DNA from: Planctomycetaceae bacterium
Lineage (GTDB): Bacteria > Planctomycetota > Planctomycetia > Planctomycetales > Planctomycetaceae
Direction: 5' to 3'
Assembly: GCA_019636285.1 (NCBI GenBank)
Contig: JAHBXV010000023.1
Span: 36,693-100,692 of the forward strand
Length of the DNA: 64,000 nt
Shown: positions 1-64,000 of the stretch, piece by piece
Layout of the letters: each line of letters opens with the position of its first letter
How positions within the stretch are numbered: the stretch's first letter is position 1
Program-made: the position numbers and the translations under genes
Notes under the pieces: generated by a model
Told to the model about the DNA's origin: nothing
Seen by the model: the letters and a program-made list of their open reading frames with translations, nothing else
Databases searched by the model: none

Positions 1-4
1 GAGC

Positions 5-51
5 ACCGTTCAGGCTGCCCGCCTGCAAGCTGCGGCGGGCCATTGAACGGC
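5..51 (-). terminator. Hairpin downstream of lptB, possible terminator
   Basis: Read on the minus strand, CCGTTCA and TGAACGG enclose an inner GCCCGCC/GGCGGGC stem. It starts just after the lptB stop codon. The window ends before any T-run could be seen, so terminator function is an inference from position and stem strength. Confidence 0.4.
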
Positions 52-56
52 CAGAA

Positions 57-890
57 TCAAGCAGCCATCAGCGAGGGACCATCGTCCTCACCGGCTTCGT
101 CGTCCGCGGCAAACTCGTCTTCGGCATCGTAACGTGCCTGGAACGAGCCCTTGCTTTCGATGATCGAATCGGCATCGAAGCGCTTGCCGAAGTACAACCG
201 CTGGGCTTCTTCGTTCCGTAGCACGGTTTCCGCGTCGCCGCTGACGAGGATTCTTCCCGCGAAGACCACATAGCTGCGATCGGTGATCGTCAAAGTTTCC
301 CGTTCGCGGTGGTCGGTCAACAGGATCGAAATCCCGTCGTTTCGCAGCTTGGCGATAATGTCCTGAATGCTGTGAATGGTAACCGGGTCGATCCCGGTGA
401 AGGGCTCGTCGAGCAGAATGAGCTTTGGCTTCGTGGCCAGGCAACGCGCGATTTCCAGACGCCGACGTTCACCGCCCGAAAGAGTCGACGCGACCTGCCG
501 TCGTTTGTCGGACAGGCCAAATTCGTCCAGCAGTTCGTCCGTCCAGCGCTTTCGCTCGGCATTCGTCATGGTCTGGTATTCCAGGACCGCCCAGATGTTT
601 TGCTCGACCGTCAGCCGGACGAAAATACTCTCGTCCTGCGGCAGATAGCCCATCCCAAGCCGGGCCCGCTTGTACAGCGGCCACTTCGTCACTTCCTGTC
701 CGCAGAACGTCACGCGACCGGCCGTGGGAGTCACCAGTCCGCACGTCATGCGGAAGCTGGTACTTTTCCCGGCCCCGTTGGGCCCCAGGAGGCCGACGAT
801 TTCGCCCGGTTCGACATGAAAGCTGACGCCGTCGACCGCCCGCTTCTGCGGGTACTGCTTGATGAGGCCCTGGCATTCCAGAAGAGGCAT
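57..890 (-). CDS. lptB: LPS export ABC transporter ATP-binding protein LptB
   Basis: 277 aa, cytoplasmic ATPase predicted to power LptFG-driven extraction of lipopolysaccharide from the inner membrane. Walker A GPNGAGKS lies at about residues 36-43, followed by a Q-loop, the signature LSGGERRR, Walker B LILLDEP and an H-loop (LLTDH). The spacing and the FTGIDP sequence after Walker B match LptB rather than generic importers. The C-terminus has an acidic tail of about 30 residues beyond the usual LptB end. It lies 58 bp downstream of lepB on the same strand and may be cotranscribed. No lptF, lptG or lptC is in the window. A related branched-chain amino-acid type ATPase (LivF-like) is the alternative, but the motifs favour LptB. 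Confidence 0.88.
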   Translation of the reverse strand: MPLLECQGLIKQYPQKRAVDGVSFHVEPGEIVGLLGPNGAGKSTSFRMTCGLVTPTAGRVTFCGQEVTKWPLYKRARLGMGYLPQDESIFVRLTVEQNIWAVLEYQTMTNAERKRWTDELLDEFGLSDKRRQVASTLSGGERRRLEIARCLATKPKLILLDEPFTGIDPVTIHSIQDIIAKLRNDGISILLTDHRERETLTITDRSYVVFAGRILVSGDAETVLRNEEAQRLYFGKRFDADSIIESKGSFQARYDAEDEFAADDEAGEDDGPSLMAA

Positions 891-948
891 GGCGATCTTC
901 CTTGATCGTATGGTCGGCGGGACTTCCCATTTCCAGCCGGGGCGTTTG

Positions 949-2820
949 TCAGCGAATCCGCTGCCAGCGCCAGAACTGCGGATAGAACGGAATCCGCGTG
1001 TGCGGATAGTTCTCGACGTACTGGCGATCCCGTTCCTGCATCGAATGATTCATGAGGGCCGGAACCGGCGCGTACCCCTTGCCATCGTTCAAGAACGGGA
1101 TGCCATGCGGCCAGTAGATGCAGAAGGCTTTCCCCAGCATGGCGCTCCGGGGAACCGCGTGTCGATGAATCGCCTGCCGCTCGTTCGGCCACAAGCGGCT
1201 ATCCTGACTGCGCGGGCTGTTGTCGCCCAGCACGAAGAACTCATCGCTCGCCAGCCGCTCGAACGTCGCGACGTGATGCCGGGACTGATAGACCTCGCCG
1301 TACCGCTCGGGCTCGGAAAGCAGCCGCGAAAGGAGCGACATTTCGCTGGCCGGGACTTCAAACAAATGCCCGCTGTTTCGATCGGCCAGGTTGCTGGTTT
1401 GTTCGGCCCGATAGTAAATGTCTCGTTGCAGCAGTAAATCCCCGATCACGACCGCGAGATCGGTCGCGCCGATTCCCGCCGGTGCCAGGTCTTCCGATTG
1501 CGGCCGCGGATTGGGCGGCGCCTCGTACAAGGCCCCATCCCCGAAGTCGATCAGCGTGTCATTCAGCCACACGCACAATCGATCGTCCACGTTGGCAAAG
1601 CAGACATCAAAGCGACCGGTTCCCTTGAGGCCGGTGGTTGCCTCTCCCAAGAGAATGTTGTCCGCCGGGACCGAGCCATCACCCGGTTGCAGTTCGTCCG
1701 TCCGATAAAGCCGGGCCTGTCCCGTCGAGGGTTGAAATCGGCAACGGTACGTGCGAACCCCTTCCACGAGTTCCAGGACAAGCTCGCTCGACTCGGACGG
1801 AGCTTCCGTGATCTCGATGGTGGCGGTCATCGTCAGATCACCGACCCAGAAACAGTCGTCGATCATGCGACCATGTTCGCGAGGCTCGGTCTCGAACATG
1901 TTGTAACCGCAGAAATCGCTGATGAGTTCGGGCTTGGCCAGGTTGCTCACGTCGCCGTGAACCTCGAGTGTCGACCAGACCGTCGGCGACGGCACGAGAT
2001 GCTGATACCGCAGCCACCGCGTTTCAGGCGACTTCGCCAGCTTCATTCGCCGCGAATCGGCATCGCGGCTCCATCCGCTCTCGTTGACTCGCCAGTCTCT
2101 CTGTCCCTGGGCCGACGTCTCGGCCGCCATGCCGCGCCAGCGTTCCGGCCAGCCATGCTCCAGGAGGGCTCTCGGCGGATGATGATCGTCGTAGACCAGT
2201 TGCTGCAGCAGCCGCTGCTTATCCGGGTCGTCCTTGCGAAGAATGCGGTAGGGCTCGGAGGGCTCCTGGCGGGCGTAAACATCGCCCTGCTGAATCAGGA
2301 TTTCTTCGCCCGGCAGGCCAACCAGCCGCTTGATGTAGTTTCGATCGGGATCCTCGGGATAGCGAAAGACCACCACGTCCCAACGCCGGGGATCGCCAAA
2401 TTCGTACGGGAACTTATTGACCAGAATTCGATCGCCGCGAAAGACCGGGTCGTCAAAGACGTCGTTCTGATTGCGGCAGTTCGGACAGATCGACGACTTG
2501 ACCCGCCGCTTGAGATACTTGCTGAACTCCGGATCGAGTTCGTCGCTCGCGCCGATCGAATACTCGCACCCGCATTCCGCGCAGACGACCGTCTTGTTGC
2601 GTCCCAGCAGCGTCGGCGCCATCGAGCCTGTCGGAATGACGAACGCCTCGGCGACGAACGCGCGGAACAGAAACGCCAGCACGAACGCGAACGCGATTGA
2701 TTCGATGGTGTCCCGAGCCGACTCCCGATGACCAACCTGGGCCGTCGCCACGGACGTTCCCGACGTGGGATCGGCCTTGGCCGGGGTGGTGGGGGGACTC
2801 TTTTTGTTCTTGCCTGCCAT
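949..2820 (-). CDS. lepB: Signal peptidase I with zinc-ribbon and large inserted domain
   Basis: 623 aa from the ATG that begins MAGKNKK; the open frame extends 74 codons further upstream with no protein-like character. It cleaves signal peptides of exported proteins at the membrane. One N-terminal TM helix (about 40-60) precedes the Ser box PTGSMAPT (catalytic Ser about 66). The Lys box is NYIKRLVGLPGE (Lys about 164), and the C-terminal box LGDNSPRSQDSR is near residue 531. Typical enzymes are 200-350 aa. Two additions explain the size. CxxC pairs at about 80-83 and 112-115, right after the Ser box, look like a zinc ribbon. About 345 residues between the Lys box and LGDNS include a beta-rich stretch resembling a LamG/concanavalin-type sandwich. 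Both catalytic residues are intact, so activity is expected; the role of the insert is unknown. Confidence 0.9.
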   Translation of the reverse strand: MAGKNKKSPPTTPAKADPTSGTSVATAQVGHRESARDTIESIAFAFVLAFLFRAFVAEAFVIPTGSMAPTLLGRNKTVVCAECGCEYSIGASDELDPEFSKYLKRRVKSSICPNCRNQNDVFDDPVFRGDRILVNKFPYEFGDPRRWDVVVFRYPEDPDRNYIKRLVGLPGEEILIQQGDVYARQEPSEPYRILRKDDPDKQRLLQQLVYDDHHPPRALLEHGWPERWRGMAAETSAQGQRDWRVNESGWSRDADSRRMKLAKSPETRWLRYQHLVPSPTVWSTLEVHGDVSNLAKPELISDFCGYNMFETEPREHGRMIDDCFWVGDLTMTATIEITEAPSESSELVLELVEGVRTYRCRFQPSTGQARLYRTDELQPGDGSVPADNILLGEATTGLKGTGRFDVCFANVDDRLCVWLNDTLIDFGDGALYEAPPNPRPQSEDLAPAGIGATDLAVVIGDLLLQRDIYYRAEQTSNLADRNSGHLFEVPASEMSLLSRLLSEPERYGEVYQSRHHVATFERLASDEFFVLGDNSPRSQDSRLWPNERQAIHRHAVPRSAMLGKAFCIYWPHGIPFLNDGKGYAPVPALMNHSMQERDRQYVENYPHTRIPFYPQFWRWQRIR

Positions 2821-3091
2821 CAACCGCTCGCTCGTTCCGCAATTCGACCAAACTCGTGCCGATACAGTCTCTACGCATCCTACCCGACGACCCCGAATGC
2901 GGAAATCCGGAAACCGGCCGCATTCATCGGGAACTGCCAGCGCCGCGCGTTCGCCATCGCGACCAGTCACAAAACCGTAAGATACTGCGGTATAAACAGT
3001 TAAAAGACAGCACCCCGTGCAGGGACGTGCCGCTTGAACCACGCCGTCGCACGAAGGGTTTCAAGTCGCCAGCCAGAACTTCAGACAGACT

Positions 3092-3973
3092 TTACTTGAG
3101 GAGCGTCTGCCGCGTGACCTGGAACGTGTAGCCCTCACCCTCGGAAATAACGGTGAAGAAAGTCCGACGGATCATTTTCGGGTCGCGGTTCTGATAGTCG
3201 CGTTCCAACTTGGCGAGTTGGCTCTCGGTTTTCGGGGGATAGAAGTGGAACATGACCTCTCCCCCGCGAAGTGGAACCCCTGCCTTGGCGAAGAGCTGCT
3301 GGTCGAACACCCGGCGTTCGCCAGCCTGCCAGGTCATATACAGGCGAGTTTCCCCCGCTCCGCTCGCTGCATAACGAACCATGGGCTGAGCGGTCGACAT
3401 CCCCGATACATAAGCCAACCGCTTGTCCGCGAGCAGAACTCCCAGTTCGATCCCGAAGAAGTCGAGTTGCTTCGCATAGTCATTCAGGGTCGACCGATCG
3501 TCGAAGCGGACATACCACCGCTGCTCACGCGGGAGTCCTCCGTCTCCCGGCCCTTCCCCTAGACCACGCCGCCCGGTCCCGGCCGCGCTCCCTTTTTTGC
3601 CGCGATTGAGCATTTGCGTCTCGAACTGCTCGGTCACCTGCTCCGCCGCCAGGTCCGATTGTTCGATCAGCGTTTCCAGGGTCTCGGCGATCTCGGTCTC
3701 GGGGGCTTCAACCTCGGCCAGCGAGGCATCAGCCCGTTCGGGATCTGGAGAATCGAGCCGTAGCGTTTCATCGGGGTTGCCGTCTTCAAATCCCCCGGCG
3801 ACATCGAGGATCTCGATCGGCACCGCATTGGGAGCGGGAGGAACGAGATTGATGAACCAGACCGCGCAGACTCCGCCAAACAGCAGAAGTGTTCCCAGAA
3901 ACAGCGAGATCGTCACCGCCACCGACTTGTCGTACGACGTCACACTGAGAACGGGCGCTTTCCGCGTCGACAT
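3092..3973 (-). CDS. Single-pass membrane protein of unknown function
   Basis: 293 aa. A short cytoplasmic N-terminus is followed by one TM helix at about 20-42 (rich in V, L, F and G). An acidic, Glu-rich linker (about 60-115) and a Gly-rich hinge lead to a periplasmic-type domain of about 150 residues. The topology resembles TonB-like or biopolymer-transport accessory proteins, but no TonB C-terminal signature is visible and no ExbB/ExbD is adjacent. It lies upstream of lepB on the same strand, separated by 271 bp. Function not recognised. Confidence 0.6.
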   Translation of the reverse strand: MSTRKAPVLSVTSYDKSVAVTISLFLGTLLLFGGVCAVWFINLVPPAPNAVPIEILDVAGGFEDGNPDETLRLDSPDPERADASLAEVEAPETEIAETLETLIEQSDLAAEQVTEQFETQMLNRGKKGSAAGTGRRGLGEGPGDGGLPREQRWYVRFDDRSTLNDYAKQLDFFGIELGVLLADKRLAYVSGMSTAQPMVRYAASGAGETRLYMTWQAGERRVFDQQLFAKAGVPLRGGEVMFHFYPPKTESQLAKLERDYQNRDPKMIRRTFFTVISEGEGYTFQVTRQTLLK

Positions 3974-4120
3974 CGTGGCCAGACCTTTACGTCAATCTTC
4001 CCCGCTCGACTCCCAGGGCCTTTTCACGCTGGACTGACTTTGCTTCCAGGTCGAGTGACGAACGAAAAAGACTGAAAACGGCCTTCTCTTCCTCGCCTCT
4101 CGCCTCTCGACTCGACCGCC

Positions 4121-5041
4121 CTACTCCGCCTTCATCGCCTTCTGCTTGGCTTCCCACTTGGCGATCCATTTCACGGGATCGTCGTTAAAGGCCGCCTGAC
4201 AGCCCGTGCAGCAGACGTAGTACGACTTCCCCTGGTACGAAACCGTAATGGTTCCCAATCCCTGTGAAATGATGCACGTCCGGTCGCCATAGTCCGAATC
4301 GCTGAGAGCGAAGGACGTCCCTTCCCGTTGCGTATTGACCGTGTCGTACCGTAAAAACTCCCCACCGCCTCGCTTGCGATCAACTTCCAGCAGATACCGA
4401 TTGTTGTTCTGTTGCGCCAGGGCGATTCGCCACAATTCTCCGTCGGCCGGTTCCGACTGCGTTAACTCCAGCCGATACGTGCGCTGCAGTTTCTTATCGT
4501 CCCCGGCTTCGTCACGAACGGGTTCGGTGTACGTGCCGCGCAACTCGCGCCGGTTTCCATCCAGGTCCGTCGCCGTCATCACGAACTGCTGCGTGGCCAC
4601 GTCAAACGTCAGTCGCCCGTCCTTCAGGTAAACGCCCTTGGGCGACGTAATCGCCAGCGCCGGGTGCTCGGGGTCGCTTTGAAGATCCCAGACCCACTCT
4701 GGAGCTTCGACAAATGCCCGGCGAGCCACGCCATTCCACTGCCCAAGCAGAACTTGCAGAGGCCGTAGCGCCTCCATCACCGAATCAACAGCCGGTTCCC
4801 CTCCCGTGCTGGCTGTCGCCGTCGGCTGGCCACTCCCAATTCCAAGGTTGAGCGGTCGAATCGCTCGCTTGGGCGTCGCAGTCTGCTCGACCGGGTCGGC
4901 AGGTTCGACGGCTGTCGAACTGCCGACGGAAACCGGAGTGTCGGCCGCCGCGGTTTTTGACGCAGGTTGAGGAACAGACCCACTGCATCCGAACATCAGG
5001 CATGCCAACAACGGCACGGCGATTGAGAGAGGTCGCGTCAT
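4121..5041 (-). CDS. Lipoprotein with C-terminal YHS-like domain
   Basis: 306 aa from MTRPLSIAV, a start that gives a good lipoprotein signal ending in the lipobox LMFGC. The open frame continues 22 codons upstream but without a signal peptide. A Pro/Thr/Ala-rich linker leads to a middle domain of about 150 residues of unknown type. The C-terminus carries YYVCCTGCQAAFNDDP, the pattern of a YHS metal-binding domain in which a CxxC-type site is followed by a helix. It is probably exported and anchored in a membrane, with metal binding inferred from the motif. No metal transporter is adjacent; the P-type ATPase lies 1.2 kb away with other genes between. Confidence 0.6.
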   Translation of the reverse strand: MTRPLSIAVPLLACLMFGCSGSVPQPASKTAAADTPVSVGSSTAVEPADPVEQTATPKRAIRPLNLGIGSGQPTATASTGGEPAVDSVMEALRPLQVLLGQWNGVARRAFVEAPEWVWDLQSDPEHPALAITSPKGVYLKDGRLTFDVATQQFVMTATDLDGNRRELRGTYTEPVRDEAGDDKKLQRTYRLELTQSEPADGELWRIALAQQNNNRYLLEVDRKRGGGEFLRYDTVNTQREGTSFALSDSDYGDRTCIISQGLGTITVSYQGKSYYVCCTGCQAAFNDDPVKWIAKWEAKQKAMKAE

Positions 5042-5167
5042 TGACTGTGGCTCCGCGGGAAATTCAGCAAGCGGGACTGAGCCCAATCCGTCTCGTCCAC
5101 TCAGCATATCACAGCAGCACTGTGAATCGTGTTCGACGTTTTTGACCGCAGGACTCGCAGAATGGCG

Positions 5168-5944
5168 TCAATCGCCTCGGTCGCTGGTCGCACTCGGTGC
5201 TCCCAGAAATCTTCCGCCGTCGACCCGCACGATCTCGCCCGTCACAAAATCTGTCCCTTCAAGCAGATACATCGCGGCAGCGACGATATCTCGCGGATCA
5301 CCCAGCCGCCCCACAAGCGACTGCCGTGCGATTTCCTGCTGGCCGGCTTCCGAGAGTTCCGGTGGCGGCAAGACCGTTCCGGGGGCAATCGCGTTGACGA
5401 GGACCGATGGCGCCAGTTCAACGGCGAGCGCCCGCGTGAGCGTGGCGATGCCCCCCTTGGCGCATAGGTAGGGCAAGAAACCCGCATACGGACGGTCAAT
5501 CGCCCAGTCCGAAAAGTGCAGAATCTTGCCGCGAATCCCCTCGCAAACTGGCTGCTCCAGCATGGCACGGCCGACGGCAACCGACGTGTACATCGGAGCC
5601 ATCAGGTTCGAATCGACCTCGGCTCGCAGCGATTCGGCCGTCACATCTTTCAATGGCGTGCGGGAATAGGTACTGATCAGGTTCAACAAAACGTCGATCG
5701 AGCCAAAGTCGCGTTTGACCGTCTGGACCAGGCCCTCGACCGCAGCCGGATCGCGCAAATCCGCCTGGTACGCGTCTGCATCCACCCCTACTTGGCGACA
5801 ACTCTCAACCGTCTCTTCGATCGGCTCGGCTCGCGAAAACCAGGTCATGGCGATTCGCGAGCCCCGCGCAGCCAACTCGTGAGCCAGAATGGATCCCAAA
5901 CGACGACCACCAGCGATCAAAACTGTCTTGCGCGTCAAATCCAT
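5168..5944 (-). CDS. SDR family oxidoreductase, pteridine-reductase/FabG-like
   Basis: 258 aa starting at MDLTRKTVLIAGG; the 24-codon upstream extension lacks family similarity. It is an NAD(P)-dependent Rossmann enzyme. The cofactor loop is GGRRLGS instead of TGxxxGIG, as in pteridine-reductase-like (FolM/PTR1) SDRs. The active site shows Ser in HFSDWA and YLCAK (YxxxK). The C-terminal part has NAIAPGTVLPP and the FVTGEIVRVDGG end typical of classical SDRs. The substrate cannot be told from sequence. It is monocistronic-looking, and the tRNA-Val follows upstream on the other strand. Confidence 0.75.
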   Translation of the reverse strand: MDLTRKTVLIAGGRRLGSILAHELAARGSRIAMTWFSRAEPIEETVESCRQVGVDADAYQADLRDPAAVEGLVQTVKRDFGSIDVLLNLISTYSRTPLKDVTAESLRAEVDSNLMAPMYTSVAVGRAMLEQPVCEGIRGKILHFSDWAIDRPYAGFLPYLCAKGGIATLTRALAVELAPSVLVNAIAPGTVLPPPELSEAGQQEIARQSLVGRLGDPRDIVAAAMYLLEGTDFVTGEIVRVDGGRFLGAPSATSDRGD

Positions 5945-6110
5945 GCCATTTGCCTCAATCGGCAGCTTCGATTCGATGCAAAGGCCCCCGACAGCCCGAA
6001 CGCAAACCCGCTGCATCAGCGGCCTTGATGTTCCAATGGTCGGCTCCCTTGACCTCGCCGCCCGGCCATCCTATCGTTTTGCCTGTCCGAAAGGTGCAAC
6101 CCTTTCGCCG

Positions 6111-6184
6111 GGACGATTAGCTCAGTTGGTTAGAGCGCCACGTTGACATCGTGGAGGTCACAGGTTCGAGTCCTGTATCGTCCA
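6111..6184 (+). tRNA. tRNA-Val (anticodon GAC)
   Basis: A full cloverleaf can be read. The acceptor GGACGAT pairs with ATCGTCC and has discriminator A. The D-stem is GCTC/GAGC. The anticodon stem CCACG/CGTGG has loop TTGACAT (anticodon GAC at 6145-6147). The T-stem ACAGG/CCTGT has loop TTCGAGT. The 3' CCA is not fully encoded. A terminator follows 20 nt downstream. Confidence 0.96.
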
Positions 6185-6203
6185 ATCCACGCACGGTTTC
6201 CTG

Positions 6204-6236
6204 ACAGCCTCGGCTTTCGCCGGGGCTGTTTTGCTT
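6204..6236 (+). terminator. Terminator after tRNA-Val, probably bidirectional
   Basis: ACAGCCTCGGC and GCCGGGGCTGT form an 11-bp stem with one G-U pair and a TTTC loop, followed by TTTTGCTTT. It lies exactly between the tRNA and the stop codon of the convergent P-type ATPase, so it can serve both. Confidence 0.8.
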
Positions 6237-8917
6237 TATCCGTGGCGGCGGTTCCACCACCATTTGTGGAGTTCGATGGCCGGAATGATCAGGATTCCGA
6301 CGCTGATGGCGACCAGCCAGGACTCTGCTTCCAGTGGGCGCGTCTGAAGGATTTCCTGCAAAAACTCCAGGTGCATGCCCAGAACGTGGATCAAAAATGC
6401 CGCGAGCGTTCCGAAGAACAGCGTCGGGCTGCGGAATGGCGACAGGGCGAAAGCCGATCGCGTTTCCGATCGGCAATTGCCGACATGAAAATTCTCGAAC
6501 AGCACCATCGTCAACAACAGCAGGTTGCGGGCATCGGGGACGCTCCATCCCAGCCGGAGTGCTGATTCGAAGACGAGAAAACCTCCCACTCCCACCACCA
6601 CCACCGCGATCAGCGTGCGCTGAATGAGTAACGGGTTGAAAATAGGCTCGGTCGGTGGCCTTGGGGGGCGCCGGAGGCTGTCGCCTTCACCTGGTTCAAA
6701 CGCCAGAGCCACCCCCTGAATCCCGTTAGTTACCAGGTTCAGCCACAAGAGTTGTACCGGCAGCAGCGGAATCGGCGAGCCGAACAGGACGGCCAGCAGG
6801 ACCATCAGCAGTTCGGCTGCCCCCATGGAGACGAGCAGGAAAATTGCCTTGCGAATATTGTCGTAGGCGATTCGTCCTTCTTCGATTCCCCCAATGATCG
6901 ATTTGAAATTGTCGTCGCTCAGGACCAGCTCGGCGGCCTCTCGAGCGACATCGGTTCCTGCTTTTCCCATCGCGACGCCAATGTTCGCTACCCGCAGCGC
7001 CGGCGCATCGTTAACGCCGTCTCCCGTGACCGCGACGAATTCTCCCGCCTGACGTGCCGCATTGACGATCAAGAGCTTCTGCCGCGGCGTGACGCGGGCG
7101 AAGACACGAATCGTTCGAATGACTTCGGGAAGCCTGTCCTCCGGGAGCCGATCCAGCTCGTTCGCGGTCATCACCTGATCGTCGTGTTTGGCGAGCCCGA
7201 GCTCCCGGGCAATCGCCAGCGCGGTGACACGATGGTCTCCCGTCACCATCGCCACCTTCACGCCGGCGGCTTCGCACTCGCCGAAGGCTTCCTTCACCCC
7301 GGCGCGCAACGGGTCGATCATGCCGACGAAACCGAGGTGGCGCAGGTTCTCTGGGGCGGGCGGCGTATCCGCGGCAGGTGAATCGTCCTGTTCCCCCATG
7401 GCCAGGGCCAGCACGCGCATGCCTTCGGCGGCCATCGCGTGCGCGGTTCCTTCGAATTCGCCGCGGCGATGTTCCCGGTCCTCGGCTCGACACATCGCGA
7501 GCACCCGTTCGGGGGCTCCTTTCACATAGACGACCGTCCGCCCGTTCCGTGAATGGAACGACGCCGCGTATTGCGATTCCGATTCAAACGGAATCTCGGC
7601 GACACGGGGTGCCTGTTCCAGGAGCGGCTGACTCTTGAGCCCCGCTTTCTCGCCCAGGGTGAGCAGCGCGATATCGACGGCGTCGCCATGCCAGGTCCAG
7701 TCGCCATCGTGAGGATTGAGTTCCCCTTCATTGCAAAGAACTCCGCAGCGCAACAGGTCTTCGGCGATCACGGGAACCGTCTCTCCCGTTCGGCCGTTCC
7801 AGTGAATGTGCCCCGTGGGAACAAACCCTTCACCAGCCACGGAATGACGGATTCCGTCGCTGGTCACGATGGTCCGCACTGTTAGTTCATTGCAGGTCAG
7901 CGTGCCGGTCTTGTCGGTCGCGATCAGGGTGCAACTCCCGAGACCCTCCACAGCCGTGAGTCGCCGCACGATGACATTCCGGTTGGCCATGCGCATGGTC
8001 GCGACGGCCAGTGCCACTGTCATCGCCACCGGGAGTCCTTCCGGAATCGCGGCGACGGCGAGCGACACCGTGAGAAAAAACGTGTCGATCAGGCCGCGCC
8101 CCCACAACGCCATATTGAGCGCGCCGATCAGGACTGCCATCAGCAGCGTGCCGATGGCCACATAGTTGGTGAACCGCTCCATGCGAACGATGAGCGGCGG
8201 CTTTCCGCCGGTTTCACCGAGGACGTCGACGGCCAGTTGCCCGACGACTGTCGACGCCCCCGTCGCGACGACCACCCCCATGGCCCTGCCCCGCGCCACG
8301 ATGGAGCCCGCATACGCCATGTTCAAATGATCGCCGAGCGCCGCGTCAGCCGTCCCGCTCCACGACGCATCCTTGGTGACCGCGAGCGATTCCCCGGTCA
8401 GCAGCGACTCGTCGACCGACAGGCCCTGCGCGGTCATCAAACGCAGATCGGCCGGCACGCGATTGCCCGATTCGAGCCAGACAATGTCGCCCGGCACGAC
8501 GTCTTCAGCCGCGATATCGCGGACTTCCCCGTCGCGCTGGACCTGGGCGTGAATCCGCAGCAGCTTGCGGAGTGCCTGGCTGCTCTTCTCGGCCTGAGCC
8601 TCTTGCCAGGCACCAATGGCCGCGTTGACGAGCAGCACCGCCACGATAAAGCCGGCATCTTTCCAGTCGCCAAGCATCAGCGAGACGAGCGCGGCAGCGA
8701 CCAGAACATAAATCAGCGGGCTGAGAAACTGCCGCAGGACAATCACCGCCAGCGGCGTCGCTCCGCGTTCGGGCAGAAGATTGGGACCATACTTCGCCAG
8801 TCGCGCACGTGCATCCGCTTCGGTCAGGCCGGCTTCCGTGGTCTCGCGAAGAGTCAGCACTTCCGCGAGAGGCAAGACATGCCAAGCCCGGTCGTTCGGC
8901 TGAAGCGAATTCGTCAT
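6236..8917 (-). CDS. P2-type cation-transporting ATPase
   Basis: 893 aa from MTNSLQPNDRAWH; another in-frame ATG at 8956 would add 13 residues. It couples ATP hydrolysis to cation export across the inner membrane. The N-terminal cation_ATPase_N region (WHVLPLAEVL to KYGPNLLPERG) is followed by the actuator TGES loop. M4 carries PEGLP, the phosphorylation site is DKTGTLT, and the hinge is TGDGVNDAPALRVANIGVAMG. Six C-terminal TM helices follow. PEGLP and the overall order fit the P2A (Ca2+-type) or a related monovalent-cation group. The M6 sequence NLVTNGIQGVALAFEP has Asn where SERCA-type pumps have Asp (NLVTDG), so calcium specificity is not safe. Confidence 0.88.
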   Translation of the reverse strand: MTNSLQPNDRAWHVLPLAEVLTLRETTEAGLTEADARARLAKYGPNLLPERGATPLAVIVLRQFLSPLIYVLVAAALVSLMLGDWKDAGFIVAVLLVNAAIGAWQEAQAEKSSQALRKLLRIHAQVQRDGEVRDIAAEDVVPGDIVWLESGNRVPADLRLMTAQGLSVDESLLTGESLAVTKDASWSGTADAALGDHLNMAYAGSIVARGRAMGVVVATGASTVVGQLAVDVLGETGGKPPLIVRMERFTNYVAIGTLLMAVLIGALNMALWGRGLIDTFFLTVSLAVAAIPEGLPVAMTVALAVATMRMANRNVIVRRLTAVEGLGSCTLIATDKTGTLTCNELTVRTIVTSDGIRHSVAGEGFVPTGHIHWNGRTGETVPVIAEDLLRCGVLCNEGELNPHDGDWTWHGDAVDIALLTLGEKAGLKSQPLLEQAPRVAEIPFESESQYAASFHSRNGRTVVYVKGAPERVLAMCRAEDREHRRGEFEGTAHAMAAEGMRVLALAMGEQDDSPAADTPPAPENLRHLGFVGMIDPLRAGVKEAFGECEAAGVKVAMVTGDHRVTALAIARELGLAKHDDQVMTANELDRLPEDRLPEVIRTIRVFARVTPRQKLLIVNAARQAGEFVAVTGDGVNDAPALRVANIGVAMGKAGTDVAREAAELVLSDDNFKSIIGGIEEGRIAYDNIRKAIFLLVSMGAAELLMVLLAVLFGSPIPLLPVQLLWLNLVTNGIQGVALAFEPGEGDSLRRPPRPPTEPIFNPLLIQRTLIAVVVVGVGGFLVFESALRLGWSVPDARNLLLLTMVLFENFHVGNCRSETRSAFALSPFRSPTLFFGTLAAFLIHVLGMHLEFLQEILQTRPLEAESWLVAISVGILIIPAIELHKWWWNRRHG

Positions 8918-9138
8918 TCCGAGTTCGTCCGGCTCGACGCAGCGACTGACAGCCATCCGTCTGATGCAACTTCACACGGACCCATCAGGCGCCGCGCCAC
9001 GTGACAATGGTCCCTGGGTGGTTCGGTCGAACATAGTCTCCCATGGACTGCAATCGCAACGCAGCCAAACAAAGTGACGAACCCGATTGATACGGTCGCG
9101 AATTCTCGATCGGCTATCGCGAACGCGCCTGGTCCGAG

Positions 9139-9840
9139 TTAATTCCTGGCCGGCGTCGATTTCACCGGGCGCGGACTGGGGGCAATTGGGCTGAAAGGCT
9201 CACTTCCAGAGAACGGTGAGGATTCAGGAATTGGCGTGGGGCTCGCGCGAAACGTGCCGCCATCCGAAGTCGCGCTGGTGGGGCGGTAAACTGGGAATGG
9301 AGTCGGGTCAATCGGAGCACTCGGCATGGGCGCCAGCATGGCGGGGTCGCGTCCCTGCTGCAGTAAGCCTTTGGCACGCAGTCCCGCAGCAGTGTTGGGG
9401 TACTTCTGAGCGACCTGTTCCAGTCGTTCGAGGCACTCTTCGAGTTCCTGCTCGGCCTGTGTAATCAGCAATGACGAACGGGCCTTGTCAACCGCCTGTT
9501 GAAGCTGTTCGGCGGTCAGCAAATTGGCGCGCTGCTGCGTCAGCTCCAACAGTTCCTGACGAAGAGTCGCTTCAGCATCGTTGGGTGTCGCAGCCTTCGG
9601 TGTCTCGGCCGGCATTGGTTCCAGCGAAGGCGCGGCAGGCTCAAGACCAAACGGCTCGTCGGACAACGAGGGCACTGCCTCCGGCTCGGGCGCCTTGACG
9701 GGAGACGGAAACGCGTCGGCAGCGGGAACGTCCTGTGCGCCAACCGGGGCCGACAGGTGCAAGCCCATGTGTCCCAGACCGATGCCCGCGAGCAGCGTCA
9801 CTCCCAAGACAAGACCGGCCGGACGAGTACGGTTCCACAT
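9139..9840 (-). CDS. Secreted proline-rich protein with coiled-coil, unknown function
   Basis: 233 aa. A Sec signal peptide covers about residues 1-36 (hydrophobic GLVLGVTLLAGIGLGHMGL, cleavage near VGAQD). A Pro/Glu-rich segment follows, then a Gln/Glu/Leu-rich helical region of about 80 residues (about 90-165) that looks like a coiled coil or single TPR-like hairpin. The C-terminus is a low-complexity Pro/Ser/Thr tail. No enzymatic motif is seen. It stands alone between the ATPase and the FtsX-like permease. Confidence 0.55.
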   Translation of the reverse strand: MWNRTRPAGLVLGVTLLAGIGLGHMGLHLSAPVGAQDVPAADAFPSPVKAPEPEAVPSLSDEPFGLEPAAPSLEPMPAETPKAATPNDAEATLRQELLELTQQRANLLTAEQLQQAVDKARSSLLITQAEQELEECLERLEQVAQKYPNTAAGLRAKGLLQQGRDPAMLAPMPSAPIDPTPFPVYRPTSATSDGGTFRASPTPIPESSPFSGSEPFSPIAPSPRPVKSTPARN

Positions 9841-9935
9841 GTTCGTCGCTCCTTCGAGTTTGCTGGCGAATGTCAGATGGGCTCACCGAATCGGCGGGTT
9901 CAGCATGCCGTTCACTGATCGCCGCGCCAAGGGGG

Positions 9936-10027
9936 AGTTGAGAGAGCGACGCGGAGAGGGGGTGAGAGGGGGACGGGGTGAATTTCTTCGTCTCCCCATC
10001 GCCCCCTCCCCGTGTCTCCCCCTCGTG
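9936..10027. repeat. Polypurine/polypyrimidine imperfect inverted repeat
   Basis: A run of GAG and GGGG blocks (9946-9985) is followed, after TGAATTTCTTC, by a complementary run of CCCC and CTC blocks. The two halves can fold on each other imperfectly (GAGGGGG against CCCCCTC at the outer ends). It lies just downstream of the FtsX-like gene stop, so it may serve in termination, or be a dispersed repeat. Confidence 0.4.
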
Positions 10028-10030
10028 AGA

Positions 10031-13000
10031 TCACTCCCCGCGTAGCGTTGTCACGATCGGAGGACGGACGGCGGAGCGGATGGCGAACCAGGATGTGGCC
10101 ATGCCCGTGAGGAAAACCACTGCCAGCGTCAGTCCGCCGCTGAGCCAGGGGACATCGGCTCCCGTTCCTGTCAGATGGGGGAGCATCGCCAACAAAGCCG
10201 CGACCGTGCCGGAAACGAGCCCCCAGCCCAGTACGAACGCATTTTCGCTGAGGATCAGTCCGACAATCTTCCCGCGCGAAAAGCCAATCGCTCGCAGGAG
10301 TGCGAGTTCTGTCTGCCGTTCGAGGACATTCCGCAGCATGACCGTGGCCAGGCCAAACGTCCCCAGGAGGAGCCCCAGACCTCCCAAGGACTGGAACGTC
10401 GAGAGATAGGTGTTCTGCACTGAGAGGAACCGGGCAAGGCGTTCCGCCACCAATTCGCTGTCGAACCCATACGCGGCCAGTCGCGTTTCAAAAAACTCAG
10501 CCACTTTGTCGGCGGTGGCGGGAGGCGTCTCGATTAGAAAATAGCGGAACCCGCGAGCATCGGGGAACAACCTGCGGAAGTTCTCATCAGACATCAGCAG
10601 CATGCCCTGGAAGATGCTGCCATCCAGCATGCCATCAATGCGCAGTCGAGCGGGTTCGCCATCCCCATCCAGTTCGACGACCGATCCCGGCCCTTTTTTG
10701 AGGCTGAACATCAACGTGTTCATATCGCCGAAAACGGGGATCGTGCCGTCGTCGTTCTGGCGATTCAGCAACTCCCACGGGTTCGATTCCGTGGCTCCGA
10801 CAAACTTGAAGCCTCCCCGTGGGATCAATTCCGGCGGAACGCCCAGGATGGTTGGCGCGCTGGTCTGAAAGAGATTGAGGCAACTTGCCTCTTCGCCGGG
10901 TTTCATGCGGAACTGAAAGACCTTCGTCTCAGCCAGCAGCTTTTCGGCGTCGCTCCCGGCGGCAGGAAGCAGGTTCAGCTTGTCGCGACCATCGGGCGTG
11001 TTCAGATCGTAAAGCACCGGCGAAGACGACTCGGCGACCAGCGTGAAGCCGCCGTTGCCACTGGCGATGTTCGGTCCTTCTTCCGCCGGGTTCTTCTGCC
11101 CGGCTGCAACGGCCACGATGAGGAACGTCGCCGAGGCGATGAGCGCCGCGCTCATGACGCTTCGCGCGCGAGACCGAGCCGCGTTGCGGAAACCCAGCCG
11201 GGCCAATGCCTGCCAGCCATGGCCCGCCAGTACCTGTCCCGGCTCTTTTCGCAACCAGCCTGAAAACGCCATCAGGCTGGCAGCCAGCATCGACATTCCG
11301 GCGACGAAGAAGACGACGATCGTCCAACTGAGTCCAGAGAACGCCTCCGTCTGCGGGATGACTCCCGTCACCGCGCCAACGATCAACAAACCCGCGAAGC
11401 TCGCGAGAAGCAGCGATCGGAACCGTGAGCGTCGACCGGCGCGGAGCGAGGCAGCCGCGTCCGTCGCGACTTCGGTGGTTCCCTGCAACTGCTCGCGGAT
11501 ACTCAGCGATTGCAGATTGCGGGTCGACCAGATGATCGCCGCGAAGGCCGCGAAGGCTGAGGACACTGCCCCGATGAGCAGGCTTTCCGGCCGCAGATAG
11601 AGCGACAGAAACCGCGTCCCCACCGCGCCGATCCACCAGGTCTTCAGGCCGAGAACCATCAGGTTCGCGTAGCCGATCGCGGCGAAGGCTCCGATCACGC
11701 CCCCCACAAGCACCAGCCCCAATCCTTCGATCAGAACCTGACGACGAACCTGGCGCGGCGTGAACCCAGTCGCGGCCAGCAGGCCCAGCGCGCGAACGCG
11801 CTGCTCGATCCCCAGACGAAACAACAGCCCCACGAGAATCACCGAGGACGCGATGACAAACAGACTGAACCCGATAAAGAGCCCGGTGAAGTCGGTCGAT
11901 CCATTCGCGGCCGCCAGACCGTAGGCCAGGATGGGCTGCACGGCCAGGTCCACCTCTTCCGGGGTCAGCTCCGCCAGAATGCCCTGCGATAGCGTCCGGG
12001 CAGCTTCGTCAGCCGCCATCCCTTTGGGAATCGCGACACGAATCGACGTGAGGCGACCATATCGGCTGGGCCACAGCTCTTGTGCCGATTTCAGGGGCAG
12101 GAACAGCTTCGGCGTCGCGCGGTAGCTGTCCCAGTATTCGTCATCGCGGGGCGTGACCTTGTCGAGGTCCATTTCGAAAGGCTGATCCCAATCGTCGAGC
12201 GATTCGACATCGGTAATTCCCTTCACGGTGGGAGTCAGACCACGATCGACCGCCGGTCCGGTCATCGCCACGATGCCCTTCACCGTGAAGAGTCGCTCCT
12301 CTTCCGGAAGCTCGCCGTACGATCCGACAAGGTGGTAGCGCATGCGGCTCTCGTCGCCCACGCCAACTTTCAGGTCTTCCGCGAGAAACTCGTTGATGAC
12401 GACGTCGAACTCACCAAGGGCGGTGGGCGGCTCGCCAAGGAACGTGAAGGGTCCGAAGGGGGGTGCGAGATTCAGCACATCCAGACCCGCCACGGTCGAG
12501 TACATCGAGTAGGCTTTGGGATCTTTGGCGTTCTCGAGCGAGTTCGCGAGATAAACCATGACGGGTGAAGTAGCCCAGCCAAGTTTGTCAGCCGCGTGCT
12601 GAATGGCCTCCGACAGGTTGTCGTCCAGAATCATCTGCTCGCTCTCGATGGAGAGAAAGCCGAGTTCTTCGTTGGCGACATGTCGCAGCCGCAGGTCCGC
12701 GATCGTCCATTTTTGCGAGAGACTCTTTTCCAGTTCGGCCGCGGTGTTGCGTGCGGCCTCCAGCCCCTCGGGCGAGTCGGGGATGTCGATCAGCATGGCG
12801 TTGACACGGCCCGGCGAACCGGTCGGATCGCGGCGCGTCGGTCGAATCTCGGCGATGTTCAATCGGTCTTGCAGCACGGGGAGCGCAACGAAGGCGTTGA
12901 GTGGCAAAACCTGGTTCGGCCTCAACCCGAATCGCGCGGCGATTGTGTCATCCGGAAGAATCGTCGACACCGTCAGCCGGATTTCGGCGGAATCGTTGTC

Positions 13001-13516
13001 CTTATGTCCGAGCAACGTATCGCGCGGGACCGTGCTGGGGAGTTCCAGCCACAACGTGATCTCGTCTCCCACCGCGACGTTAAGTTCTTTCGCGAGCGGA
13101 CCATTGATCGCCACGGAATTTGAGTCGGGTAATGGAACGCTCGCACCGGCCAGCATCTCCCAGCCGGTTTGTTCCATGCCGTGTACTATCACGTTACCGG
13201 CCCGGCGGGTGACGCCGTCGTGTTCGTACACAGTGCCGGCTGGCATGAGGATGGTGGGTGCCACGCGGGCCGGGCTCTGCAATTCGGCTTGCCATTCAGC
13301 CGCGAGGTCTTCACGAACCAACCGGTGTCCGCTGACGACAAAATCGACCGGGCCAAGGCGATCCAGCGTCATCTGCCGCAGGCTGCCGCGCATGGAGTCG
13401 CCCACGATCATTGCCCCCGCAATTGTCGCGGTCCCGACGATCACGCCCGCGAGAATCGCAAGTTGCGTTTTCCAGTAGTAGGTCAGGGTCTGAAGGACCA
13501 GTTGCAGCGATGTCAT
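10031..13516 (-). CDS. Large FtsX-like ABC transporter permease
   Basis: 1161 aa from MTSLQLVLQTL; 19 upstream codons are open but unlikely to be used. An N-terminal TM helix (TQLAILAGVIVGTATIAGA) leads to a long extracytoplasmic MacB-like region. A central set of TM helices (about 520-700, containing IEQRVRALGLLAATGFTPRQV, an FtsX coupling segment) is followed by a second extracytoplasmic region. A C-terminal FtsX domain contains ERQTELALLRAIGFSRGKI. Two FtsX domains in one chain is the duplicated architecture of LolC/E-like or lipid/lipoprotein-type permeases. No ATPase gene is adjacent, so its partner is encoded elsewhere. It lies 57 bp downstream of the helicase gene on the same strand. 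Confidence 0.82.
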   Translation of the reverse strand: MTSLQLVLQTLTYYWKTQLAILAGVIVGTATIAGAMIVGDSMRGSLRQMTLDRLGPVDFVVSGHRLVREDLAAEWQAELQSPARVAPTILMPAGTVYEHDGVTRRAGNVIVHGMEQTGWEMLAGASVPLPDSNSVAINGPLAKELNVAVGDEITLWLELPSTVPRDTLLGHKDNDSAEIRLTVSTILPDDTIAARFGLRPNQVLPLNAFVALPVLQDRLNIAEIRPTRRDPTGSPGRVNAMLIDIPDSPEGLEAARNTAAELEKSLSQKWTIADLRLRHVANEELGFLSIESEQMILDDNLSEAIQHAADKLGWATSPVMVYLANSLENAKDPKAYSMYSTVAGLDVLNLAPPFGPFTFLGEPPTALGEFDVVINEFLAEDLKVGVGDESRMRYHLVGSYGELPEEERLFTVKGIVAMTGPAVDRGLTPTVKGITDVESLDDWDQPFEMDLDKVTPRDDEYWDSYRATPKLFLPLKSAQELWPSRYGRLTSIRVAIPKGMAADEAARTLSQGILAELTPEEVDLAVQPILAYGLAAANGSTDFTGLFIGFSLFVIASSVILVGLLFRLGIEQRVRALGLLAATGFTPRQVRRQVLIEGLGLVLVGGVIGAFAAIGYANLMVLGLKTWWIGAVGTRFLSLYLRPESLLIGAVSSAFAAFAAIIWSTRNLQSLSIREQLQGTTEVATDAAASLRAGRRSRFRSLLLASFAGLLIVGAVTGVIPQTEAFSGLSWTIVVFFVAGMSMLAASLMAFSGWLRKEPGQVLAGHGWQALARLGFRNAARSRARSVMSAALIASATFLIVAVAAGQKNPAEEGPNIASGNGGFTLVAESSSPVLYDLNTPDGRDKLNLLPAAGSDAEKLLAETKVFQFRMKPGEEASCLNLFQTSAPTILGVPPELIPRGGFKFVGATESNPWELLNRQNDDGTIPVFGDMNTLMFSLKKGPGSVVELDGDGEPARLRIDGMLDGSIFQGMLLMSDENFRRLFPDARGFRYFLIETPPATADKVAEFFETRLAAYGFDSELVAERLARFLSVQNTYLSTFQSLGGLGLLLGTFGLATVMLRNVLERQTELALLRAIGFSRGKIVGLILSENAFVLGWGLVSGTVAALLAMLPHLTGTGADVPWLSGGLTLAVVFLTGMATSWFAIRSAVRPPIVTTLRGE

Positions 13517-13573
13517 GAACGTCCTCGTGTCGGCATTTGCGCGATATGCCGACGGCAATCGATTCCAGGGCAA

Positions 13574-16021
13574 TCACTCGTCATCCAGCCCCGTTCCAAA
13601 GTCGTCGACGACCGGCTCAGTTGACTCGCTCGAATCGGAGACCGACGGTTCCTCCTGAATCATGTCGCGATCGTCCGCATGGGCAAGCGCGTATTCGGTC
13701 GACTGCGGATCGACCTCGTGGCACGCCGCCGTCAGTCGGCCGCTGATATCCAACAGCCATTCGCGCCAGGCAATGGGATCCAGACCGGTGGGGGTCACCT
13801 GCCGGAACTCTCCCAGAAGCAAAATCAACCTGAGGAGATGCTTGAAGATCAGACCTTCCTGTTTGGCCAGGTCGCGGCCCGTTACGAACTTGTTGAAGTC
13901 GCCGCCGAACTCCAGCAAATCGCCCGCGACCCATGCTGGCACGATGTTCAGCCCCGGCAGACCAGGATAATCGCTGTCGAACAGCATTCCGACTTTCTCG
14001 GCGAGCGTCGGCGCATATTTGCGTTCTTCAGGGGGTGTTCCCGGCTCATTGGTGGGATAGAGATCGCCAGCCGGCAACAGCCCGCGCGCGACAATCTCGG
14101 GGTCGACCTTCTCCACGGCCAGCGGTCCCGGCGGCAGCCGATGCGGTGGCGGAACCCGCACAGACCTCAGCAGCGAACGCGGGAACTCGAGGACGCTCTC
14201 CAGCAGTTGCAATCGTTCGGCTTCATCGGCCAACCCCAGGTAGTCGAGCAGATACATGCCAAACAGAGGATTGATGCCGCGAAACACGAAGAGCTGCGGC
14301 AGCTTTTCGGTCGGCCGCGCGAACTTCGCCTGGTATTGCGGCGTTTTCTCTTCAGGCCGTGCGACCGGCTGTTTGCCCTCTGCCACTCGCCCCGCGTCGA
14401 GGGCCTTCTGCAACTGCTGCGACAGCCAGCTTTGAGCCACCGGCGCGGGTTCCGCCTGAGCCTCAATCACCGTGCCCTCCGCATTGGCTTTCGGAAGTGG
14501 CGGCGGCGGTTCGAGGGTGACGAACTCGGCGGCGTGCAGCGTCATTAGCATGCGGTCGAGCCGTTTTTCGCCTTGCTGCACGGCCTGGCTGTCGAGGAGA
14601 CGCTTTCCGAGAACCTTGCGCACTTCCTCGACATCGGGAGAGATTTGCAGCAGATAAGCCAGCATCCGCCAGGGCAACTCGCAACGGCTGACGAGATTTC
14701 CCGGCGGCGATGCGCGCAGCTTCTCGAACTGCTGCTCGTTCCAGTACTGCCGCTCGGGATTCCGCGTCGGCATCTTCTTCTTGAGGGCCTTCTTGGCCTT
14801 AATCAGTTGCGGATCCCGCGTGTCTTCCGGGATCTGGTCGTACTTTTCTTTCCAGCGCAGAATCCGTACGTCGTCTTCGTGGGGAATCACGTAGACGAAC
14901 CCCTGCGTATCGAACTGCGGTCGTCCGGCACGGCCGAAGATCTGATGCGCCGAACTGGGGTCGATCAACTTCTGGCGTCCAGGCGGTCCTTTCATCAGCG
15001 AAGGAAGCACCACCGTCCGCGCCGGCAGGTTGATTCCCGCCGCCAACGTTTCCGTACACACGCAGATGGTGAGCAGCTTCTTCTGGAACAGCGTTTCGAC
15101 GATTCGCTTGTAGCGGGGCAACAGGCCCGCATGATGCACGCCCACGCCGCGCAAGAGAATCTGCTTGAGCTTGGGGCCGACTCCTTTGGTAAAGTCTTCG
15201 CGGCCGAGTTCTTCAACAAGCTGCTTCTGCTGACCGTCGGCCAGCAGCGACTTGCCCTTCATCTGCTCGGCCACGTTCCAGCATTCGTCGCGATTGAAAC
15301 AGAAAACGAGCGCTGGAGTTTTGCGAGCCTCGGCGTCGCCGACGGCCAGATCTTCCAGCAAGTCGTTCAGCAGCATGTCGGGAACCCAGCGAAAGGTCAG
15401 CGGCACTTTGCGCTCGCTGCTCCGCGCCAGTTCCAGGCGGCGGCCATGACACCGCTCCAGCCACAACAGGAAGTCGATCTCGTTTCCCACGGTCGCCGAC
15501 AGGAGCAGCAGCCGCACATGTTTGGGCAGCAGCGACAGCGCGAACTCCCAGACAATGCCGCGCTCGGGGTCCGAAAAGCTGTGGAACTCGTCCATCACCA
15601 CGCCGAGGACGTTCGTGAAGTCGAATCCACCGCGATGCAACAGGCGATTGAGCAGAATTTCCGCGACGACCACCAGCACTTTCGCGTCGGGGTTGACGCG
15701 GCGATGCCCGGTCACCAAGCCCACATCATCCGCTGAAAATCCCCAGCGAACCGCCGCTTCGCGCAGTTCCACGAATTTCTGTTCGGTCAGCGCGATCAGC
15801 GGCGTCGTGTAATAGGTTGTCTTGCCGGTCGCCAGCGCTTCGTAGCAGGCGGCTTCGGCAATCAGCGTTTTGCCGGTACCAGTCGGAGCGCAGACCAGCA
15901 CGCCCTGGTTGGACGTGAACCACGCCAGGAGCGCCTCTTCCTGAACTGGATAAGGCGCGTACGGCAGCAGGTCGAGATAGCGACCGCACAATTCATCGCG
16001 GGAAAGAACTTCGGCTGACAT
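13574..16021 (-). CDS. Ski2-like DEAD/DEAH-box helicase
   Basis: 815 aa. Superfamily 2 helicase motifs appear in order: I APTGTGKT (45-52), Ia TTPLIALTEQK, II DEFH, III SATVGN, and VI QIFGRAGRPQFD. DEFH in motif II and the GRAGRP form of motif VI place it in the Ski2/Mtr4/Hel308-like group. A C-terminal region of about 350 residues, rich in Pro and charged residues, has no recognisable accessory domain. The substrate, RNA or DNA, cannot be told from sequence. It ends 57 bp before the permease start and may share its transcript. Confidence 0.82.
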   Translation of the reverse strand: MSAEVLSRDELCGRYLDLLPYAPYPVQEEALLAWFTSNQGVLVCAPTGTGKTLIAEAACYEALATGKTTYYTTPLIALTEQKFVELREAAVRWGFSADDVGLVTGHRRVNPDAKVLVVVAEILLNRLLHRGGFDFTNVLGVVMDEFHSFSDPERGIVWEFALSLLPKHVRLLLLSATVGNEIDFLLWLERCHGRRLELARSSERKVPLTFRWVPDMLLNDLLEDLAVGDAEARKTPALVFCFNRDECWNVAEQMKGKSLLADGQQKQLVEELGREDFTKGVGPKLKQILLRGVGVHHAGLLPRYKRIVETLFQKKLLTICVCTETLAAGINLPARTVVLPSLMKGPPGRQKLIDPSSAHQIFGRAGRPQFDTQGFVYVIPHEDDVRILRWKEKYDQIPEDTRDPQLIKAKKALKKKMPTRNPERQYWNEQQFEKLRASPPGNLVSRCELPWRMLAYLLQISPDVEEVRKVLGKRLLDSQAVQQGEKRLDRMLMTLHAAEFVTLEPPPPLPKANAEGTVIEAQAEPAPVAQSWLSQQLQKALDAGRVAEGKQPVARPEEKTPQYQAKFARPTEKLPQLFVFRGINPLFGMYLLDYLGLADEAERLQLLESVLEFPRSLLRSVRVPPPHRLPPGPLAVEKVDPEIVARGLLPAGDLYPTNEPGTPPEERKYAPTLAEKVGMLFDSDYPGLPGLNIVPAWVAGDLLEFGGDFNKFVTGRDLAKQEGLIFKHLLRLILLLGEFRQVTPTGLDPIAWREWLLDISGRLTAACHEVDPQSTEYALAHADDRDMIQEEPSVSDSSESTEPVVDDFGTGLDDE

Positions 16022-16106
16022 GCCGTCAGTCTAGCCGCGGCGCGGGCGGACCGTAAGCAACGCCCGACGTCTCCATAGCCGCGACCCAAAGGGGGAGCGC
16101 TGCTCC

Positions 16107-16562
16107 TCATCGCCCCGAGCGCAAAATCGGTTCCAGCACTTCCTCGAAGTCGGCGATGTCCTTGAACTCGCGATAGACCGAGGCAAACCGAACGAAGGCG
16201 ACCTGGTCGATTTCCCGCAGGGCCTCCATCACCATTTCGCCGATCTGCCGCGAAGGAACTTCGCGATCGAACTGCTCGTAAAGATCCGCCTCGATATCGC
16301 AGATGATGCGTTCGATGGTCTCTTCGCTGATGGGGCGCTTATAGCACGCCTTTTCGAGGCCGGAGCGAATCTTGGTCCGATCGAAGGGAACCCGGCTGCC
16401 ATCTTTCTTGATGACCTTCAGCGGCGATTCCTCGATCTTTTCATACGTGGTGAATCGCCGTTCGCACGACAGACACTCTCGGCGTCGGCGAATGACAAAG
16501 GCCTGACTCAATCGCGAGTCGATCACCTTGGTTTCGCCTTGTCGGCAGTAGGGGCATTGCAT
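16107..16562 (-). CDS. nrdR: Transcriptional repressor NrdR
   Basis: 151 aa, the normal family length. The N-terminal zinc ribbon has CPYC (C3, C6) and CLSC (C30, C33), followed by RRFTTYE. An ATP-cone domain (about 49-139) begins with [16 protein letters not shown]. NrdR senses (d)ATP and represses ribonucleotide reductase genes by binding paired NrdR boxes. No nrd gene is in the window, so its targets are elsewhere. All four zinc ligands and the ATP-cone Lys/Arg core are present. Confidence 0.96.
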
Positions 16563-16745
16563 GCTGTTGGCGCCTCGGGGAAGACATCCCTTTCACCCTG
16601 AGAAAGTGCCCCGGACATCGCGCGGGGGCTCTTTCGTCACGCTGCTAAAGAGCACGCGTAACCTGATGGTATCTTTGGCGTTGCGAGACATCCAGCGAAA
16701 TCCGGAAAATCTGGCAGAGTCTATTCGTCTTACCGTGGTGGACAA

Positions 16746-17681
16746 TCAACCAGCCTGTTCCCAAGGGATGGGCAACTTGGCCTTCGTCGCCCGTGTCTCC
16801 AGCAGGGCGACTGTCGATGCGTCGAGGGGTACCTCGCTCCCCTTCAGGTCACCATGCCAGACACTCGATTTGGGCAGTCGATCGCGCACCGAGTGCAATT
16901 GCACCAGGAAGTGCTCTCGCCCGCCGAATTTCTCCGGGTCGATCACCAGGCAGACATGCTCGCTGGCTTCCGCGAACGAACCGCGTCGCTTTTTGTTCAC
17001 GGGGAGTTTCCCACCGGCTAGACCGCTGGTCATCAGTCCCGCGACCAGTCCGCTCCACATCGCCGCGAACGCGGCGGGCAAAGTCGGTTGCCCGTTCGTA
17101 TTTCCCGGAATGCACCGTCCCGAAACAATGGCCACTTCATCGACACCCGTCGGCATGCCGATCGCAAACGGATGCTCGCCGGTCAGCGGGGCGGTTTCGC
17201 CCGGGGGCGCGACACACGCCACGTCGGTACTCGTGGTGCAGAAGCCAATGCACGACTGGTCGGCTGCCGCGTACACGTAGGTTCCCGGATCGCCGCAGGG
17301 CTGGCTGTTGCGCACGACCACGACTCCAACGCCAAGTTCCCGCGCTTTCTCGATGGCCAGATTCATGGCCCGCGTGACGGCGATCTGCCCCAGGCCCGTG
17401 CTGCCATCCAGAAGCGCGACGGCGGGAGTTTGCGAAACCGTCAGCAGTTTCGCGCGAGGATCGATGTCTCCCAGATCCAGATTGTTGAGCAGTTCATCAA
17501 TCCAGGTCGCGCCATGAACCGGTTCGCCGCGCAGATCGGCTTCGATCAATCGATCGGCGGCCATCTCCGCCTCGACCGCGAAGACGCCTTTCTTCACCAG
17601 CAACGCGGCGAGCAGTTCTCGCAAACCCGCCACGGGAACCAGGGTTCGCGATTCCGCCTCCGATCGAAGTTCATCTGACAT
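16746..17681 (-). CDS. Malate/L-lactate dehydrogenase family (Ldh_2) oxidoreductase
   Basis: 311 aa from MSDELRSEAES. An AGGA lies about 6 nt upstream of this ATG; the open frame has 16 more codons. Family features are the N-terminal helix pair, RGEPVHGATW (corresponding to the usual RGxxSHG), GLGQIAVTRAMNLAIEKARELGVGVVVVRNS, and PFAIGMPTG in the nucleotide-binding region. Members are NAD(P)-dependent 2-oxoacid reductases (malate, ureidoglycolate, 2,3-diketogulonate). The chain is at the short end for the family and Val replaces Ser next to the active His, so the substrate is open. Confidence 0.72.
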   Translation of the reverse strand: MSDELRSEAESRTLVPVAGLRELLAALLVKKGVFAVEAEMAADRLIEADLRGEPVHGATWIDELLNNLDLGDIDPRAKLLTVSQTPAVALLDGSTGLGQIAVTRAMNLAIEKARELGVGVVVVRNSQPCGDPGTYVYAAADQSCIGFCTTSTDVACVAPPGETAPLTGEHPFAIGMPTGVDEVAIVSGRCIPGNTNGQPTLPAAFAAMWSGLVAGLMTSGLAGGKLPVNKKRRGSFAEASEHVCLVIDPEKFGGREHFLVQLHSVRDRLPKSSVWHGDLKGSEVPLDASTVALLETRATKAKLPIPWEQAG

Positions 17682-17976
17682 GGTGATCCTGACAAGCCAG
17701 TCGCGGGAGACTTTTCGAAACACGCCCAAAACAAGCGGCCGAATGCCCCGAAAGCATGTCGGTCGCGGACTCGCTACAGCCTAGCCACTCGTCCCCCGCA
17801 GGAAAAACCTGTCTCCCTCTCGAATCCGTGCCGGGTGGTTCGCCGATCGGTTGAAACTCCCCGGTCCCGCCCCTAAAACGACGCTCAGGAAGCCCCAGCG
17901 GCTTCATTGCAAACCCTCCGAATCGCGTCGATTGCCGTAACGCACAGTCGCGACGACCACGAAAGCCCGCAATCTC

Positions 17977-19209
17977 ATGGCACGAGTCAACGACAGTTAC
18001 CTGAAACTCAAGGCGGGTTACCTGTTTCCGGAAATCGGTCGACGGGTCCGCAAGTTCTGCGACGATCACCCCGAGGCGAAAGTCATTCGCCTGGGGATTG
18101 GCGACGTCACCGAGCCGCTTCCGTCCGTGGTCTGCCACGCCATGCATGCCGCGATCGACGAAATGGCCCGCCGCGAGACGTTTCGCGGCTATGGCCCCGA
18201 GCAAGGTTACGAATTTCTACGCGCGGCGATCGCCGAGCACGACTACCGGGCCCGCGGTTGCGAGATTTCGGCGGACGAGATCTTCGTCTCCGACGGATCC
18301 AAGTGCGATACCGGCAACATTCTCGAAATTCTTGGCCCCGAGAACGTCGTCGCGGTATCGGACCCGGTCTACCCGGTCTACGTCGACACGAACGTGATGG
18401 CCGGCCGAACCGGCATCGCCGACGCCGATGGTCGCTATGCCGGGCTGGTCTACCTCGAGGCGACCGAGGCCAACGGATTCGTCCCGGAAATTCCCCAGCA
18501 GCCGGTGGACGTCATCTACCTGTGCTATCCAAACAACCCGACCGGCATGGTGGCCGATCGCCAGACATTGAAGAAGTGGGTCGACTACGCCAACGCGAAT
18601 CGGGCGATCATCTTCTTCGATGCCGCGTACGAGGCCTTCATCACCGATCCGGAAATCCCGCACTCCATTTATGAAATTCCCGGCGCCCGGACCTGTGCCA
18701 TCGAGTTCCGCAGTTTCAGCAAGACGGCTGGCTTCACCGGCACACGCTGCGCGTTCACGGTGGTACCCAAAGACCTGGCCGCCACGGACTCGAACGGCAA
18801 CGCGGTACCGCTATTCGACCTGTGGAATCGCCGTCAGTCGACGAAATTCAACGGAGTCTCCTACGTCGTACAGCGCGGCGCGGAAGCGGTCTATTCGGAT
18901 CAGGGCCGCCGCGAAGTGAAGGAATTGATCAGCTTCTACCTCGAAAACGCCCGCCGGCTCCGTGAAGGGTTGGAGCGTGCGGGCTTGACCGTCTACGGCG
19001 GTGTCAACGCGCCGTACGTCTGGCTAAAGACACCCACCGGAACCACGAGCTGGCAATTCTTCGACCAGCTTCTCGATCGCGCCCACGTGGTCGGAACGCC
19101 TGGCAGCGGCTTTGGCGCTGCTGGCGAAGGCTTCTTCCGGCTCTCGGCCTTCAATAGTCGTGAAAATGTCGACGAAGCAATCGGACGGGTCGGTCGAGCC
19201 CTGGCTTGA
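17977..19209 (+). CDS. dapL: LL-diaminopimelate aminotransferase DapL
   Basis: 410 aa, full family length. This PLP enzyme converts tetrahydrodipicolinate directly to LL-2,6-diaminopimelate with glutamate as amino donor, bypassing the succinylase and acetylase steps of lysine and cell-wall synthesis. The N-terminus [17 protein letters not shown] and the segment [12 protein letters not shown] are characteristic. PLP contacts are seen in YPNNPTG (Asn about 187) and [12 protein letters not shown] (Schiff-base Lys about 249). It is a single gene with a 295-bp upstream gap. Presence of DapL is typical of Planctomycetes, Chlamydiae and some other groups. Confidence 0.96.
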
Positions 19210-19562
19210 TTGCCTCTGGCGGGCGATTCGGCAATTTTCGCCGGTTCCTGCCGCGCGCCGTCCGGTTTTCCCGAGGAAGCCGGGGTTGGGCGCGCTTCCG
19301 ACTTGACGCTTCCGCCGAAAATCAACTATTTCCGGCCGTCGACGAAGCTGAAGCGAGCCTTCAGGGGCCAGTGGAGGACTTCGTCCCAATTCACGTCGTG
19401 CGACGCTGTGGCACCCCGGAAATTAGCGTTCAGCCGAATAGGTCTTGGCGACGAATATTTCGTCGCAGGACGACTTTAGTGAATTCACGGATTGGTTCGG
19501 GCCGGGTGTCCCATGTCTTGGGCGTCATGCCCACGATTTACCTCGGAAGGAGCGAGATTCAA
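19210..19562 (+). promoter_or_regulatory. Leader region of first tandem secreted-protein gene
   Basis: No convincing coding potential. GCGACGAA and TTCGTCGC, separated by TAT, form an 8-bp inverted repeat at 19449-19467, a candidate operator or leader hairpin. The last 40 nt (GCCCACGA ... AAGGAGCGA ... ATGAAG) resemble the end of the leader of the paralogous gene at 20745. This shows that the duplication included the translation signals. Confidence 0.35.
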
Positions 19563-20153
19563 ATGAAGGGATTGTCCGTCCTCAAGCACGCTGCCATCGC
19601 ATTGGCGGCCTTTGGAACCCTGATGCCGAACGCGGTTTCGGTCGCCCAGGCAGCTGACGCCGTGGCCAAGGCCAAACCGTCAATCAAGATTTCCCGCCCG
19701 GGTACCGCGGCCGACATCTCGCTGTCGGAAAAGGGTGAATTTGCCGGCCGCGTTTTTGATCACACGGGCAAGGCGTTGGAAGGTGCTGAGGTGGTCGTCC
19801 GCCAGGGCGATAAGGTCATCGCCAAGAGCGTGACCAACGACAAGGGCTTGTTCACCGTCGCCGGCGTCAAGGCTGGGGCCTACCAGGTCAAGGCTGGGAA
19901 TACCGAAGGCGTGTTCCAGGTTTGGGAACAGTCATCGGCTCCGGAATCGGCAAAGGGTCACGCTCTGCTGGTGACCGGCGAAAATGGTGCCCGCGGCCAG
20001 TTCGGTGCCATCGACCCGGCCCTCCTGCTGCTGACGGCCGTGACGATCGCCTCTTTGATTGTCGCGATCATCTCCCTGAGCGAGATCAATGACAGCAACG
20101 ACAAGATCGACGCGCTGCAGGCTCAGCTCGACGCGATCCTCAATTCGCTGTAA
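19563..20153 (+). CDS. Secreted membrane-anchored CarboxypepD_reg-like protein, copy 1
   Basis: 196 aa from ATGAAGGGATTG, with AAGGAG 8-9 nt upstream; the open frame upstream of this is non-coding. A Sec signal peptide (about 1-31, ending AQAAD) is followed by a beta-sandwich segment (about 55-118). In it, GRVFDHTGKALEGAEVVV, DKGLFTVAGV and GAYQVKAG match the carboxypeptidase regulatory-like/SpaA fold. A linker and one TM helix (about 152-173, Leu/Ala/Ile-rich) follow. The last 24 residues form a short heptad-like helix rich in Asp and Leu. The predicted topology is an extracytoplasmic domain held by a C-terminal anchor. It has a strong terminator 52 nt downstream and an 85%-identical paralog next to it. 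Function unknown. Confidence 0.75.
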   Translation: MKGLSVLKHAAIALAAFGTLMPNAVSVAQAADAVAKAKPSIKISRPGTAADISLSEKGEFAGRVFDHTGKALEGAEVVVRQGDKVIAKSVTNDKGLFTVAGVKAGAYQVKAGNTEGVFQVWEQSSAPESAKGHALLVTGENGARGQFGAIDPALLLLTAVTIASLIVAIISLSEINDSNDKIDALQAQLDAILNSL

Positions 20154-20205
20154 CCGCGTCCGCGTCCCTGTCGATGCGAATCGATCTGAAATTTTGATGC
20201 AAATC

Positions 20206-20243
20206 AGCACCCCGGTCGGGTTCCGACCGGGGTGCTTTCGTTT
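20206..20243 (+). terminator. Strong Rho-independent terminator after copy 1
   Basis: AGCACCCCGGTCGG and CCGACCGGGGTGCT form a perfect 14-bp stem with a GTT loop, followed by TTCGTTT. Confidence 0.85.
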
Positions 20244-20744
20244 GCGGGCCGGTGCGGCAACCACCCACGCTGATTCTGCACAGCATCCGTCGGTCGGATG
20301 AACTTGAGCCACGCGAGTACCGGCAATTTCTGCCGAACTTCGCGCGATGTTGCCGGAGTCACGCGGCATCGACTCGTGCGCGCATCAATTTCGCCCGCAA
20401 AGTTGTGGGGGTACTGCGCGGACAGCGTCGTTCGGCGAAAAGACATAAACGCCACGTTTCGAGGGTCACTTTGCGGGCCAATCAGTCAAACTTTTCCACC
20501 AGTCGAGCATTCCGTTCCAGATCGAGAAGTTTCTTCGTCGATACGAACCAAGACGGTGGCTGCGTTCTCGCGACCTTTCGGACGAATCGTCGTCTCGACA
20601 GTTCCAGAACAGCACTCATCCACGAAACAACATGGCGCGCCGGGGTCTCGCAACTGGCCTGCGACGGCGTAACCATCCGCATATCTGGGCCAGAATTCCA
20701 CGCCGGGCATGTGCCCACGAACCGATCGCAAGGAGCGAAAGAAG
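20244..20744 (+). promoter_or_regulatory. Intergenic/leader region before copy 2
   Basis: About 500 nt without a plausible gene; the ORFs here have poor composition and no conserved look. It must hold the promoter of the second paralog, because the first transcript is terminated at 20206-20243. No clear -35/-10 pair or sigma-54 element was found. The final 40 nt, with AAGGAGCGA before ATGAAG, match the leader of copy 1. Confidence 0.35.
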
Positions 20745-21335
20745 ATGAAGGGATTTCTCCTCGTTCAGCGCACTGCCGTGGCATTGGCTGCCTTCGGAAT
20801 GCTGATGCCGAACGCCGTTTCGGTGGCGAAGGCGTCAGACGCCGTTGCGAAGGCGCAGCCGTCCGTCAAGATTGCTCGCACCGGTACCGCCGCCGACGTC
20901 TCGCTGTCGGCTAAGGGCGAATTCGCCGGCCGCGTGTTTGATCACACGGGTAAGGCACTGGAAGGGACGGAAGTCGTCGTCCGCCAGGGCGATAAGGTCA
21001 TCGCCAAGAGCGTGACCGACGACAAGGGTCTGTTCACGGTCGCCGGCGTCAAGACCGGTGCGTATCAGGTCCGGGCCGGCAACACCGAAGGTGTGTTCCA
21101 GGTTTGGGAAGAATCCGCCGCCCCCGAATCCGCCAAGGGCCACGCCCTCCTGGTGATGGGCGAAAACGGTGCCCGTGGTCAGTATGGTGCCGTCGACCCG
21201 GCCCTGCTGCTGCTGACGGCTGCGACCATCGCCGCCCTCATCATCGCGATCATCTCGCTGAGCGAGATCAACGACAACAATGACAAGATTGATGCCCTGC
21301 AGGCGCAGCTCGACGCGATCCTGAACTCGCTGTAA
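20745..21335 (+). CDS. Secreted membrane-anchored CarboxypepD_reg-like protein, copy 2
   Basis: 196 aa, the same length and layout as the gene at 19563: signal peptide, CarboxypepD_reg-like beta domain, one TM helix near residue 152-173 and a short C-terminal amphipathic helix. I count 30 differences, about 85% identity. They are concentrated in the first 12 residues; the rest are mainly conservative exchanges. The beta core and the final 17 residues are nearly unchanged, so both copies are probably under selection. The start is set by AAGGAG 10 nt before ATGAAG. It has its own leader and terminator, so it can be controlled separately from copy 1. Function unknown. Confidence 0.75.
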   Translation: MKGFLLVQRTAVALAAFGMLMPNAVSVAKASDAVAKAQPSVKIARTGTAADVSLSAKGEFAGRVFDHTGKALEGTEVVVRQGDKVIAKSVTDDKGLFTVAGVKTGAYQVRAGNTEGVFQVWEESAAPESAKGHALLVMGENGARGQYGAVDPALLLLTAATIAALIIAIISLSEINDNNDKIDALQAQLDAILNSL

Positions 21336-21367
21336 GCGATCAGGCCTCGACACTCTGCCGACAAATC

Positions 21368-21402
21368 GAGCTCGCGAGAGATTTCTCTCGCGGGCTCTTT
21401 CC
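21368..21402. terminator. Terminator shared by copy 2 and hisF
   Basis: GAGCTCGCGAGAG and CTCTCGCGGGCTC pair (one G-U) around ATTT or TTT, followed by TTTCC on the plus strand. It sits in the 84-nt gap between two convergent genes. Confidence 0.7.
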
Positions 21403-21419
21403 ATTGGGTAGCAACCGCA

Positions 21420-22205
21420 TCAGCAAGCTGCTGGCTCGACCAGCCGAATCGGGACGCCCCGCTCCGCCAGATACTCCTTGCAGATTCCAATTGGCCAGGT
21501 GCCATAGTGGAAGATGCTGGCCGCGAGCGCCGCCGATGCCTGCGTCTTCTGCAGGACATCGCACAGGTGCTGGGGATGCCCCGCCCCCCCGCTGGCAACA
21601 ACCGGGATTTCCACCGCACTGGCAACGGCACCGGTGATCTCCAGGTCGTAGCCGTCCTGCGTGCCATCCGCGTCCATCGACGTCAGGACAATTTCACCGG
21701 CTCCCAACCGCTGGGCTTCGAGAGCCCATTCGACGGCTTCCCATTGGGTGGGTACACGTCCACCGTTGATATGCACGATCCATTTTTCGCCTGCGTCGGT
21801 CTGCACGCGTTTGGGATCGATGTTCACGACGATGCACTGGCTACCGAACCGTTCCGCCGATTCCTGAATCAGACGCGGATTCTTAATCGCGGCTGAGTTG
21901 ATCGACACTTTGTCGCAGCCGGCGTTGAGCAGGGTCCGGATATCGTCGACCGTGCGAATCCCGCCCCCGACGGTCAGCGGCATGAAGCAGACCTCCGAGG
22001 TCCGCCGCACGACATCGAGAATGATGGCGCGCTCTTCATGGCTGGCCGTGATGTCCAGGAAGACAAGCTCGTCGGCGCCGTCGGCCTCGTACCGGGCAGC
22101 CACTTCCACCGGGTCGCCCGCGTCGCGGAGATTCAAAAAGTTGACTCCCTTCACGACTCGGCCGCCGTGGACGTCGAGGCAAGGAATGATTCGCTTCGCC
22201 AGCAT
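21420..22205 (-). CDS. hisF: Imidazole glycerol phosphate synthase subunit HisF
   Basis: 261 aa, the usual length. This (beta/alpha)8 cyclase joins ammonia from HisH to PRFAR, giving imidazole glycerol phosphate and AICAR in histidine synthesis. It begins [20 protein letters not shown]; catalytic Asp11 and Asp130 (VVNIDPKR) are both present. The phosphate-binding loops LTVGGGIRT and [12 protein letters not shown] are intact. No hisH, hisA or other his gene is adjacent, so the pathway is scattered in this genome. The ClpP-like gene follows 145 bp upstream on the same strand. Confidence 0.96.
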
Positions 22206-22350
22206 CGGCTTAACTCCAGAGTCTCATGTCGTACCGTCAAAACCTTCTGGACTTCCGAAATTGTTCTGAATTCGCAGGGGATTCCGAGCCGCCAACCGGG
22301 TTTTGGCGGAAGCTCATCGAACTCGACCCGAATTGGAGCCATGGGTTCGG

Positions 22351-22989
22351 TTAACGGTCTTTGGCGTCCCGCATTTGTTTCCAGACGTCACCAGAAAACA
22401 GATCGAGCTTCTTCGCCAGTCCCGCCTCCACCAGGTCGTCACCCGACAGAAAACGTCCAGGCCGGGACCATTTCTCGATCAGGCTCAGTTCGCAGCCAAA
22501 CAGCCGGGCCAGCAACTCGTCCTGGTCGCGCTCCATGTGCCGAAAATGGCGTGCCCACTCTTCCGCCTCTTCGAGTCGTACATGTTCTTCCGACTGCGAG
22601 CGAATCGGATGAAACAGCAGCGAGGCGTGCGAGGTCACATACCGCTCGGTACACGCCGCGAAGGGCATGAGCGCCGCCGAACTGCACTCCCCAGCGACCA
22701 CACCCGCCGCTTCCAGGCCACGAAAACGAATCAGGGCCGAAAGTGCCAGCCCGGTCCACACGCTTCCGCCGCAAGAGTCAAAATAAATCACGCCCCGCGA
22801 GTTGGGGGGAACGTCCAGAAATGCCTGGTGAAGTTCGAGTGCCTTGTCGCCCAATTCCCCGGCAACCATGATCTCCCAGCGAGTTCCGTCGCGTGCCGGA
22901 CAGAATCCCATCGGGCCTGGATACGGCCCGCCCGGTCGGTAAGTTTCGGCCTGGCGCTGTTTGGACTTCGCTCGAAGAAATCGGGACAT
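22351..22989 (-). CDS. ClpP/SppA-like serine protease family protein
   Basis: 212 aa from MSRFLRAKSK. The same frame stays open to 24504, but that upstream part is antisense to the PmoA-like gene and is rejected. The ClpP/crotonase fold is indicated by YFDSCGGSV (oxyanion loop, about 70-77), GECSSAALMPF (nucleophile Ser about 103-104) and SLLFHP (His about 127). The C-terminal GRFLSGDDLVEAGL corresponds to the ClpP segment containing the acid. No Clp ATPase or trigger-factor gene is nearby. It may be a ClpP-like peptidase of unknown partner, as seen for extra ClpP homologs in planctomycetes. There is no signal peptide. Confidence 0.72.
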   Translation of the reverse strand: MSRFLRAKSKQRQAETYRPGGPYPGPMGFCPARDGTRWEIMVAGELGDKALELHQAFLDVPPNSRGVIYFDSCGGSVWTGLALSALIRFRGLEAAGVVAGECSSAALMPFAACTERYVTSHASLLFHPIRSQSEEHVRLEEAEEWARHFRHMERDQDELLARLFGCELSLIEKWSRPGRFLSGDDLVEAGLAKKLDLFSGDVWKQMRDAKDR

Positions 22990-23202
22990 GTTCGACTCGG
23001 CGGGACTCGGGCGGCAAATAGCGTGCTTGTAGCGGGAAGACTTCTGGACTGCAATTCTCGCCGAACTCCCGGGAGTTCGTGGCGTTCGCCCGTCCTCTCC
23101 AGGGGCTCGGCTTTTGAATCCCGCTCCGCCTCCAGCTACCATGCCTCTATTCACCAAATTGGCAACGGCGCCGAACTTCTCGGCCCCCAGGAGACCTCCC
23201 AC

Positions 23203-24117
23203 ATGTTGCGTCCGTTGGTCGTCGGCTGTGTTCTCGTTCTGGCGTCGCTGCAAACCGCGGTTGCTGGAACCGTGGAGCTGGTCCGTGGCGAAGACCAGGT
23301 GCAGGTTCTGATTGATGGCCAGGAATTCACGGTTTTCCATTTCGCCAAGAGCCAGCCAAAACCGTACTTCAGCCCAGTGCGGGCGGCGGACGGTGCCATC
23401 GTCACCCGCCCGCTCGACGATCCGAACGATAAAGACCACCCGCACCACAAGGGAATCTGGAACTCCATCGACGAAGTCAACGGCAACAAGCACTGGGCCG
23501 AGAAGCAGAAAATCGTCACCCAGTCGGTCGAGCTGCCCATCACCAGCGGACCGTTCGCCCGGCTCAAGGCCGTCAATCATTGGAACAACGACGCGGGCGA
23601 ACCGGTTCTCGTGGAAACGGCCGTCGTCGACATCCACTCCAACCGACTGATGGTCTTTGACTTCACGCTCGAAAAGGCGAAAGAGGACGTGGTTTTCGAA
23701 GACACGAAAGAAGGTCTCTTCGGAGTCCGACTCGCCACGTCCATGCGCGAAAAGGCGGGACTCGGCGGACTCATCGTTGACTCGGAAGGTCGCCAGACGA
23801 TGAAGAATGCCTGGGGCCAGCGATCGCGGTGGGTCGATTACTCGGGTCCGGTCGACGGCAAGACCTACGGCATTGCGATTTTCGACAGTCCCGAGAATTT
23901 CCGTCCGTCGCGGTATCACGTTCGCGACTACGGTCTGTTCAGCATCAGCCCGTTTGGCGAAGGGGCCTACCAGAACGACAAGGAGGCTGCCCAGCACGTC
24001 CATCTGAACGCCGAGCATCCGTCGCTCAAATTGCGATACGGCCTCTACGTTCACGGCGGCGACGTGACCACGGGCCGCGTGAACGATGTCTACAGCCTGT
24101 TTCTGGGCATGAAATAG
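23203..24117 (+). CDS. Secreted PmoA-like (DUF6807) protein
   Basis: 304 aa from MLRPLVVGCVLVLAS, with AGGAG about 10 nt upstream and a clear Sec signal peptide (cleavage near TAVAG). Family features are DHPHHKGIW near residue 85, RWVDYSGPVDGKTYGIAIFD in the middle, and a C-terminal YGLYVHGGD. Annotated homologs are called methane oxygenase PmoA-like, but they are not methane monooxygenase subunits. The His-rich motif suggests carbohydrate or metal binding, an inference only. It opens a plus-strand run with the Dabb and HpcH genes. Confidence 0.78.
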   Translation: MLRPLVVGCVLVLASLQTAVAGTVELVRGEDQVQVLIDGQEFTVFHFAKSQPKPYFSPVRAADGAIVTRPLDDPNDKDHPHHKGIWNSIDEVNGNKHWAEKQKIVTQSVELPITSGPFARLKAVNHWNNDAGEPVLVETAVVDIHSNRLMVFDFTLEKAKEDVVFEDTKEGLFGVRLATSMREKAGLGGLIVDSEGRQTMKNAWGQRSRWVDYSGPVDGKTYGIAIFDSPENFRPSRYHVRDYGLFSISPFGEGAYQNDKEAAQHVHLNAEHPSLKLRYGLYVHGGDVTTGRVNDVYSLFLGMK

Positions 24118-24174
24118 ACCGTCGTGAGACCTACGGCGCCTTCTGATTTCACCCTTCCACTGGAACCGTTTCCC

Positions 24175-24576
24175 ATGTCTCGATCGACCCCGTTGTTCAC
24201 CCTCTCGCTGTTGACCGTTGCGATTCTTGCCACCTGGATGCCCGGTTTCGGGGATGACAAGAAAGCCGACACTTTGTTGCGACACGTCGTTCTCTTCCAG
24301 TTCAAACCCGATGTCAGCCAGCCCCAGATCGACGAAGTCGTCAAAGCGTTCGGCGACATGAAGCGGACGATCGACGTCATCGTCGATTTTGAATGGGGGA
24401 CCGATGTCAGTGTCGAGAACCGTGCCGCCGGATTCACGCACTGCTTCCAGGTGACTTTTCGTGACGAAAAGGGACGCGATATCTATCTTCCCCATCCCGT
24501 TCACGAAGAGTTCAAGAAGCTCGTCGGCGGCAAACTGGCGAATGTTCTGGTCTTCGACTACGTCGTGAAGAAATAG
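24175..24576 (+). CDS. Secreted Dabb (stress-responsive alpha/beta barrel) protein
   Basis: 133 aa from [11 protein letters not shown], a start that gives a signal peptide (hydrophobic [17 protein letters not shown]); the 17-codon upstream extension does not. The mature part is a single Dabb domain: [19 protein letters not shown], then [39 protein letters not shown], and VLVFDYVV. It is a small dimeric ferredoxin-like barrel. Known Dabb proteins range from polyketide cyclases to stress proteins, so the role is open. It lies 57 bp after the PmoA-like gene and 64 bp before the aldolase gene, probably one transcript. Confidence 0.8.
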
Positions 24577-24640
24577 CGGCCGCGACCACGCAGAGATTTC
24601 GATTCCATTCGTTCATTCACCACTCGTGCAGGAAGTATTC

Positions 24641-25438
24641 ATGCGTCGCAATACCGTGAAGGCGGCACTCAAGGCTGGCAAACCCCAGGTCGGCACGTGG
24701 CTGTCTTTGGGCAGCGTGTTTGCCGCCAGATTCATGGCTCGCTCCGGCTTCCCCTGGCTGACTGTCGATCTTGAGCATTCCCCCATCGGCTGGACCGACG
24801 CGGGTCTTTTGTTTGCCGCCATCGCCGATGCCGGTTGCACCTGCCTGGCCCGCGTTCCTCGCGGCGATCACGACTACATCAAGCGCGTCCTCGATGCCGG
24901 GGCGCACGGCATCGTCGTCCCCATGGTGAATACCGTCGAAGAAGCGAAGATCGCGATCGCCGCCGCCAAGTATCCGCCGACCGGCAATCGCTCGATCGGC
25001 GGGGCGATGCACGCCCTCAACTTCGATGCCACCGCCGGTGACTACTTCGCGCACGCCAACGACGAGATCCTGGTCGTCCTGCAAACCGAATCGCCTCTGG
25101 GCGTGAAGAATGCCGAAGAGATTTACAGCCTGCCCGGCGTCGATGCGATTTTCGTGGGGCCGAACGACCTCACCTACCAGATGCGCACACCCGACGGCGC
25201 CGACCCGACGCCCGAGGAATTCGAGGCCGCGCTGCAAACGATTCTCGCCACCGGAAAGAAGTGCGGCACCCCGGTCGGCCTGCACGTGCAAACCGTTGAG
25301 CAGGCCCAAAAGCGAATCGCCGAGGGCTGGCAGTTCATTGCCCTGGGCAGCGAACTGAAGTTCATGGTCACAGAGACGGAACGAATGGTGAAAGGCCTGA
25401 ACCTCGTCGAGGGAGGTGGCGATTTAGCGAGGTATTAG
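24641..25438 (+). CDS. HpcH/HpaI aldolase family protein
   Basis: 265 aa from [15 protein letters not shown], with AGGAAG about 6 nt upstream. This class II aldolase of the HpcH/HpaI/CitE type has a TIM barrel and a divalent metal, and cleaves 4-hydroxy-2-oxo acids to pyruvate and an aldehyde. Visible motifs are [21 protein letters not shown] (metal/substrate loop), [44 protein letters not shown] and [11 protein letters not shown] (metal-binding region). The exact substrate is not determined by sequence. It ends a plus-strand cluster with the PmoA-like and Dabb genes. Confidence 0.85.
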
Positions 25439-25457
25439 CAACTGCCTCGCGGAACTC

Positions 25458-25504
25458 GCCAGAATCCCGTCCGATGAGTGGGTGGGATTCTGGCAGGTCG
25501 CGAC
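25458..25504. terminator. Convergent hairpin between aldolase and sigma-54 activator genes
   Basis: GCCAGAATCCC and GGGATTCTGGC form a perfect 11-bp stem with a 25-nt loop in the 72-nt convergent gap. No T-run is seen on either strand, so the function is inferred from position. Confidence 0.5.
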
Positions 25505-25510
25505 TGGCAG

Positions 25511-28500
25511 CTAGACATCCGTGATCGCGTATTTCTTCAGCTTGCTGAAGAACGTGCTACGGGGGAGGCCGAGTTCCCGGGCGGCGCGGGCCTTGTTGCC
25601 GCGACACGTCCGGAGCATGTCGATCAGTCGTTGCCGCTCGGCGCTTTCCGACTCAAACGTCCACGCTTCCGCGTCGCGACTGCTGTCCTGCTTGGGCAAT
25701 CCATCGAGTCTGTCCGAATCCATCAGATCCGGGCCCTCCTTCCAGACAATCGGCGGGAGATCGTGAGGCTGAATGGTCACGCCATCGCTCACGACGACGG
25801 CCCGCTCGATGGCGTTTTCCAGCTCCCGCACGTTCCCTGGCCAGCGATAGGCCCGCAGCAAATAAACAACGTCGTCCGCCAGTTGCGGCATCGGTCGACC
25901 GTTCTTGAGCGCCGCCCGCTTCAAAAAATGCATTGCCAGTTCGAGGATGTCTTCCTGCCGATCGCGGAGCGGCGGAAGCGTCAGGCTGACGACATTCAGA
26001 CGATAATACAGGTCTTCGCGGAAGCGCCCGTCGCGAATGAGTTGCTCCAGATTGCGATGAGTCGCCGCGATCAGTCGCACGTTGACGGACACGGTCTGGC
26101 CGCTTCCCACGGGCTCGAACTGACGCTCTTGCAAGACCCGCAACAGCTTCACCTGCGTGACGAGCGGAATGTCGCCCACTTCGTCCAGGAACAGCGTCCC
26201 TCCCTCGGCCATCTCGAAGCGGCCGCGCCGATCCGAGTGGGCTCCGGTAAACGCACCCTTCACGTGGCCGAACAACTCGCTTTCCAACAGTCCCTCGGCC
26301 AGCGCCGCGCAATGAACGCTGATGAGCGGCCCGCCGCGACGTCCACTATTTTCGTGAATGGCCCGGGCCATCAGTTCCTTGCCGGTTCCGCTTTCGCCCC
26401 GAATCAGGACTGACGTATCGCTCGCCGCGACCTTGCTCGCCGTGTCCAGCACCGCGGACAGCGAAGTGCTTGACCCAAGAATGCTTTCGCGGCGAAGGGA
26501 ATCGAGAACGGCTGGCGCGGAGACTTCGCGCGTGGCATTCAGTTCAGCCTGAAGCAGGGCAATCTTCTGGTCCTGCTGCGCGATGCGATCGACCTTTCGA
26601 CGCAATTCCTCGTTGAGCTGCGCGATGTCCTGGTGGATCCGGGCGCAACGCAATGCGACTGCCGTGATCTGCCCCAGCGCCGTCAGGAACGTCAGGTCTT
26701 CCGCCGTGTAAAGTTGCCCACCGCGCTTGGGCCCCAGAACAACAAGCCCCATCAGTTCGCCATCCAGGTCGAGGGAGTGAATGGCCTCGGCCTTCAGCGT
26801 CCGCAGTCCCGTCTGCTCGGGCGTCATGTCCTCGCGACGGCTGAATGCCACCCGTTGCAAAATCGGATCCGCCGCCAACGCCGTGAGAAGCTCTTCCGGA
26901 GCCGTGAACTGAAGCGGCTGATTCGCGGCGACGTTTTGAACACTGAGCAGCCGGAATTCGCGGCCGCGAGCGGCGCGGCTGTAAACGGCTGCCCATTCCG
27001 CCTGCAATGCATCGCAGCATGACGAGAGCATGCGTTCAGACAGGTAACCGGGTTCGGTCAAGCGGCCGACGGCTTCGTTCATGCGCTGCATCGCCCGGTC
27101 GAGCCGGTACTTCTCACGGTAAAACCGCCGGTCGACCACGCGCTGCCAGTAGTCGCGCAGACCCATCAGCGACAAGACCAGCAGCACGAACAGCGTGGCG
27201 AGCGCGGCGGTCTGCAGCGGGGTCAACTGCTCGCGCCAGAAGGCGGTTGCCAGCGACGCCGCCGCGATAATGAGCGAAACGGCGACGGTGGAGCCCGAGC
27301 TCGCCAGCGAGTACCACATCCCCCGGGTGATGAGCTGATCGACGAGCATCAGCTTGTGCCTGGCGATCGCGACGGCATAAGCCAGCATGAAGACCAGGCT
27401 CGCGATGAACATCGGCAACCGGGCTCCGCCCAGCGCGAACGATTCGCGCGAGAAGATTCCGAGTGCCAGGGTATACGCGATACAGACGGCCGCCACGAAT
27501 GCCGCCACGACAATCGGACGGACCTGCGCCCGCTCGACCGGATTGCGAGTTACCAGAATCGAGTGGATCAAAGCGGCCAGGGTCGCCAGGAAGTAGCACG
27601 CCGCGATACCAACCGAGGTGTAAACGCCAGCGCGCACCCATTCCAGGATCGCGAGCGGCGCTCGTACATGAATCGTCTCCGCCCCCCAGGCGACCGACAG
27701 CCACAAGCCAATGTGCGCCAGCGCCAGGCCGAGAAAACACAACAAGGCCGGACCGTAAAGAATCGGAAAGACCCAGCCGCCGCGTAGCCACGGCCACGGC
27801 TTTGGATGGGGAAACTCCAGAAAGAAGTGCAGCGTGACCACCGGAACGACCAGCGCGCAGGCGATAAACGGCAGCGGCAGCCAGAAACTTCCCGCGATCA
27901 ACCACCAGTGAAAACCGGCCACGAAGGCCCCAAGCGTAACGGTGCTCATCGCGAAGAACAGTTGCACCGGGCGATCGAAACTTCGCCGCCAGAACGCGAT
28001 CGCGGCAATCCCGAAAATGCCCAACTGACACAGGAACCAAACCAGCGACAGCACAATTTCGTGGGCCGGAACCGATTGCAGCAGCACGTACGTTCGGACC
28101 GTGGAGTCGAGACCTGCGGGCTGATACGTGACGACCGCCGCTCGCTGGCCGTCCTCCCAGGCCACCAGCCAGGGGAGTTCGTGCTCGGTGGGGTCGGTTC
28201 CAATCGGAAGCCCGGCTCCTCCGGGGGGAACGCTCGCGGAGCGCAGTGCCAGTTCGGCCCGCGAAAAGTCCGAAAAGTGATTGATGGGCCACTCGCCAAT
28301 CGACAACAGCCGATCGCCCGGGTGCGGTTTTGGGCCCCGCGACTGAATGCCTGGGGTCTGCCGAATAATTACCCCTAGCGGCAGAGCGGAATCGGTGACT
28401 TCACCACGCTCTGTGTCGACGAGCAGGGCTCGCAATCGCAGATCGGGCGTCGTCGCGACAATTGTCAAAACGTAGACGCAGTACAGAACAACCGTACCGG

Positions 28501-28564
28501 TACCGAACAGCGTCAGGACTCGTCCGATTGCTGGCGATCCCGTCTGTCCCGCCATTTGCGCCAT
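25511..28564 (-). CDS. Membrane-integrated sigma-54-dependent activator (PDZ-TM-GAF-AAA-Fis)
   Basis: 1017 aa from MAQMAGQTG; 27 upstream codons are open. A TM helix (about 14-36) is followed by a PDZ-like segment ([25 protein letters not shown]). About nine more TM helices (about 155-500) lead to a GAF-like domain (about 530-660) and a coiled linker. The AAA+ module has Walker [15 protein letters not shown] (sigma-54 contact, intact), Walker B GGTLFLDE, and RWPGNVREL. The C-terminus is a Fis HTH ([18 protein letters not shown]). No receiver domain and no cognate kinase are present, so the membrane part is likely the sensor. A match to a sigma-54 promoter faces away from it at 28795. It ends convergent to the aldolase gene. 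Confidence 0.9.
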
Positions 28565-28666
28565 TCCGCAACAGTCATGGAATCCAAACCGTTTCAGCGC
28601 CGAGCGCCGACAAAGCGCCGACAACGCAATTGCGTCAGCGCCCAAAGACTAACCCGCAGGCGCGCC

Positions 28667-28696
28667 GTGTTCAATCTGCAATTGGGCGCTGAACAC
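28667..28696. promoter_or_regulatory. Inverted repeat, candidate activator binding site (UAS)
   Basis: GTGTTCA, a 16-nt spacer and TGAACAC form a perfect 7+7 inverted repeat, with half-site centres about two helical turns apart. Its centre is about 140 bp upstream of the predicted start of the sigma-54 transcript, the usual place for enhancer-type activator sites. It is also about 115 bp upstream of the activator gene start, so autoregulation is possible. Confidence 0.45.
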
Positions 28697-28794
28697 AAGA
28701 AAACCGTATTTCCCTCCATGACATAAGGAGTTACAGGGATGTCAAGATGTTGAAACAACCCCCTTCACCGATAATTTTCAGCGCCAGAGGGTTG

Positions 28795-28810
28795 TGGCAT
28801 TCAACTTGCT
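28795..28810 (+). promoter_or_regulatory. Sigma-54 (-24/-12) promoter match
   Basis: TGGCATTCAACTTGCT fits the consensus TGGCAYRN4TTGCW at all but the R position and has the obligatory GG-N10-GC spacing. It points away from the activator gene into a stretch with no clear ORF. The predicted start is near 28821. Confidence 0.55.
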
Positions 28811-28820
28811 AAATGATCCT

Positions 28821-28980
28821 GCGTCTTCGACACCATACCCCAAGCGAACCCCCAACAGACGAACTCGGCGAACCCTGTGCTCTGATTGGCCCGCGCTGGT
28901 CTCACCCACGGCCACGCATTCCCCAGCCGCCAGAACACCCACACAGGACTTCGCCTTCGTCTCGAGGGGGTTCTTTTTTT
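28821..28980 (+). ncRNA. Predicted sigma-54-dependent small RNA
   Basis: The interval from the predicted start of the -24/-12 promoter to a U-run terminator is about 160 nt. ORFs inside it are short, start poorly and have no ribosome binding site. GAACCCCC (28846-28853) could pair with GGGGGTTC (28966-28973) as an alternative to the terminator stem, allowing two structures. The call rests on promoter plus terminator only; no known RNA family was recognised. Confidence 0.35.
28933..28980 (+). terminator. Terminator of the predicted small RNA
   Basis: GAACACCC pairs with GGGGGTTC with one mismatch, and an inner GGAC/GTCT stem closes the 25-nt loop. Seven further T residues follow directly (28974-28980). 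Confidence 0.5.
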
Positions 28981-29141
28981 GCGCCGCAGAACCAGCACAA
29001 TTCAGCGGCAGGACAGCCGCTGAATGTCCCGAGGCAATATCCGAGCGCAATGTCATGCGCGGCTGGCGCTCAGCCCGGTCGACGATCATCCTCTCGACTT
29101 AAGCACCAAGCCGTTCAAATTCGGCTCAGCCGCCACAACGC

Positions 29142-29543
29142 TTACTCGAAATAGGTCGCGTAGGCTTTGGTCGTCTCCCACAACGACACTTCCACCACCG
29201 GGAACCGCTGCGCGACCGCGTATCGATAAATCATGCGAGCGATGGTCTCAGCCGTCGGGTTTTCGTCGATGAGGCAAAGCGGTTCGTTCTGCGACAGGAG
29301 GAAATCGACCGTCGGATCCTGGCGATTCAGGATCATCCGGTGGTCGAGGTGGCCATCGATCCAGGTGGCGATGCTCTTCTTGATGTCCGAGAAGTCCACC
29401 AGCATCCCTCGATGGTCGAGGTCTTCCCCTTCCAGAACGATCACGGCTTTTCCGTTGTGCCCGTGAAGAAAACGGCACTTCCCGTCGTAATTGAGCAGTC
29501 GGTGGCCGTAGCAGAACTCAATTTCCTGGGTCACTCGGAACAT
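29142..29543 (-). CDS. queD: 6-carboxytetrahydropterin synthase QueD / PTPS family
   Basis: 133 aa from MFRVTQEIEF. GGAGG 9 nt upstream selects this ATG over the one six codons earlier. QueD converts dihydroneopterin triphosphate to 6-carboxytetrahydropterin in queuosine (7-deazaguanine) synthesis. Zinc ligands are H14 in YGHRL and H27/H29 in HGH, and the catalytic Cys23 stands four residues before them as in QueD. The C-terminal Glu lies in SLWETTKAYATY. A eukaryote-like pyruvoyltetrahydropterin synthase role is the alternative. No other que gene is in the window. Confidence 0.88.
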   Translation of the reverse strand: MFRVTQEIEFCYGHRLLNYDGKCRFLHGHNGKAVIVLEGEDLDHRGMLVDFSDIKKSIATWIDGHLDHRMILNRQDPTVDFLLSQNEPLCLIDENPTAETIARMIYRYAVAQRFPVVEVSLWETTKAYATYFE

Positions 29544-29769
29544 AATGGGCACCTCCGGCACGGACCGGCCTCATTAACCATGGGCATGGAAAGCAGTTGT
29601 GTAAACCCTCCAACCTCTCGCCCGCCGGGGAAAAGATGATCTAGGCCGATTCCCCGGACGCGCATTATAGTCCGACCGCAGTCTGCCCGCCCACGGAAGG
29701 GTGAGTTCGCGTTAGCGAATCGACTGTTTGGGGCCAGTTTCGTTGCGACAGACATCCCGAGGACGGCGA

Positions 29770-30795
29770 ATGGAGTCTCCAGCCAGGATCAGAATGGCGT
29801 GCTCGCAGCTCGTGTGCTGGACGATGACGGGTCTCATCGTCGCCTTGCCGACGATTGGGTGGGGTCAGGGCACTGGCGCACCGCTCCGCCGTCCCATTGT
29901 CGGCGGAGTCCAGCCCGCGGGGGGTGATGCGCGGATGGCGCGACCCGCGCCGCAGAATGCAGCGCCCCAGGCGGCGGCAGCAGACGGCGGCAAAGTGCTT
30001 CCCGTTGGCTGGGAGCAGTTGCGGCCATGCGACGCTAGCCCGGACCTGCAGGCGATTCTCAAGGCCTGGGAGACCGAATCCGGAAAAATCCAGACCCTCG
30101 CCGGCATGCATGAGCGGTATGTCTACAACATCACCTTCGAGACAGCGACAGTTGCGTCCGGCAAGTTCTTCTATGCGGCTCCGGATCGCGGTCGCATCGA
30201 CCTGGAAGGAGTTGACCCGGAAAAATTGAACTTCGGACCTGGCGGGAAGAAATTGGGCGCCGGCGGGGTGCCGTACACCTATAAGGCCGATCGCAACGAG
30301 ACCTGGGTCTGTACGGGCCGGGAAGTGGTAACGGCGAACGAACTCGACAAGACATATCAGACGTTTCCGCTGCCTGCTGATATGCAGGGGAAAAACATTA
30401 TCAACGGTCCGCTTCCCTTCCTGTTTGGCATGAAGGCGGACGAGGCCCGACGGCGATTCGACCTGAAGTTGCTCAAGGACGCTCCCACGCAGGCCATGAT
30501 TCTTGCCATTCCCAGAACGCAGCTCGACTCGGCGAACTTTGGTGAGGCGACCATCATTCTGGACAAACAGAATTACCTGCCGTTCGCCGTAAAACTGGTC
30601 GACACGGCACGAACGACTGAAACGGTCTTCAAGTTCGTCCCGGACAAGATGGCTGTGAACAGCCCGAACTTCTGGGGATACTTCTCACGGTTCGGGATCA
30701 AGAATGATCCGTTCCAGCCAGAGTTCCACAAGCAAGGCTATCGATTGGTGCAGCAGCGCGTGGTCGAACAGGCCAGCGGTGAAGCCCGCAAGTAG
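29770..30795 (+). CDS. TIGR03009-type secreted protein, LolA-like fold
   Basis: 341 aa from MESPARIRMACS, preceded by GAGG 8-9 nt upstream. A signal peptide ends near GWGQG, and a Pro/Ala-rich linker (about 50-85) is followed by a domain of about 230 residues. That domain contains GKIQTLAGMHERYVYN, SGKFFYAAPDRGRIDLEG, ETWVCTGREV and FLFGMKADEARRRF. It matches the planctomycete-specific TIGR03009 domain as I know it, and the strand pattern resembles LolA/LppX-type lipid carriers. The ligand is unknown. Its neighbours on both sides are on the opposite strand, so it is likely monocistronic. Confidence 0.78.
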   Translation: MESPARIRMACSQLVCWTMTGLIVALPTIGWGQGTGAPLRRPIVGGVQPAGGDARMARPAPQNAAPQAAAADGGKVLPVGWEQLRPCDASPDLQAILKAWETESGKIQTLAGMHERYVYNITFETATVASGKFFYAAPDRGRIDLEGVDPEKLNFGPGGKKLGAGGVPYTYKADRNETWVCTGREVVTANELDKTYQTFPLPADMQGKNIINGPLPFLFGMKADEARRRFDLKLLKDAPTQAMILAIPRTQLDSANFGEATIILDKQNYLPFAVKLVDTARTTETVFKFVPDKMAVNSPNFWGYFSRFGIKNDPFQPEFHKQGYRLVQQRVVEQASGEARK

Positions 30796-30848
30796 TCCTT
30801 GCGGGACTCCACTCGAAGCGGCCGGGGTCCAACCGACTCATCATCCGA

Positions 30849-32792
30849 TCAGCCGTTGGGAAGTTTGATGTCTTTCCCGACGGTGTCGTAACGCGGGTCG
30901 CGGAAGGTGTCGACGAACTTCATCCCGTAGCCGGCCCGCATTTCCGCGGCGGCTCGCCGTGCCCACGGCGTACGGGGATGATTCTTGACGACCTCGGCGA
31001 ACTCGCCCTTGGCCTTCTCCAACTGGGCATTCAGTTCGTTGAGGTCGGTTTTGGTGATCTTGGCCTGCGCGTCGTCGAGCGGGAGCATTTCCGGCACGCG
31101 AACGAGGTTCCAGCGGTTGTTCATGCCCTTCGGCATCGGCTTTTCCTTCTGGTGCTTGTCGAGCGCCAAAAGGAACTGGAACAGCCTCACCCGGTAGGCC
31201 AGCACCTGGGCGTGCATCAGGTCGTAATGAGCCCGCCAGCGCTGCGACGGCTCGGAGGCCCGCATCGGTTCGATGGCGTTAAGCGCCTTCAGTGATTCAT
31301 TCAGCAGGCCCATGGCCCGCACGGCCATCTGGAAGTTTCGCGCCCCTTCCGTCGCGAACTCCGTGTAATCAGCGGGATACCAGTGCTCTCGCATCCGCAG
31401 TTCGGCGTCCTGATGGGGATTGAGTCCGTTGATGACCGCCCACATCCCCGCGCGAAACTTGCTTGAATCTCGACTTCGGGCGTAAGCCTGGCGCGAGGTC
31501 AGATCGGGCAGGTATTCCTTCATGTCGAGCAGCTCGAATTTTCGATCTTCGAGGCTCCCCTGACCCACGAGATTGTCCTCGGTGCTGGGGAGCAGGAAGA
31601 AGATGCCTCCCGTTTCCCGGGCCATTCGCACCTGTTCATATGGACCGAAGCCACTGGAATCAAAATCCCAGCGCTCATGGAGACCATCGAATTGAAGACA
31701 CTCGGGGAATGGCGTCTCCGGACCACGATTCATCTGAATCCAGTGCGTCAGACCGTACTTGGGGTCTTTCCAGGCCAGCCGCGCATAGGGATAGCCGAAG
31801 CAGGCGTAGCGTCCCAGAACGTAAACGGATGCATCGACCTTCTTGCAGCGATCGATGGTTTCTTCGACAAGATTGCCGTCGTCGCCCGATTCGTCCGACG
31901 CCACGATGATGACCAGTTTCCGTCGCGACCGCTGGGCCATCTGCGTGTACTTGCCCACCGCCGCGGTAATCGTCTGGCAAATGTTTTCCTTGCCGCTCGG
32001 GTCTTCGCCGATCTGATCGATGGCGGCTCGAATTTCGGGAATCTTCGCGGTCGGCTGTTTGGTGTGTTCCTCGAAACCCTGGCCAAAGCTCCAGATCGAT
32101 GTCAGGATCGGCTCTTCGGTCAGTTTCAGCTTCGCGTCCTGGCGTTCGGCGATCCCGAGTTCTTCGTAGACTTTGTGGAACTTTTCGCGAATCTCGCGAA
32201 CGTCGTCCTTCATGCTTTCGCCGGACTTGTCGAACAGCCAGACCGCGAGCACTTTCTGTTCGCGCATCAGCCGAACCAGTTCCTGCGTGATCTGGCCCAT
32301 CGCCGCGCCATAACCTTCGACCACGCGGCCCGACTCGCCGGTCACTTCACCCGCGCCCAGATCGTTGCTGAGCATGGCGACCCCTGGCAGGGTGATTTCG
32401 CTGGCGTTGACCGAGATTTCCGGTTCTTTCAGGCTCTCGGCGGCGTCGATTTTCTGCTGAGCGACGACCGGACCAGTGCTGTTGGCCCCGGCGATGGTAT
32501 CGGAGATCGCTCCACCGGCGATGACGTTCATCGTCTCCGCGATTTCCGAGTCGGTTTCGATTTCCTGGGTGAACTCTTCCTGCGGGCGTTCCTCGGTAAA
32601 GACCGAGTCAACGATCATTTTCATGCTGTCCGGGTTGAGGTTGTAGACAATCAGCGACAGGGCAAACAGAACCGCCGCATGAATTCCCAACGAGACTCCC
32701 AACCCGGCCATCGCCGATTTGCTCACCGATGCTGTCTTCGCTGCAATCACGTCTGTTCCCCCCGGCCCCGCGTTCACCTGCTGCTGACTCAA
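30849..32792 (-). CDS. Membrane protein with von Willebrand A-like domain, degenerate MIDAS
   Basis: 647 aa from a TTG start; a GTG five codons later is an alternative and no ATG fits before residue 28. One TM helix (about 30-50, GLGVSLGIHAAVLFALSLIVYNL) is followed by an acidic linker and a vWA-like domain (about 165-400). Its first metal loop reads WLFDKSGES instead of DxSxS, and a second acidic site is VASDESGDDG. The C-terminal 230 residues are helical, ending in a TPR-like repeat (NHPRTPWARRAAAEM). It is a paralog of the gene 62 bp upstream and probably in one operon with it. No MoxR ATPase is nearby. The role is unknown; complex assembly at the cell envelope is an inference. Confidence 0.72.
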   Translation of the reverse strand: MSQQQVNAGPGGTDVIAAKTASVSKSAMAGLGVSLGIHAAVLFALSLIVYNLNPDSMKMIVDSVFTEERPQEEFTQEIETDSEIAETMNVIAGGAISDTIAGANSTGPVVAQQKIDAAESLKEPEISVNASEITLPGVAMLSNDLGAGEVTGESGRVVEGYGAAMGQITQELVRLMREQKVLAVWLFDKSGESMKDDVREIREKFHKVYEELGIAERQDAKLKLTEEPILTSIWSFGQGFEEHTKQPTAKIPEIRAAIDQIGEDPSGKENICQTITAAVGKYTQMAQRSRRKLVIIVASDESGDDGNLVEETIDRCKKVDASVYVLGRYACFGYPYARLAWKDPKYGLTHWIQMNRGPETPFPECLQFDGLHERWDFDSSGFGPYEQVRMARETGGIFFLLPSTEDNLVGQGSLEDRKFELLDMKEYLPDLTSRQAYARSRDSSKFRAGMWAVINGLNPHQDAELRMREHWYPADYTEFATEGARNFQMAVRAMGLLNESLKALNAIEPMRASEPSQRWRAHYDLMHAQVLAYRVRLFQFLLALDKHQKEKPMPKGMNNRWNLVRVPEMLPLDDAQAKITKTDLNELNAQLEKAKGEFAEVVKNHPRTPWARRAAAEMRAGYGMKFVDTFRDPRYDTVGKDIKLPNG

Positions 32793-32854
32793 AACTTCAG
32801 GGTGGTTTCAGCGAATCGACTGGCGTCCCCACGACCGGTCGATTTCGCATCCGT

Positions 32855-34765
32855 TCAAATATCCAGTCGCTTGGGCTCTCCCCCAACGACTCGCTTCACT
32901 TTCTTACCAGTCTTCGGGTCGACCTCTTCAATAATACGTGGGCCGGCCTTTCGTTCCGCGGCCATTTCCGCGGCCCGCGCGAAATCGAACGTATCTTCCT
33001 TCCACTCCCAGCCAAACTGCGTTACGAGTTCGCGCTCCGCCAGATCGGCCCAGGGAGTTCCCGGGTGATCGTCGACGACACGAGTCAGGTAGTCGGTCGC
33101 CTGTTTGGCCAGTTTTCGGACGGCCGCCCCGCTCGAAATTTCTTTCGAGGGAACGAGCCGCCAGCGGTTGCTGCCGGCATTCTCGAACTTCTTCGGAGTG
33201 GCCTTCATTTCGGCGAGCATGGTGTTGTAGCCGAATGCCCGCACGCGCATGGCAAGCGCGCGTCCCATGGCAAGATCGTACGATGCCTGCCAGCGCGGTT
33301 CGGCGACGTTCGCGCGGTCTTTTTCGCCCAGCGCGAGCCGATTCTGCAGTTGTTCGAGTCGGTAATCGAGTTCTGCCACCGGCCGCTGCGCTTCCGTGAT
33401 TTCGCCGCGGAGCGCGTTGTCGGTATCGGCCCGGAAGGCAAGCTGCAAGTACGGGAACCGCAGGGCGTTACTGGAGTTCTGCTCGATCGCCAATTCCGTC
33501 AGCACGCGTTTGGCCGCATTGGCCTTGATGTCCGCGTCGATCATCGGAATGGGCCGATAGTCGGGCGAGTAGTTCCGCATGAGTTGCGGATCCTTCGGCT
33601 TGACGCCCGTTTCGCTGCTGAGGAAGAACAGACCGTTGGTCTCGGCACACAAGCGAGTCAGTCCGTAGGGGCCGAAGCCCGACGATGTCAGCTCGATATC
33701 CCCCGACGGCCAGAAGCCGAGTTGCAGCAGTTCCGGGTAGTAGCTTTCAGGGCCGCGCGTCATCACGCCCAGCACGGTCTCGCCGTTTTCGAGCGTGAAG
33801 GGAATCTCCACGTCGCGACGGCCGAACGGAGCGGCATCGCCCACGCAATAACACTTGATCCCGTAACGACGGGCCAACTGAATCGTTTGCTCAAGCCGAT
33901 CGGAATCGCTACCGGCCTCGTCGGTCACGATGATGACCATCATCGCCCGCTTCTGCTTGGTGCGGTGCGGCAGGAACTTGTTAAAGACCAACTGCACGGC
34001 CGAAAAGACATTCTCACGACCGGATTCCTCGGACTTGATGCCGCGGACGGCTTTCACCACGTCTTCCGCCGTGTCGACGGGTTCTTCGGTGATGACGGTT
34101 GCCCGTTCGCTGAACGAGGCCACCGCCGTCTTGAGTGCCTTTTCCGAATCGTTATTGAGCTGCGTGAGCTGCTTGTAGACGTTTTCGACCCGGTTCGCGA
34201 CGATTTCGCGACGTTCCTTCAATGAAGGCGAAACATCAAACAACCAGACAACGAGTGTCTTCTTCTCACGAAGTTGGTTGGCGATTTCCCAGGCGAGGCG
34301 GTCAACGGCCCCCTCGACCCCGCCCGTGTGTTCGGTGTGTTGTCCCGTCGTCGACGCTGGCGCGAGCAATTCGGCCGCAGCCGGCTGCATAATCTCGTCG
34401 GTCACGGGCACGACGACATCATTCAGTTCATCGATCTTCTGCTTCATCTCTTCCTGCGGAGTCTGGCCCGTATTCTGGGCCGCTTCCTGCGAGGCGATGA
34501 GTGTGTCGATGTTGCTGTCGCTGCCGATCTGGTCCGAGATGGTCGTCTCGAACTTGTAGCGCTCCTCATCGACTTCGTCGAGGGCGCTGGTGATCTCGGT
34601 GTGGCGCAGTTCGCTGACCGAGTAGGTAATCGTCGCCAGCATCGCGAGGATGACGATGTGGGCGCCCAGGCTCATTCCCCACGCGGCGGCATCTCGCCAG
34701 CGAACGGAAAGACCCGAGTCGACGTCCATATCCACTGCACTTTCGGCAGTTCGTCGCGTCGCCAT
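32855..34765 (-). CDS. Membrane protein with von Willebrand A-like domain, intact MIDAS
   Basis: 636 aa from MATRRTAES; a GTG two codons earlier is also possible. The layout is that of the downstream paralog: one TM helix (about 28-50, AAWGMSLGAHIVILAMLATITYSV), an acidic linker, and a vWA-like domain (about 160-400). Here the metal loop WLFDVSPSL keeps DxSxS and VIIVTDEAGSDSD provides the acidic strand. The C-terminal part also ends in a TPR-like HPGTPWADLAERELV. The two proteins could form a hetero-oligomer with one functional and one degenerate metal site. It is divergently transcribed from the TlpA-like gene. Confidence 0.74.
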   Translation of the reverse strand: MATRRTAESAVDMDVDSGLSVRWRDAAAWGMSLGAHIVILAMLATITYSVSELRHTEITSALDEVDEERYKFETTISDQIGSDSNIDTLIASQEAAQNTGQTPQEEMKQKIDELNDVVVPVTDEIMQPAAAELLAPASTTGQHTEHTGGVEGAVDRLAWEIANQLREKKTLVVWLFDVSPSLKERREIVANRVENVYKQLTQLNNDSEKALKTAVASFSERATVITEEPVDTAEDVVKAVRGIKSEESGRENVFSAVQLVFNKFLPHRTKQKRAMMVIIVTDEAGSDSDRLEQTIQLARRYGIKCYCVGDAAPFGRRDVEIPFTLENGETVLGVMTRGPESYYPELLQLGFWPSGDIELTSSGFGPYGLTRLCAETNGLFFLSSETGVKPKDPQLMRNYSPDYRPIPMIDADIKANAAKRVLTELAIEQNSSNALRFPYLQLAFRADTDNALRGEITEAQRPVAELDYRLEQLQNRLALGEKDRANVAEPRWQASYDLAMGRALAMRVRAFGYNTMLAEMKATPKKFENAGSNRWRLVPSKEISSGAAVRKLAKQATDYLTRVVDDHPGTPWADLAERELVTQFGWEWKEDTFDFARAAEMAAERKAGPRIIEEVDPKTGKKVKRVVGGEPKRLDI

Positions 34766-34938
34766 GCTCACGGCCGTATTCCTTCAAGTCTGGTTGCCCC
34801 GCGGTCTGCACCGCGAGTGGTCCGCCAACCGTTCGAATCGCCAGGCGGAAAGTTCGGAATTCCTGACAACCCGGTTTCTGTTACAGTACCGCACGCATAG
34901 AAGCACTTCAATCAGTTTCGCGGAAAGGAGTTTCGGCA

Positions 34939-35955
34939 ATGGAAGCCCAGCCGCCATCCCGAAACATTCGCCAGGGAATTCCCCTGGGCACAATCACCCT
35001 CACCGGCGCGATCCTCGCGGTCGCCACGCTGGGATTGCGCGGCCAGGACGATCATCACACCACCTCAAAACGGATTCCGGCGCAGAAAACCACGTCCCCC
35101 AACCTAACCTCGGAATTTCGCGGGCTGTTCGATGGTCTCGAAGCGAGTCCGGACCGTTTCCGAAAAAAATTGCCCGAAGTTCTCGACCTGTACGCCAAGG
35201 CCCGAAGAGAACGTCGTGAATCCACTGCCATCGACTTCGCCCGGACGCTTCTTCGCCGCGTTCGCGACTCCGAGCTCGCCGCCGAGAGTCGCGAGGTCAT
35301 TCATCTTCACGCCGCCCGCACCGGAAACTGGCTCGAAGCCGCCGCGCAACTGCCTTTCTCTCAGACAGTTATAGACGGTTCCCGGGAGTTGAACTCGCTC
35401 CGGATCTCGTCGTTTCTGGCCGTTCTTGCGAACGACGTGAGCGCGGCAGAGGCGATGCTGGATCGGGCTTCCCAACTTCCTTCTTTACAACGAGTTCGGG
35501 GAGAATTCCTAGAGCGGGGGGAACGGCTGGCGCTGGTCGGTCGAAAACTCTCGAAATCGGCCCGACAGGAACTGGCAATCTCCGGAGCCGACGATCTTGT
35601 CTTACTGGACTTCTGGTCCATATTTTGCCAGCCCTGCCTCGAAGAACTTCCCGATCTTCGTCGGCTGGACCGAATTTTCCGGACGGCGAACGGACGAATT
35701 GTCGGACTGACCCTCGACACGGATCTCAAAGCCGTCGAGCGATTCACAAAGAACCACACGATCCCGTGGAGCACGGTTCAACCCTCGCAGCCACTGCTGG
35801 AGGAGCTTCGAATCACGACAGTCCCCTGTGCGATCCTGGCGCGCGGCGACGGAGTGATCGTGGCCACCGACGTTCCGATTCGCGAATTGGTCGATGGCTG
35901 GCAGGAATACGCTTTGCGGCTGCGTCCCGACGGTCCGGGAGCTTCTGCCGAATGA
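34939..35955 (+). CDS. TlpA-like thioredoxin-fold protein
   Basis: 338 aa; AAAGGAG lies about 10 nt upstream of the ATG. An N-terminal signal anchor (about 15-35) is followed by a helical region of about 160 residues. The thioredoxin-fold domain is C-terminal (about 205-330), with the redox motif FCQPC in LLDFWSIFCQPCLEELPDL and the cis-Pro segment RITTVPCAIL. It is predicted to work outside the cytoplasm in disulfide reduction. The stop overlaps the start of the lysophospholipase gene (ATGA), so the two are translationally coupled. Confidence 0.78.
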   Translation: MEAQPPSRNIRQGIPLGTITLTGAILAVATLGLRGQDDHHTTSKRIPAQKTTSPNLTSEFRGLFDGLEASPDRFRKKLPEVLDLYAKARRERRESTAIDFARTLLRRVRDSELAAESREVIHLHAARTGNWLEAAAQLPFSQTVIDGSRELNSLRISSFLAVLANDVSAAEAMLDRASQLPSLQRVRGEFLERGERLALVGRKLSKSARQELAISGADDLVLLDFWSIFCQPCLEELPDLRRLDRIFRTANGRIVGLTLDTDLKAVERFTKNHTIPWSTVQPSQPLLEELRITTVPCAILARGDGVIVATDVPIRELVDGWQEYALRLRPDGPGASAE

Positions 35956-36806
35956 TCGACCGGGATCCTCGTACGCAATGGCTGCACGCGAAAGACGGCA
36001 CGGCCCTGTTTGTTCGCGAATTTGGTGGGAACGGAACCAGGGAACAACCCACAATCCTGTGGATTCATGGACTTGGCGAGCATGGCGGGCGGTACGAGCA
36101 TGCGATCGCCCGAATTCTCAGCCGGGGCTGGCGAGTCGTCTTCGCCGATCTACGCGGCCACGGCCGATCGTCGGGCATTCGCGCTCACGTGCGGGTCTTT
36201 GACGAGTACGTGGCCGATGCCGCGCAAATCTGGGCGGCGCTGGAATGTCGACCCGAGCGCACGGCGATTCTCGGGAACAGCATGGGGAGTCTGGTCACCA
36301 TTCGGATGCTGGAGCAGGATCGGGTTCGCCCCGTGGCGAGCGTCCTGGTCGCCCCGCTCCTGGGAATCAAAGTCGACATTCCCGCGACAACGTGGCTGGC
36401 TGGCCGACTTGTTTCGCTGATCGCGCCCCGAACCCGATTCGCCAGTCGCATCGACCCCAAGAACATGACGCGCGACCCCGAGTTCCTCGCGGCACGGCAA
36501 CGCGACCCGTACATGCAACGCTCGGTGACCGCCGGATGGTTCTTTGCCATGCGGTCCGCGCTGCGGGCAGCCTATCGCGATGCGAAGACGCTCACCACGC
36601 CGCTCTTGATGTTCTGCGGAGACAAGGACCAGACGATCGAACCGGCGTGTCTCGCGGCATTTTTGCGGAGTACCTCGATCCCGGAAGGTGACCGACCGCT
36701 GATCCTGCTGCGAGATCATCTCCACGAACTGCTTCACGAACCCGACTGGGAGTCGACGGTCGACACGATGCTCGACTGGCTGGAACGGCGAATCTCCAGC
36801 AGTTGA
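35952..36806 (+). CDS. Alpha/beta hydrolase, lysophospholipase/monoacylglycerol-lipase type
   Basis: 284 aa. The start is set by an ATGA overlap with the preceding gene. Serine hydrolase of the Hydrolase_4 family: the oxyanion region is WIHGLGEHGGRYEH, the ADLRGHGRSSG stretch is typical of monoglyceride lipases, and the nucleophile elbow is GNSMG. The acid is in FCGDKDQTIEP and the His in LRDHLHELLHE. It likely hydrolyses acylglycerols or lysophospholipids. No signal peptide is visible. The last 73 nt overlap the 3' end of the convergent methyltransferase gene. Confidence 0.85.
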   Translation: MIDRDPRTQWLHAKDGTALFVREFGGNGTREQPTILWIHGLGEHGGRYEHAIARILSRGWRVVFADLRGHGRSSGIRAHVRVFDEYVADAAQIWAALECRPERTAILGNSMGSLVTIRMLEQDRVRPVASVLVAPLLGIKVDIPATTWLAGRLVSLIAPRTRFASRIDPKNMTRDPEFLAARQRDPYMQRSVTAGWFFAMRSALRAAYRDAKTLTTPLLMFCGDKDQTIEPACLAAFLRSTSIPEGDRPLILLRDHLHELLHEPDWESTVDTMLDWLERRISSS

Positions 36807-37522
36807 TACTTGCCGTGGCGCGGCTCCGTGAGTGTCTGGCCGAGTTCATCGAGTAGTCGCACGTTGTAGCCGCGCGGCGCGAGACGCTCGATAAACGCGG
36901 GAGCGCGAATTCGCCCGGCATCGGCAAACCAGGCCAGGCCCGTGTCGGACAGAAGCCGGTCCAGGACGTTCAGCAACGGATCGTGATTGGCCAGCTCGTA
37001 GATGACTTCGCAGCCCAGGATCAAATCGAAACGGGGTGAATCAACCGGGCTTCGCCAGTCAAAGACCCAACCCGTGGCCGATCGCCCCCAGCGACGGGCA
37101 TTGAGCAGGCACAAATCGACCGCGACCGGGTCGTAGTCGGAGAAGACAACGTCATCGCCCCGAAGAACAGCCGCCAGACCCGCCAGCCCGACGCCGCACC
37201 CGAGTTCCAGCACGCGAGTTCCTCGTGGCCACGGGGCCGAGGCAACCTGACGGGCCAGATGCAGCGACGCTGGCCAGACGTAGGCCCAGTAGGGCATGTA
37301 GCCCGTCGTTTCGTGACGATCGGTGACAGTCGGGTCATCGAGAAACGCATCGGGATCGGCCGGCAAATAGACGGTCTTTGAGTCACCAAAGACGTCGAAT
37401 GGGCGTTCGGACCAGCCTCCGGGGATCTCGGGAAGGAAATCGATGGATGTGTCGAGTGCGGGAACAGCGTCGCGCAATTCCCGACACACGTCCGTTGCTG
37501 GAAGCTCGCGTGGGCCGGTCAT
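36734..37522 (-). CDS. Class I SAM-dependent methyltransferase (METTL/Methyltransf_16-like)
   Basis: 262 aa. The SAM-binding motif I is VLELGCGVGLAGLAA, followed by VVFSDYDPVAVDLCLLN and FDLILGCEVIYE (post-I and motif IV region). The preceding YWAYVWPASLHLA is characteristic of the METTL21/Methyltransf_16 group, which methylates lysines in proteins or acts on small molecules. The start ATG overlaps the stop of the HhH gene (ATGA). The 3' end overlaps the convergent lipase gene by 73 nt. It is the last gene of a four-gene minus-strand operon. Confidence 0.82.
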   Translation of the reverse strand: MTGPRELPATDVCRELRDAVPALDTSIDFLPEIPGGWSERPFDVFGDSKTVYLPADPDAFLDDPTVTDRHETTGYMPYWAYVWPASLHLARQVASAPWPRGTRVLELGCGVGLAGLAAVLRGDDVVFSDYDPVAVDLCLLNARRWGRSATGWVFDWRSPVDSPRFDLILGCEVIYELANHDPLLNVLDRLLSDTGLAWFADAGRIRAPAFIERLAPRGYNVRLLDELGQTLTEPRHGKYQLLEIRRSSQSSIVSTVDSQSGS

Positions 37523-38010
37523 GGTGAGGCGGCTTCCATCTGGGAATCGTCAGCGGTCGGAGTTTCACCGGAAAAACCAACCAGAAAGGGCCGAATGCGT
37601 TCGAGCGTTCGCCGTCCGATTCCACGAACGCGTAAGAGATCGTCCGGGGATTGAAAGGGGCCGTGCTCGTCGCGGTCATCCACGATGCGACGGGCGAGCG
37701 TTTCGCCCAGTCCCTCGAGTTGTGCCCACTCGACCCAGGAGGCGGAGTTGACTTCGACCGCGAAGAATTCTTCCGGAGGACGATCCGCCAGAACGACGAG
37801 CGGACGAATCGCCGCATTTCCACGACGCCAGGCATCCACGGTAAGAAGTCCCCCGATCACGATCAGCAGAATCCCCCAGAACCAGCGATCGTTCCGGGAC
37901 AATCCCCACACGACGTTCGTCGGCAGTTCGGCGGATTTCTCGCCAGGACAGTTGTCCAATACGGCCGAGGGCGTGCTCTCAGGCGGGTTGGGAGAAGGCC
38001 GCGAGTTCAT
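37519..38010 (-). CDS. Membrane-anchored helix-hairpin-helix (ComEA-like) protein
   Basis: 163 aa. A hydrophilic N-terminus and one TM helix (about 43-60, WFWGILLIVIGGLLTVD) are followed by a short linker. A double HhH domain (about 88-145) contains VEVNSASWVEWAQLEGLGETLARRIVDDRDEHGPFQSPDDL, listed here only as the span of residues 86-126. RGIGRRTLERIRPF completes the second hairpin. This is the ComEA type, a membrane-bound double-stranded DNA receptor in natural uptake. Other HhH proteins share it, and no comEC or comF is adjacent. It overlaps the symporter gene by 32 nt upstream and the methyltransferase gene by 4 nt. Confidence 0.8.
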   Translation of the reverse strand: MNSRPSPNPPESTPSAVLDNCPGEKSAELPTNVVWGLSRNDRWFWGILLIVIGGLLTVDAWRRGNAAIRPLVVLADRPPEEFFAVEVNSASWVEWAQLEGLGETLARRIVDDRDEHGPFQSPDDLLRVRGIGRRTLERIRPFLVGFSGETPTADDSQMEAASP

Positions 38011-39052
38011 GCCGTCTCCTCCACCGCTCGGCTAACAGACTGTCGATGACCAATTGCAGGGCATGATAGGCGAGAATGGGGAGCGTAATCAAAGGGAGTG
38101 GCTCGTTCGCACGGGCGGAAACGGCAATGGCCAGCAACAGCGCGACGGGAAGCGTTTTTTGGCTGCACGAGAAGATCATGGCGGTCCGCTCGGCGGGGGC
38201 TTCCCGCAATGCCAGGCCGCCGATCCAGCCCATTGTCATGGCGGCCACGTGAATCGCCGCGCAGGCGACAAGCACCACCAGGAATTCCCCAAACCCCAGT
38301 GGTTCGACAACCTGGCGACTATCGAGACCCGCTCCCAGCGCTGCCCGAAAGATGATCGTGAGGACGATGCCCTGGCAGAATTGACCAATCAATCGGCGAT
38401 GATGGTCGGCTGCCATTCGCCAGGAACGCGGTCCACGGGCCACCTGACCCAGCAGGGTCGGCAACAGACAGAACATCGCCAATTGACTCATGAGTTGCCA
38501 GACGGGGAGTTCGACATCCCCAATGTTCACCGTGGCCAGCCAGATGGGGGCAGCGGCCACGCCGAGAGCATTGGTCAACATTGTGACCAGCAAGGCGACG
38601 GCGTCGTTTCCCTCAGCGCGGCGGGTCCAGACGATGGCCGTCGAGATCGTGCAGGGAGCTACCGCCACAATGAACAGGCCCATTGAGAAGTCGGGCCGGC
38701 TGAGACCCGCGATCACCGGAATCGTGATCGCGGGGACAATCGCAAGGCTGATGAACGTCCCCGCCAGGGCGGCCGCCGGCTGCATGAGTGCCAAGCGGAG
38801 CCGACGTGTTTCGAGCGTCCAGGACATCAGCCACAGGACGATGAACGTGGTCACGGAGGGATTGATCGCCCTCGTCATCCATTGAACCACGGATTCGGGC
38901 GCGTGCCGCCCGAATTGCAGCCCGATAACCAGCACGCCGACCAGCAGCAGGATGAACGAATACCCCTGAAAGCGTCGGTATATCGCCAACGGTCGGCTCG
39001 CGTGGAACGAGCCCCGCGAACTCTGTTCGTCTACGCTCGGGGTACTCTCCAT
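37979..39052 (-). CDS. Bile acid:sodium symporter (SBF/ACR3-like) family transporter
   Basis: 357 aa from MESTPSVDEQ; 17 further codons upstream overlap the cysE end. About nine to ten TM helices. The region VAPCTISTAIVWTRRAEGNDAVALLVTMLTN corresponds to the conserved crossover segment of SBF-like transporters and is given here as residues about 150-180. FSCSQKTLPVALLLA near 300 is the second crossover. The group includes transporters for bile acids, pantoate and arsenite; the substrate is not defined. It lies 4 bp downstream of cysE and overlaps the HhH gene by 32 nt. Confidence 0.83.
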   Translation of the reverse strand: MESTPSVDEQSSRGSFHASRPLAIYRRFQGYSFILLLVGVLVIGLQFGRHAPESVVQWMTRAINPSVTTFIVLWLMSWTLETRRLRLALMQPAAALAGTFISLAIVPAITIPVIAGLSRPDFSMGLFIVAVAPCTISTAIVWTRRAEGNDAVALLVTMLTNALGVAAAPIWLATVNIGDVELPVWQLMSQLAMFCLLPTLLGQVARGPRSWRMAADHHRRLIGQFCQGIVLTIIFRAALGAGLDSRQVVEPLGFGEFLVVLVACAAIHVAAMTMGWIGGLALREAPAERTAMIFSCSQKTLPVALLLAIAVSARANEPLPLITLPILAYHALQLVIDSLLAERWRRRHELAAFSQPA

Positions 39053-39056
39053 CCCG

Positions 39057-39995
39057 TCACGAGGCCTCGCGAAAGCGCAGCGAGGGCTTCTCGATGGTGA
39101 CAACGGTGTTGGGGGGGACGCTGCGCGTCAGCGAAACACTGGCCCCGATCACGGAATTCGCACCGATCGTGGTGTCGCCGCCCAGGATGGTGGCGTTGGC
39201 ATAGACGACCACGTTCTCTTCGATCGTGGGATGTCGCTTCTGATTGCGAACAAGCTGGCCCGTGTCTTCGTCGCGGGGAAAGCTGAGCGCGCCCAGCGTG
39301 ACCCCCTGGTACAGCTTCACGTTCCGGGCAATTTCGCAAGTGGCCCCAATAACGACGCCCGTGCCGTGATCGATGAAGAACGACGGCCCGATCGAAGCGC
39401 CGGGGTGAATGTCGACACCAGTTCTGCGGTGCGCCCACTCGGTCATCATGCGCGGGATGTAGGGAACATCGAGCTGCAGCAGCTCGTGGGCAAGGCGATA
39501 GACCGTGATGGCCTCGAGCCCGGGATAGCAGAAGATGATCTCGTCGAGACTTCCCGCGGCCGGATCGCCGTCATAGGCGGCCTGCACGTCGGAGGCGAGC
39601 AACTCCCTCAGCCGCGGGAGCGCGCTCAGGAAGGCCAATGTTTTTTCCTGGCCGACGGCCTCGAAGTCGGGAGTCTGGGCATCGTCGCAGGTCGTGCCCG
39701 TCTTTCGCCGGTAGGCATGCCGCAGAGCCCGGGCCACCTGCTGCGTGAGGCGGTCGTGCAAACTGTCCAGGAGGTCGCCGACGAAGTACTGGACGTTGCC
39801 CATGTGGAGCGACTGCCGACGGCGATAGCCAGGAAACAGGATCTCGTTGAGATCCAGCACGACGTCGATGACGGCCTCGACGCTGGGAAGCGGGCAATGC
39901 CCCAAGTGGTTGATCGTGCCGATGGCTTGGTAGGTATCCATCAGGCGGTCCGTGATTTCCGGGAGCTGTTCCTTGAGTCGGAAGTCCGTCGCCAT
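39057..39995 (-). CDS. cysE: Serine O-acetyltransferase CysE (EpsC type)
   Basis: 312 aa from [10 protein letters not shown], chosen because GAGG lies about 9 nt upstream; MRAMATDF at 40004 is close behind. It transfers acetyl from acetyl-CoA to serine, giving O-acetylserine for cysteine synthesis. A long helical N-terminal region (1-190) precedes the left-handed beta-helix with hexapeptide repeats. The catalytic His lies in [16 protein letters not shown]. The downstream [15 protein letters not shown] and [21 protein letters not shown] match the longer EpsC/SatA forms. First gene of a minus-strand operon with the symporter, HhH and methyltransferase genes. No cysK is adjacent. Confidence 0.92.
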
Positions 39996-40442
39996 TGCTC
40001 GCATCCTCTTCCGGCACGCCAGGGGCGGGAGTCGCTGACCGCGTACCGCGCCCGCCGATTCTCGGGATTCCATCGACCTTGGGGCCGATGACTTCGCAGA
40101 GAAATCACTCCAACCGGCATTGCTGACGCCATGGCGGATGAACAGTTTGCCGTGCTTCTCCACGTGGAATCATTCTGACAGTTTCCCGAGACTTCCGCGC
40201 GTCAAAATTTATCAATTCGGCGATCGGTAACGATTGAGCCGCAGGAATTGCGATCGCGCCTCGACCGGGGTCGATCACCCCAATTGCAAGTCGATGCACG
40301 AGCGTTTTCGCCGAGCCTGCTGGCCGGGAACCGGCGAATTGCAGCGTGGCCCCGCCGTCTCGACCGAGGGACACGATGTCCAACGTCCGAGGCGAATTGT
40401 CGGCGACGGCTTGTTTCCATCGAGCAGACATCGAGGGTGAAC
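39996..40442. promoter_or_regulatory. Divergent intergenic region between cysE and the 40443 gene
   Basis: 447 nt with no convincing gene. It has an AT-rich patch near 40195-40215 and a small hairpin GGGGT-CGATC-ACCCC (40267-40281). It must contain both divergent promoters. No T-box or SAM-type riboswitch pattern was recognised ahead of cysE. Confidence 0.3.
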
Positions 40443-41603
40443 ATGACGGTTGCTGGCCGCCTCGCATGGACAGCCGACCAGTGGCGACGGCGAATAGCCG
40501 GTGGCCGCACCGACACGTCGCCGATCGGCTCGGCTGGCCAGCACGACACCTCTCGCGGCGAATGTGTTCGCGATCTCGGCGAGATTCATCGCCGGGTCAT
40601 GGACGAGGCCGCCGCACTCAAATCGGCCGGTCTGCTGACGCGTCGCGCCCAGCAACTCTTGTTGCATCGCGCCAGCCTGCACGATCTGACCGCCGAAATT
40701 CTGACGGGTACGGCGGCGAAACGGCCAGCGGCCGTGCAGGCAGGGCTGAGCGAATTGGCGGAAACGCTCGCGGCCCTGGAGAACCACCAGTACGAGCATG
40801 CCAAACTCTGCCGCCGGACTCGTGATGACGCCGCGATGTTGATCGCAACTTCGGCTTCCTGGAAGCAGGGTCGCAAAACGGCGTTTGACGAAATTCATGA
40901 ATTGACTTTGGCGTATGCGGCTGATTTCGGCGGCGGTGCCGATCCCGAGACGTGGCTCGTCGCGCCGGAAGATCAACACTTGCTGGAGATCGATTCGGGA
41001 GTCGGTCACGCGTTGCAGGTGGCTCGAATGGCCGCGGCGATCGGGACGCCCGAGACATCGCCAGCGGCTCGCCTCGCCCGCATTCAATGCGGTCTTTCGC
41101 TCGCGCTGGGCCAGGGGCGCCGTCACGCCGAGTCGTCAGGACATTTACAGTTAAGTCGGGCGGCCGCGGGCTGGGCCAATCGACCGGGGCGGCGGGCCGA
41201 TGTCGTGGTAATGCTGGGCGAAGCCGCCCGCGTGCTCCGCGAAGGCCCCCCCTTGCCCCGACGTCTGGCTTCGCGACTGTTTCTCTGGATCTTCGGGCTC
41301 TCATCGGGCTGGATGGCCTCGACCGTTTCGAACACGCGCTCGCCGTTGGATCTGACGAGTCGGCTGGGTTCCGTCATCAACGAGCAATGGCTCGCCTGGC
41401 GCGCGTGGGGTTTGACCGCGCGACAGGTCCGCGAATGGTCGAACGGACTGATCGCGGGGCTGGGTGTCGACCGCACGCTTCCGGAACCGCTACGGCGGTT
41501 TGACCGACCCGCGTTGACGGGCGAACCCTTACCGGGCCAACCCGCATCGCGGCGATCTCGCACGTCAGGCACTCGGGTTTCTCGCGATCGGACCGTTGAG
41601 TGA
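40443..41603 (+). CDS. Hypothetical protein, largely helical
   Basis: 386 aa from MTVAGRLAWTADQW; the ribosome binding site GAGGGTG about 6 nt upstream rejects the 65-codon longer frame. It is rich in Ala, Arg and Leu and predicted mostly helical, with one hydrophobic segment (about 275-292, LFLWIFGLSSGWMAS). The C-terminal 40 residues are Arg/Ser/Pro-rich and look disordered. WKQGRKTAFDEIHELT and EIDSGVGHALQVARMAAAIG are its most protein-like stretches, but I recognise no family. It ends about 40 nt before the CPBP gene on the same strand and may be cotranscribed. Confidence 0.55.
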   Translation: MTVAGRLAWTADQWRRRIAGGRTDTSPIGSAGQHDTSRGECVRDLGEIHRRVMDEAAALKSAGLLTRRAQQLLLHRASLHDLTAEILTGTAAKRPAAVQAGLSELAETLAALENHQYEHAKLCRRTRDDAAMLIATSASWKQGRKTAFDEIHELTLAYAADFGGGADPETWLVAPEDQHLLEIDSGVGHALQVARMAAAIGTPETSPAARLARIQCGLSLALGQGRRHAESSGHLQLSRAAAGWANRPGRRADVVVMLGEAARVLREGPPLPRRLASRLFLWIFGLSSGWMASTVSNTRSPLDLTSRLGSVINEQWLAWRAWGLTARQVREWSNGLIAGLGVDRTLPEPLRRFDRPALTGEPLPGQPASRRSRTSGTRVSRDRTVE

Positions 41604-41646
41604 TCGGTCCTCCGGTCATGACGTTTTGCGACACCGGATTTGTCGA

Positions 41647-42489
41647 ATGTTGCATGCCATCCGCCACCGGTCCGCGAAGGGCTTCAGCGCCACGATGCCT
41701 TCAGCCATGCGCGCGGGCTGGGCCGAAGTGGTGTTTCTGCTTCCCTGGTTCCTGGTCTACGAAGCCGGGATCGAAGTCTTGCGGTGGGGATGGCGAGGGG
41801 GAGCCGACCTGTGGATGCGAACCTGGCTGGAAACACAGTGGCCCGGTGCCGGCGCGTGCCTTCCACTACTCATCGTGGCGGGTCTTCTGGTGTCTCGGTG
41901 GGAGCCACGGCGACCGTCCCGCCCATCGAATGAGAATGGCGACGTCAAAGAGTCGGGAACGCCGGACGGACGTCTGGGACATGGCCGGCGACTGTTGATT
42001 GCCAGCGCGGCGGCGTTCGGACTGGTGGCATTCGGCAGCTTGTGGATGGGTCTGTGGAGCGGTCACCCGGCCGCGGATGTCGATTGGAGCGAGACTCGCC
42101 ATCACCTGGTCATTGCCTTCTTCGGCGCCGGTCTGCACGAGGAGATTCTGTTCCGCGGCCTGCTCATGGGAGGAATGATTGCCGCGCTACGGCTGATGCG
42201 AATCCCCGTCATTCTCTCGACTGGCATTGGCCTTGTATCAAGCAGCCTGATCTTTGGATTCGCCCATCTCATTCCACCAACCTCCCTGCCGGACTGGAGT
42301 TCGCTCGACATGGCATGCCGCCAGTTCACCGAGCAAGGCAATTCGGCGGCCCTCGCCTTCAGGTGTCTGGCCGGTTGCTACTTCGGCGTGTTGACTCTGC
42401 GACATGGTCTGGGTGTCGCGGCGGTGGCCCATGTTCTCTACGACATCGTGGTGGGTGTCGTTCTTCCAGACGCGAACTCTTCGTGGTAG
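41647..42489 (+). CDS. CPBP family intramembrane glutamic endopeptidase
   Basis: 280 aa from MLHAIRHRSAKG; a TTG at 41596 would overlap the preceding gene by 8 nt. Multipass membrane protein with the Abi/CAAX-protease signature: motif 1 LHEEILFRGLL (EExxR), motif 2 FGFAHLIP (FxxxH), motif 3 AVAHVLYDIVVG (HxxxD/N). These supply the Glu and His residues of a Rce1-like intramembrane protease. Substrates are unknown; relatives process prenylated proteins or bacteriocin-type peptides. A small GGGCCG-TAG-CGGCCC hairpin follows the stop. Confidence 0.85.
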   Translation: MLHAIRHRSAKGFSATMPSAMRAGWAEVVFLLPWFLVYEAGIEVLRWGWRGGADLWMRTWLETQWPGAGACLPLLIVAGLLVSRWEPRRPSRPSNENGDVKESGTPDGRLGHGRRLLIASAAAFGLVAFGSLWMGLWSGHPAADVDWSETRHHLVIAFFGAGLHEEILFRGLLMGGMIAALRLMRIPVILSTGIGLVSSSLIFGFAHLIPPTSLPDWSSLDMACRQFTEQGNSAALAFRCLAGCYFGVLTLRHGLGVAAVAHVLYDIVVGVVLPDANSSW

Positions 42490-42595
42490 GGCCGTAGCGG
42501 CCCATCAAAGACGCCCTAACACAACCGGTTGAGCCTGTCAGAAACCTGCGAAAATCCAAGCGAAAGCATCACCGCACAGAGGTTGTGTCAGGAAT

Positions 42596-42646
42596 TCTAA
42601 AAAGAAACGACGGGCGAACGTGACCGAAGTCAGGTTCACCCGTCGT
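42596..42646 (-). terminator. Terminator of the thioredoxin-like gene
   Basis: On the minus strand ACGACGGG-type arms (42607-42614 and 42639-42646) extend inward with GTTC/GAAC, and the stem is followed by TTTCTTTTTA. Confidence 0.7.
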
Positions 42647-42692
42647 GAATTCCATTCGCGTTCCGGTCCCCCGGAAAGAGCGCGAGCCGAAA

Positions 42693-43241
42693 CTACTCGA
42701 GAATCGTCTTCGTTTCCGAGACAACCTTCGAGATGGCGTCCTTGTTGAGGTCGCCCTTCTTGAAGCCGTGGCTGACGGTCACTTTGCCGTCGACCCACAT
42801 CATGACGGTGACGTCGGCGGTGCCGCTGATGCTGTAACCTTCCGGACCGGCGGTGCCGTCGAAGGTGGTGAGCGGAACCTGGGTGATTTCCTTGTCCTTG
42901 GCCACCTTCTCAAGGGCGGGCTTCACATCGGCAGCCTTGTCGGTCATGACGACGACGAAGCCAGCCATCTTCTGATCACGGTTCTTGCCGACGACCTGGT
43001 CGATTTCCTTGGTCAGCGCGGCGACTTCGTCGGTCATTTCCTTGGTGAAGATGCTGACAACCGGACGATTGCCGTACCGGCAGCGATAGCAGAGCTCTTC
43101 ACCCTTGAGCGGGCCGGTAATGTCGGTGACATAGAACGCCGGAACCCGTGCATCCTTGGCCAGACCCGACTTGACCTCTTCCGCGAACGCGGAAAGTCCG
43201 CAGGCCGCGACAATGGCAAACACCGCAGCAAACTTCTTCAT
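42693..43241 (-). CDS. Secreted thioredoxin-like protein with CYRC motif
   Basis: 182 aa. A Sec signal peptide (MKKFAAVFAIVAACGLSAFA) is followed by a domain of about 160 residues. The predicted strand/helix pattern with LCYRCRYGNRPVVSIFTKE near residue 50 resembles the thioredoxin fold, with a CxxC placed at the start of the first helix. A cis-Pro-like QVPLTTF occurs later. Similar small exported proteins are common in planctomycetes. Redox activity is inferred from CxxC only. It is monocistronic, with a clear terminator 47 nt downstream. Confidence 0.65.
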   Translation of the reverse strand: MKKFAAVFAIVAACGLSAFAEEVKSGLAKDARVPAFYVTDITGPLKGEELCYRCRYGNRPVVSIFTKEMTDEVAALTKEIDQVVGKNRDQKMAGFVVVMTDKAADVKPALEKVAKDKEITQVPLTTFDGTAGPEGYSISGTADVTVMMWVDGKVTVSHGFKKGDLNKDAISKVVSETKTILE

Positions 43242-43415
43242 CGATGCTTCTCCCTCAAAGGCATGATGGGCGGGGCGACACCAGGCCGCCCTTCAAACAT
43301 TTCGCTGGGTTCAGCAAACGCCGAGCCAACGCAGCGATTCCACGAATCCTCAACATCACTTCACACCGTCGCTCGCAACTTTTCAAGCCCCGCAGCCCAG
43401 TTATCTGCCAGAACA

Positions 43416-44336
43416 TCAAGCCCGGCCTGTGGTTCGGCGAACCAGACACTCGAACAGACTGTTCGCCGGTGATCGATCCGTGCGAGCGATCGCATACTGC
43501 ACGCCATGGTCGCGAGCCAATCGTTGCAAGTCTGTGAGAAACCTTACAAACTCCGCGCGATACTGGCGGGCAATGGCCTTTGCGTCGCAGGGGACGTCGG
43601 CACCGTCTTCCATCCCCAGGAAGCGGGTCGGCTCCTCGAAGGGGAATTCCTCTTCGGCCTGATCGATGACATGCAGCAGAATCGCGTCGTGTCCCCGTGC
43701 CGTCAGTTGACGCAACGCCGAGTTGAGATTCTCGGGGTCGTCGAACAAATCGCTCACCACCACGATCAGCCCGCGTCGCGGCAATCGATCACTGAGCGCG
43801 CCCAACGCCTGACAGACACCGGACGTCCCCCTCGCTGCCAGAGTGTCCAGCAACCGGCAGAGTTCCGGCAGTTGCTGGGCATGATTGGCGGCCCGCAGGA
43901 CTTCTCGCACTTCGCCGTCGAAGACTGCCAGGCCGGCCGCGTCTCCCTGGCGCAAGACCACCCATGCCAGGAGCGCGGTCAGTTCGCGAGCGACGTCGAA
44001 CTTCGTCGCTCCCGCCGGATCGGAGCGATAGTCCATCGACAGGCTGGCATCGAGAAGGACCGTCACCACGCGATTGGTTTCATCGTGAAACTGCTTGACG
44101 TAGTAGCGATCACTCTTTGCGTAGGCCTTCCAGTCGACATATCGCGGGTCATCCCCGGCCGCATATTGACGGTGCTCTGAAAACTCGGCCGAAGCGCCCC
44201 GCCGCGAGCTCCGCGACACGCCGCTGCGGTAGCCATCGGTGAGGTGCCGCGAAGACAGGTGTAGACCGCTCAGTCGCGCCATGGCGTCCGGATCGAGCCA
44301 GCGTTGCACGGGTCCGGTACCGGCATCGGCGGGCAT
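43416..44336 (-). CDS. DUF58 domain protein with vWA-like fold
   Basis: 306 aa, soluble. It begins with a short helical region and the DUF58 hallmark GASAEFSEHRQYAAGDDPRYVDWKAYAKSD (about residues 46-75), followed by a vWA-like domain with the metal loop LLDASLSMDY (DxSxS intact) and VVVSDLFDD. DUF58 proteins usually act with MoxR AAA+ ATPases in assembly or metal insertion, and moxR is normally adjacent. None is present here on either side, so its partner is elsewhere. It lies 60 bp downstream of the epimerase gene. Confidence 0.85.
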   Translation of the reverse strand: MPADAGTGPVQRWLDPDAMARLSGLHLSSRHLTDGYRSGVSRSSRRGASAEFSEHRQYAAGDDPRYVDWKAYAKSDRYYVKQFHDETNRVVTVLLDASLSMDYRSDPAGATKFDVARELTALLAWVVLRQGDAAGLAVFDGEVREVLRAANHAQQLPELCRLLDTLAARGTSGVCQALGALSDRLPRRGLIVVVSDLFDDPENLNSALRQLTARGHDAILLHVIDQAEEEFPFEEPTRFLGMEDGADVPCDAKAIARQYRAEFVRFLTDLQRLARDHGVQYAIARTDRSPANSLFECLVRRTTGRA

Positions 44337-44396
44337 GATGAGGAAGCCTGTTGAAATCAGAAGCTGAGTCGCAAGTCGCCCAAACTCACCTGAATG

Positions 44397-45386
44397 TTAC
44401 GCACTGGCGTCGCGGCGCGCGCGAACTTCGCGGCGCCAGGCCAGAACATCGTCCAGGATCGATCCTAGGGGAAGCGACGGAGCCGTGCCCAGGGTGGATC
44501 GCAACTTCGAAAGATTGGGGACGCGGCGACGGACGTCTTCGAAGTCGTCGCCATACGCTTCCGAGTACGGCTTATGGCGAATCGCGATGTTCCCGCCCAC
44601 CTTGGCGGCAACGGCTTCGGCGAGTTGTTGAATCGAGACGGGTGAATCACTGCCGATGTTGAACACCTGCCCGTGCGCGGCGGGAAGGCGAACGAGGCCA
44701 ATCACGGAACGGACGACTTCCCGCACGTGCGCGAAGCAGCGAACCTGCTGACCGTCGTCATAGACTTCGATGGGTCCGCCATCAAGCGCCTGGTCGACAA
44801 ACCGGGGAACTACCATTCCGTAGTGCCCGACCTGACGCGGTCCAACCACGTTGAAGAACCGGCCAATCACCACGGGCATGCCGAATCTCCGGTGGTAGGC
44901 CAGGGCGAGAAATTCGTCGATGGCTTTCGAGCATCCATAAGCCCAGCGCGGTTTTGAGGTCGGCCCCAGCAGCAAATCGTCCTCTTCGGTCCAGCTCTCT
45001 TTGGGGTTCTTCCCAAAGACTTCGCTTGTGGATGCCAGAAAGACCGCCTTCTTTCCTTGCGCGGCCAGTCGCAGGATCTGCTCGGTCGGGTAGATGTTCG
45101 TCTCGATCGTGTGCACGGGATTGTCGGCGACGAGTTTCACGCCGACCGCCGCAGCCAGGTGGTAGACCACGTCGGCTTCGGCGAGTGCTTCACCTAGCGC
45201 CACCTGGTCGGTGATGGAGCCAACGCGGATCGACAGACGCGGATGGTCTTTGAGCGCGGCCAGATTGTCGGCTTGCCCGGTCGAGAGGTCATCCAGCACC
45301 ACCACCGACTCGCCATCCGCGAGAAGCTGTTCGGTGAGGTGGCTTCCGATAAAGCCCGCTCCGCCGGTCACCAGGCACGTTGCCAT
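44397..45386 (-). CDS. NAD-dependent epimerase/dehydratase (UDP-sugar type, extended SDR)
   Basis: 329 aa. The Rossmann loop is [12 protein letters not shown] (GxxGxxG), the active site has STSEVFG (Thr/Ser) and [11 protein letters not shown] (YxxxK). [10 protein letters not shown] and the C-terminal VFNIGSD follow the usual order of UDP-glucose 4-epimerase or UDP-glucuronate decarboxylase relatives. It provides activated sugars for envelope polysaccharides; the exact substrate is uncertain. No glycosyltransferase is adjacent. Confidence 0.85.
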
Positions 45387-45532
45387 CGTCGTCCTTCGTT
45401 GAATGCCGCCAGAAGCCCCGAACGGGGCGGTGTTCCGTCCGGAGTTCTACCGCGCCTCACGGACGACGTCGACTCGCGACGGGTTCGAAGCAGGCGTCGC
45501 TACGACCGTTACGATCGTTTTGTACGGAATTT

Positions 45533-45559
45533 TTGGCGCAATCGTTAAATTCGCGCCAA
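45533..45559. promoter_or_regulatory. Inverted repeat TTGGCGC-N13-GCGCCAA
   Basis: Perfect 7-bp arms with an AT-rich 13-nt spacer, between the divergent epimerase and pilin-like gene 1. It could be an operator. Confidence 0.35.
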
Positions 45560-45681
45560 TCGCGCGAAACACTACCCCCGGCACAATCGCTACGACCGAC
45601 ACAACCCGATTCTGGCATAACTGCTTGCCATGAATGGGATTCGGCATGGTCGTGATGGACTGCGAGCCGCAGCAGCAGTCA

Positions 45682-45720
45682 TTCGGTACGGGTTGTGCCA
45701 TCTGTAGCGATTGTACCGAA
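45682..45720. promoter_or_regulatory. Inverted repeat TTCGGTAC-N23-GTACCGAA
   Basis: Perfect 8-bp arms 31 bp apart centre to centre, about three helical turns. Candidate paired binding site in the divergent region. Confidence 0.35.
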
Positions 45721-45938
45721 GAGAGCGGTCGTGACGGTTCTACCGATTCTCACGCCGGCTTCGGTCCCTTGACTTCGGAAGCCTGCTGATGAGTTGCCCG
45801 GCTGGAATAGCCGCTTGAGGGGCACAGCCGGGCGTTCCGGAGAACCGTGTGTGTTTGCGTGCGGGACGACCTGAGAGACCGTCCAGCATTGGCTGAAGGC
45901 GACCGGCGTGTGGGCTGGTTCGCCATCACGGAGGTCAT

Positions 45939-45967
45939 GCCGCCGGCTCGTGAGAGGAGCCGGCGGC
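45939..45967 (+). promoter_or_regulatory. Perfect leader hairpin before pilin-like gene 1
   Basis: GCCGCCGGCTC, a GTGAGAG loop and GAGCCGGCGGC form an 11-bp stem about 84 nt upstream of the ATG. No T-run follows directly. It may stabilise the mRNA or act as an attenuator. Confidence 0.4.
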
Positions 45968-46050
45968 GTGTTCCCCCGCTTCTGAATGCAACGTCATGCA
46001 CCGCCGCGACGTGGCGGTTTGAGCAAAGCCCTTTTTTTGGAGAGACGACC

Positions 46051-46593
46051 ATGTCCCGGTGCTTGCAGCGGCTTATCGACGATGACTCCGGCCTGATCTT
46101 GTCGGCGGAAATGGTGATTATCGTGACGGTAACCGTGATTGGCGTCGTGGTGGGCCTGGCCAGTGCCCGCGACGCGTTGGTCGGCGAACTGACCGATATC
46201 GGGTTCGCGTTCCGATCGCTGAACCAGTCGTTTGGCTACACCGGTATGCACGGCTGCCGAAAGTTCAACCGGTTCACGTCCTGGACGAGCGGCTCTTCGT
46301 TCTTCGACTACTTCGACGGGTGCTACGGCGTTGGCACGACGTACGGCGTGGCCGAGATGGGGAGCGCGGCGGTCTATGGCGGCGGTGGAGCGGCGGTTGT
46401 CAATCAGCCGGCTCCGGCCCTTCCCTCGGTCAGCCCCTGCCCGCAAGGGACTCCGTGTCACGATGCTCCGGCGCTGAACGCACCAACGCTCGATGCGACA
46501 CCCTGCCCGAGCTGCCTCCCGATGCCCGGCCAGCCGGTTCCGGAACCTGAAGTTCCCGCCGGTCCGGTTCCGCAGGTGATTCCCCAGGGCTGA
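46051..46593 (+). CDS. Pilin-like small membrane protein 1 with proline-rich tail
   Basis: 180 aa. A short basic/polar N-terminus (MSRCLQRLIDDDSG) is followed by a hydrophobic helix (about 15-40) beginning LILSAEMVIIV. This recalls type IVb (Flp/TadE) prepilins, in which a Gly cleavage site precedes a conserved Glu. Here the Glu is at +6 after the Gly instead of +5. ELTDIGFAFRSLNQSFGYTG parallels the two downstream paralogs. Unlike them it has a C-terminal half rich in Gly, Cys and Pro (PCPQGTPCHDAP, PCPSCLPMPG). AGAG lies 7 nt upstream of the ATG. It has its own terminator. Confidence 0.65.
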   Translation: MSRCLQRLIDDDSGLILSAEMVIIVTVTVIGVVVGLASARDALVGELTDIGFAFRSLNQSFGYTGMHGCRKFNRFTSWTSGSSFFDYFDGCYGVGTTYGVAEMGSAAVYGGGGAAVVNQPAPALPSVSPCPQGTPCHDAPALNAPTLDATPCPSCLPMPGQPVPEPEVPAGPVPQVIPQG

Positions 46594-46705
46594 GCGACTC
46601 GTTCAAATTGCAAAGTCGAGTCGACTGGTGCGATCGATGTTTAAAGATCCCAGCGGCAAGACGATGAAATTCTGAACATCGCGCCAAATCTCTGAATCGA
46701 TTTAA

Positions 46706-46741
46706 CCGGCAGCACCCCTCGCGGATGCTGCCGGTTTTTTT
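46706..46741 (+). terminator. Terminator after pilin-like gene 1
   Basis: CCGGCAGCA and TGCTGCCGG form a 9-bp stem with an 11-nt loop, followed by seven T. Confidence 0.85.
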
Positions 46742-46822
46742 GTTGGGACCGCGCCAAACCTCAGCGTCGGCAACGTTTTGAGTCGATGGGGCCGGTCGCG
46801 CCGGGCGTTCTGGGCATCCGGG

Positions 46823-46838
46823 TGGCACCGAGCGTGCA
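46823..46838 (+). promoter_or_regulatory. Sigma-54-like element upstream of pilin-like gene 2
   Basis: TGGCACCGAGCGTGCA has a perfect TGGCAC half and GG-N10-GC spacing; the -12 part is GTGCA instead of TTGCA. It lies 82 nt after the terminator of gene 1 and 425 nt before the gene 2 start. Confidence 0.35.
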
Positions 46839-47005
46839 TCTTGCAGCGACTGTCCGGCCGCCGCACGACAGCTCGACCAGTCCCCGCTCGTCCGCCTTGG
46901 GGAGCAGGGGCAGACCAACACGAACATTCGAGTCATCCGCCAGCGTTGCGAGGCGCACCACCTCGCCGGCGAACGTCGCCGTACCGCTGAGGATGTTCCT
47001 TGGGA

Positions 47006-47039
47006 ACGGACTGCAACCCGGCCGAGGGTTGCAGTCCGT
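47006..47039 (+). promoter_or_regulatory. Perfect leader hairpin before pilin-like gene 2
   Basis: ACGGACTGCAACCC, loop GGCCGA and GGGTTGCAGTCCGT form a 14-bp stem without a T-run. It is a transcribed leader structure if the upstream promoter is used. Confidence 0.45.
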
Positions 47040-47262
47040 GGGAAATACGTCAGCGCGACGGTGACGCAGCCGTTGCATCTGACTTGGAGTGCGAGTGGCC
47101 AGCCGGGCCCGGCTGACCGCTCGCGGCAAGGACGCACCGCGAGCCAGGCGTGGCTTGCACCCTCGCCCGACGTGCCACACACGGTCGGTCGATCGCAACT
47201 GTTTCAGCCAATGTTGTTTCTCTCTCACTCCACACATTGCCAAGCAAAAAAGGTTGTCTCTC

Positions 47263-47604
47263 ATGCTGATGAAACTTTGGAATGATGACTGCGGTGCGAT
47301 CATCTCCGCGGAACTGGCCCTGGTCCTCTCGATCATCGTGATCGGGGTGGTGGTTGGCCTCAGCGAAATCGCCGTCGCCGTCAACACCGAACTGAACGAC
47401 CTGTCGAACGCCATCGGTGCCCTGAACCAGGGTTACTACTTCACCGGCTTCCAGGCCGGTGGAAAGTTGGGCGACAAGTTCAAGAGCGGTGTCAGCGGCA
47501 CCCGCTGGAACGACCAGCTCGACGACTGCGACCAGAACCTGTCGTGCGAAATCGTCTGCGGCGCTCCGACGTCGAACACGACCGAAGGCGTTGGGTCCTT
47601 CTAA
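47263..47604 (+). CDS. Pilin-like small membrane protein 2
   Basis: 113 aa from MLMKLWNDDCG, the start that aligns with its paralog at 48310; ATG two codons later is possible. After the Gly comes AIISAELALVLSIIVIGVVV, a prepilin-like hydrophobic helix with conserved Glu. Then follow NTELNDLSNAIGALNQGYYF and a Gly/Lys-rich part. The C-terminus has four Cys (DDCDQNLSCEIVC), which may form disulfides outside the cytoplasm. About 75% of the first 80 residues match gene 3. No prepilin peptidase or tad ATPase gene is in the window. Confidence 0.7.
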   Translation: MLMKLWNDDCGAIISAELALVLSIIVIGVVVGLSEIAVAVNTELNDLSNAIGALNQGYYFTGFQAGGKLGDKFKSGVSGTRWNDQLDDCDQNLSCEIVCGAPTSNTTEGVGSF

Positions 47605-47647
47605 TCGAGCGGCGGGGCAACCCCGCCTGTTGATTGCCTGACTCTCT

Positions 47648-47691
47648 GGGGCGTTCTGGTGAACTTTCACCAGAACGCCCCTTGTCGTTTT
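47648..47691 (+). terminator. Strong terminator after pilin-like gene 2
   Basis: GGGGCGTTCTGGTGAA and TTCACCAGAACGCCCC form a perfect 16-bp stem with a CT turn, followed by TTGTCGTTTT. Confidence 0.9.
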
Positions 47692-48309
47692 GCGATCGCC
47701 AAACGTCCATGCGACCGCATCATTCCGGCAAAGCCATTTTGTTGGGATCAATCGCCGCCCGTGGCACGATTCGTGCAACACTTTCTGGTGTCGCAACCGC
47801 TAGGATCGCAAGAATCCCGACAATCTACGTGGCAGCGAACGCTGCGTTCCACGCGGTCGCGATTTGAGTGTGCGGCCAGCTTCACATTTTGCCACGCGAG
47901 ACCTGTCAAAGTGTTGTGATGTCGTGACGGCCGCGCGGAGTCGTCCGTGACGTCGCCGTTTCGCCACACGGAAATTTTTCGCCGCCTCGGTTTCCCGTAA
48001 GCCCAACAGCGCTGCGGGTTTCTTCGACCTTGAGGCGATGCCGCAACCGCGCGCCGCGGCATGTTGCCGGAACGCGACGAACCGTCCGGCACGGCGCGTG
48101 CGAATTCCCCCTCACGTTCCCGACGCTCGCCGAAACAAACGGCTCGCGTCGAGACAGTCTCCCGCGGGACTGTGCGAAACCCTTCGGCCACAGGGGTTTC
48201 GCCAAAAACCGGTCGACGGGTCTGGTGCCCCGACGACTTCTCTCGTGCTCCGAGATGTTCTCGGGGCCAATCAGTGCAAACAGGTCTGCTTTCCCAAGGA
48301 ATTGTGTAA
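47692..48309 (+). promoter_or_regulatory. Long leader/intergenic region of pilin-like gene 3
   Basis: About 620 nt without a plausible gene. It holds the sigma-54-like element at 47762-47777 and two moderate hairpins near 48152-48210 (ACAGTC/GGACTGT and GAAACCC/GGGTTTC). ORFs here are GC-skew artefacts with Arg/Pro-rich products. Confidence 0.4.
47762..47777 (+). promoter_or_regulatory. Sigma-54-like element upstream of pilin-like gene 3
   Basis: TGGCACGATTCGTGCA fits TGGCACG perfectly at -24 with GG-N10-GC spacing; the -12 part is GTGCA. It is the same form as the element before gene 2, and lies 71 nt after the gene 2 terminator and 533 nt before the gene 3 start. Confidence 0.4.
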
Positions 48310-48636
48310 ATGCTGCGTAAGCTGTTCAACGACGAGTGCGGTGCTGTCATCTCCGCGGAACTGGCCCTGGTCCTGACGATCCTCGTGATCGGCGTTGTGG
48401 TCGGGCTGAGCGAAGTCGCCGTCGCCGTCAACACCGAACTGAACGACGTCTCGAACGCCATCGGTGCCCTGAACCAGGGATACTACTTCACGGGCTTCCA
48501 GGCCGGTGGAAAGAACAACGACAAGTTCAAGAGCGCTTCGAGCGGCACCCGCTGGGAAGACGAAGCTGACGACTGCGATCTCAACGGCACCTGCGAAATC
48601 GTCTGCGGTGCTCCGGCTGGCGTCACCGCCGAGTAA
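48310..48636 (+). CDS. Pilin-like small membrane protein 3
   Basis: 108 aa: MLRKLFNDECG, then AVISAELALVLTILVIGVVV (prepilin-like helix with Glu six residues after Gly), then NTELNDVSNAIGALNQGYYF, a Gly/Lys-rich turn, and a Cys-containing C-terminus (DDCDLNGTCEIVC). It is a close paralog of gene 2 and a more distant one of gene 1. The N-terminal 11 residues would be the leader peptide if cleaved by a prepilin-type peptidase, an inference. A poor ribosome binding site (CAAGGA about 13 nt upstream) fits an mRNA-leader-controlled gene. Confidence 0.7.
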   Translation: MLRKLFNDECGAVISAELALVLTILVIGVVVGLSEVAVAVNTELNDVSNAIGALNQGYYFTGFQAGGKNNDKFKSASSGTRWEDEADDCDLNGTCEIVCGAPAGVTAE

Positions 48637-48675
48637 TTTGACTCGCCGGGTCGACAACATCCTGTCATGACTCAG

Positions 48676-48714
48676 ACCGTGCTGAACGCCTCGCGTGTTC
48701 AGCACGGTTTTTTT
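48676..48714 (+). terminator. Terminator after pilin-like gene 3
   Basis: ACCGTGCTGAAC and GTTCAGCACGGT form a 12-bp stem with a 9-nt loop, followed by six further T. Confidence 0.9.
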
Positions 48715-48750
48715 GTCGCCACGTGAAACCGCTACTCTGCTCCCCCCTGG

Positions 48751-48799
48751 CTCAAGACGCGGCGTGATTTCTTCACGCCGCGTCTTGAGTTGTTTTTTT
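48751..48799 (+). terminator. Second tandem terminator
   Basis: CTCAAGACGCGGCGTGA and TCACGCCGCGTCTTGAG form a perfect 17-bp stem with loop TTTCT, followed by TTG and seven T. Only 36 nt separate it from the previous terminator, so it backs it up. Confidence 0.85.
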
Positions 48800-48884
48800 G
48801 GTTCCCCCAGAGGACAACAAACATCGGTGAAAGTGGACCGGGAAACGAGTCGCATCGGGCACTCGAAAAAGGCGGAAACTTCGC

Positions 48885-49670
48885 ATGATCTGGGACTTGC
48901 ACTGCCATCTTTCGGGGATTGCCGGCAGCACGCCGCACGAGCGCATGGCCCGTCTGATCGAAGTCGCGGACCGCATGGGAATCGAGCGAGTCGTCGTCTC
49001 GATGGGCCTGTCGTTTCTGACCGAACCAACGCCCGACGATCTCAAACGGCAGAACGACGAACTGATCGAGGCCCTGTCGCACTGGCATCACCGCGCGTTC
49101 GGGCTGTGCTACGTCAGTCCCGCGCATCCGGAAGTCTCGCTCCGGGAAATCGAGCGGCACGTCGTGAAGGGGCCGCTCATTGGGCTCAAGCTCTGGGTCG
49201 CGAAGCGCTGTAGCGACGAGGCCATCGATCCGCTGATTGCACTCGCGGCAAGCCAGCAGGCGCTCATTTTTCAGCACACGTGGTACAAGGCGACGGGGAA
49301 CCTGCCCGGCGAATCGACTCCCGAAGACTTTGTCGCGATGGCTCGCCGTCACCCGCGGATCCCGCTCATTCTCGGACATACCGGAGGCGACTGGGAGCGA
49401 GGAATCCGAGCCGTGCGATCGCTTGAAAACGTGTCGGCCGACCTGGCGGGCTCCGATCCGACGTCCGGCATGACCGAGATGGCCGTGCGCGAACTGGGTG
49501 CCGAGCGCGTGCTTTATGGAAGCGACGCCGGCGGTCGGAGTTTCGCCTCTCAACTGGCCAAGGTGCGGGGAGCCTCGATTCCCGAACCGGCAAAACAGTT
49601 GATCCTGGGCGAGAATCTGAAACGATTGCTGCGTCCCATCCTCACCGCGAAAGGCGTCCGCTTCGAATAA
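48885..49670 (+). CDS. Amidohydrolase family (Amidohydro_2-like) metal-dependent hydrolase
   Basis: 261 aa. TIM-barrel metal hydrolase: DLHCHL (HxH, residues 4-9), K in LKLWVAKR, FQHTW (His), LGHTGGDWERG (His) and YGSDAGG (Asp) follow the order of the Amidohydro_2 family. Such enzymes decarboxylate or hydrolyse small organic substrates. The gene has no obvious partner; hemB follows 75 bp downstream and might share a transcript. The first 30 residues are compact and start at the HxH strand, so the chosen ATG is secure. Confidence 0.82.
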   Translation: MIWDLHCHLSGIAGSTPHERMARLIEVADRMGIERVVVSMGLSFLTEPTPDDLKRQNDELIEALSHWHHRAFGLCYVSPAHPEVSLREIERHVVKGPLIGLKLWVAKRCSDEAIDPLIALAASQQALIFQHTWYKATGNLPGESTPEDFVAMARRHPRIPLILGHTGGDWERGIRAVRSLENVSADLAGSDPTSGMTEMAVRELGAERVLYGSDAGGRSFASQLAKVRGASIPEPAKQLILGENLKRLLRPILTAKGVRFE

Positions 49671-50747
<1,077 letters not shown>

Positions 50748-50897
50748 CCGAAGTCGGGAACAACACTGGTCAAAAGGTTTCTAAGAATTCGCTTGCGAAT
50801 TGGAAACGGTCGCCACACGCTAAGGGTAATCTCCGACGGACGATCGTCCCATGCCCTGCCGTGAATCACTCGGCTGACCGTCGCTTCCGATGCCAGA

Positions 50898-50940
50898 AAT
50901 TCCCGTGAGAGCTGCTCGCGCGGGAATTCGGTGCTTTTTT
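50898..50940 (+). terminator. Hairpin with T6 between hemB and next gene
   Basis: AATTCCCGTGAG and CTCGCGCGGGAATT pair with a small bulge; CGGTGC and six T follow. It ends 32 nt before the next ATG, so it may be the hemB terminator with the next promoter overlapping it, or an attenuator of the next gene. Confidence 0.6.
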
Positions 50941-50972
50941 ACTCGCCGCACTTCTCTTCAGGAAAAACCATC

Positions 50973-51908
50973 ATGTCCCGCATCGGCTTGTTCGTTCTCG
51001 CGCTGCTCGGTCTGGCCTTGCCCGCGAGCGCGGCGGAAGAGGTGGTGATAGACAGCCGCATTCCGGAGGGACAGCGCATGCGGACGGAAGTCCGCACCGA
51101 GACCGAACAGACGCTCACCTTGGCGGGGATGCCGATTCCGTCCAAGACCACCCAGATGATGATCATTCTTTCGGAACCGGCGGGCGACGCAGGGGAAGGC
51201 GAGCACAAGACGCGATCGTGGTTTGACGCCTTCCAACAGCAATTGAGCGTGGCGGGGATCGAGATGCAGTTTGACAAAGGAAATCCGAAGGACGAAGCGC
51301 CCATTCCTCAGTTGAAACCCGTTGCCGATTTGCTGCGGGCGTTGTCCGAAGCGAAGTGGGTTTCCACGCAGACCGATAACGGGACCGTCAAGGCACTGGA
51401 ATTCGAAGGGTTCCCCTTCGCGAACCTGCCTGACGGCGCCCGCGGCGAGATAACCCCCGAACGGATGATGAACCAGGCGAATCAGATTGCCAAACGCCTT
51501 CCGGAGAAACCCGTCAATGTCGGGGACACGTGGACACGATCGGAAACCATGCCACTCGAAGCTGGACAGACTTTGACCTTCGAGAAGGAATTCACATTTC
51601 GGGGCCCGGTCGAGAATACCGATCCGGTTGTCTGGAAGATTGATCTGCGCCATAAGAACGTCGACTTTCGTATGGCGGCCGATTCTCCTTCGCCGGTCAA
51701 GATTTCCAACAGCGAACTGAAGGTCTCGAAGACCGATGGCGAAATTTTGTACGATCCCGCCGCCAAACGGATCGTTGCCTCTCGCGAGGTCGTGACCTTG
51801 GAGGGCAAGCTAGGAATCAACTTCAACGGCATGGACCTGCCCGGCGAGTTGAAGCTGACGCTCGACTTCAACACCAAAGCGGGCATGGTTCCCGCCCCGG
51901 CTCAGTGA
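50973..51908 (+). CDS. Secreted protein of unknown function, DUF6263-like
   Basis: 311 aa from MSRIGLFVLALLG, with AGGAAAA about 10 nt upstream. A clear signal peptide (cleavage near ASAAEE) is followed by a beta-rich domain of about 290 residues. Segments such as EGQRMRTEVRTETEQTL, LPEKPVNVGDTWTRSE and the C-terminal GKLGINFNGMDLPGELKLTL resemble planctomycete proteins labelled DUF6263. This assignment is from memory and moderate. No catalytic motif is seen. It converges with the kinase-family gene after a 2-bp gap. Confidence 0.65.
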   Translation: MSRIGLFVLALLGLALPASAAEEVVIDSRIPEGQRMRTEVRTETEQTLTLAGMPIPSKTTQMMIILSEPAGDAGEGEHKTRSWFDAFQQQLSVAGIEMQFDKGNPKDEAPIPQLKPVADLLRALSEAKWVSTQTDNGTVKALEFEGFPFANLPDGARGEITPERMMNQANQIAKRLPEKPVNVGDTWTRSETMPLEAGQTLTFEKEFTFRGPVENTDPVVWKIDLRHKNVDFRMAADSPSPVKISNSELKVSKTDGEILYDPAAKRIVASREVVTLEGKLGINFNGMDLPGELKLTLDFNTKAGMVPAPAQ

Positions 51909-51910
51909 GG

Positions 51911-52525
51911 TCAGCTCTTGATCCAGATGACAGGGTCACTGACGGGTCGCGGCCCGGCCAGGTTGCACCAGCGGACAGTGATCCCGGGCGGCAGAGTCGA
52001 ACGAAACAACGGATCGACCGCGTCGCCGGGATCGTCCGCTGAAGGAGCCGGACACGACTTGAGCAACCACAATTCGTCGCAGCCGAGCCGTCCCGCAAGC
52101 CACGCGGCCAGCGAGTCGCTCGTCATATCCCAGCTTCGGGGGAGTTCTTGCCCGGCCAGAGTCTCTTCGGCTTCGAGGAAGGGCGTGGGACTTAGCAGCG
52201 TCGGATTGGTGCCGGTATTGAACGCGTAATCCCACTCTTCCCGACACGTCGCGACCGACCAGTCTGAAAAGAGTTTACGAAGCAACTCGGTGTTGAAATC
52301 CATCGCCGCGATGGCGAGTTCATGGCTGATGACGTCATCCAGGCCGAACCGTTCGGCCCAGTCGCGCACCAGGTTCGCGGCTTCCCCTCCGCCCGTCAGC
52401 ACAGTCAAGCGGGTTGAAGAGTGAGCCTCGAAGAGAGCCAGCAGCCGACTCGGCAGTTCGACATGCTGCAGGAGACTGCCGCCGAGTTTGCAGAGGATCG
52501 AGCGGCAAGGCGCAGTTGGCGGCAC
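51911..52525 (-). CDS. Amino acid kinase family protein, MfnE-like
   Basis: 204 aa from a GTG start. It has KLGGSLL near the N-terminus (phosphate loop of the amino-acid/uridylate kinase fold), VLTGGGEAANLVRDW, and a C-terminal WLLKSCP and DPLF region. Proteins of this size and motif order include the (aminomethyl)furan phosphate kinase MfnE of methanofuran synthesis, and planctomycetes carry archaeal-type C1 transfer genes. The link is an inference; no other C1 gene is in the window. The DUF1549/DUF1553 gene ends 41 bp upstream on the same strand. Confidence 0.62.
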   Translation of the reverse strand: MPPTAPCRSILCKLGGSLLQHVELPSRLLALFEAHSSTRLTVLTGGGEAANLVRDWAERFGLDDVISHELAIAAMDFNTELLRKLFSDWSVATCREEWDYAFNTGTNPTLLSPTPFLEAEETLAGQELPRSWDMTSDSLAAWLAGRLGCDELWLLKSCPAPSADDPGDAVDPLFRSTLPPGITVRWCNLAGPRPVSDPVIWIKS

Positions 52526-52566
52526 GGCGGAGGTTTCAGCGGCGAAATTGATGCGACCGACCGGCG

Positions 52567-54708
52567 CTAATGCACCAAGGAAAACTCATTCGAGTTGAGC
52601 AGTGCCCAGAAAACATCCTGGTAGCCGCGTTCTTGTCCCGGTTCGCGGGCGGTGCGCGGTGCCGACGTGCGGACAACTTTCCGCATGGCCTGTAGTTCCT
52701 CCGGGCGGGGCGGACGGGCGAGCGCGGCCAATGACAGCCGGCGCAGCCGGTCGACGTCGCTTCCCGGTTCGCGCAAGACGTCCGACAGCAACGTCCCGGC
52801 ACGCGGCTCGAGCAACTCTTCCATGAAAGGACCATTCATCAGCGTCAGCGCCTGAGTGATCGTCCCGTCGAACGTGCTGGCTTCGTCGTTTTCCTCGGTA
52901 TCGAACGAGACGATGAACCGATCGACCCAGCGCGTCCGCCGCTGAGAATGATCGAGATCGCCGAGCTGGATCGACTCGCCAGGCCGCGTCGCGGTGAGTA
53001 GCGAGTCATGAATCTGTTCGGCGGTCATCGGTTTGACGTACACCCGACTGAAGAGCGGGACTTCGCCCACCTCGGGGTTATCGAGAGCATTCCCCTCTCC
53101 AAAACGGCTGGTCAGTTGATACGGCTCCGAAAGACAAATGTCGCGGATCAACTGCCGCACGTTGTACCCGCCGGCGACGAACCGCTCGCTCAGTTCGTTG
53201 AGCAATCGGGGATGGCTCGGTGGGTTATGTGGACCGATGTCATCGGGAATCGCGGTGAACGCCCGGCCCAGAAGGTGCTGCCAGACGCGATTCACGAACG
53301 ACACGGCAATCTGCGGTCGCTCGCCAGTGGTGAGCAGCCGAGCGAGTTCGCGGCGCCGATTGACGTCGGAATCGGGAGCGATCTCCGTTCCGTCGTAACG
53401 TGGAAAAGCCGCCCGCATCAGACCCGTCAGAGTTTCATAGTAAATTGGCCCGCCAATCGGGCGATTCTCAAGACGAACAGGAACGATCGACTCGCCGCCA
53501 CGCTGCATCGCGGGACGGTCCGTCATCTGCACGGCGGACGTCTGCTGGAAGAAACTGTTAAACTCCCAGAACGCGGCCTGTCGCGTATCGCTGAAGGGGT
53601 GATTGTGACACTGCGTGCATTGAATCTGCTGGCCCAAAAGAACACGAGCCGTGATCGCCGTGGCCGGAACAGCCTCGTTATTCAGATGCGCGATCAGAAA
53701 ATTGGTTTCGCCGCGTTCGCTGTTCAATCCTTCCGCCGAAACCAGTTCCGCGACGACCTGATCCCACCCGCGATTGCCCTCGAACGAATCGCGCAGGTAC
53801 TCGTTGAAGGCCATCCGGTCGACTTGCGGGCCTGGACGGCGGCCAATCAGCATGCGCGACCAGATGGTTGCCAGGTTGTCTGCGTAAGACGGCTGGTCGA
53901 GCAGCCGGTCAATCATTACGGTGCGTTTGTCGGCGTTGCGGTCCGCGAGAAAGTCCTGAACAACATCGACCGGCGGAATAAAGCCCGCCAGGTCGAGCCA
54001 GACCCGACGCAGCCATTCGCCATCATCAGCCCGCGGCGAAGGCTGGATGTCTGACAATTCCCAGCTTGTTCGCAGTTCGTGATTGATGAGTTCCACGGTC
54101 GACCACCGGGCTCGCTCGGCGTCCGCGACAACGGGTCGATCGGGCTCCGGAGGGAGTATCGGGCTTGTTGGCACTGCTGCCAGTGGCTTGTTGGTCTCTG
54201 CCACAACGGGGCCGTCCAACCGCACTGGTCGACGAACTTCAGGAACATTTTTTACGACGGGTTCGTCCGCGACGTCTGTCGACGGAGGAGTGACCGCGAC
54301 CGAATCCGGTGAAGTTGCGATGGGGGAGGGGGCTGCTGACCACGGAATCAAGCGGATTCCCACCATCACGACGACAATCGCCGCAACGGCCATGACCGTG
54401 GATATCAGTTGCTTACGCCACGGAACCCGGTGTGATGTCGTCGCAACAGACGACGGAGTTGGCGGCACCTGATCTAAGAGAGGGTTTGAATCACTGACAA
54501 CCATGGGCGGGGGAGCGACGCTGCCGCCCTGATCCCAATGCAGCGTGCCGTGCAAGTCGAGATAGCCGAGGTAAAGGGCACGCCACTCGCGATGTTCGAC
54601 GAGGAGGTGTTCGAGACGCTCGGCATCGGCTGCGGACAGCCGATCTTCGCAGACGGCTTCGCAGAGCCGCATCAGTTCCTCGGGAAATTCACACCGTCCA
54701 CTCATCAT
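52567..54708 (-). CDS. DUF1549/DUF1553 protein with anti-sigma-like N-terminus
   Basis: 713 aa. The N-terminal 60 residues (LMRLCEAVCEDRLSAADAERLE to LGYLDLHGTLHWDQ) look like the cytoplasmic zone of planctomycete FecR/anti-sigma proteins. A TM helix follows (about 95-118). Next come a linker rich in Pro and Thr, a DUF1549 domain (about 210-400, containing the CxxCH motif in [10 protein letters not shown]), and a DUF1553 domain (about 450-690). It is predicted to span the inner membrane with the large part outside. It is 49 bp downstream of an ECF sigma factor gene, which supports an anti-sigma role for the N-terminus. Confidence 0.85.
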   Translation of the reverse strand: MMSGRCEFPEELMRLCEAVCEDRLSAADAERLEHLLVEHREWRALYLGYLDLHGTLHWDQGGSVAPPPMVVSDSNPLLDQVPPTPSSVATTSHRVPWRKQLISTVMAVAAIVVVMVGIRLIPWSAAPSPIATSPDSVAVTPPSTDVADEPVVKNVPEVRRPVRLDGPVVAETNKPLAAVPTSPILPPEPDRPVVADAERARWSTVELINHELRTSWELSDIQPSPRADDGEWLRRVWLDLAGFIPPVDVVQDFLADRNADKRTVMIDRLLDQPSYADNLATIWSRMLIGRRPGPQVDRMAFNEYLRDSFEGNRGWDQVVAELVSAEGLNSERGETNFLIAHLNNEAVPATAITARVLLGQQIQCTQCHNHPFSDTRQAAFWEFNSFFQQTSAVQMTDRPAMQRGGESIVPVRLENRPIGGPIYYETLTGLMRAAFPRYDGTEIAPDSDVNRRRELARLLTTGERPQIAVSFVNRVWQHLLGRAFTAIPDDIGPHNPPSHPRLLNELSERFVAGGYNVRQLIRDICLSEPYQLTSRFGEGNALDNPEVGEVPLFSRVYVKPMTAEQIHDSLLTATRPGESIQLGDLDHSQRRTRWVDRFIVSFDTEENDEASTFDGTITQALTLMNGPFMEELLEPRAGTLLSDVLREPGSDVDRLRRLSLAALARPPRPEELQAMRKVVRTSAPRTAREPGQERGYQDVFWALLNSNEFSLVH

Positions 54709-54757
54709 TCGTCCGCCGTCCCTGCCTCGCTCTTCTGGCCGAGTTACCCGCTGATTC

Positions 54758-55390
54758 TTAACTGAAGGCCTCTGCTGTCACCGTGCGTTGCACGCATTCC
54801 CAAAGCATTCGTCGGATTCGTCCCAAGGACTGGTACACGGAATTTGCCGGTCGGCCCAACAGTTCCGCGAGATCCTTGCCGGACTGTCCAGGCGCGTAAC
54901 GATGCTGGATCAGTTCCCGATCGGCCGGGCGGAGTTTCTTCAGACACTGGACGAGCGCCCGACGTCGTGATTCAAACTCTTCCGCCCGTTCGACGGCTTC
55001 TTCCGCCAGTTCGGAGAGCAGCTCATCGCTGAACAGCACTCGCTCTTTTTCCCGCCGCCTTTGGGTGCGGTATCGCAGAACTTCGTAACCGGCGATCCGG
55101 CAGGCCCATGCCAGAAAGTTCGTCCCCGGCTGAAACTGGTAGGCCTTGCGCCAGATCACCAGATTCGTCTGCTGCAACAATTCTTCCGCATCGATCGGAT
55201 TACCGACCTGCGAAAGGATGAAGAGAAACAGACGCCTTTGATACCGGGTAAATGTCTGAACAAATTCGGGATTCGGCGGTGCGACCGGGCCATTTTCGGC
55301 TGGAGCGATTTCGGGAGGCAGGCCACGCTCCTGGTCCGCCAGCGAGTCGGAAGAATCGACTGGGTTTTGCTCGGAGGACGCGTGTGTCAT
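54758..55390 (-). CDS. ECF-type RNA polymerase sigma factor (planctomycete type)
   Basis: 210 aa. A 40-residue N-terminal extension precedes region 2 (RYQRRLFLFILSQVGNPIDAEELLQQTNLVIW, residues about 49-80; the -10 recognition part is FLAWACRIAGYEVLRYRTQRRR). Region 4 (about 145-195) contains LRPADRELIQHRY, GKDLAELLGRPANSVYQSLGRIRRML. The motif set matches the Rhodopirellula/Verrucomicrobium ECF family (TIGR02989-like). It is followed at 49 bp by a membrane DUF1549/DUF1553 protein, its likely anti-sigma partner. A hairpin at 55472-55499 lies in its upstream region. Confidence 0.9.
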   Translation of the reverse strand: MTHASSEQNPVDSSDSLADQERGLPPEIAPAENGPVAPPNPEFVQTFTRYQRRLFLFILSQVGNPIDAEELLQQTNLVIWRKAYQFQPGTNFLAWACRIAGYEVLRYRTQRRREKERVLFSDELLSELAEEAVERAEEFESRRRALVQCLKKLRPADRELIQHRYAPGQSGKDLAELLGRPANSVYQSLGRIRRMLWECVQRTVTAEAFS

Positions 55391-55471
55391 TGCCGATCGC
55401 GCTGTTCAAAACCGAAGCATCTAGCCGACGAGCGAATACCGCCATGACAAAACAACCAGGAGCCGCCTAAA

Positions 55472-55499
55472 GGGGAACCGTCTGGCCCGACGGTTCCCC
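55472..55499 (-). terminator. Hairpin between DUF1501 and ECF sigma genes
   Basis: GGGGAACCGTC, loop TGGCCC and GACGGTTCCCC form a perfect 11-bp stem. On the minus strand it is followed by TTTAGG. It lies 140 nt after the DUF1501 stop and 82 nt before the sigma gene start, so it may terminate the upstream operon or sit in the sigma leader. Confidence 0.55.
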
Positions 55500-55638
55500 C
55501 GGCGCCGACCCGCCTGTACTCATGGCCAAATATGTCGTCAGCGTGATACCAAGCCTTTCCTGTCAGCGATCACAACGTTCGGAAGTATTCTTCGGTGCTG
55601 TCGTGACCGCGACAAGTGGGGCCGTTGATACCCTTCTA

Positions 55639-56949
55639 CTAGCCGATCAACTCCTTGATCGCCGTGCCGCCGTTGGCAATCTTCATGGGACGGCCGCGCT
55701 TCGAGGTGTGAACCGTATCGAGCGGAATTCCCATGGCGTGGGCAACCGTGGCCCAGACGTCGCCGGGGAGATAGCTCTGGCTGCTGGCGATCGAGGTGCC
55801 GTCCTTGTCGGTTTCGCCGACAGCAACACCGCCCCGCAGTCCGCCACCACCGATCGCGACCGACCAACTGGCCGCCCAGTGATCGCGGCCGATATCCTGG
55901 TTGATGCGCGGTGTCCGGCCGAATTCACCCATCCACACCAGCGTGACGTCATCGTACATGCCACGCTGCTTGAGGTCGGTAATAAGCCCGGCGATCCCGG
56001 CATCCAAGGCCGGCAGACGCTGATCGCGCAGGGTCTGGAAGACGTTCTGGTGGAGATCCCACCCGCCGAAGTCGACTTCGACGAAGGGCACACCGGCTTC
56101 GACCAGACGGCGAGCCATGAGCAGGCTGCGGCCAAAGTTGTTGCCGCCGCCCATCATCATGCCCCGTCCCTGGGCGGGTTCGCCGGAGTACATGGCCAGC
56201 GTTTCCGGGCTTTCTTTCTCCACCTGGAAGGCTTCCATCTGGGCCGAGGTCATCAGATTGACGGCCTTGCCATAGATGTCCTTATGGGCCTGTCCATATT
56301 CACCGCGATTCGACTTGATGAAATTGTCTTCCACCAGCGAGAGCATCGAAAGCCTCTGCCCAAGCCGGTCGGCCGTGACGTTGCCCATGTCAGCGTTGTT
56401 GATACGTCCCGTCGAATCGACGAGGAAGGGCGAGTGGGCCATTCCCAGGAAGCCGGGGCTGGTTCCGCCCCCGCCGATCGAAATGTAGGCGGGAATCTCG
56501 AGCGCCGAACGCTTCGCGCCGACTTCATAGCTGACGACCGACCCGAACGACGGATGAACCACCGTCGGATTCGGGACGTAGGCGGTGTGCATGTAGTAAC
56601 GACCGCGATTGTGGTCGGCTTCGCGCGTGCTCATGGCGCGAATCACGGACAGGTTGTCCATGACCATCGCCGTCTTGGGCATGTGCTCGCTGATCTGCAA
56701 GTCGCCCTTGGTGGCGATGGGCTTGAAGTCGCCGCCGTTCTTGGAGCCGGGCTTCAGATCCCAGATGTCGATGGTGGGCGGTCCGCCGCTCATCCACATC
56801 AGAATACACGCCTTCTGCCGCTTCTTGAGGTCGGCGGCGTTGGCCTGAACATGCGAGATGAACTGCATGGTGGGAATGGTCGCCGCGGCCGTCGCCAGGT
56901 GACGCATGAAGTGACGTCGCGACATGCCATCGGGGGTGGGCAGATTCAT
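55639..56949 (-). CDS. DUF1501 protein, Tat-exported
   Basis: 436 aa from [21 protein letters not shown] about 8 nt upstream selects this start over the longer frame. SRRHFMRHL followed by a hydrophobic Ala/Thr/Ile stretch is a twin-arginine signal. The domain shows [50 protein letters not shown] and [14 protein letters not shown], in the order of the DUF1501 family (alkaline-phosphatase/sulfatase-like fold). It is coupled to the DUF1549/DUF1553 gene 79 bp upstream, the usual pair in planctomycetes. Confidence 0.9.
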
Positions 56950-57028
56950 GAAAAACTCCTTGGCAGAAGGTGAATTCGATCTTGTGTACGAGTTCAATTT
57001 TCTCTGAGAGCGAGGTCGGCGAATCACG

Positions 57029-58744
57029 CTAGAAGACAAAGATGAACTCGTTGGAGTTCAAGAGCGCCCAGAAGAGATCCTGGTACGCGACCAAAGGATC
57101 GCGAGATGCACGGATGACCCGTTGGAAGGTGTTGATTTCCTGACGCGTGGGCTGACGGCCGAGAGCCGACAGGTACAGCGTCTGAATCTTCTGTGCGTCG
57201 GAACCGCGACCGGCCAGGATTTCGGCCAGGTGCGATCCGGGCTGGAAGGCGACCGCGTCACGAATCAGCGGACCATTCATCATCATCAGGGCCTGCGGAA
57301 TCGACCCGTCGAAGCTGGACGATTCTTCGTTCATATCGTTGCCGAAATCGCGAACGAACTGCTGCAACCATTCTTCACGCTGCCGCTCGGCTGCTTCCCA
57401 ACCGCCGCGCCCGGACTGATGGGCATTCGTCGCGACAATCAGAGAATCAAACAGTTGCTCGGCCGACATTGGCTTGACGTAGACGCGGCTGAACAGCGCG
57501 GTTTCGCCGGCCGCCGGGTTATCAACTTCGTTTTTGGGAGTCATCCGGCTGGAAAGATGATACGGAAGGCTGTTCGCCACCCAGCGGATCAGTTGCTTGT
57601 TGTCGTAGCCGCTTTTCACGAATTCTTCAGCCAGACGATCCAGCACAGCCGGGTTGGTCGGCGGGTTGTGCGGGCCCATGTCATCGACGGGGCGGGTAAA
57701 ACCGGCTCCCAGGAAGTGAGCCCACATCCGGTTGACGGCGGCATAAGCCAGTTGCGGCCGTTCGCCTTCGCAGATCAGCCGGGCGAATTCCTGACGTCGT
57801 TCGGTATCGGGACCAGCGTCGACTTCGCGACCATCGAAGATCGGGAACGCGACCTGCATGAGACCGCTGCGTTTTTCAAAGTAAACGGGGCCGGCGAAAT
57901 CGCGCCAGACCACTTCCGAGAAGTCATCGACTTGTCGACCGGTTTGCGGATCGAGCTTTCTGTGTTCGATCTTGCGAACCTGGCGGAAGAAGCTGTTGAC
58001 CTGCCAGAACTGTTCCTGCTTCCAGTCGTTGAACGGGTGGTTGTGGCACTGGGTGCACTGCACCTGCGTTCCCAGGAACAGACGCGCCGTCATCGCCGTC
58101 AACTGGACGCCGTCGTCGTTATCCTGCATCTGCGCGAGGATGTAGTTGACGGCACCGTTTTCCTCGAAGTGTCCGTCCGCCGTGACCAGGTCGGAGACGA
58201 CGTCTTTCCACGGACGGTTCCGGCCGAACGCCTCGCGATAGAACTTCATCATCCCGTCGCGGCTGACCCGGCGGGGAGTCTGCTGACCGATCGACAGGTT
58301 GGTCCAGATCGTCGTCCAGTTCCGGACATAATCCGGATGATCGAGCAGGGTGTCGATCATTTTCGAACGCTTCGCGGCGTCCTTGTCGGCAACGAACTGC
58401 TGAACTTCGTCAGCCGTCGGAATGTGCCCGATCAGATCAAGCGAGACCCGGCGGAGCCATTCGGCATCGTCGGTAAGCGGGGAGGGCTGAACTTCGTTGT
58501 CCTTCCAGCTTTGCAGGAAGGACTGATTGATGAACGAGACCACGTCGTCGGCCGAGCCCGACGAAAAGCTTTCGAATTCCGATTTCGCACCGTTGGGGGC
58601 AGCCCCCCGAACAACATCGAGCGGAAGGACTGCGACCAGCACCGCACAGCTAGCAGCCAATAACGCAGAACGCGACGGTTTCCATTGAGTACCGCAAAAA
58701 TGCATCCACGATTCGCAGGGAGCCGTGCCGAACTGACCCGCCAT
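57029..58744 (-). CDS. DUF1549/DUF1553 protein with CxxCH motif
   Basis: 571 aa from [18 protein letters not shown] about 7 nt upstream selects it over the ORF start 30 codons earlier. An N-terminal signal/anchor segment (about 25-45, [17 protein letters not shown]) is followed by DUF1549 (about 75-270), with [19 protein letters not shown]. The CxxCH is a possible c-type heme site. DUF1553 (about 310-560) contains [20 protein letters not shown]. It lacks the anti-sigma-like N-terminus of the 52567 paralog. First gene of a pair with DUF1501. These pairs are thought to work in breakdown of complex organic matter outside the cytoplasm, but no function is proven. Confidence 0.88.
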
Positions 58745-59117
58745 GTCTTCCTCGCCTTTCCTCTTCAAAGAGCCCGCGGAATGAAACTCACGCTTGAAAA
58801 CGACCCGGCCTGATTTCATCCACCCGTTATTCACGGGAGGGACCGCGTCGGAATTTCACGCGTCGATTGCCCTTCCGCCATCAGCTTGTTGAACTAACCC
58901 GGTCAATTCCAGAAACATTCGCGAAATTCGACTTCGACAAAATCCAGTTTTGCAAAGTTAGCGGACAAAACCCGTAACTCCCGTAACATCAATGAACTTC
59001 GATCGCTCGTCAGGACGAAGCGATGATAACCTTAACCTATTTCCACACAGTCGCTTACACCCATTTGAGCGACAATTTGTTCAGCATTCAAGCAAAATCT
59101 TCGACGGGAGCCCCAAT
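58745..59117. promoter_or_regulatory. Divergent promoter region, DUF1549 and SDR genes
   Basis: 373 nt, AT-rich by local standards, no gene seen. The direct repeat CCCGTAAC-T-CCCGTAAC (58971-58987) lies 130 bp upstream of the SDR start and may be a binding site. Confidence 0.3.
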
Positions 59118-59906
59118 ATGGTCGGCGAGTTTCAGCATCGGACCGTGGTCATCACGGGGGGAGAATCCGGGCTCGGCCGGGCCGCTGCCCTCCAGTTTGC
59201 CAAATTGGGCGCGCGAGTTTTCGTCGGCGATGTGGCACAAAAAGAAGACAACAACATCCCGTTCGGCGGATTCGAAATCGCACGGCGGATTTGCGACGTG
59301 CGAAGTGAGGGCGACATCGAAAGCCTGATTGGTGATGCCGTTGCGGCGACCGGACGGCTCGACGTGATGGTCAACAATGCCGGCGTCGCGAAGATCGGGC
59401 CCATTACCGAGGCCACCGAAGCCGACTGGGATTTCGTGATGGGCATCAATCTCAAGGGCGTCTTCTTCGGTTGCAAACACGCGATCCGTCAGTTCCAGCA
59501 AACGGGCGGCGGAGTAATCGTGAACACTGCCAGCAATGCGGGGCTGCTGCCCCGAGCGCATGACCCGCTTTACTCCATCAGCAAACTGGCGGTGGTGGGG
59601 CTGACCCGCAGCCTGGCCCTCTGTCATTCCCGGGACCGGGTGCGCGTCAACGCGGTTTGCCCCGGCCCGGTCGGCGACACCGGCATGATGGACGAGACCC
59701 TTTCAGGCGAAGCCGATCCGGAAGCGGCCTATCGCAAGTATGTGAATGCCAGCCCGCTTGCCGCCGCATGGGGACGAATGATCTCGCCGGAGGAAGTCGC
59801 CGAAGCGATCGTCTATCTGGCGAGCGATGCCGCCGCCATGGTGACGGGAACGTGTATTGCGATTGACGGCGGCAAGAGTCTTGGTGTGCCGCCTCAGGCA
59901 GGTTGA
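59118..59906 (+). CDS. Classical SDR family dehydrogenase
   Basis: 262 aa from MVGEFQHRTVVITGG; GGGAG 8 nt upstream sets the start. TGGESGLGRAAA is the cofactor loop (TGxxxGxG). NNAG is intact. The active site has Ser in NTASNAGLL and YSISK (YxxxK). The C-terminus ends TGTCIAIDGGKSLG, typical of FabG-like oxidoreductases. An Asp after the second strand (VFVGDVAQ) suggests NAD. The substrate is open. Confidence 0.85.
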   Translation: MVGEFQHRTVVITGGESGLGRAAALQFAKLGARVFVGDVAQKEDNNIPFGGFEIARRICDVRSEGDIESLIGDAVAATGRLDVMVNNAGVAKIGPITEATEADWDFVMGINLKGVFFGCKHAIRQFQQTGGGVIVNTASNAGLLPRAHDPLYSISKLAVVGLTRSLALCHSRDRVRVNAVCPGPVGDTGMMDETLSGEADPEAAYRKYVNASPLAAAWGRMISPEEVAEAIVYLASDAAAMVTGTCIAIDGGKSLGVPPQAG

Positions 59907-60040
59907 CAGAGGGATCAGGGTGTCAGCCATCAGGGGTTAGCGAAGAGCGGCCAGCCGCGAGCAGCCAGCGGAAAGCGGGCGGGGATCAGCCGTCAGGAAT
60001 CAGGTGTCAGGGGGTCAGCTTTCAGATACCAGCAAGACGG
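59907..60040 (+). repeat. TCAG-rich low-complexity repeat
   Basis: About ten TCAG words in 120 nt, many as GTCAGG or ATCAGC, mixed with GCCAGC units. It looks like a degenerate dispersed repeat in the gap between the SDR and the next convergent gene. No gene fits here. Confidence 0.45.
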
Positions 60041-60134
60041 AGTTCGCTGTTCTTCCTGACACTTGGCCAATTATGGCTGAAAACTTAAGGCACATTGGCG
60101 GAGCCAGTGGCACACGCAGACCAACTCGAACGCG

Positions 60135-61214
60135 TTAATATTCCAGCCAGAATTGCGTCAGCAAGGCATCGTCGAGGGCTCGGTCGCCGCGGCCGGTCCG
60201 GGTTTCGAGTTCCCGATCAAAGACCCACCCCACTTCAAGAGCCAGCTTGCGCCCTTTTTCCGATCGGCGTTCCAGCCCCAGGAGCATGCGCAACTCGCGG
60301 TAGGTGAGGACATCGGGGGTCCGATCATCGCGTTTGAAAGCCCACGATCCGCCGCCAAGTTCGCCAGTCAGGGTCAACCAATGAGCCGCCCATGAGGATT
60401 CGGCGACGCGCCATTCGCCGCGCGGACGCGGAAAGACCCACTCGTACCGACGCCCGTCCTCGGGGCGGTTGTCGACAAATCCGACAATCGGCAGGAACGG
60501 GATGTCGTCGCGTGGCAGAGCCGTGAAACCGATGACTCCTTTGCGCGAATCATCGATGGTCCAGTGAAGTGTCACGAAACCGGGAAGACGAAACATTTCG
60601 GGTCGTCGATTGACGCCGTCGGTAAACCAGCCGGGCGTGATCCCCAGATCCACGTACAAGTCGTCATCGAAGTTGAAGTTCGTGTGGAGAGGGAGCGTGA
60701 ACTGATAGACTCGCGCGGGAATGTCCGTATCGCGCGGACCGCTGAGCCAGGAGATCGCCCAACTCGGCTGCGACAAGTAGCCGGCATGGCTCAAGGACGG
60801 ATCCAGCGGTCCGTTGTCGGGTTTGAGCGTCAGCCAGCTCAGTCCGTCCGCATCATCGAAGACGGCAGACAACATCCAGATCGCGGTCACCCTGTTGACT
60901 TGCTCCTGAGCGGTTTCTCCCTCGAGAGGAACGGCGTTCCCAATCCAACGGGGCTGAACGGGGTCTGTTGACTTCATCGCGTTATCGGCAGGAGACGGGG
61001 GGATCAGTGGATCCCCGGGAACCGGAGGAATGATCGTTTCAGACGACGGCGAAGCTTCGACGGCTGATGTCGCATCGAGGACGACAACACCGGGACGATC
61101 GCTGTCGCCCGATTGTCCCCGCGGGACCAGCCAGTTGTTGTCGGCCCGCGCGAGATCGGCCGACAAAACGATCAACAGGCCGACGATGGAGAGCGGGTCG
61201 AGTCGCTGTTTCAT
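60135..61214 (-). CDS. Putative outer-membrane beta-barrel protein (DUF6268-like)
   Basis: 359 aa. A Sec signal peptide (about 1-25, PLSIVGLLIVLSADLARA) is followed by a Pro-rich linker to about residue 95. Many short alternating hydrophobic strands (about 100-355) follow, ending FWLEY, the C-terminal aromatic residue common to outer-membrane proteins. Segments such as TNFNFDDDLYVDLGITPGW and LGLERRSEKGRKLALEVGWVF fit barrel strands. The DUF6268 label is from memory. Ligand or transport role unknown. Confidence 0.65.
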   Translation of the reverse strand: MKQRLDPLSIVGLLIVLSADLARADNNWLVPRGQSGDSDRPGVVVLDATSAVEASPSSETIIPPVPGDPLIPPSPADNAMKSTDPVQPRWIGNAVPLEGETAQEQVNRVTAIWMLSAVFDDADGLSWLTLKPDNGPLDPSLSHAGYLSQPSWAISWLSGPRDTDIPARVYQFTLPLHTNFNFDDDLYVDLGITPGWFTDGVNRRPEMFRLPGFVTLHWTIDDSRKGVIGFTALPRDDIPFLPIVGFVDNRPEDGRRYEWVFPRPRGEWRVAESSWAAHWLTLTGELGGGSWAFKRDDRTPDVLTYRELRMLLGLERRSEKGRKLALEVGWVFDRELETRTGRGDRALDDALLTQFWLEY

Positions 61215-61286
61215 GGCATCCCCGTCCGCTGCCTGGAACTCGGTCTTGATCTCGTTCCCAGGCTTTTGCCTGGGAACGAAGACGTG

Positions 61287-64000
61287 CTACCAGATCGGAT
61301 TGCCGGCCTTGAGCAGATCGGCCGGCAATTGAGAGGGTCGAATTCCAGAACCCTTGTCAGAACCATTTTTGTCTGCCTGGTCGAGCAACAGACGGGTCTT
61401 CATGCGACTGGCTTCCGCGCGAGTTGCAATCCCCTCGCGGTAGTCGCGCATGGGTCGTACCAGGATCTGCTCAAGAGCCGCGAGCCGCATTCGCGTGGCT
61501 TCAGGATCCAGGCTGGCTTCGTCGGCTGCCTGTTGCAGGCTCTTGAGGGACGCGGCGACGACGACGATTTCCTCGTCCAGTTCGCGGATCAATTGCCGCG
61601 TGGAGCGGGTCGGCTGCCGCGAGCGGACATCCCAGCGGGCTCGCAAGACTTGCAGGAGGCCGTTCACAAGGTCAAAGCGGTCGGCAGGGTTCGGCTCGGC
61701 TTCGGGGTGCTCGTTCAGCATCTGGAGCGCCATGCGGACGTTTCGCAGCGATCCATCCTCGGAACCGGTGTAGAAGATGACATGCAGGCGATGACGCAGC
61801 TCCCGCTGAGGATCATCGCCGGCTTTCGCCGTCAGATCGGCCAGTTCCTGATGGGCGAACAGCGTCATCAGCGGGTCGTAGGGAGCCAGCAGCGATTCGA
61901 TGTCGTTCAAATCATCGGACGATGGCCGGGCCTGCTGGAGCGCATGCCCCAATGCCTTGAAATAGTCCCGCCGCCGTGCGTCTTCCGGATGGAAGGCTTT
62001 CTCTTCGGTGGAGAACGAGACCTGCTCGATTTCTCCGCGCGGGCGCTTCTGCAACTCTTCGCGCAGGGCTTTGCGGTAGTCCCACCAAAAACTGTCGGGA
62101 TGCTCGGCGATCAGTTTGTGATGGGCGGCTACTTCGGAAAGCCTCCGCAATAGTGCCTTGTCGTTAGCCTGGGGGCCCAGCCAGTCGAGCAATCGCGACC
62201 GTCGCGAGCGGGCAGCCGTCAAGGTGGAAGTGGCCTCCTCGGGGGCTCCGTAAATCGGATCGCTCCGACGCATGGCCCCCAGCATTTCCTGAGTTTCCAT
62301 CAGCTTCGCGCCCCACCGCGCCACTTCGTGAGGGGCAACCAGGGCCAAGCGGCAATCGGCGGCACGATGCGGCGCGGCGCCACGATCGGCCACCATTTCT
62401 TCGAGGGAGGCATGATCGTACGCGGGAAGATTGAGCACGCTCGACCAGTCCCAGCCGCAGCGAGCCAGACAGCGGTCGACTTGCGGCGATTGCAGCCGCG
62501 CCAGGGTTTGGCCCCCGATCAGCCCCTGTTCCGAATTCGATCCCAGCAGCAGGTACTCTCCGGGACCGCATTCGACCAGCGCGGTGCTGGAGAAGGCGTC
62601 CTGGAGTGAAGCCAGCAGACCGGCCAGGATATCCGGGCCGTAGTCGACGGCGACCAGGTGCTGGCAGAAACATCCGTTCGGCGCGAGGCGTCGCGCGGCC
62701 AGACGGTAAAAGTCGCTGGTCAGGAGTGCTGCGGTGTGCGGGAGGACCAGGGGCGACGCCGCGACAACCACGGTATCGTAAGTCGCCGAGGTGGATCGCA
62801 AGAGGGGAAGCACTTCGCCGAACCGACTGCTCACACGGGGATCGTCAATGGGCGGGTGGCCAGCCGCGTCGTGCGAGATCCCGATTGCTGGGCGAGCGGG
62901 CACGTTGGTGGAAATCAGGTCGATCTGTTGAACGGGGAATTCGACGACCGTGGTCAGCGGAATCCCCAGCCCGGTTCCGACCAGCAGCACGCGATCGTTG
63001 CGGTCGGCCAGGACGAGTGGATAGAGGACAGACAGAGTTTCGGACAGCGATTGCGGATGACTGTCGACTCGCCCGGACCAGACGCCGCGCGGAATCCCCG
63101 ATTCGCGGGCATGAACGAGCACCCCGCGGCTTTTCCACAGCGTCCACTCGCCTTGCCAACTGTTCGCGACTCCAAGAAGACGCTGATCGTCCAACTGAGC
63201 CACGGTGTTCTTGTCCCAGACGGTCTGGCGGGCCATGAGGACCGCGGAGTTGAACAAGAGGCGAACCGAGCGACCGGCGACCTGACCGGCCGACAGCCAC
63301 GGAGCTGCAAGGGCGAGCATGACGGCCGTGGCGACAATCAGTCGCGACCGGTGGGTGCCAATCGCAGACTGTCCGGCTTGTCGCAGGACCAGCGCGACGA
63401 TAACGGCTGCCGTGAGCGCCAGGATCGCCGTGGCGGCGAAGATCGCGGAGTTCATCACGCCTGCCTGACGGATCGCGCTGGCCGCGAGAATACCGACGAA
63501 GAACCAGCCCCACGCGGCGGGAGATCCCTCCAACAGGCGGATGCGTTCGTTCACGCACAACCCCACGAACCATCCCAGTGGAAGCGTTGCCAACAGCACC
63601 AGACCAACCCGGGCCGCGATCACCAATGGGCTCGATGTGACAAACGCATTAAACGCCAGCAGGCCATCCACCAGCGGCACACTGATGAGCAACCAGGCGC
63701 CGGACCACGCTGCGAGGCCCATCAACCCCTGAAAGGTTTTTGTGGGGTCGGCGACTTTCCTGCCTGTCGCGAACTTCGCGAGAACCAGTCCGATTCCCCA
63801 ACCGGCGAAAGCAACGGGCGCCGCGAATTGACCGGCCGGGAAGAATTCGCCGACGGCGGCGACCAGCGTTGCGAGCAGGACGCCCGACACAAACACGCAG
63901 CACGACGACTCAATGTTCGATCCAGCGGCGGAGCGGTAGGGTCTGCCATCCGTTCGGGCGGACCGGCGGGTTTCGCTTTTGCCAACGCGATCGGGCCGAT
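61287..64000 (-). CDS. Membrane spermidine-synthase-like protein, 5' end outside window
   Basis: At least 904 codons. The reading frame stays open to the right edge: codons upstream of a GTG at 63896 encode RPYRSAAGSNIESSC without a stop, so the true start probably lies beyond the window. About seven TM helices (63.0-63.9 kb) are followed by a Rossmann-like domain with VLLVGTGLGIPLTTV (SAM-type glycine loop) and YDTVVVAASPLVLPHTAALLTSDFYRL, the post-motif region of spermidine-synthase-like enzymes. The last 400 residues are helical and TPR-like. Polyamine synthase activity is not assured, because such membrane fusions lack some catalytic residues. Confidence 0.72.
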   Translation of the reverse strand, partial: RPDRVGKSETRRSARTDGRPYRSAAGSNIESSCCVFVSGVLLATLVAAVGEFFPAGQFAAPVAFAGWGIGLVLAKFATGRKVADPTKTFQGLMGLAAWSGAWLLISVPLVDGLLAFNAFVTSSPLVIAARVGLVLLATLPLGWFVGLCVNERIRLLEGSPAAWGWFFVGILAASAIRQAGVMNSAIFAATAILALTAAVIVALVLRQAGQSAIGTHRSRLIVATAVMLALAAPWLSAGQVAGRSVRLLFNSAVLMARQTVWDKNTVAQLDDQRLLGVANSWQGEWTLWKSRGVLVHARESGIPRGVWSGRVDSHPQSLSETLSVLYPLVLADRNDRVLLVGTGLGIPLTTVVEFPVQQIDLISTNVPARPAIGISHDAAGHPPIDDPRVSSRFGEVLPLLRSTSATYDTVVVAASPLVLPHTAALLTSDFYRLAARRLAPNGCFCQHLVAVDYGPDILAGLLASLQDAFSSTALVECGPGEYLLLGSNSEQGLIGGQTLARLQSPQVDRCLARCGWDWSSVLNLPAYDHASLEEMVADRGAAPHRAADCRLALVAPHEVARWGAKLMETQEMLGAMRRSDPIYGAPEEATSTLTAARSRRSRLLDWLGPQANDKALLRRLSEVAAHHKLIAEHPDSFWWDYRKALREELQKRPRGEIEQVSFSTEEKAFHPEDARRRDYFKALGHALQQARPSSDDLNDIESLLAPYDPLMTLFAHQELADLTAKAGDDPQRELRHRLHVIFYTGSEDGSLRNVRMALQMLNEHPEAEPNPADRFDLVNGLLQVLRARWDVRSRQPTRSTRQLIRELDEEIVVVAASLKSLQQAADEASLDPEATRMRLAALEQILVRPMRDYREGIATRAEASRMKTRLLLDQADKNGSDKGSGIRPSQLPADLLKAGNPIW

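What the first reader, a model, noticed from the sequence alone, without database searches (positions are those of the whole stretch)
28565..28980. Candidate sigma-54-driven small RNA divergent to a membrane sigma-54 activator
A -24/-12 match (TGGCATTCAACTTGCT, GG-N10-GC exact) faces away from the activator gene into about 160 nt with no believable ORF. That stretch ends in a stem plus T-run (28933-28980). An inverted repeat GTGTTCA-N16-TGAACAC lies about 140 bp upstream of the predicted start, at enhancer distance. Promoter, enhancer-like site, terminator and adjacent activator together make a self-contained regulatory unit that resembles no RNA family I know.
Basis: partly seen in the sequence, partly recalled or inferred. 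Interest (0 to 1): 0.72.

Follow-up and report, generated by a model that had tools for sequence, protein, structure and literature searches.

The report
Sigma-54 riboregulator beside its membrane activator
Next to a membrane-bound gene activator, planctomycete bacteria of one family carry a conserved stretch that is predicted to be switched on by that activator and made into a folded non-coding RNA absent from the Rfam catalogue, likely a regulator, whereas in three related families an enzyme gene stands in that place.

Summary
The finding holds up and is larger than stated. The -24/-12 match (28795-28810) and T-run are real, Rfam has no such RNA, and relatives carry the same unit. A covariance model from 23 loci finds it in 73 of 84 genomes of the window's family and, bar two partial false positives, in none of 213 others; a retrained model finds 80 of 84. 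Of 60 loci not used for training, 57 have a sigma-54 promoter within 130 nt (3.4% of control windows), 2 more slightly further, 1 none. All 51 non-redundant loci found by the RNA model alone face the same membrane activator. Stems covary; two unpaired CCCA motifs are nearly invariant. Two details change: the terminator stem closes the whole RNA, and the likelier enhancer is TTCRGCGCYGAA (75 of 76 loci, 5.35 in shuffles). In 8 of 8 sampled genomes of three sister families an alpha/beta-hydrolase gene stands there instead. Transcription, activator binding and function are untested. Most likely: a sigma-54-driven trans-acting RNA working through its ACCCA motifs, without Hfq (0 of 21 genomes).

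The parts
25511..28564 (-). membrane sigma-54 activator (bEBP): about ten hydrophobic segments, weak GAF, AAA+ sigma-54 domain with GAFTGA, Fis-type HTH; start ATG 28564 or 28555
   Evidence: Pfam PF00158 1.5e-70, PF02954 6e-11, GAF_3 3e-4 below its cut-off; GAFTGA at residue 773 and hydropathy, numbered from 28573; N-terminal half found in 84 of 84 family genomes
28593..28604 (.). candidate activator site TTCAGCGCCGAG (1 mismatch to TTCRGCGCYGAA)
28634..28645 (.). candidate activator site GTCAGCGCCCAA (2 mismatches)
28777..28788 (.). candidate activator site TTCAGCGCCAGA (2 mismatches), directly upstream of the promoter
28795..28810 (+). sigma-54 (-24/-12) promoter TGGCATTCAACTTGCT
   Evidence: promoter conserved in relatives
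28821..28980 (+). predicted non-coding RNA, long rod with unpaired 5' leader
   Evidence: fold -57.7 kcal/mol, z -4.95; 85% identity over a 52-nt stretch at the same place in G001; covariance model
28837..28842 (+). unpaired 5'-leader motif (ACCCCA here, ACCCAGCC in most relatives)
28846..28853 (+). 5' arm of the closing (terminator) stem P1
   Evidence: P1 94.7% paired over 76 loci
28902..28909 (+). apical hairpin loop with ACCCA (28904-28908)
28966..28973 (+). 3' arm of P1
28974..28984 (+). T-run (28974-28980) followed by GCGC
   Evidence: GCGC next to the model end in 47 of 76 loci, 5.7% of control windows

Best explanation
The stretch 28821-28980 belongs to a family of sequences whose predicted rod-shaped RNA fold is kept by paired changes while two unpaired CCCA motifs stay nearly invariant; it is predicted to be transcribed from the sigma-54 promoter at 28795-28810 under the divergent membrane activator and would likely act in trans through those motifs. 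Shown by sequence comparison: the promoter, the repeated palindrome TTCRGCGCYGAA, the closing stem with its T-run, the motifs and the adjacent activator occur together across one planctomycete family. Inferred: the membrane activator senses an envelope or small-molecule signal, binds the palindromes 50-230 bp upstream of the promoter, and its GAFTGA-bearing AAA+ ring opens the sigma-54 promoter; the closing stem then ends transcription and leaves a stable RNA. Inferred with less confidence: the two ACCCA motifs, one in the leader and one in an 11-nt apical loop, are docking sites, slightly more likely for a dedicated RNA-binding protein that the RNA sequesters or recruits (my odds about 0.45) than for pairing with UGGGU in target mRNAs (about 0.40).
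For: Synteny and 85% identity over 52 nt with G001. R1 hits full length in 73 of 84 family genomes; at least 12 of the 73 correspond to training loci. R2, trained on most of these loci, finds 80 of 84. Promoter, not part of the model: 57 of 60 non-training loci score 13 or more within 130 nt, against 3.4% of 1200 control windows; two more at -139 and -164. Activator on the opposite strand in 76 of 76 non-redundant loci, 51 of which were found by the RNA model alone. Palindrome (up to 2 mismatches) within 230 nt upstream of the promoter: at least one copy in 75 of 76 loci (shuffles 5.35), at least two in 66 (shuffles 0.2). Pairing on A4: 81.7% of cells, shuffled 65.3%, slid structures at most 50.8%; covariation 0.479 against 0.214, 0 of 500 shuffles. 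Folded one by one without alignment, 76 of 76 close with P1, 74 of 76 hold ACCC in a hairpin loop, mean z -5.1. CCCA 100% in the leader, ACCCA 97-100% in the loop. One rpoN in the genome.
Against: No transcript data of any kind. L103 (G013) has the RNA but no recognisable promoter. Four of 84 family genomes give no R2 match: G007 has promoter and rod by eye but its apical loop lacks ACCCA, the G308 contig ends after the promoter, G130 and G229 were not inspected. The lower apical stem is weak, 59.5% of cells paired, and A4 was aligned to the structure being counted. A third C-rich stretch is unpaired in only 23 of 76 folds. No UGGGU enrichment at the activator's own start, 10 of 74 against 11.2 expected. 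Loci are related, so counts are not independent events. The exact palindrome is not much enriched genome-wide: 100 sites against 56 for the reversed pattern over 25 family genomes, so no wider regulon is visible.
Confidence: 0.8

Rival explanations
1. The RNA is an antisense regulator: ACCCAGCC and the apical loop pair with UGGGU-containing ribosome-binding sites, as Qrr RNAs do with their targets, but without Hfq.
For: Invariant unpaired stretches on varying stems are what seeds look like; in 26 of 76 loci ACCCAGCC lies within 6 nt of the predicted 5' end, where many seeds lie (recalled).
Against: The strictly invariant core is only CCCA; flanks of the two motifs differ. No Hfq in 21 genomes. 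No enrichment at the activator's start. No genome-wide target search was possible.
Confidence: 0.35
2. The stretch is a leader or attenuator of a downstream gene rather than a free RNA.
For: It lies between a promoter and a terminator-like stem; in sister families the same place holds a hydrolase mRNA.
Against: The downstream neighbour is not conserved: the commonest shared ORF family is in 15 loci and lies on the opposite strand, the 6-pyruvoyl-tetrahydropterin-synthase-like gene in the window.
Confidence: 0.05
3. The stretch encodes a small protein under the sigma-54 promoter.
For: Open frames overlap it in the window; 39 of 76 predicted transcripts hold some ORF of 15 or more codons, 7 loci one with an SD-like stretch.
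Against: Only 18 of 76 have an ATG-started ORF of 15 or more codons and 19 of 76 have no ATG. Overlapping frames cluster in at most 13 of 76 loci, some in all three frames of one locus, as nucleotide similarity gives.
Confidence: 0.03
4. It is a 6S-like RNA that mimics an open promoter for RNA polymerase.
For: Long rod with internal loops and similar length.
Against: A canonical 6S RNA (RF00013, over its cut-off) is elsewhere in the same genome, G000:C103, and 17 of 21 relatives have a match, 13 over the cut-off. The invariant parts are C-rich unpaired motifs. No 6S match in the window.
Confidence: 0.04

Closest known systems
CrcZ/CrcY of Pseudomonadaceae with the sigma-54 activator CbrB
   Same: RNA from a sigma-N promoter activated by the bEBP encoded next to it, with conserved synteny confined to one bacterial family (passages of PMC8871633). 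CrcZ acts by sequestering an RNA-binding protein (table passage of PMC7602753), the logic proposed here.
   Different: CbrB is a response regulator with a separate kinase; here sensor, ATPase and DNA-binding parts are one membrane protein. crcZ lies downstream of cbrB, not divergent. CrcZ's partner is Hfq/Crc; no Hfq found here. No Rfam match.
Qrr1-4 of Vibrio with the sigma-54 activator LuxO
   Same: Small RNAs from sigma-54 promoters activated by one bEBP that binds upstream enhancers (passages of PMC4878744). That qrr1 lies next to luxO is recalled.
   Different: Qrr genes are multiple; here one copy per genome but one. LuxO is a cytoplasmic response regulator. Qrr action through Hfq is recalled; no Hfq here. 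No Rfam match.
GlmY/GlmZ with GlrR of enterobacteria (recalled)
   Same: Structured RNAs from sigma-54 promoters under a bEBP.
   Different: No Rfam match; GlrR is a response regulator; not compared further.
Rhodopirellula-1 candidate motif (Weinberg 2010, PMC2864571)
   Same: Structured-RNA candidate reported in Planctomycetes (table passage).
   Different: Listed there as ambiguous as an RNA, probably cis-regulatory, also in Proteobacteria, with no Rfam number. Its alignment is in a supplement not held here, so identity could not be tested.

Membership tests
sigma-54-dependent RNA gene beside its bEBP (kind, not a homology family) | -24/-12 promoter at the RNA's 5' end | tested here: met
   57 of 60 non-training loci, 2 more further upstream, 1 without
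sigma-54-dependent RNA gene beside its bEBP (kind, not a homology family) | neighbouring activator able to contact sigma-54 (GAFTGA, AAA+) | tested here: met
sigma-54-dependent RNA gene beside its bEBP (kind, not a homology family) | repeated upstream sites for the activator | tested here: met
   by sequence only: palindrome in 75 of 76 loci, two or more in 66; binding not tested
sigma-54-dependent RNA gene beside its bEBP (kind, not a homology family) | transcript that depends on RpoN and the activator | not testable with these tools
   needs RNA from mutants
CrcZ, Qrr or any other Rfam 15 family | match to the family's covariance model | tested here: not met
   no match of this stretch at the gathering score; three chance-level matches at E 0.72-4.2 near it
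Hfq-dependent sRNA | Hfq in the genome | tested here: not met
   PF17209 in 0 of 21 genomes, 5 of 14 control genomes ring
6S RNA | match to RF00013 | tested here: not met
   the genome's 6S match is elsewhere
CsrB/RsmY type (titrates CsrA) | repeated GGA in unpaired loops | tested here: not met
   invariant unpaired motifs are CCCA, not GGA; CsrA itself was not searched
Rhodopirellula-1 motif | match to the published alignment | not testable with these tools
   supplement not held

The most novel reading that the evidence does not exclude
A sigma-54 control module (membrane one-component activator, TTCRGCGCYGAA sites, -24/-12 promoter) exchanged its product in planctomycete evolution between an alpha/beta-hydrolase and a structured non-coding RNA, and that RNA became a family-wide, Hfq-free riboregulator working through two invariant ACCCA docking motifs.
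Probability: 0.6. Interest if true: 0.82.

Novelty: new variant of a known kind. Interest (0 to 1): 0.73.

Why it matters
Regulatory RNAs of Planctomycetes are nearly unexplored: the searches made here list no paper on such an RNA. Here is one RNA family kept in almost every sampled genome of a family, with its likely promoter, enhancer sites and activator attached, so a few deletions and one gel shift would test the whole chain. A control module whose product is an enzyme in some families and an RNA in others would be an unusually clear case of an RNA taking over a protein gene's place. The absence of Hfq makes the partner of the ACCCA motifs an open question.

Tried and rejected
Local terminator hairpin at 28933-28980: replaced by closure of the whole RNA. 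6S replacement: rejected. Feedback on the activator's mRNA by UGGGU: no signal. Small protein: rejected. A wider regulon by exact palindromes: no clear excess. A PDZ domain that I suspected in the activator's N-terminal part: no Pfam support. Out-of-family model hits G075 and G304 (43 and 51 nt) have neither promoter nor activator and were dropped as false, as was G495 (47 nt, not inspected). Rows dropped before counting: of 90 model rows, 11 duplicates or near-identical relatives (L113, L114, L119, L174, L150, L151, L160, L161, L162, L181, L183), L184 and L186 (false), L144 (contig end) leave 76; of 90 rows 87 have the activator opposite. The promoter count keeps seven of those near-identical relatives. 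Orthologue loci without a listed RNA: L098 and L102 have no palindrome; L104 is cut at the contig end.

Full report
What is there. The window lies in a planctomycete genome of 6.37 Mb (G000). A membrane sigma-54 activator is encoded on the minus strand to 28564 (or 28555): about ten hydrophobic segments, a weak GAF match, a sigma-54 AAA+ domain with GAFTGA and a Fis-type HTH. Facing away from it are a -24/-12 promoter at 28795-28810 and about 160 nt ending in a T-run. Rfam 15 has no match in this stretch. The genome has one rpoN.

How it was shown to be conserved. A search with the intergenic DNA in 40 genomes found G001 beside itself: 85% identity over a 52-nt stretch inside the supposed RNA, divergent to the same activator. 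Looking upstream of the activator's orthologues showed in most of them a high-scoring sigma-54 site facing away, with a T-run at the end of a segment of roughly 150-240 nt. Twenty-three such segments, cut from the ACCCAGCC-like motif to the end of the T-run, gave the covariance model R1. R1 matched 75 of 297 genomes of the class: 73 of 84 of the window's own family, one match each and full length, and 2 of 213 others with only 43 and 51 nt. Those two have neither promoter nor activator. At least 12 of the 73 correspond to training loci.

Tests with features that are not in the model. For 60 non-training loci, 57 have a sigma-54 score of 13 or more within 130 nt upstream (3.4% of 1200 control windows); L127 and L166 have one at -139 and -164; L103 has none. 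In 76 non-redundant loci the activator's N-terminal half is on the opposite strand in 76; 25 of the 76 had been found through the activator, so the independent count is 51 of 51. The palindrome TTCRGCGCYGAA with up to 2 mismatches occurs within 230 nt upstream of the promoter in 75 of 76 loci (5.35 in shuffles), at least twice in 66 (0.2 in shuffles). Its place and the activator's Fis-type HTH make it the likely enhancer; binding is inferred. Genome-wide the exact palindrome is not much enriched (100 against 56 reversed-pattern sites in 25 family genomes), which suggests a dedicated rather than a wide regulon.

Structure. The window's RNA folds at -57.7 kcal/mol, z -4.95. Folded one by one, 76 of 76 relatives close with a stem between the 5' part and the bases before the T-run, 74 of 76 hold ACCC in a hairpin loop, mean z is -5.1 and 75 of 76 are below -2. 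On the model-fitted alignment of 76, 81.7% of cells pair (65.3% shuffled, at most 50.8% when slid) and covariation is 0.479 against 0.214; the closing stem pairs in 94.7% with both-side changes in 8 of 8 pairs, the upper apical stem in 86.1%, the lower apical stem in only 59.5%. So the terminator stem is the base of a long rod, not a separate hairpin.

What stays fixed. In 85 aligned RNAs (about 65 effective sequences) CCCA in the 5' leader is 100% and ACCCA in the apical loop 97-100%, while stems vary. A third C-rich stretch is moderately conserved and unpaired in only 23 of 76 single folds. After the T-run a GCGC follows in 47 of 76 loci (5.7% of control windows), unexplained. There is no shared protein frame.

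Extent. R2, trained on 85 aligned RNAs including the divergent ones, matches 80 of 84 family genomes and one genome of another family (G068, itself in the training set; found before by R1 with filters off, E 2e-4). In a phylum sample it matches 18 of 294: 17 of the same family plus one 47-nt stretch. G128 of a third family shows promoter, palindrome, ACCCAGCC and a rod by eye, but its model score is not significant (6.7 bits, E 1.9). Of the 4 family genomes without a match, G007 has promoter and rod by eye but no ACCCA loop, the G308 contig ends after the promoter, and G130 and G229 were not inspected. The activator itself is in 84 of 84 family genomes and 85 of 213 others. G299 has two RNAs in tandem behind one promoter.

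The product differs between families. In 8 of 8 genomes of three sister families in the 40-genome sample (4, 3 and 1) an alpha/beta-hydrolase gene (PF12697) lies divergent to the activator, while the 25 genomes of the window's family have at most distant hydrolases elsewhere. For G030 the adjacency rests on coordinates of the activator's AAA+ part. Sigma-54-like sites stand before the hydrolase in the seven such loci inspected, of varying quality (TGGCCTAACTTTCGCA in G027 is weak), and perfect palindromes in two of those seven, L105 and L109. Which state is older was not determined.

How it likely works. Shown: the arrangement, the conserved fold, the fixed motifs. Inferred: the membrane activator responds to a signal, binds the palindromes, opens the sigma-54 promoter, and the RNA accumulates and acts through ACCCA. 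I lean slightly to protein docking because the same pentamer recurs in two different unpaired settings with different flanks and because no Hfq was found (0 of 21 genomes); pairing with UGGGU in mRNAs stays nearly as likely. The one pairing test made, at the activator's own start, was negative.

Place among known systems. It works like crcZ with CbrB and qrr with LuxO: an RNA from a sigma-54 promoter under a bEBP (passages only: PMC8871633, PMC4878744, PMC7602753). It is not a member of those families: no Rfam match, no Hfq. It differs in the one-component membrane activator, the divergent layout, the rod closed by its terminator, and the enzyme-or-RNA exchange. Literature searches, of which only listings were seen apart from passages of the four papers named, showed no description of it; the Rhodopirellula-1 candidate of PMC2864571 could not be compared.

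Noticed in passing
L166 2866-2997 and 3001-3156 (G299:C58): Two copies of the RNA in tandem behind a single sigma-54 promoter; the first copy lacks a T-run of its own.
   Followed up: partly
L105-L111, L241, L247, L251 (sister families): An alpha/beta-hydrolase gene, or a hydrolase-like frame, stands divergent to the same activator where the RNA stands in the window's family.
   Followed up: partly
window 28981-28984 and relatives: GCGC directly after the T-run in 47 of 76 loci, beyond the expected RNA end; a DNA site or a 3' tail, unexplained.
   Followed up: partly
window 46823-46838 (+), 47762-47777 (+), 43313-43328 (-): Further strong sigma-54-like sites; the two plus-strand ones lie near short paralogous frames with one hydrophobic segment (SAEMVIIVTVTVIGVVVGL, SAELALVLSIIVIGVVVGL), possibly a sigma-54-controlled pilin-like set.
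   Followed up: no
G000:C103:70273-70472 and relatives: Canonical 6S RNA (RF00013) in 17 of 21 planctomycete genomes searched, 13 over the cut-off.
   Followed up: no
L004 (CAMAVB010000212.1): A MAG titled Candidatus Kuenenia stuttgartiensis carries the activator and RNA of this family, close to L005 and L006; the title is probably wrong.
   Followed up: no
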